A program made the translations under genes and the position numbers. Below are positions 1 through 18,166 of a stretch of 18,166 nucleotides of DNA, one piece after another. The stretch is from Planctomycetaceae bacterium (GTDB taxonomy: Bacteria; Planctomycetota; Planctomycetia; Pirellulales; Pirellulaceae). Within the stretch, counting starts at the first letter, position 1, and each line of letters starts with the position of its first letter. The stretch is taken from assembly GCA_018658605.1 (NCBI GenBank), contig JABHUV010000030.1:1-18166 (forward strand), given 5' to 3'. The notes under the pieces are model-generated. The model searched no databases and was not told the origin of the DNA. It saw only the letters and a program-made list of their open reading frames with translations.

Positions 1-1
1 A

Positions 2-1723
2 CAGTTTATTTGCGGTGAAGCCGAAGACGAGGCCATCCTTCCGGCCGGTAGCTATCCTCGAGTTCTCTCATCCACCTCCGAACCCATTGGTGAGACGTTT
101 ACGCCACCGAACGAGGGAAATGGAAGTAATAACTGGGCAGTATCCGGAACTCGTTCCGCGAGCGGTGCACCAATGGTCGCGTCGGATCCACACATTGCAA
201 TCGATGCTAATTCCAGTTGGTATGAAGCCAGATTGAAATGTCCGGAATATGACGTGGCTGGAATGGCATATGTCGGTATTCCTGCACTTATGTTTGGACG
301 CACACTTGGAGTTGGTTGGAGTATTACGAATAACATGTGTTCGCTCCGAGATCTTTATCAGGAAACTCGCTCGGAGGATCATCCGAATTGTTTTCTGTTT
401 AATGCCGATTGGATCGCAGAATCCAGTCGTACAGAGACAATTCTGGTCCGAGGTGCGGATGACCACGTCGAAACCGTGATCCTCTCTCACAATGGCCCCA
501 TCGTAGACACAATCCTGCCAGACGCCGCTCAGCATACCGGACCGGTAGCATTGCGTTGGGTCGGCATGTACGGTGGAGGCTGGCTTACTTCGTTGCTTGC
601 GATGAACCGGGCCACAACGGTTGCACAGCTCCATGAAGCCATGCGGCCGTGGCATGTCCCCTCTTTCTGCGTGGTGAGTGGTGATACACAGGGCAATATT
701 GGATTGAAAGCAACCGGAAAAATCCCACGGCGGAATAAATTCAACCGACACTATCGCGATGGTACAGACCCGAGCGATCAGTGGCAGGGTTACATTCCAT
801 TCGACGAAATGCCGGAACTCCTGAATCCTGAATGCGAATGGATTCGTACAGCAAACAACCGAACTGCTGCAAACGACTTTCCACATATGCTCTCTGGGTG
901 CTGGAGTAGTGGCCATCGCGCAGCACGAATTCGCGAAATGCTTGAGTCTCAACTTGAGCCATTCACCTTTGATGACTTTGTGCGAATGCAAAACGATGTG
1001 ATAAGCGGAAGAGCCGTGGAGTGCGCTCCTAAGCTCGTAAAGGTCTTGACATCCGTTGAAGACTCTCATGTACAAGAGGCTCGTGCTCTGTTGGCAAATT
1101 GGGATGGGGCAATGCAAGTGGAAAGCGTCCCCGGAGCAATATTCAACGTCTTTTTCACATTGTGGCAAACAAGAGTTGCTCAGGAACGCATCCCCGCAGA
1201 GCAGATTGACCTCATCGGCCCGGCATGTGGGGGGATTGCCAGCAGGTTAATCGATAGTGACCCGCTGGGTTGGTTTAATGATGATAATCAGGCAGCGGTC
1301 ATTGAGACGTTTCAACAAGCCCTGCAGTTGCTCAATGAACGATTTGGCGAGGATAAGCAGCAATGGACCTGGGGGCAGCTTCATATACTTACGAAATCAC
1401 ATGTTCTTGCACACATTGGCGATTTGGGTAAGGTACTTAATCATAAACCAACACCCGTTAAGGGCGATATGATGACCGTTGGTAATACCGGTCAAGGGCC
1501 AAACTGGACCTCTACGTCCGGTGCCGGATATAGACTAATCCATGATCTTGGCTCGGACCCACCCTGCATGTGGGCCGTCGACGGTCAGGGTCAGTCCGGG
1601 CATCCTGGAAGCCCTTATTATAACGATCAGCAGGACGACTGGCTAAATGCTGGATACCATCGCATCCCCCTTGATGACGCACCGGATCCGTCGGCGACAC
1701 TCTTCACACTTTCGCCCGGATAG
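2..1723 (+). CDS. Penicillin acylase family protein (peptidase family S45), 5'-truncated by window
   Basis: This N-terminal-nucleophile amidohydrolase would cleave amide bonds of acylated substrates such as beta-lactams or acyl-homoserine lactones; the actual substrate cannot be read from sequence. The frame is open from position 2, so the gene begins upstream, and the ATG at 173 is internal. The autoprocessing site is visible: GSNNW with the nucleophile Ser codon at 125-127, which becomes residue 1 of the beta chain. About 120 nt of alpha-chain end and spacer precede it. Supporting family features are SDPH and WYEARL soon after the nucleophile, TANNR (codons near 850-865), which should carry the oxyanion-hole Asn, and a C-terminal GQSGHPGSPYYNDQQDDW block. 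Members are normally exported and cut into alpha and beta chains. The beta chain looks full length. It is followed by an intergenic stretch with hairpin and repeat features. Family call is confident; substrate is not. Confidence 0.93.
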   Translation, partial: QFICGEAEDEAILPAGSYPRVLSSTSEPIGETFTPPNEGNGSNNWAVSGTRSASGAPMVASDPHIAIDANSSWYEARLKCPEYDVAGMAYVGIPALMFGRTLGVGWSITNNMCSLRDLYQETRSEDHPNCFLFNADWIAESSRTETILVRGADDHVETVILSHNGPIVDTILPDAAQHTGPVALRWVGMYGGGWLTSLLAMNRATTVAQLHEAMRPWHVPSFCVVSGDTQGNIGLKATGKIPRRNKFNRHYRDGTDPSDQWQGYIPFDEMPELLNPECEWIRTANNRTAANDFPHMLSGCWSSGHRAARIREMLESQLEPFTFDDFVRMQNDVISGRAVECAPKLVKVLTSVEDSHVQEARALLANWDGAMQVESVPGAIFNVFFTLWQTRVAQERIPAEQIDLIGPACGGIASRLIDSDPLGWFNDDNQAAVIETFQQALQLLNERFGEDKQQWTWGQLHILTKSHVLAHIGDLGKVLNHKPTPVKGDMMTVGNTGQGPNWTSTSGAGYRLIHDLGSDPPCMWAVDGQGQSGHPGSPYYNDQQDDWLNAGYHRIPLDDAPDPSATLFTLSPG

Positions 1724-1760
1724 AGTTCGCCCTCGATCGGAGATTTTTTGCACCTTATCC

Positions 1761-1858
1761 CCGCCTGTCCAAGCATTTCGCCCGAGATCAAGATGGCCTG
1801 TGGTGGGCCACCTTCGACCTGCTTACCAATTCACAACACGAAGTGCTTGGTTAGGGGG
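1761..1858 (+). repeat. Large imperfect inverted repeat, attC-like architecture
   Basis: The arm at 1761-1780 is complementary to the arm at 1839-1858 at 16 of 20 positions plus one G-T wobble. The innermost 12 pairs are nearly perfect (CCAAGCATTTCG with CGAAGTGCTTGG). The right arm ends in GTTAGGG, close to the attC R' box GTTRRRY. The left arm has GCCTGTC where RYYYAAC would be expected. The loop of about 58 nt holds a further small palindrome around GGTGGGCCACC. Size, position just after a stop codon and arm layout fit an integron attC site, but the left box is poor and no integrase is in view. It could also be a transcription-termination or mobile-element end structure. Confidence 0.4.
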
Positions 1859-1932
1859 TGGTTCGTATCTAGCTGGGTAGATGTGAGAAGGGTCGCAGGT
1901 TTCCAATCGGGGATCAAATCGGATAAGCTAAA
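1813..1932 (+). repeat. Dispersed repeat family A, copy 1
   Basis: First of three related intergenic segments in the same orientation (others at 9299-9385 and 14856-14956). It has two conserved blocks. The first runs from TTCGACCTGCTTACC to CACGAAGTGCTTGGTTAGG. The second runs from GTCGCAGGTTTCCAATCGG to GGATAAGCTAAA. In this copy about 30 nt separate the blocks. The following plus-strand gene starts 74 nt downstream. No coding role is evident. Confidence 0.75.
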
Positions 1933-2005
1933 CCCACGGAACACGAAAGCCTTTGTGAAAACAAGGTATCCTGCAAAAGCTGAGTAACTAGATGGAACGA
2001 AGAAT

Positions 2006-4750
2006 ATGCTAATTGAAAACAAGATATCTTCGCTAAGAACAATTCTTTATTGCAGTTTCTTTATCTCTCTCACCCAGCCTTTAATGGCCAAAGATTTCCC
2101 CAGTGCAACGGTACCGGGGATTGCCAAAACATCCGCTATTAATGATCAAGTAACTTTCTCTAACAATGTAATGAGTGCAAAGTTTACTCTGGCTGATGGC
2201 AATCTTACGATGAGCAATATTAGCGATAAGCTTTCAGGCCAAGCGCCCCCCATTAGCGCTGGTGAATTGTTATCTATTACTTTAGGTAATGGTAATATAC
2301 TGGTTGACACATCTATGGTAGCCGGTCGTGTTGTACTTGCACGAGTGCCTGCTAAGCCGGCTGCGATCAAAGTATCTGATCGCAGCAAGGGATGGGAAAT
2401 GACAGTTCCCTTTCATTATAATTCATCGGGTAAACGATTGAACTTAGAGTGGAGCGCAACCTTGCGAGATGGCTCGAATTACATTGTGCAAAATGTCTTA
2501 TTAAAAGCGCAGAAGGGTGATTGGGATATCGATCGCGTCAGCTTGATCGATATGAATACCACCAATGCTACAATCGTCGGTGAAAATAAGTCAAACGCTG
2601 GCGGTGCCCCAATGGTGGCAGGCCAGTTCTTCTTTGCGCAGCAAAATCCGCTGGCACAAGATGTTGTGGGCAATGGCAAGGCAAGTGCTTATGCGGTGCG
2701 AGAAGACATTACCCTTCAGGGGCAAACGTTTGTTCAGAGTTCGGTATTAGGCCTCTATCCCGCCACTCAATTACGTCGTGCTTTCCAGTATTATTTAGAA
2801 CGTGAGCGCGCCAGTGAGCACAAGCCATTGTTGCATTACAATACATGGTGGGATCTGGCTCACAACGAAGTGACGGAAGCCTTTTTACTAAATCGTATCG
2901 AAGAATTTGGCCGCGAGCTTGTGCAGGAACGCGGTGTGCGATTTGATGGTTTTCTGATTGATGATGGCTACGATAATACCAATGTCAATACGGCTACTCA
3001 TATCTGGCAAATGAAGTCCGACAAATGGCCTAATGGTTTAGGGCCTGTTATGGCCGCAGCACAATCTTATGATGCGAATATTGCTATTTGGATGTCTCCG
3101 GGCGGTGGTTATAGCGGCGTGAAGGAACGCATCTCGATTGCAAAAAAATCCATGCCTGCGATTAAGACAAAAGCGCTAGGTAAGGGACAGGTTTTTAAAG
3201 TGAGTGATCCTGCCTATTACAACTTTTTTAAAGAGGCGATTTTTGCCAAGCAGGACGCTGGTGTTAAAGCGTTTAAATTCGATAGGATTGTCGGTGCGGA
3301 TGACGTGTATGCCGTAGCGACGCTGTCACAGGAGATGCGTGCAAAAGACCCAGATGTATTCATTAATACCACTGTCGGAACTTGGGGATCGCCATATTTC
3401 ATGTGGTTCTTCGATTCCATTTGGAAAGGTGGTGGCGATGCATTAGATAAACCGCGTAAACTTAATATGACCTTCCGTGATTTTTCCGCTTATAACGTGG
3501 TGAAGAAGAACCCCTTGTTTCCGCTGAATTCACTGATGGTGCACGGTATTGGTCAAGGGCGTCATTATCAAGGTAAATCTTTTAGCAGAGATGCCAATGG
3601 GAATTTACTGGATCTTAACGACCCTCAAGTTCTTGCAGATTGGAAGGGTGAAGTACGTAGCTATTTTGCCATGGGTTTTAATTTGCAGGAGTTGTATGTT
3701 ACCCCGATGGACGCTTACATGAACGAAGCGATGTGGGATGCTTTGGCCGAGGCAGCCAAGTGGGGACGCGCCAATCACGATGTGTTGCGGGATAGCCATT
3801 TTGTGGGGGGGACGCCAGGTTTTATTAATGGAAAAGGGAAAGTTGTAGGTAAAAATGTTTATGGGGTCGCTTCATGGAGTAAAGACAAAGGCATTTTAAT
3901 GCTGAGAAATCCTAAACCGACAGCTGCAACAATTACTCTAACACCGCAGTCTGCATTTGAATTGCCTTCGCATGCTGATCGTAACTATTCATTAGTTGAC
4001 CCTTTTAACAACAATACCAAAATGGGTGACTTTAATGGACCCAGAAAATTTAGCTTAGCAGCTTGGGAAGTACGCGTTTATGAAGCTATTCCTCAGGGAG
4101 GTAAGCTCGACGCTAGCGAGGGCGGAGCAGTTCACCATTGGGAATTTGCCGGTCAAGATCAAGCCTTTATCGGTTACGATAAAGTAGGTGGTGCGATTGC
4201 CAATGTTCACGGCGCTAGCAGGGTTGAAGGCAAAACTGACGGCGGTTTATTGTTTGATGGCAACGACGACTATATGTCTCTAAGTAATACGGCTCTGGTC
4301 AGTGAGTGGACAATCTCTACTTGGGTAAAGCGTCACAGCGATGTGTTTTCGGGTACTTTGAGCTCGTCTTCAAAGGCGGCACTGAAGTTAGAGCAAATTT
4401 ACCAAGGGACAAAAGTAGGCCTTACGATCTTTGGAGTAGCCGATTATGTGTTTAAGCATGCGACGCCAAAGGATAAGTGGCAGCATCTGGCATTTGTGGG
4501 TGGTGATGGCAAAGTAAAATTATTTGTCAATGGTAAGCTGGTCGATCAATTAAATGTCCGTATTAACTTGCCATTGGAAGCGATTGGTCGAAAAGCGCAA
4601 GGCGGTGACTATGCCCATATGACGATCGATGACTTTAAAGTGTTTTATTCAGCATTGAGCAATGCAAAAGTTGCCGAGTTGCATTCCGCAGCTCCCAAAG
4701 GCCAGGGCGTTCGTAGAGAAACGGTAGAAGGAGACCATGGCGGTCATTAA
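2006..4750 (+). CDS. Secreted GH36-like (clan GH-D) glycosidase with C-terminal LamG domain
   Basis: Predicted secreted glycoside hydrolase of 914 aa. A signal peptide spans about residues 1-28, with likely cleavage after LMA. An N-terminal beta-sandwich (about 40-260) leads into a TIM-barrel core (about 275-600). Barrel landmarks are NTWWD (279-283), a strand ending LIDDGYD (317-323), IWMSPGGG (361-368) and GVKAFKFDR (419-427). Asp426 of KFD sits where GH-D enzymes carry the nucleophile in a K-x-D motif. A LamG/concanavalin-like domain (about 705-900, with LLFDGNDDYM and a TWVKR strand) may bind carbohydrate. Natural targets are probably alpha-galactoside-like sugars, but distant homologues vary, so substrate is inference. 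The gene is visibly A/T-richer than its neighbours and stands alone between an A repeat and a convergent gene, which suggests horizontal acquisition. No strong Shine-Dalgarno precedes the ATG, only a purine-rich GAACGAAGAA. Confidence 0.72.
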   Translation: MLIENKISSLRTILYCSFFISLTQPLMAKDFPSATVPGIAKTSAINDQVTFSNNVMSAKFTLADGNLTMSNISDKLSGQAPPISAGELLSITLGNGNILVDTSMVAGRVVLARVPAKPAAIKVSDRSKGWEMTVPFHYNSSGKRLNLEWSATLRDGSNYIVQNVLLKAQKGDWDIDRVSLIDMNTTNATIVGENKSNAGGAPMVAGQFFFAQQNPLAQDVVGNGKASAYAVREDITLQGQTFVQSSVLGLYPATQLRRAFQYYLERERASEHKPLLHYNTWWDLAHNEVTEAFLLNRIEEFGRELVQERGVRFDGFLIDDGYDNTNVNTATHIWQMKSDKWPNGLGPVMAAAQSYDANIAIWMSPGGGYSGVKERISIAKKSMPAIKTKALGKGQVFKVSDPAYYNFFKEAIFAKQDAGVKAFKFDRIVGADDVYAVATLSQEMRAKDPDVFINTTVGTWGSPYFMWFFDSIWKGGGDALDKPRKLNMTFRDFSAYNVVKKNPLFPLNSLMVHGIGQGRHYQGKSFSRDANGNLLDLNDPQVLADWKGEVRSYFAMGFNLQELYVTPMDAYMNEAMWDALAEAAKWGRANHDVLRDSHFVGGTPGFINGKGKVVGKNVYGVASWSKDKGILMLRNPKPTAATITLTPQSAFELPSHADRNYSLVDPFNNNTKMGDFNGPRKFSLAAWEVRVYEAIPQGGKLDASEGGAVHHWEFAGQDQAFIGYDKVGGAIANVHGASRVEGKTDGGLLFDGNDDYMSLSNTALVSEWTISTWVKRHSDVFSGTLSSSSKAALKLEQIYQGTKVGLTIFGVADYVFKHATPKDKWQHLAFVGGDGKVKLFVNGKLVDQLNVRINLPLEAIGRKAQGGDYAHMTIDDFKVFYSALSNAKVAELHSAAPKGQGVRRETVEGDHGGH

Positions 4751-4890
4751 AAAGGAGTTGGAGGCCGTGGCATGAGAATCGTGCTGACTTGAGGCGATGA
4801 GCACAAAGGGATCTTCGCAGGTGCCGCAGATAGTCAAGCCCCTCAGCCATAAGTCAACTTGTGGCCGAGGTTTTGAATGGCTCTATCTGA

Positions 4891-5112
4891 CTATAGATAG
4901 TTCTCGAAAGAACCAAGATTAATCGCGAACCAATAGCAGAACAACACTATTACTATAGACGTGATCACACCAAACCATATTATTCTTTTTCCGAAGCCGG
5001 GCCACGGCATAGTGCACGAACAATGAGGACATTTTTCATCTCTTAAGAGAAATAATAGGAGGGATTGACGGGCAGTCGATTCCCCACACGCTCTACATCT
5101 TCTAGTCTCCAT
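4891..5112 (-). CDS. Small zinc-ribbon membrane protein
   Basis: This is a 73-aa protein with an N-terminal zinc ribbon: CRAC near residue 6, then CPHC near residue 28, each a C-x2-C knuckle. One strongly hydrophobic helix follows near the C-terminus (from IIWFGVITSIV to WFAINLG). The layout suggests a cytoplasmic metal-binding head on a single membrane anchor; no function is recognised. I chose the ATG at 5112 over an in-frame ATG at 5142 because GAGGAG lies 7 nt upstream (plus-strand 5120-5125) and the residues before it fall in repeat B copy 1. It is divergent from a similar small zinc-ribbon gene at 5313-5501 and convergent with the glycosidase gene. Confidence 0.72.
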   Translation of the reverse strand: METRRCRACGESTARQSLLLFLLRDEKCPHCSCTMPWPGFGKRIIWFGVITSIVIVLFCYWFAINLGSFENYL

Positions 5113-5204
5113 GACAACGCTCCTCAGCCAACATGAATCCAAATAACAAACGAGATCGAGAACGCCTCATCAAAGCAATTGCGAACTCTATGCCCCATCC
5201 TACC
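5110..5204 (-). repeat. Dispersed repeat family B, copy 1
   Basis: About 90 nt, largely identical to 12173-12263. Shared blocks on the plus strand include AATCCAAATAAC, AACGCCTCAT, AAAGCAAT and GAACTCTA, ending with CCATCCTACC. Read on the minus strand, the repeat ends with a GAGGAG ribosome binding site and the ATG of the 73-aa zinc-ribbon gene. Both copies therefore deliver translation signals to a minus-strand ORF. A C-family element follows immediately at 5214. Confidence 0.75.
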
Positions 5205-5213
5205 TCCCCACCC

Positions 5214-5231
5214 CACCGCCGAGCAAGGAAC
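5214..5231 (+). repeat. Short repeat family C, copy 1 (variant)
   Basis: CCACCGCCGAGCAAGGAAC is a one-base variant of the CACCGCCGGGCAAG motif also found at 5664, 11101 and 15981. It is attached to the end of repeat B copy 1. Confidence 0.5.
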
Positions 5232-5312
5232 GTGGAGGGTCCTTGGCGCTTCCAACATTGGTACTCAGCGTCTATAAAAGGATTGCTAGTTGGATTGATT
5301 TGGAGCGACATT

Positions 5313-5501
5313 ATGTCTTTGGGTAAGTGTTCTGATTGTGGCGGAGATCTTTCCGATACGGAGGGTTACTGTCCGCATTGTGGTTCGACCAAAGCGCGGC
5401 GTGACAAGAATTTAGACTTTCAAATGAAGTTCTTTATCATTCTGGGGATCGTTACCTTCTGTGTTGTTTATGGCCTTTATCGTCTGTTGTTTAAACCGTG
5501 A
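5313..5501 (+). CDS. Small zinc-ribbon membrane protein
   Basis: This is a 62-aa protein. Its N-terminal zinc ribbon has two knuckles, CSDCGG (from residue 6) and CPHCG (from about residue 20), separated by ten residues. A charged linker (KARRDKN) and one transmembrane helix (FFIILGIVTFCVVYGLYRLL) end the protein. The ATG at 5313 is chosen because GGAG (5302-5305) precedes it by 7 nt; the frame remains open to 5133, but that part is repeat B/C sequence. It shares its plan with the divergent gene at 4891-5112, although their sequences are not close. The role is unknown. A membrane-tethered regulator or adaptor is possible but speculative. Confidence 0.72.
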   Translation: MSLGKCSDCGGDLSDTEGYCPHCGSTKARRDKNLDFQMKFFIILGIVTFCVVYGLYRLLFKP

Positions 5502-5902
5502 TATTCGCTCCTTTTTACGCCCAAAACAACATTTACTGGGTAGCCATGGCTCGCGCAACAGCACTTCCCTTCGGCCGAAGTTGTCCCTCGCTTGTCTCCA
5601 GTTTGGATCCAAATCCCATCACGGTTTTGGGGATTTGTCGCAGCAGTAAGTTCCTAACACACCTCACCGCCGCCGGGCAAGGACAATGGGGGGCTAGTTG
5701 AGAGAACCTACTGCTTTCCTTTAGACAGGGAATTTGAGAGAATGCGGTGTACTAGGCTAATCTACGTTCTACGATTCAACGTTATACTACATTTACAAAT
5801 ACTTTTGTTTCCAATTATGCACGGTCATGATGTTAAGGGGAGCAATCACAGATTAAAAGAAGTCAATGTGATAGACAACGTCACCATAAAGAGGACCCAA
5901 CG
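5502..5902. other. Intergenic stretch of about 400 nt
   Basis: No convincing gene is seen. Short open frames here lack ribosome binding sites and family features. The stretch holds the C repeat at 5664-5685 and, at its end, GAGGA (5891-5895) as the ribosome binding site for the gene at 5903. The A/T-rich part from about 5750 to 5880 is the likely promoter region of that gene, but I could not pick a clear -35/-10 pair. Confidence 0.5.
5664..5685 (+). repeat. Short repeat family C, copy 2
   Basis: The core CACCGCCGCCGGGCAAGGAC carries an extra GCC relative to the other copies. It is preceded by a pyrimidine-rich CCTAACACACCT, similar to the lead-in of the other copies. Confidence 0.55.
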
Positions 5903-6838
5903 ATGACGAGGGGAATCATACATAAGTATGCGCTGTGGCTTCTGGCAATCGTCGCGGTCGTGACCGTTCTCGGCGCTGCATGGCCCGTGTTGTTTAACGA
6001 AGGTAGTGCGACGGGGAAGCTATTGATGCGAACATACGAAGTTGACGCAGTTGGCGACGTCGATTTTGAGGCAGCGATGGTGGCTGAGCTCTATGAAGAA
6101 ACCCTAGAGGTCACAGCAAGCAAACCCGAAAGCGATCCGGCAGCAATCGCGGCGCGGGTGTCGCGACTGCGACAGCTGGATCGGGGGGTGGCTATTATGT
6201 GTTTGTTGATAACTGTGGGGCTACCTATCACTTGTCGCAAGTGGCCCAAGCTTTCTTGGCTATACTTGGTGCCGGCTTTGTGGATTCTTGCGAATGCACA
6301 GGCAACCGCGATGAACGGCAGCAAGGCCTTCGCAGAATTGGCAGTGCCGGCCCACGCGACGCGATGGGGGATGTTGGTGGCACTGGCATTATTGCTTTTG
6401 CGGAATCCACAAAGTGATCGCATCGCCAACTGGGTGTTGCGGATCGCATGCGCGCTGACTTTCGCCGTGCATGGCTGGGAGTCATTCCAGCTCAATCCAC
6501 CATTTCAGGACCTTCTGTATATCACGGCCGGGCACGTCGGGATTGGTCTCTCCGAGTGGACTTGCCATGGTCTTCTTCGTACAATCGGGATAATGGATTT
6601 AATTTTTGCCGTAAGTGTAGTTGCAGTTCACCATCGGCGCATGCTGTACTGGATGGGCTGCTGGGGATTGATCACCGCAGCCAGCCGTCCCATTGCCATG
6701 GGACTCGATGCCTGGCCAGAGTTCGCCATGCGTCTGCCAAATAGCGTCGCGCCTTTGTTGGTGCTGTTTCTTGGCTTGCGGGCAATGTTTTCACTTTCTT
6801 CATCAACAACCAACCGAAACCCGCTGCTTTATGAATAA
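5903..6838 (+). CDS. Polytopic membrane protein of unknown function
   Basis: This 311-aa protein has an N-terminal helix (about 10-30) followed by a long soluble segment rich in acidic and small residues (about 31-92, with ESDPAAIAARVSRLRQLDR). Six or seven further hydrophobic helices run to the C-terminus. The soluble loop after helix 1 is probably extracytoplasmic. Conserved-looking polar points inside helices include HGWESF (about 190) and GHVGIGLSEW (about 208). I do not recognise the family; a DoxX-like or other small integral membrane family is possible but unsupported. GAGGA lies 7 nt before the ATG. The phosphatase gene follows 28 nt after the stop, or overlaps it if its earlier ATG is used, so the two are probably co-transcribed. 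Confidence 0.75.
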   Translation: MTRGIIHKYALWLLAIVAVVTVLGAAWPVLFNEGSATGKLLMRTYEVDAVGDVDFEAAMVAELYEETLEVTASKPESDPAAIAARVSRLRQLDRGVAIMCLLITVGLPITCRKWPKLSWLYLVPALWILANAQATAMNGSKAFAELAVPAHATRWGMLVALALLLLRNPQSDRIANWVLRIACALTFAVHGWESFQLNPPFQDLLYITAGHVGIGLSEWTCHGLLRTIGIMDLIFAVSVVAVHHRRMLYWMGCWGLITAASRPIAMGLDAWPEFAMRLPNSVAPLLVLFLGLRAMFSLSSSTTNRNPLLYE

Positions 6839-6866
6839 CCACTATACAACTAGAACCCAGTACCCT

Positions 6867-8195
6867 ATGAACAACCATCGAACGAACTGGATCACAGCGA
6901 GCCTTACTTTCTCCTTAATCTTGATGATCTCCACAGTTTCTGCAAACGACGTCGACCTCGCGAAACTAGACGTCAAAAGTCTGATAACAAAGATGACACC
7001 ACTTAAGGGCACGACACCGGCTCAGTGGCGTGTGGTATGGACGGATGACGCCAGCCGCAAAGCGACCATTTCCTGGACCACGGCTGAACCCGGCGAAAAT
7101 CACGTCGTTTACTACGGAACCAAGCCCGGCGGCAGGGAGGGAAAACCTGCGCTGAGTCAGGAGTGTCAGTCCAATGGCATATACACAATCACTCAGCCGA
7201 AGCCGCCAAAGCCCAAGACAGGAGAAACACCCGAGCAAGCTACGAAGAGCAATCCCCCAAAGAAGATCGCACCAGCGTATTATCATCACGCTAGGCTCAG
7301 CGATCTGAAGCCAAATACTCGCTACTATTTCGTCTTGGAAAGCGACGGGGAACGATCCCGAGAATTCTACTTCCGCACCGCACCAGCGGCAGGCACTGAC
7401 TTTACCCTGATCCATGGTGGTGATTCGCGTAGTGGCCACGCTAATCGTTGTCGGATAAATTTGCGCATTGCTGAGCAGACAAAGTCGGATTCCAAGGTCC
7501 TCGCATTTGCGCATGGAGGAGACTATATCGTCTCCGGGGTCAGGTGGGAGCAGTGGCGATTGTGGCTCAGCCAGCACGAACTGACAACATTGGAGGACGG
7601 TCGCGTGCTGCCCATCATTCCGACGAAAGGCAACCACGATGCAGGTAAAATTTATTTTGAAGTGTTTGATCTAGAGGAGAAGACAAAGCGTTGGCATACA
7701 ACGATGCTTGGCAAGGACGTGGCGCTGGTGACACTTGATACAAACTCGCCGGGAGGCGGCCCACAAGCGGAATGGTTGGAGGCCGAACTGAAACGTCTAC
7801 GACCTGCGGTTCGTTGGTTGATCGTGCAGTATCACCGCCCCATGTATCCTGCGGTAAAGGGTCCTGCGACGCATGCGCCTATTTTCTGTCCCCTATTCGA
7901 CAAGTATAACGTCGATATTGCATTGGAGTCAGACGGTCACTGCATGAAGCGGACGGTACCGATTCGCGATGGCAAGAAGGATCCGACCGGAATCGTCTAC
8001 GTGGGTGAAGGAGGCCTTGGTGTTGGCCAGCGAAAAACTAATCCGGATCATTGGTACCTTAAAGATGGCGGGAAGGCAGGCAGCGCCCACCACGTCATTC
8101 AACTCGACTTCAACCCTGACGACATGCGCGTCCGTTTTATCCTCATGGACGGCTCCGCTTGGGACGACCACACGATCAAGGCACGCAACCATTGA
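6867..8195 (+). CDS. Secreted purple-acid-phosphatase-like metallophosphoesterase
   Basis: This 442-aa predicted exported phosphoesterase has a signal peptide (about 1-25, cleavage after VSA). A fibronectin-III-like domain follows, typical of the N-terminus of purple acid phosphatases (about 55-175; strands ATISWTTAEPG, VVYYG and LKPNTRYYFVLES). The rest is a calcineurin-like metallophosphoesterase domain. Metal-site motifs appear in order: HGGDSR, HGGDYI, GNHD, QYHRPMY and DGHCMKRT. The last is unusual, since the family commonly has GHxH; here Cys replaces x and Met replaces the second His. Metal site and activity may therefore differ. The in-frame ATG at 6831, overlapping the upstream stop, is an alternative start, but the ATG at 6867 gives a cleaner signal peptide. 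Neither has a strong Shine-Dalgarno. It would release phosphate from extracellular phosphoesters; substrate unknown. Confidence 0.85.
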   Translation: MNNHRTNWITASLTFSLILMISTVSANDVDLAKLDVKSLITKMTPLKGTTPAQWRVVWTDDASRKATISWTTAEPGENHVVYYGTKPGGREGKPALSQECQSNGIYTITQPKPPKPKTGETPEQATKSNPPKKIAPAYYHHARLSDLKPNTRYYFVLESDGERSREFYFRTAPAAGTDFTLIHGGDSRSGHANRCRINLRIAEQTKSDSKVLAFAHGGDYIVSGVRWEQWRLWLSQHELTTLEDGRVLPIIPTKGNHDAGKIYFEVFDLEEKTKRWHTTMLGKDVALVTLDTNSPGGGPQAEWLEAELKRLRPAVRWLIVQYHRPMYPAVKGPATHAPIFCPLFDKYNVDIALESDGHCMKRTVPIRDGKKDPTGIVYVGEGGLGVGQRKTNPDHWYLKDGGKAGSAHHVIQLDFNPDDMRVRFILMDGSAWDDHTIKARNH

Positions 8196-8198
8196 GCA

Positions 8199-8242
8199 AC
8201 CACAGGATTGGCTGACAACCGAACATTCCTGTGGTGGGTTTT
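8199..8242 (+). terminator. Probable hairpin terminator
   Basis: A perfect 9-bp inverted repeat, ACCACAGGA (8199-8207) with TCCTGTGGT (8227-8235), is followed by GGG and TTTT. The 19-nt loop can pair weakly within itself. It lies 4 nt after the stop of the phosphatase gene and would end the 5903-8195 transcript. Confidence 0.6.
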
Positions 8243-8350
8243 GCAAACCAAGAAACGTCTAAGGTTGCGAAAATGGGCGTTGCCTAAGCGGGGTTGACCT
8301 ATTGTTGCCCACCAAACTACTCAACCCCTTTATTTGTCTAGGGAAAATTG

Positions 8351-8434
8351 ATGAGATACAAACATTTCATATTTTGGGTACTACTGTGCCCCTTTACCAT
8401 GGGATGTGGTGCTACGAGCCGTCGTCCGGCCTGA
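8351..8434 (+). CDS. Tiny lipoprotein-like peptide
   Basis: This 27-codon ORF encodes a basic start (MRYKH), a hydrophobic core (FIFWVLLCPF) and a TMGCGA segment that resembles a lipobox with Cys at position 18, then a short tail ending RRPA. AGGGA (8340-8344) lies 6 nt before the ATG. The shape is that of a lipoprotein signal peptide with almost no mature part, so it may be a micro-lipoprotein or the start of a truncated gene. The -3 residue is not the usual Leu, and the ORF is short enough to occur by chance. Confidence 0.35.
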   Translation: MRYKHFIFWVLLCPFTMGCGATSRRPA

Positions 8435-8453
8435 CCGGGCGTAGCGCTGGGCT

Positions 8454-9219
8454 TCAAGAACCGTCCTCCGCTTCGCCTAGACTCATCAACCAACCCAACA
8501 GGGCACCCCACAGCATAAAGATCAGACCCAGCCCGTACAGGGCAGTGAAAGCCGATGCCGACACGGTAAGAACCGGATGGAATTCAAATGTCGTGATCCA
8601 GTAAGCGACCCCAACCATCGCGCCCATAATCAGGGGATTCCCGTCTGCAATCACAAATGGGGAAAAAAAGGGTTTTAAACAACAGAATGAGCACATGGTC
8701 TCCCGCGTTTTCGTCCTCGTGCATTGCCCTGCGTAAGATGAAATTAAACAGAACCGCCATGAAGAAAGCACCGGACATCATGCTGATGCCCCATGTTTGT
8801 AATTCAGTTGACTCAACACCAGGTTCCAAGACGGCTTGATGGGGTTTTACCGGGTTGTAAGCTAACCGCACAGATTTCCCTACGGGATAACGTTCCACTG
8901 CGCTACCCGCGCTATAATCATGCCCACCAATCACGATCACGTCGGACTTAAACTGCTTTCCGTTGACGGTGTAGTTATATTCAATATCCGCTGAGTATGT
9001 TGTCCCATCTTCATCGTGATGAGATTGAATCTGAGAGGTGATGATTTTACCAGTGACAAGGGGCCACGTAACGCTTCCCCGCGCGCGGGTTAATTGGTAT
9101 TGGCCATAGAGAAATACGCCTAGACCAACTACGCCAATAACAGTCCAAATAAACAGTAACGCCTTGCGCTGCATCCTTCCTTCGGCAAGTTTGTCCACCT
9201 CGTCCAATTCTGCATTCAT
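8454..9219 (-). pseudogene. DUF3592 family membrane protein, frameshifted
   Basis: The N-terminal frame (8584-9219) encodes one membrane helix (about 21-40) and a DUF3592-like extracytoplasmic domain (strands VTGKIITSQIQ, YSADIEYNYTVNGKQF, YPVGKSVRLAYNP, AVLEPG). A second helix (about 141-160, from ISMMSGAFFMAVL) follows. The frame then becomes non-hydrophobic and stops. A +1 frame (8454 onward) carries on with two typical membrane helices and an acidic tail, EAEDGS. The two join around the A7 run at 8663-8669. The 766-nt span is one base more than a multiple of three, so a single extra base explains the break; the repaired protein would be about 254 aa. A homopolymer sequencing error is as likely as a real mutation. 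AGG lies upstream of the ATG at 9219. Confidence 0.75.
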
Positions 9220-9298
9220 CTGAAACGCCTAAGCCGTTAGTTTTCATGGCTAGTAAATAAAGGAGGCCCATTTTAAACGTGACCTCATCGAGGCTACG

Positions 9299-9385
9299 TT
9301 CGACCAGGTTACCAAATCTTAACACAAAGTGCTTGATTAGGCGGGTCGCTGGTTTCCAATCGGAGATCAAATTGGATAGACTAAA
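9299..9385 (+). repeat. Dispersed repeat family A, copy 2
   Basis: This is the most compact A copy: the two conserved blocks (TTCGACCAGGTTACCAAATC to GTGCTTGATTAGGCGG, and GTCGCTGGTTTCCAATCGG to GGATAGACTAAA) are directly adjacent, without the roughly 30-nt insert of copies 1 and 3. GCCTAAG at 9227-9233 upstream could pair with the ATTAGGC of this copy, but the rest of the stem is poor. It lies 77 nt upstream of the plus-strand gene at 9462. Confidence 0.75.
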
Positions 9386-9461
9386 GGCTTGCGGCACTAA
9401 ACAAAAAAGAGATTTCAAGGAAACTGTGCTGCCCCCCCTTGTTCCCTTTCTTGGCGATCCG

Positions 9462-10199
9462 ATGCAGACACACGATATTATTATTTTCACCGTGGTTCTC
9501 ACAACTGTCAGCCTAGCAGCTGCCCAATCCGTTCTGTTGAAGCTGTCGGACAAGGCCGAGGAAGTTCCGTTAGTAAATAAGATCATCGGCATACTTGGCG
9601 TAGGATCGGCCGGATTCACCCTCTTTTTATCTAAAGCATTTATGGGTAAACACGAAAGCACGATATTAATTTTGCTCGTTCTAGCTATCGCGTTAGTTAC
9701 CTGGCTAATAGGTAGGATTAGAACTCCCCTAGCCCCACAACCAGAAATACTTTCCATCCCGGAGGCGGCCTGTAGTTCTCTCGTACCCAATCCCAAATTG
9801 GCATGGTGTGGCAATTGCAAAGCACACACTCTTCCAGGGGAAGTTACCGTAAGGAATACAAATGAGTACGGCAGAACGTATATGACTTACCAGCGTAAAG
9901 TCTGTGGCCATTGCAAAGGAAATATGCTGTGGAATATTCCTTCAGACATTCGCCAAAGCACTAATTGGACGCTCGGGTGTTCCGGTGTTATCGGCTTAAC
10001 GACGATTTGCGGCCTAACTGCGGTTCTAGTCTATGAAAGTCAAACTGGAGCGATCATTGGCATCCTTGCAGCAATGCTCTTAGTTCCCGTACTAGCGTTT
10101 CTAGTGTGGATTCTTTATCTTCGATTGCAATGGTGCAAGTGGCTTCGACAGCAATCATGCGAACGATCTGTATATTCAAACAATGAAGCGCAGAATTAA
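9462..10199 (+). CDS. Membrane protein with internal zinc ribbon, unknown function
   Basis: This 245-aa protein has an N-terminal helix (about 5-22), two further helices at about 40-58 and 65-82, and a soluble domain. The soluble domain has two C-x2-C knuckles, WCGNC (about 119-123) and CGHC (about 151-154), forming a probable zinc ribbon. Two more helices (about 172-190 and 197-222) precede a basic C-terminus. The family is not recognised. The frame is open from 9279, but the first 61 codons overlap repeat A copy 2 and look non-coding, so I use the ATG at 9462. It has no good ribosome binding site, so the start is uncertain. Like the pair near 5 kb, it couples a zinc ribbon to membrane helices. 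It is convergent with the gene at 10380-10850. Confidence 0.65.
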   Translation: MQTHDIIIFTVVLTTVSLAAAQSVLLKLSDKAEEVPLVNKIIGILGVGSAGFTLFLSKAFMGKHESTILILLVLAIALVTWLIGRIRTPLAPQPEILSIPEAACSSLVPNPKLAWCGNCKAHTLPGEVTVRNTNEYGRTYMTYQRKVCGHCKGNMLWNIPSDIRQSTNWTLGCSGVIGLTTICGLTAVLVYESQTGAIIGILAAMLLVPVLAFLVWILYLRLQWCKWLRQQSCERSVYSNNEAQN

Positions 10200-10212
10200 T
10201 TTTTAAATTAAT
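10195..10212. other. Perfect A/T palindrome at gene end
   Basis: ATTAATTTTTAAATTAAT, two 8-nt arms with a TT centre, overlaps the TAA stop of the preceding gene. It lies between two convergent genes and may contribute to transcription ending, though it lacks a G/C stem and so is weak as an intrinsic terminator. Confidence 0.3.
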
Positions 10213-10379
10213 CAGATTCCCAACACCGACCGCTAGGCAACGGAAATGAGGGGCTACTCGTGTGTAGTTCCCCTGCATCCCTTGTAGAGTTCAGAGAAAC
10301 AGAGAGAGAAGATGGCTACGTAACGGTGCAGCAAAATAGCGAAACTGTTGTAAATACTTTGCCTGACGGCGTGAAGTCA

Positions 10380-10850
10380 TTATTTGAAGGCGAGTTTTAC
10401 AATCGGATCATTCATGACAACGATGCCCCAGATCCCAATAGGCAGGCCGAGGCAACAGGGCGTACAGCAGGGAATAACAGCAAGGATCAGCATCATCCAA
10501 ACAACAGATTTGGACTCTAGCTTCATCATTTTTTTACAACCGTAAATAAAGAATAGATGAAACGGAATGGACAGTATGACACCGACTACGTTTCCTATAA
10601 CCTCGACGGCTTTCTCTTGTTCGTCCGAATTTGCTCGCGTCAAATCTTCGAGGACTGCCACGTCGATTTCACCAGCAAAAAAGAAGAGAACACCAACACT
10701 AACTACGATGGAAATTATCGACAGGATCATCAGGATCATCGCAGGCGGTTTTACGAGCGCTTTAGCAGCTGAATCGTCCGATCCGTAAGCGTCGGGGGTT
10801 AGCGTTGGGTTCGTGCTTTCATAGGGATTTTCATAGGGTGGTATATCCAT
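10380..10850 (-). CDS. Small membrane protein with Pro/Asn/Tyr-rich N-terminus
   Basis: This 156-aa protein has a disordered N-terminus rich in Pro, Asn and Tyr (YENPYESTNPT), a pattern common at the N-termini of planctomycete membrane proteins. Helix 1 (about 36-60, from PAMILMILSIISIVV) is followed by a short acidic loop with DVAVLEDLTRANSDEQEKA. Helices 2 to 4 (about 84-103, 115-130 and 132-147) follow, with a Cys-rich CCTPCC turn between the last two. Function is unknown. It is convergent with the gene ending at 10199 and lies downstream of, but 273 nt from, the archaemetzincin gene on the same strand. No strong ribosome binding site precedes the ATG. Confidence 0.7.
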   Translation of the reverse strand: MDIPPYENPYESTNPTLTPDAYGSDDSAAKALVKPPAMILMILSIISIVVSVGVLFFFAGEIDVAVLEDLTRANSDEQEKAVEVIGNVVGVILSIPFHLFFIYGCKKMMKLESKSVVWMMLILAVIPCCTPCCLGLPIGIWGIVVMNDPIVKLAFK

Positions 10851-11100
10851 ATTGCTTGTACGCTCAACTTCAGGATGGTATTGATAAACGGGCAGGTAAA
10901 ATTATTATAGTAAATATAGCGTGAGCTATTGCAGCTATAGCTTCAGGGTTGGCCATGGTGCGATATCGTGGTGAACTATGCGGGGAGTGTTCTTGTCGTT
11001 TCATCTCAATTAGAGTTGCTTTGGGGAACGCTTTGTATCCTACCACGCCACAGCACCCAACTCCCCCCCCCTTACTCACGTGTTCGTGGTTCCTACGCTA

Positions 11101-11123
11101 CCACCGGGCCGCCGGGCAAGCAA
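11101..11123 (+). repeat. Short repeat family C, copy 3
   Basis: CCACCGGGCCGCCGGGCAAG followed by CAAC; the core CCGCCGGGCAAG is shared with copies 2 and 4. It abuts the stop codon of the archaemetzincin gene. A run of nine C residues lies upstream near 11065. Confidence 0.55.
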
Positions 11124-12119
11124 CTACCGTTTCTGCAACACGCTTAAACGGTCAGCAAACCACTTCGCTTCCTCATTCAGACCTATAGCGTTAAACGTCT
11201 TAGCGATCCGCTGGTAACGCACCACCGGATCTTCCGGAAAGGACGCATACAACTTCCGCAGACAGACCGGACAGAAATGAAGCGGTCTGGAATCCAACTC
11301 CATAATATGATTGCTGCCGTTGACGACGCACTGATAATAGATACAGTGCCACATGCCAAACATATGTGCGGTTTCATGCAACAAAGTCTGAGCACTTCGC
11401 CGAAGCATGAGATTTTGCGCAGCCGTTGTGCCACGCAATTCTGGTTTATATCTGGCAAAACTATAAACACCAACTCGCTCTTTCAAACTGGCCTGACCAA
11501 ATACAAAATTCCAATCCGGTTTTGGATAAAGATCTATCATTGTGACAGCTAACAGACAGTAACCATCTTGGGGCAACCGTGTCTTGAGTAACTGAAGGAT
11601 ATCGGAGGTCAGTGCCTGCCGCTGTTGTGTCTGCGCATGTATCCGGGTGGTAACACCAAGCGACTGGATGGGCAGTATTTTCAGAATCTTCGTTTTAAGC
11701 CCGTAAAAACATTCCATGCAGGATGCCAATTGGGTAAGTTCTGGCGCTGTTTCTTTATTAAATTCGCTCAAGGGCAACAGGTAAATGACATCCCGCTGAG
11801 CATCCGGACGATTAGGCGAGGTCGCCAAATATTGCTGAACCGTCTGTCCGGATTCCTTATGCGAGGCTAGCCAGTCTCCTGTCAAGGGTTGCGAAATAGG
11901 ATGGAAGTGAGTGCGATCAGTAAACCATCGTTGAAGGTCAATTTGGACTCGGTCTAAATCCCCCAGAGCCGAATTTCTAGTCTTTTGACTGGGGGGGCTA
12001 AAATCAATCCTTATCGTCTCAAATGGACTTCTGGCGGGCTGGGAGATATAGCAGGTAAATGCGTATAAACCACTCGCAATGAACAACATCGCAACTATAA
12101 TCTTTCGTTTTCCATTCAT
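11124..12119 (-). CDS. Archaemetzincin-type zinc metalloprotease, membrane-anchored or exported
   Basis: This 331-aa protein starts with a basic residue cluster and a hydrophobic segment (MNGKRKIIVAMLFIASGLYA), so it is exported or N-terminally anchored; many archaemetzincins lack this. The catalytic site is clear: HETAHMFGMWHC (HExxHxxGxxxC), then IYYQC, and CPVC after about 20 residues, forming the structural Cys zinc site of this family. NGSNH and ELDSRPLHFC between them also match the family. One departure is that the residue after CxV, where the family has the Met of the Met-turn (CxM), is Val (codon GTC). Substrate is unknown. The ATG overlaps by ATGA the end of a 19-codon ORF that carries the better ribosome binding site. 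Confidence 0.85.
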   Translation of the reverse strand: MNGKRKIIVAMLFIASGLYAFTCYISQPARSPFETIRIDFSPPSQKTRNSALGDLDRVQIDLQRWFTDRTHFHPISQPLTGDWLASHKESGQTVQQYLATSPNRPDAQRDVIYLLPLSEFNKETAPELTQLASCMECFYGLKTKILKILPIQSLGVTTRIHAQTQQRQALTSDILQLLKTRLPQDGYCLLAVTMIDLYPKPDWNFVFGQASLKERVGVYSFARYKPELRGTTAAQNLMLRRSAQTLLHETAHMFGMWHCIYYQCVVNGSNHIMELDSRPLHFCPVCLRKLYASFPEDPVVRYQRIAKTFNAIGLNEEAKWFADRLSVLQKR

Positions 12120-12175
12120 TTTTCCGCGCTACGAGCGATCGTAACGCCACGTGTTTTACAACGTCCAGTTTTCAT
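12116..12175 (-). CDS. Short leader ORF overlapping the archaemetzincin start
   Basis: A 19-codon ORF (MKTGRCKTRGVTIARSAEK) starts at the ATG provided by repeat B copy 2, with AGGAGT (plus 12182-12187) 6 nt upstream. Its TGA overlaps the downstream ATG in the arrangement ATGA, which is typical of translational coupling. The peptide is basic and has no recognised function. It may just recruit ribosomes to the protease gene. The alternative is that it is fortuitous and the protease uses its own weak GGA. Confidence 0.4.
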   Translation of the reverse strand: MKTGRCKTRGVTIARSAEK

Positions 12176-12263
12176 TACAACACTCCTAAATCACCATCAA
12201 TCCAAATAACGAACTAGATCGGCAACGCCTCATTAAAGCAATAGAGAACTCTACCATCCTACC
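12173..12263 (-). repeat. Dispersed repeat family B, copy 2
   Basis: Second B copy, similar to 5110-5204 along its length, with shared AATCCAAATAAC, AACGCCTCAT and GAACTCTACC-type blocks. On the minus strand it ends in TTTAGGAGTGTTGTA followed by ATG, the start of the 19-codon leader ORF. In copy 1 the aligned ATG starts the zinc-ribbon gene. Confidence 0.75.
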
Positions 12264-12330
12264 CTCAAACCGGACAAATTCTCAAAGGCATTGCATAAAT
12301 TAAGGTGTGTCAGCGGAAGGTGTAGTGAGG

Positions 12331-12669
12331 TCACGTAAATATCCTACGCACTTCTGTGCGCTCAAGAACATCTGGATTTGGGTGGTCAAGAGGAGTCAAT
12401 CCCTCTTTGGCTAACATCTCTTCAATGTATCCCTCAGCCCCTTCGCGCAAATTCCCGAGGAATTGGGATACAAGGAAGTTGACCCCATAGTTAGGCTTGT
12501 CACATGTCCCTCCGCCTACATCCGACACATAGATATTGTAGCGATAGTTCTGGCTTAAGCGAGTTCGCACTTTATCCCCAGTTACTAATGCTTTGAAATA
12601 ACCCAGCTGTTCACCATTGCTGGGACATAACATCGTAGCATCTGGTGTATATCGATTCTTTGCTTCCAA
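12331..12669 (-). CDS. Hypothetical protein, possibly N-terminally damaged
   Basis: Unrecognised 112-aa product if translation starts at the TTG at 12669 (or the ATG at 12633). Composition is protein-like, with an acidic C-terminal part containing EGAEGYIEEMLAKEG and LDHPNPDVLERTEV. The same frame is open further upstream to a TAA at 12712-12714. Beyond that TAA it continues to an ATG at 12795 that is preceded by TAGG. A single nonsense codon may therefore have split a gene of about 154 codons (12331-12795). No transmembrane segment or known motif is seen; two Cys (TCPAGE and LCPSNG) lie around the possible starts. It is downstream of the redoxin fusion gene on the same strand. Confidence 0.5.
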   Translation of the reverse strand: MEAKNRYTPDATMLCPSNGEQLGYFKALVTGDKVRTRLSQNYRYNIYVSDVGGGTCDKPNYGVNFLVSQFLGNLREGAEGYIEEMLAKEGLTPLDHPNPDVLERTEVRRIFT

Positions 12670-12831
12670 GAAAAGCGCGATAGGTTCACCAGCTGGGCAA
12701 GTTTTTAGCGATTAACTGGGGATATCGACGGTTATGCCCACAATTTGTGTGCCAAGACGACCATCCACCCCATAACTCGTCGTCGTCGGATTCATAGGAC
12801 CTACCAATGGAAAAGAGTGGAGCTAGCGAGG

Positions 12832-14562
12832 TTATCGCTCGCGTGCCGGAATGACGGTGAAAAAGCCAATCATCATTTCTTCCCAAGTTTGGTCGCCCCA
12901 AGTAACCCATTTGCTTGGTTCTGGATTAGCTGGGTTCTCCTGTGAGTTATCAAAATGTGCTGTACACTCAATCACCGTACCTTTAGGGAGATAAACTGGT
13001 TCGGCAAACCGGTATTCATGTTGCCAGTTGAAATCGTAAAACGGCACGCTGAGGAGCGTCCGCTGCCTGCCATCGGGGAACTTCGCCAGGTATTTGAATT
13101 CTTTGCCACGTACATGCATATGAGGCATCATCGCGAGCAATTCGGAGTCAGAATTGATGGTCCGACTGGCGACTACTTTGTGCCGAGAGGATTCCGGTGG
13201 AATGCGAAACGCAAAATTAAGAGCGGCAACCTGACGAGCAACACGCATTGGAGGTTCTTTACAGAATTTTACAGCGAATTCACTTCGGTCAATCTCTTCC
13301 TTGCCGGTAGGTGTGTAATGCAATTGCCAAACCAGTTCATGTCCAGCTGGTAACCTAATACCTACGCCTTCAGGAAACATCGTTGGTTCCTCCCCCGGTG
13401 CAAATCCTCCGAGGCTTTCAAGGCGGCGAGTTTGATTGCGACTTTTTGGTCTGTGATAAACGATGATGTGGTGGACAGCTTTCCAGTTTCCTGGGCGAGC
13501 CTCGGCTGCCTGAATCCAGACATCTTCTTTGAAGTTTGTTGGGGTAACAAAGTACTGATATGCCACCGTGCCGCTTGCCTGAACTTTATAAGTGCGGGGC
13601 ATTTTGAAGACGTGATCCGGTACTCCAATTTGCCAGCCGTTTATATATTCTGGAGTCGGCGGGATTTTGTCTTCTTCACCTTTAGGCATGCCGGCGTCGA
13701 TCCATGAAGTCAGAAGGGTGATCTCCTTGGGACTCATATGGAGCGCGTTTTCAAATTTGCCAAATCGCGGATCAGCATTCCACGGTGGCATGCGCCGTGT
13801 AAGGACGGTCTCTTTAATCATTTGTGACCAGTTACGTGCATCATCGTACGTTAACAGCGAAAATGGTGCCGCAGTTTTGGGACGATGACAATTCTGACAA
13901 CGCGTTTGGAATAGCTTTGCAATATGGCTCGCATACGTAACCTCATTTGATCCATCAATGTCATGTTTGCGAGTGATCAGGCAACCTTCGGTTTCCGTTA
14001 CACTGACAGCAGGAGTTTCTCCGGCGATTAGTTGTTTCAGAGCTTCTTCCAGATCCGACCGACGAGCTTGTTCTCGTTTGAATCGGTACCCGATTCGGTC
14101 ATCGATGCGACCAACGTAACGAATGTTACGGCGGCGATCAAGAATAAACGCCTCCGGTGTTCGCATGGCTCCAAAGATATCGAGCGATACCTGGTCTTTA
14201 TCCATCAATACAAGCAATCGTAACTTGTATTCCAATGCGTGCTTTTTGATCTCTTCGGGGGAATCGGCCAGATTGGCATTAATGACGGCAAACTTTACGT
14301 TTTGTTTAGAATACTTTTGGCTCAACTCATTCAACTGGGGAATATAGCTGTTTCCGATGGGGCACTCAGTACCGAGAAACACGATAACAAGAAAATCCAC
14401 TTCAGGAAAATCAGCCAAAGCGATTTCTTTGCCCGTGACCGATGGCAAGACAAAATTGGGGATTTGCCGGCCTATTAAATCCGCTCGCGACGTATCTTCA
14501 GCCTGCAAACCGCCCAGCGGAAGGCACGCAAGAATTGCCAGTGAAGCTATCATTGATTTCAT
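12832..14562 (-). CDS. Redoxin / cytochrome c / copper monooxygenase-like fusion protein
   Basis: This is a 576-aa exported protein with signal peptide about 1-21 (cleavage after LQA). A redoxin (AhpC/TSA-type thioredoxin-fold) domain spans about 27-180, with GTECPIGN carrying the single redox Cys67. A short c-type haem segment has CQNCH (222-226) and a downstream Met-rich RRMPPW (about 256). The C-terminal domain (about 310-570) resembles the copper type II ascorbate-dependent (PHM-like) fold: VHHIIVY (363-369), HYTPTG (415-420), HMHVRGKE (481-488) and a final WGDQTWEEMM (555-564) are candidate copper ligands. The combination occurs in planctomycete genomes; electron transfer from haem to copper for oxidation or detoxification is inference. 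The signal peptide supports the start at 14562, though only a weak purine stretch precedes it. Unlike the redoxin at 15206, this one keeps Cys. Confidence 0.85.
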   Translation of the reverse strand: MKSMIASLAILACLPLGGLQAEDTSRADLIGRQIPNFVLPSVTGKEIALADFPEVDFLVIVFLGTECPIGNSYIPQLNELSQKYSKQNVKFAVINANLADSPEEIKKHALEYKLRLLVLMDKDQVSLDIFGAMRTPEAFILDRRRNIRYVGRIDDRIGYRFKREQARRSDLEEALKQLIAGETPAVSVTETEGCLITRKHDIDGSNEVTYASHIAKLFQTRCQNCHRPKTAAPFSLLTYDDARNWSQMIKETVLTRRMPPWNADPRFGKFENALHMSPKEITLLTSWIDAGMPKGEEDKIPPTPEYINGWQIGVPDHVFKMPRTYKVQASGTVAYQYFVTPTNFKEDVWIQAAEARPGNWKAVHHIIVYHRPKSRNQTRRLESLGGFAPGEEPTMFPEGVGIRLPAGHELVWQLHYTPTGKEEIDRSEFAVKFCKEPPMRVARQVAALNFAFRIPPESSRHKVVASRTINSDSELLAMMPHMHVRGKEFKYLAKFPDGRQRTLLSVPFYDFNWQHEYRFAEPVYLPKGTVIECTAHFDNSQENPANPEPSKWVTWGDQTWEEMMIGFFTVIPARER

Positions 14563-14855
14563 GTTAGTGACTTTCGACGGATAGAGGATTGAAAAACAAG
14601 ATCAGCAAATTGGATCATTCGACAATCGACCGCCTGGATTGATGGTCAATCTTCAATTCCACTCTGTCCCGTTCAGACCGGATTTTCATGTTTCATTATT
14701 ACTTGTGATCATGATGAAAATGGCGGCTCCTGAAGACTGAAGCTATATCGTCATTAAACGCCACGTCCTTTCATGAATTTATACAAGTGTTGTACCGCTC
14801 GGTGCAAGACCTATGACGGGGGATATTTCGTCAAACGTGCCCTCTACGAAACCAT

Positions 14856-14956
14856 ATTGGACAAGCTTATCAAATCGCAACACGAAATGCTTGGTTAGGC
14901 GGCGGCTTGTATTAACCGTGCGCTTATAAAAAGGTCCGCTAGTTTCTAATCAGAGC
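14856..14956 (+). repeat. Dispersed repeat family A, copy 3
   Basis: The first block (ACAAGCTTATCAAATCGCAA then CACGAAATGCTTGGTTAGGC) is well kept. The second block (GGTCCGCTAGTTTCTAATCAG) is more decayed, and about 30 nt unrelated to the insert of copy 1 separate them. GTTAGGC fits GTTRRRY exactly, but I found no convincing complementary arm upstream. Confidence 0.7.
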
Positions 14957-15094
14957 ACCACCCTGCTCATGCGTTGGCAGTTCCGTGACTACGGCTTCAA
15001 GAAACTCGGAGCGGTAACTCTGAGCCGCACTGTCGGCCCCATGATTGAATGGCACCGTGATTTTTTGGCCAAGACAGAAGAGCAACTGGTATGA
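14948..15094 (+). pseudogene. Unidentified coding remnant (C-terminal fragment)
   Basis: A frame ending at TGA 15092-15094 reads like real protein (RWQFRDYGFKKLGAVTLSRT, then GPMIEWHRDFLAKTEEQL). It has no ribosome binding site at its only early ATG (14969). Its upstream end runs into repeat A copy 3 without a start. It looks like the last roughly 48 codons of a gene whose 5' part is missing. I do not recognise the parent family. Confidence 0.4.
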
Positions 15095-15205
15095 GAATAA
15101 ATGTAATTTTTAGGGATAATTGCGTGTTGTGTCTGCTAAAATAGGCGCACAGGAACTAGCCATAAATTTAGCAAATGTAATATTGAACATTCATTGGATT
15201 TCCAC

Positions 15206-15964
15206 ATGAACAACTCCATGCGAAAACTCGTCTGCTGCTTAACTGCGGTGGTTCTTCTCGTCACAACCTCCGGATTTTATTCTTATGTTGCCGGGCAAGA
15301 ACCGAGAGTTGGATTAGAGGTCGGGAACCTGGCACCGGAGATCCAGGGAGAAGATCTCGATGGTGTGAAGTTCAAGCTGAGTGATTACCGTGGGAAAGTT
15401 GTAGTACTGGACTTCTGGGGCGATTGGTGACCCCCCTGCCGGGCCATGTACCCACACGAGCGGTCGCTCGTTGCAAAAATGAAAAATGAGCCTTTTGCCC
15501 TGATCGGTATCAACAGTGACAGGGACAAGGCCAAACTCAAACAACGAATGAAGGCAGAGAATATCACATGGCGCAGTTTTTGGAATGGTCCCCAGGGTAC
15601 GAGTGGGCCGATTTCGAAAGCCTGGGGTGTACGTGGATGGCCGACGATTTATGTCCTGGATGACAAGGGTGTCATCCGGTATAAGAATGTCCGGGGTTCG
15701 GCGATTGACAAGGCAGTCGAAACCCTGGTTGCCAAGGTCGAGGGAGGTTCGCCCGGGTCCACACCGTCCGCTAAGCTGCACGAGTTCACCGACAGCACGG
15801 GCAAGTTCAAAATCAAGGCCCGATTCGTCGAGTTCAACGAAGGGAAAGCCGTCTTAGAAAAAGAAGATGGCGATGTTCTCAAAGTCGTAATGACCAAGCT
15901 CAGCAAGGAAGACCAGAAGTACATTCAGGAACTCTTGAGAAGCCGACTGCGGCTTCGACCCTAG
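15206..15964 (+). CDS. Redoxin/thioredoxin-like protein with SHD1 domain; candidate selenoprotein (UxxC)
   Basis: This is a thiol-disulfide oxidoreductase of the TlpA/redoxin group, predicted exported (signal peptide about residues 1-30, from the ATG at 15206 or 15218). The thioredoxin-fold domain starts at VGNLAPEIQGEDLDG, with VVVLDFWGDW, then an in-frame TGA at 15428-15430, then PPCRAMYPHE. Homologues have Cys at the TGA, giving WCxxC; read as selenocysteine it is W-U75-P-P-C78. The fold continues in the same frame (FALIGINSD, GVRGWPTIYVLDDKGVIRYK with the cis-Pro loop). It ends with a small SHD1 domain (KFKIKARFVEFNEGKAVLEK to KLSKEDQKYIQ), common in planctomycetes. Total is 252 residues. 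There is no ribosome binding site at the ATG at 15446, so separate translation of the second half is unlikely. A nonsense mutation is the main alternative. GGA lies about 6 nt before 15206. Confidence 0.72.
15431..15471 (+). promoter_or_regulatory. Candidate bacterial SECIS element
   Basis: The hairpin ACGAGC (15456-15461), loop GGTC (15462-15465), GCTCGT (15466-15471) is a perfect 6-bp stem lying inside the coding frame. The loop begins 31 nt after the TGA and starts with G, and GGUC also occurs in the loop of the Escherichia coli fdhF SECIS. Bacterial SECIS elements lie just downstream of the Sec codon with a short stem and a G in the first loop positions. Such short hairpins also occur by chance, so the evidence is the combination with the UxxC context. 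Confidence 0.55.
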
Positions 15965-15980
15965 GATGCAAGGGCTGATC

Positions 15981-16006
15981 CCACCTCCGGACCGCCGGGC
16001 AAGAAC
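15981..16006 (+). repeat. Short repeat family C, copy 4
   Basis: CCACCTCCGGACCGCCGGGC followed by AAGAAC, with the same CCGCCGGGCAAG core as copies 2 and 3. It lies in the 100-nt gap between the convergent selenoprotein-candidate and FGE-like genes. Confidence 0.6.
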
Positions 16007-16066
16007 AATATCCAACGGCGGCGATGGCATGCAGCCCCCGCTTTCAGAGTAGCAAAGGTACAGAGG

Positions 16067-18166
16067 TCAAAGAGGACTAGGGAACTGATCCAACTCACGG
16101 ATCAACCGAAACCCATCGTTGAGATTATGGCTACCAGCCTCGTTCCTACCGCGGAAAGCGGAACGTGCGTCACGCGCGGAACCACCCCACGACCCACCCC
16201 GTAAAACACGCAAAGAGCCCCGCGTTTGCCCCCTTGGGTCATTTTCGATCGACTGTTCGTAGTAATCCTCTCCATAATAATCGAGGCACCACTCCCAAAC
16301 ATTGCCGTGCATATCGTACAGCCCAAACGCGTTGGATTTTTTTAGTTTAACCTGGTGAGCGTACGGCTCACCTATATCAACGGTGTTTTCGCTGTACCAA
16401 GCGTAATCGCTAAGTTCATTTACATCGTTGCCAAAGTTCCAAGTTGTCCTAGTTCCTGCGCGGCAGGCGTACTCCCATTCCGCCTCGGTGGGTAAGCGAT
16501 ATATCTTACTTTCTTTCTCGCTAAGTTTTGCACAAAATGCCAAGGCATCGCCCCTGTTTACCCACGTCGCTGGGTAGTTAGCACCTTCTTTGACATTGCC
16601 TTTCCCCTTCCATGGTTCTGTGTCCATCAAGGCCTTCCACTGCCCTTGAGTCACTTCGGTCGTTTGCATATAGAATGTCCTACTGATCGTGACCTTGTGT
16701 TGTTGTTCATCAACTTGGCGGTTCTTCTCCGTTTTTGGCGAACCCATTATGAAGCTTCCAACAGGGATATTGTTAAAGGTCATGTGGAGAGTGTTAGTTA
16801 TTGGATCGCCAGCGAGGATTGCAGCTTTTTCGGCAGCGACCTGCATCCGCAATCCATCGCTATTACTGGGGTCTATAGCAAGCGCTGCTTTCCAATCACC
16901 TTTAGCTAAGGCAGCGGTAACTACTGTGTCCCTCAATCGCAATCCCTCCCGATTATAAGGATCTAAATCTAGCGCTGTTTTCCAATCACCCTTAGCTAAG
17001 GCAGCGGTAACTGCAGCGGTTTTTGCCGCTGCAGCCTTCTCTGCTGCGACCTGCATCCGCAACGCATCGCTATTATTGGGGTCTATACCAAGCACTGCTT
17101 TCCAATCACCCTTAGCTAAGAAAAAAATAACTGCAGCGTCCTTTTCGGCTGCAGCCTTCATCCGCAATCCCGCACTATTATCGGGGTCTAAGATAAGCAC
17201 TGCTTTCCAATCACCCTCATCTAATGCAGCAGTAACTGCAGCAGCCTTTTCCGCAGCAGCCTTCATCCGCAATCCCGCACTATTGTCGGGTTCTAAGGTA
17301 AGCACTGCATCCCAATCCCCTTTAGCTAAGGCAGCAGTAACTGCAGCTGCCTTTTCGGCAGCAGCCTGCATCTGCTTTCCCTTGCTATGATTTGGATCTA
17401 AAGCAAGTACTTGTTTCCAGTCCCCCTTAGCCAAGGCAGCAGCAATTGCAGCGGCCTTTTCGGCAGCGGCCTGCATCCGCAATCCATCGCTGTTGTTGGG
17501 GTCTATCTCTAATACCGCTTCCCAGTCCCGATTTGCAATCGCAGTTTTAACGGCCTTTGCGTCATTAATATTTTTTATGACCGCGCCTATGATTAAAACC
17601 ACTACGACACACGCCGCTGCAATTCCAAGTCCGGCTAACTGCTTGTTACGAATAAATACGGATTCTTTATCCTTAGCTTTCTCAAGCATTTGTTGAATCT
17701 GGGGATCCTGAATACCAGCGTTCGCAATCCCGCTTAGATACAGATTAATACTTTTAATCGCAATTCGATATTTTTTATTGGACAAGGCTACTGGCACAGT
17801 ACTTAACACGCCCTGACGATGCATCGACAACTGATGTGCCTGTTGAATAAGGCTTGTCGTAGTGACCGTCCGATTTTCCGGTGCAATCGTGTCGAGTATC
17901 TGCACTACCTCAGTAAATTGCAACTGCTGCATATGCTGCTGTGCCTGCGAGATAATTTGTTGATTGCGGGCATCAATCTGTGCTTCGCGAGCGATAAGGT
18001 CCTGTCTTAACGTCACGAAGTCGCTCTGATCAGCCTTCAGAGTTAAACACTCCTCAACAACAGGCAATAGATCCTTAAGTTGATCATTACTCACAGCCGT
18101 TGTGATTCTGTCACGCAGGTGATTTAACCGATTAAGTGAATCACTTGCTTTGGTTTTTAGCTCCAA
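16067..18166 (-). CDS. Membrane protein with tandem repeats and FGE-like (SUMF1/EgtB/PvdO) C-terminal domain, N-terminus beyond window
   Basis: At least 699 aa, open at the window edge. The visible N-terminal part (1-175) is helical and polar with Gln-rich segments, like linkers in large planctomycete signalling proteins; a protein kinase domain further upstream is plausible but unseen. A transmembrane helix (about 178-198) follows, then seven repeats (204-450) and an FGE-sulfatase domain (455-695). Domain motifs are VGSFIMGSP, FYMQTTEVTQGQW, YRLPTEAEWEYACRAG (556-571), GLYDMHGNVWEWC (615-627) and LRVLRGGSWGG (652-662). At the place where true formylglycine-generating enzymes have their two catalytic Cys (just after RGGS), this protein has Gly, Ser, Asp and Ala. 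It is unlikely to make formylglycine and more probably has another, perhaps binding, role. The C-terminal domain lies on the opposite membrane side from the N-terminal part. Confidence 0.85.
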   Translation of the reverse strand: MELKTKASDSLNRLNHLRDRITTAVSNDQLKDLLPVVEECLTLKADQSDFVTLRQDLIAREAQIDARNQQIISQAQQHMQQLQFTEVVQILDTIAPENRTVTTTSLIQQAHQLSMHRQGVLSTVPVALSNKKYRIAIKSINLYLSGIANAGIQDPQIQQMLEKAKDKESVFIRNKQLAGLGIAAACVVVVLIIGAVIKNINDAKAVKTAIANRDWEAVLEIDPNNSDGLRMQAAAEKAAAIAAALAKGDWKQVLALDPNHSKGKQMQAAAEKAAAVTAALAKGDWDAVLTLEPDNSAGLRMKAAAEKAAAVTAALDEGDWKAVLILDPDNSAGLRMKAAAEKDAAVIFFLAKGDWKAVLGIDPNNSDALRMQVAAEKAAAAKTAAVTAALAKGDWKTALDLDPYNREGLRLRDTVVTAALAKGDWKAALAIDPSNSDGLRMQVAAEKAAILAGDPITNTLHMTFNNIPVGSFIMGSPKTEKNRQVDEQQHKVTISRTFYMQTTEVTQGQWKALMDTEPWKGKGNVKEGANYPATWVNRGDALAFCAKLSEKESKIYRLPTEAEWEYACRAGTRTTWNFGNDVNELSDYAWYSENTVDIGEPYAHQVKLKKSNAFGLYDMHGNVWEWCLDYYGEDYYEQSIENDPRGQTRGSLRVLRGGSWGGSARDARSAFRGRNEAGSHNLNDGFRLIRELDQFPSPL
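16817..17557 (-). repeat. Seven tandem coding repeats (TPR-like, ALAKGDWKAVL unit)
   Basis: Residues 204-450 of the FGE-like protein form seven units. Each has the pattern TAALAKGDWKAVLxLDPxNS followed by xGLRMQAAAEKAAA. Units are mostly about 35 residues (roughly 105 nt); one is lengthened (AAAAKTA) and the sixth is shortened (LRLRDT in place of the full helix). The A-x-G-W pair of helices recalls degenerate TPR units. Near-identical neighbouring units point to recent expansion by recombination. Confidence 0.85.

Follow-up and report, generated by a model that had tools for sequence, protein, structure and literature searches.

A redoxin-like gene on the plus strand of the planctomycete DNA analysed here (a stretch of 18,166 nucleotides, called the window below) carries a TGA codon inside its reading frame, at the active site of the encoded protein. 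This raises the question of whether the TGA terminates translation or encodes selenocysteine (Sec). The analysis below indicates that the gene very probably uses the in-frame TGA and a conserved RNA hairpin to place Sec in the active site, and we have very little doubt about the joint assignment of Sec at the TGA and of the protein to the UxxC redoxins.

Reading frame and active-site codon

As originally predicted, the frame 15206..15964 is interrupted by a single internal stop, the TGA of codon 75 (15428..15430), and ends with TAG. The translation reads VVVLDFWGDW up to the TGA and PPCRAMYPHERSL after it, which gives the motif FWGDW-U-PPC. Read through, the coding sequence specifies a predicted selenoprotein of 252 residues with a signal-like N terminus, a redoxin domain and an SHD1 domain, as judged by translation, Pfam and AlphaFold2. 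The mechanical list of open reading frames divides the gene into 15194-15430 and 15446-15964, the same two ORFs that a gene caller had been expected to report. Codon alignment with relatives and motif counts assign the TGA to the first active-site position; Cys homologues align TGC or TGT at this codon, in agreement with the proposal that it stands for the first active-site cysteine. The resolving cysteine of the UPPC motif is residue 78 (15437..15439), which is Cys in all 37 TGA contexts described below, as the pattern used to collect them demanded.

The near relative with the closest locus is Planctomycetaceae bacterium UWMA-0045 (genome G001), which matches the window at 93% over 12828-14902 and at 95% over 15272-15800, the remaining matches being shorter (69-91%). 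The locus itself, L001, contains an assembly gap, and another TGA lies upstream of its redoxin. In the comparison of L001 with the window, the 41 codons before the TGA contain five synonymous and two non-synonymous codon differences, and the 118 codons after it contain ten and four, respectively. Selection is purifying both upstream and downstream of the TGA, with dN/dS of about 0.10 on each side in a comparison that hardly covers SHD1.

Domain organization and predicted function

Residues 1-31 (15206..15298) form a possible signal peptide, recognized by eye, following the usual rule, from a charged start, a hydrophobic stretch and VAG-Q; pLDDT is below 50 for residues 1-33. They are followed by a thioredoxin-fold AhpC-TSA/Redoxin domain (residues 39-159, 15320..15682) with PDB relatives of the DsbE/TlpA/ResA type, and by SHD1 (SLA1 homology domain 1; residues 188-245, 15767..15940), modelled as strands with an end helix. 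With Cys written for Sec, residues 39-159 match AhpC-TSA (PF00578) with an E-value of 6.8e-21 (74.9 bits, cut-off 26), and Redoxin (PF08534) is matched with 2.6e-20 (73.2 bits, cut-off 26.6); residues 188-245 match SHD1 (PF03983) with 8.1e-14 (51.6 bits, cut-off 23.7). The thioredoxin fold and the C-terminal SHD1 that had been read downstream of the TGA are therefore both recovered above the Pfam cut-offs in the read-through protein. Pro146 in GWPTIY (15641..15643), invariant in the 44-row alignment A3, is presumably the cis-Pro of the thioredoxin fold. The AlphaFold2 model, computed from a 44-row alignment with Cys for Sec, has a mean pLDDT of 81.9 (in ten-residue blocks, 91-97 over residues 41-170 and 88-93 over 191-240) and a pTM of 0.60, because of which the mutual placement of the domains is uncertain.

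The best PDB matches found by phmmer are DsbE/TlpA/ResA-like, and the best Foldseek match is the ResA-like structure 4nmu (TM 0.88 by target). All NCBIfam scores shown lie under the curated cut-offs: the top match is the ResA subfamily (NF002854) with 78.6 versus 170 bits, followed by TlpA (NF047696) with 54.7 versus 230 bits and DsbE (TIGR00385) with 46.2 versus 123.15 bits. Judged by sequence, the protein appears to resemble ResA without being filed as ResA. ResA, TlpA and DsbE are among its best sequence and fold relatives in PDB (3gl3, 1jfu, 4nmu and 1st9), but it differs from them in scores far below the family cut-offs, in Sec replacing the first Cys and in the added SHD1.

The function that fits best would be that of an exported ResA/TlpA-like thiol-disulfide oxidoreductase, and any assignment of its substrate has an even chance at best of being right. 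Judging from its N terminus, the 252-residue product would be exported, and the model predicts that it folds as a ResA/TlpA-like thioredoxin domain followed by a C-terminal SHD1. By analogy with the family, Sec75 would attack and Cys78 would resolve via a selenenylsulfide, the enzyme acting outside the cytoplasm to reduce or isomerize disulfides or to reduce peroxides. We tentatively suggest that SHD1 probably serves to attach the enzyme to a surface or a partner.

The TGA codon in related genomes

The protein search returned 2877 homologues. Among the best 120 of them, 29 begin at MYPHER or MYAHER, that is, at the Met following the TGA in the window; they are known as protein entries rather than from the DNA behind them. 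Since such starts are what a shared TGA would give, the interrupted frame is not due to chance. Ordinary annotation halves these genes, at least 29 of the best 120 homologues being database fragments that start after the site.

Five loci were identified in genome DNA. At the aligned codon, TGA stands in three of them (L001, L002 and L003) and TGT in L004, while L005 matches within SHD1 only. Including the window, the same TGA was found in 37 distinct DNA contexts, collected with a pattern that leaves out UxxU and UxRC variants, and in all of them the frame remains open for more than 100 codons past the TGA. In 98 genomes of the class to which G001 belongs, 30 fetched loci carry TGA or TGC/TGT at the aligned codon with one exception, a weak second match in L018 with GCC. 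The pattern DFWG-x-W-TGA-xx-C occurs at 34 places in 22 of the 397 sampled genomes of this class and nowhere in the reversed control; with TAA or TAG substituted for TGA, it occurs in none of the 397. The version with TGC or TGT was found at five places in three of the 98 genomes; all five are without the MYPHERSL stretch and so seem to belong to a separate branch of the family. The tabulation of TGA versus Cys at residue 75, which had been proposed as a check, thus favours selenocysteine. The original reading of the TGA as Sec is supported by this table, by the lack of TAA and TAG in the 397 genomes and by the machinery of the relatives (see below).

The highest-ranked Cys homologue among the best 120, P0012, is 81% identical over 58% of the query, with WCPPC at the active site and no SHD1. 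P0001, 94% identical over 75% of the query, has GxxC at the site and Ala in place of the Ser whose codon overlaps the hairpin loop described in the next section (GPTCRAMYPHERAL). Its sequence suggests that Sec was likely lost together with the hairpin, or else that a TGA was printed as Gly under another code.

A SECIS-type hairpin downstream of the TGA

A feature absent from the original prediction is a bacterial SECIS-type hairpin at 15455..15472 on the plus strand. Its stem of 6 bp (15456-15461 with 15466-15471) encloses the loop GGUC (15462-15465), 31 nt after the UGA; a seventh, outermost pair is possible in 29 of the 37 contexts and is unpaired in the other eight, among them the window. 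The rule given in the Figure 2 legend of PMC13188914 describes a bSECIS as a loop of 3-9 nt on a stem of 4-16 bp, with G in the first two positions of the loop, a distance of 16-37 nt to the UGA and an MFE of at most -7.5. The hairpin of the window fits the rule as worded in that legend (loop GGUC, 6 bp, 31 nt, -7.9) and so has the published form of a bSECIS downstream of a TGA, with thin covariation; its six pairs give -7.9 to -8.5 kcal/mol, near the limit. It differs from the general consensus in that the hairpins found here are very uniform, with the GGUC loop and the 31-nt spacing identical in 37 of 37 contexts, and all belong to one protein family. The energy limit of -7.5 kcal/mol is reached by 36 of the 37 TGA contexts (L073 is the exception) versus one of 26 Cys homologues, and that single homologue has a different loop and a spacing of 35 nt.

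The codons that carry the hairpin are nearly fixed. Over the 37 contexts, the HERS codons are CAC, CGG and TCG throughout and GAG in 36, while the third base varies in the Pro, Gly and Ala codons of the stretch from the TGA to the hairpin. In particular, all 37 contexts use TCG for the Ser whose codon overlaps the loop, whereas TCG accounts for 12 of the 86 Ser codons in neighbouring sequence. Glu or Lys occupies the corresponding position in 22 of the 26 Cys genome loci, and Ser, encoded as TCT, in one. Ser is found at this position of HERSL in 20 of the 47 readable database Cys forms among the best 120 listed; HERSL is therefore also conserved as protein, which leaves the codon choice as the sole argument for the RNA. 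Conservation of HERSL in the protein accordingly does not appear to be due to RNA alone.

Changes within the stem comprise one two-sided replacement (G-C to C-G in L051) and six G-U variants, with five of the seven pairs invariant, and the covariation is thin, each of the five observed stem measures being reached by 25 of 500 shuffles. In the sequences compared, the fixed codons and the link with the TGA appear to weigh more for the hairpin than does covariation. Sought alone, the hairpin sequence occurs at 18 places in 11 of the 98 genomes (two places in the reversed control), and 17 of the 18 have a TGA exactly 27 nt upstream; the odd one, in G037, is not readable as a redoxin. With 17 of 18 places in the 98 genomes identified as TGA redoxins, the signature TGA, 24 nt, CACGAGCGGTCGCTYGT is a ready search tool. 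Rfam and ARAGORN gave no match on the window sequence, which we do not count against a SECIS. The case is suited to the study of an RNA signal and a protein sequence that constrain each other, the Cys homologues providing a natural comparison.

Two related redoxins, L124 (G083:C88) and L129 (G017:C68), have two TGAs arranged as U-x-x-U and then the same hairpin, at distances of 31 and 22 nt from the first and the second UGA, respectively, so that a single SECIS might act on both. The UxxU form is listed for Prx-like selenoproteins in PMC13188914 and PMC2398784.

Selenocysteine machinery in relatives

The original prediction called for a genome search for selA, selB, selD and tRNA-Sec. The search was made in relatives of the window organism, of which G001 is the nearest, and the machinery is present there, in the closest genome found, as well as in most of the other TGA carriers examined. 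G001 contains a tRNA-Sec with the UCA anticodon (63.9 bits), called by Rfam alone and not by ARAGORN, selA (540.5 bits) and selD (350.4 bits); selB is split between the ends of two contigs, C169 and C81, with each piece below the cut-off. The selD gene of G001 has an in-frame TGA of its own, in CAG-U-AGK (L113, G001:C185:2428-3348), and one TGA inside selD is seen in 13 of the 23 genomes with selD over the cut-off.

The Rfam tRNA-Sec cut-off is passed by 61 of the 98 genomes and taken alone is unspecific, since other long-armed tRNAs apparently reach it as well. Forty-five genomes score at least 62 bits, and the next score below is 53.7 bits; the value of 62 bits, chosen after this gap had been seen, was used as the bar for a strong tRNA-Sec. 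Such a tRNA is present in 21 of the 22 pattern-positive genomes, in 14 of which ARAGORN also calls it. The exception, G377, has the TGA redoxin motif, selA and selD, and perhaps an assembly gap where the tRNA would be. Within the 98-genome sample, the 45 genomes with a strong tRNA-Sec include every one of the 11 that have the TGA form (seven identified by the motif and four more by the hairpin sequence); the hypergeometric probability of 9e-5 ignores kinship, and the true figure is weaker. A strong tRNA-Sec is also found in 13 of the 23 genomes whose best fetched match has Cys, so the machinery alone does not imply this gene.

Among the TGA carriers tested, selA is over the cut-off in 24 of 25 (in G006 it is in two pieces), selD in 23 of 25 (not in G003 and G313) and selB in eight of nine; all 22 pattern-positive genomes have selA. 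Of the controls, picked for being without a strong tRNA-Sec, none of four (G066, G041, G037 and G045) has selA or selD over the cut-off, and neither of the two used for selB (G066 and G041, chosen from site codon matches and tRNA-Sec scores together) has selB. In G017:C68 and G075:C5, no more than about 2.3 kb separates a TGA redoxin gene from tRNA-Sec, and in G047:C1 such a gene directly adjoins selA.

From the observed UGA, the hairpin and the machinery genes of the relatives we infer SelB-dependent decoding, in which SelB with Sec-tRNA(Sec) would bind the mRNA hairpin, with its loop 31 nt downstream, and UGA codon 75 would be decoded as selenocysteine.

Alternative explanations

Could the TGA be a nonsense change in a pseudogene, or a misread TGC? 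A difference of one letter from TGC or TGT would do. However, L001, from the separately assembled genome of a near relative, and 35 other distinct contexts have the same TGA, purifying selection is equally strong on its two sides, and TAA or TAG stands at the motif in none of 397 genomes, all of which makes a pseudogene or an error very improbable. Still less credible is a reassigned TGA that specifies Trp or Gly, as it does in NCBI codes 4 and 25. The Gly at the site of P0001 is what a code-25 translation of TGA would print, but this protein also has Ala for the hairpin-overlapping Ser, as a real loss of Sec would allow; moreover, four of the 11 window ORFs checked terminate in TGA, one of them being the FGE-sulfatase gene at 16067-18166, in which the complete Pfam domain immediately precedes the TGA, and the hairpin and the G001 tRNA-Sec with its UCA anticodon point to Sec. 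The mechanical ORF list contains two proteins instead, a truncated one with the signal and half of the redoxin and another that starts from ATG 15446, and 29 of the best 120 listed homologues match the second half. This reading is about as improbable as a pseudogene, since the split falls within the active-site motif of a single fold, the joined chain is modelled with confidence across this point, and the hairpin is placed where a SECIS is expected.

With Sec at the TGA as the preferred reading, one alternative concerns function only, namely that the selenoprotein, like peroxiredoxins, chiefly reduces peroxide and does not exchange disulfides. The best Pfam match, AhpC-TSA, is consistent with this, as is the Prx-like UxxC selenoprotein family with PF00578 that appears in PMC13188914. 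On the other side, the best PDB matches by sequence and fold are thiol-disulfide proteins of the DsbE/TlpA/ResA type, and the motif is UxxC, as in thioredoxins, rather than the TxxU of Sec peroxiredoxins given in PMC1088965. We regard a mainly peroxide-reducing role as unlikely, though by no means negligible, and prefer a thiol-disulfide oxidoreductase.

Fusion with SHD1 and relation to known selenoproteins

Among the best 120 homologues, SHD1 is found in 29, comprising 25 fragments that start after the site and P0001, P0019, P0020 and P0048; only P0001 of these contains the active site, as GxxC. No Cys form of the redoxin-SHD1 fusion was found among the best 120 of the 2877 homologues. In the 37 TGA read-through frames, an HMM made here detects SHD1 only in the window and L001, and most of the other frames have a long N-terminal part ahead of the redoxin. 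In L001 the frame past the TGA continues through SHD1 into an FGE-sulfatase domain (L001:5145-6443, Pfam). This stretch is identical at 427 of 432 residues to P0016, which begins after the site; in the window, the FGE-sulfatase is a separate neighbouring gene (16067-18166, minus strand). The fusion is thus unusual, as the original prediction held, but it is not unique, being shared with L001 and with the 25 SHD1-bearing database proteins that start after the site.

UxxC redoxins are a known class of selenoproteins. PMC13188914 and PMC9312934 list UxxC Prx-like and redoxin-family selenoproteins, PMC1088965 reports UxxC Prx-like genes in the Sargasso Sea set, and PMC4807772 reports selenoproteins of two planctomycete isolates. 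By family description, the window protein is similar to the Prx-like thiol:disulfide oxidoreductase selenoproteins (PF00578, UxxC/UxxU) in Pfam family and UxxC placement, and to the redoxin family selenoproteins (PF08534, UxxC; also listed in PMC13188914) in its Redoxin match (E 2.6e-20) and UxxC; it differs from both in the SHD1 tail. The texts of PMC13188914 and PMC9312934 contain no match for "planctomycet", nor does that of PMC13188914 contain one for SHD1, a domain noted in extracellular bacterial proteins in PMC5906684. A literature search for selenoprotein together with SHD1, outside which most subscription journals lie, returned one unrelated paper and no description of a fusion. What appears to be new here is the SHD1 fusion, undescribed in the literature searched.

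A tentative scenario, to which we give clearly less than even odds, is that one planctomycete lineage has the redoxin-SHD1 fusion in selenoprotein form alone, a Cys form being absent, and that its SECIS is frozen in the HERSL codons. The RNA signal would then fix the codon choice, and perhaps the Ser as well, across the TGA group, and the stretch would be released on loss of Sec, as P0001 may show.

Neighbouring sequences

Ahead of the selenoprotein gene, the window contains an open stretch at 14957-15094 (TLLMRWQFRDYGFKKLGAVTLSRTVGPMIEWHRDFLAKTEEQLV) that ends in a stop and resembles a remnant or the final part of a different gene. A second gene for a redoxin-domain protein, which has the motif FLGTECPIG and a long C-terminal part, lies on the minus strand (12832-14562) and diverges from the selenoprotein gene.
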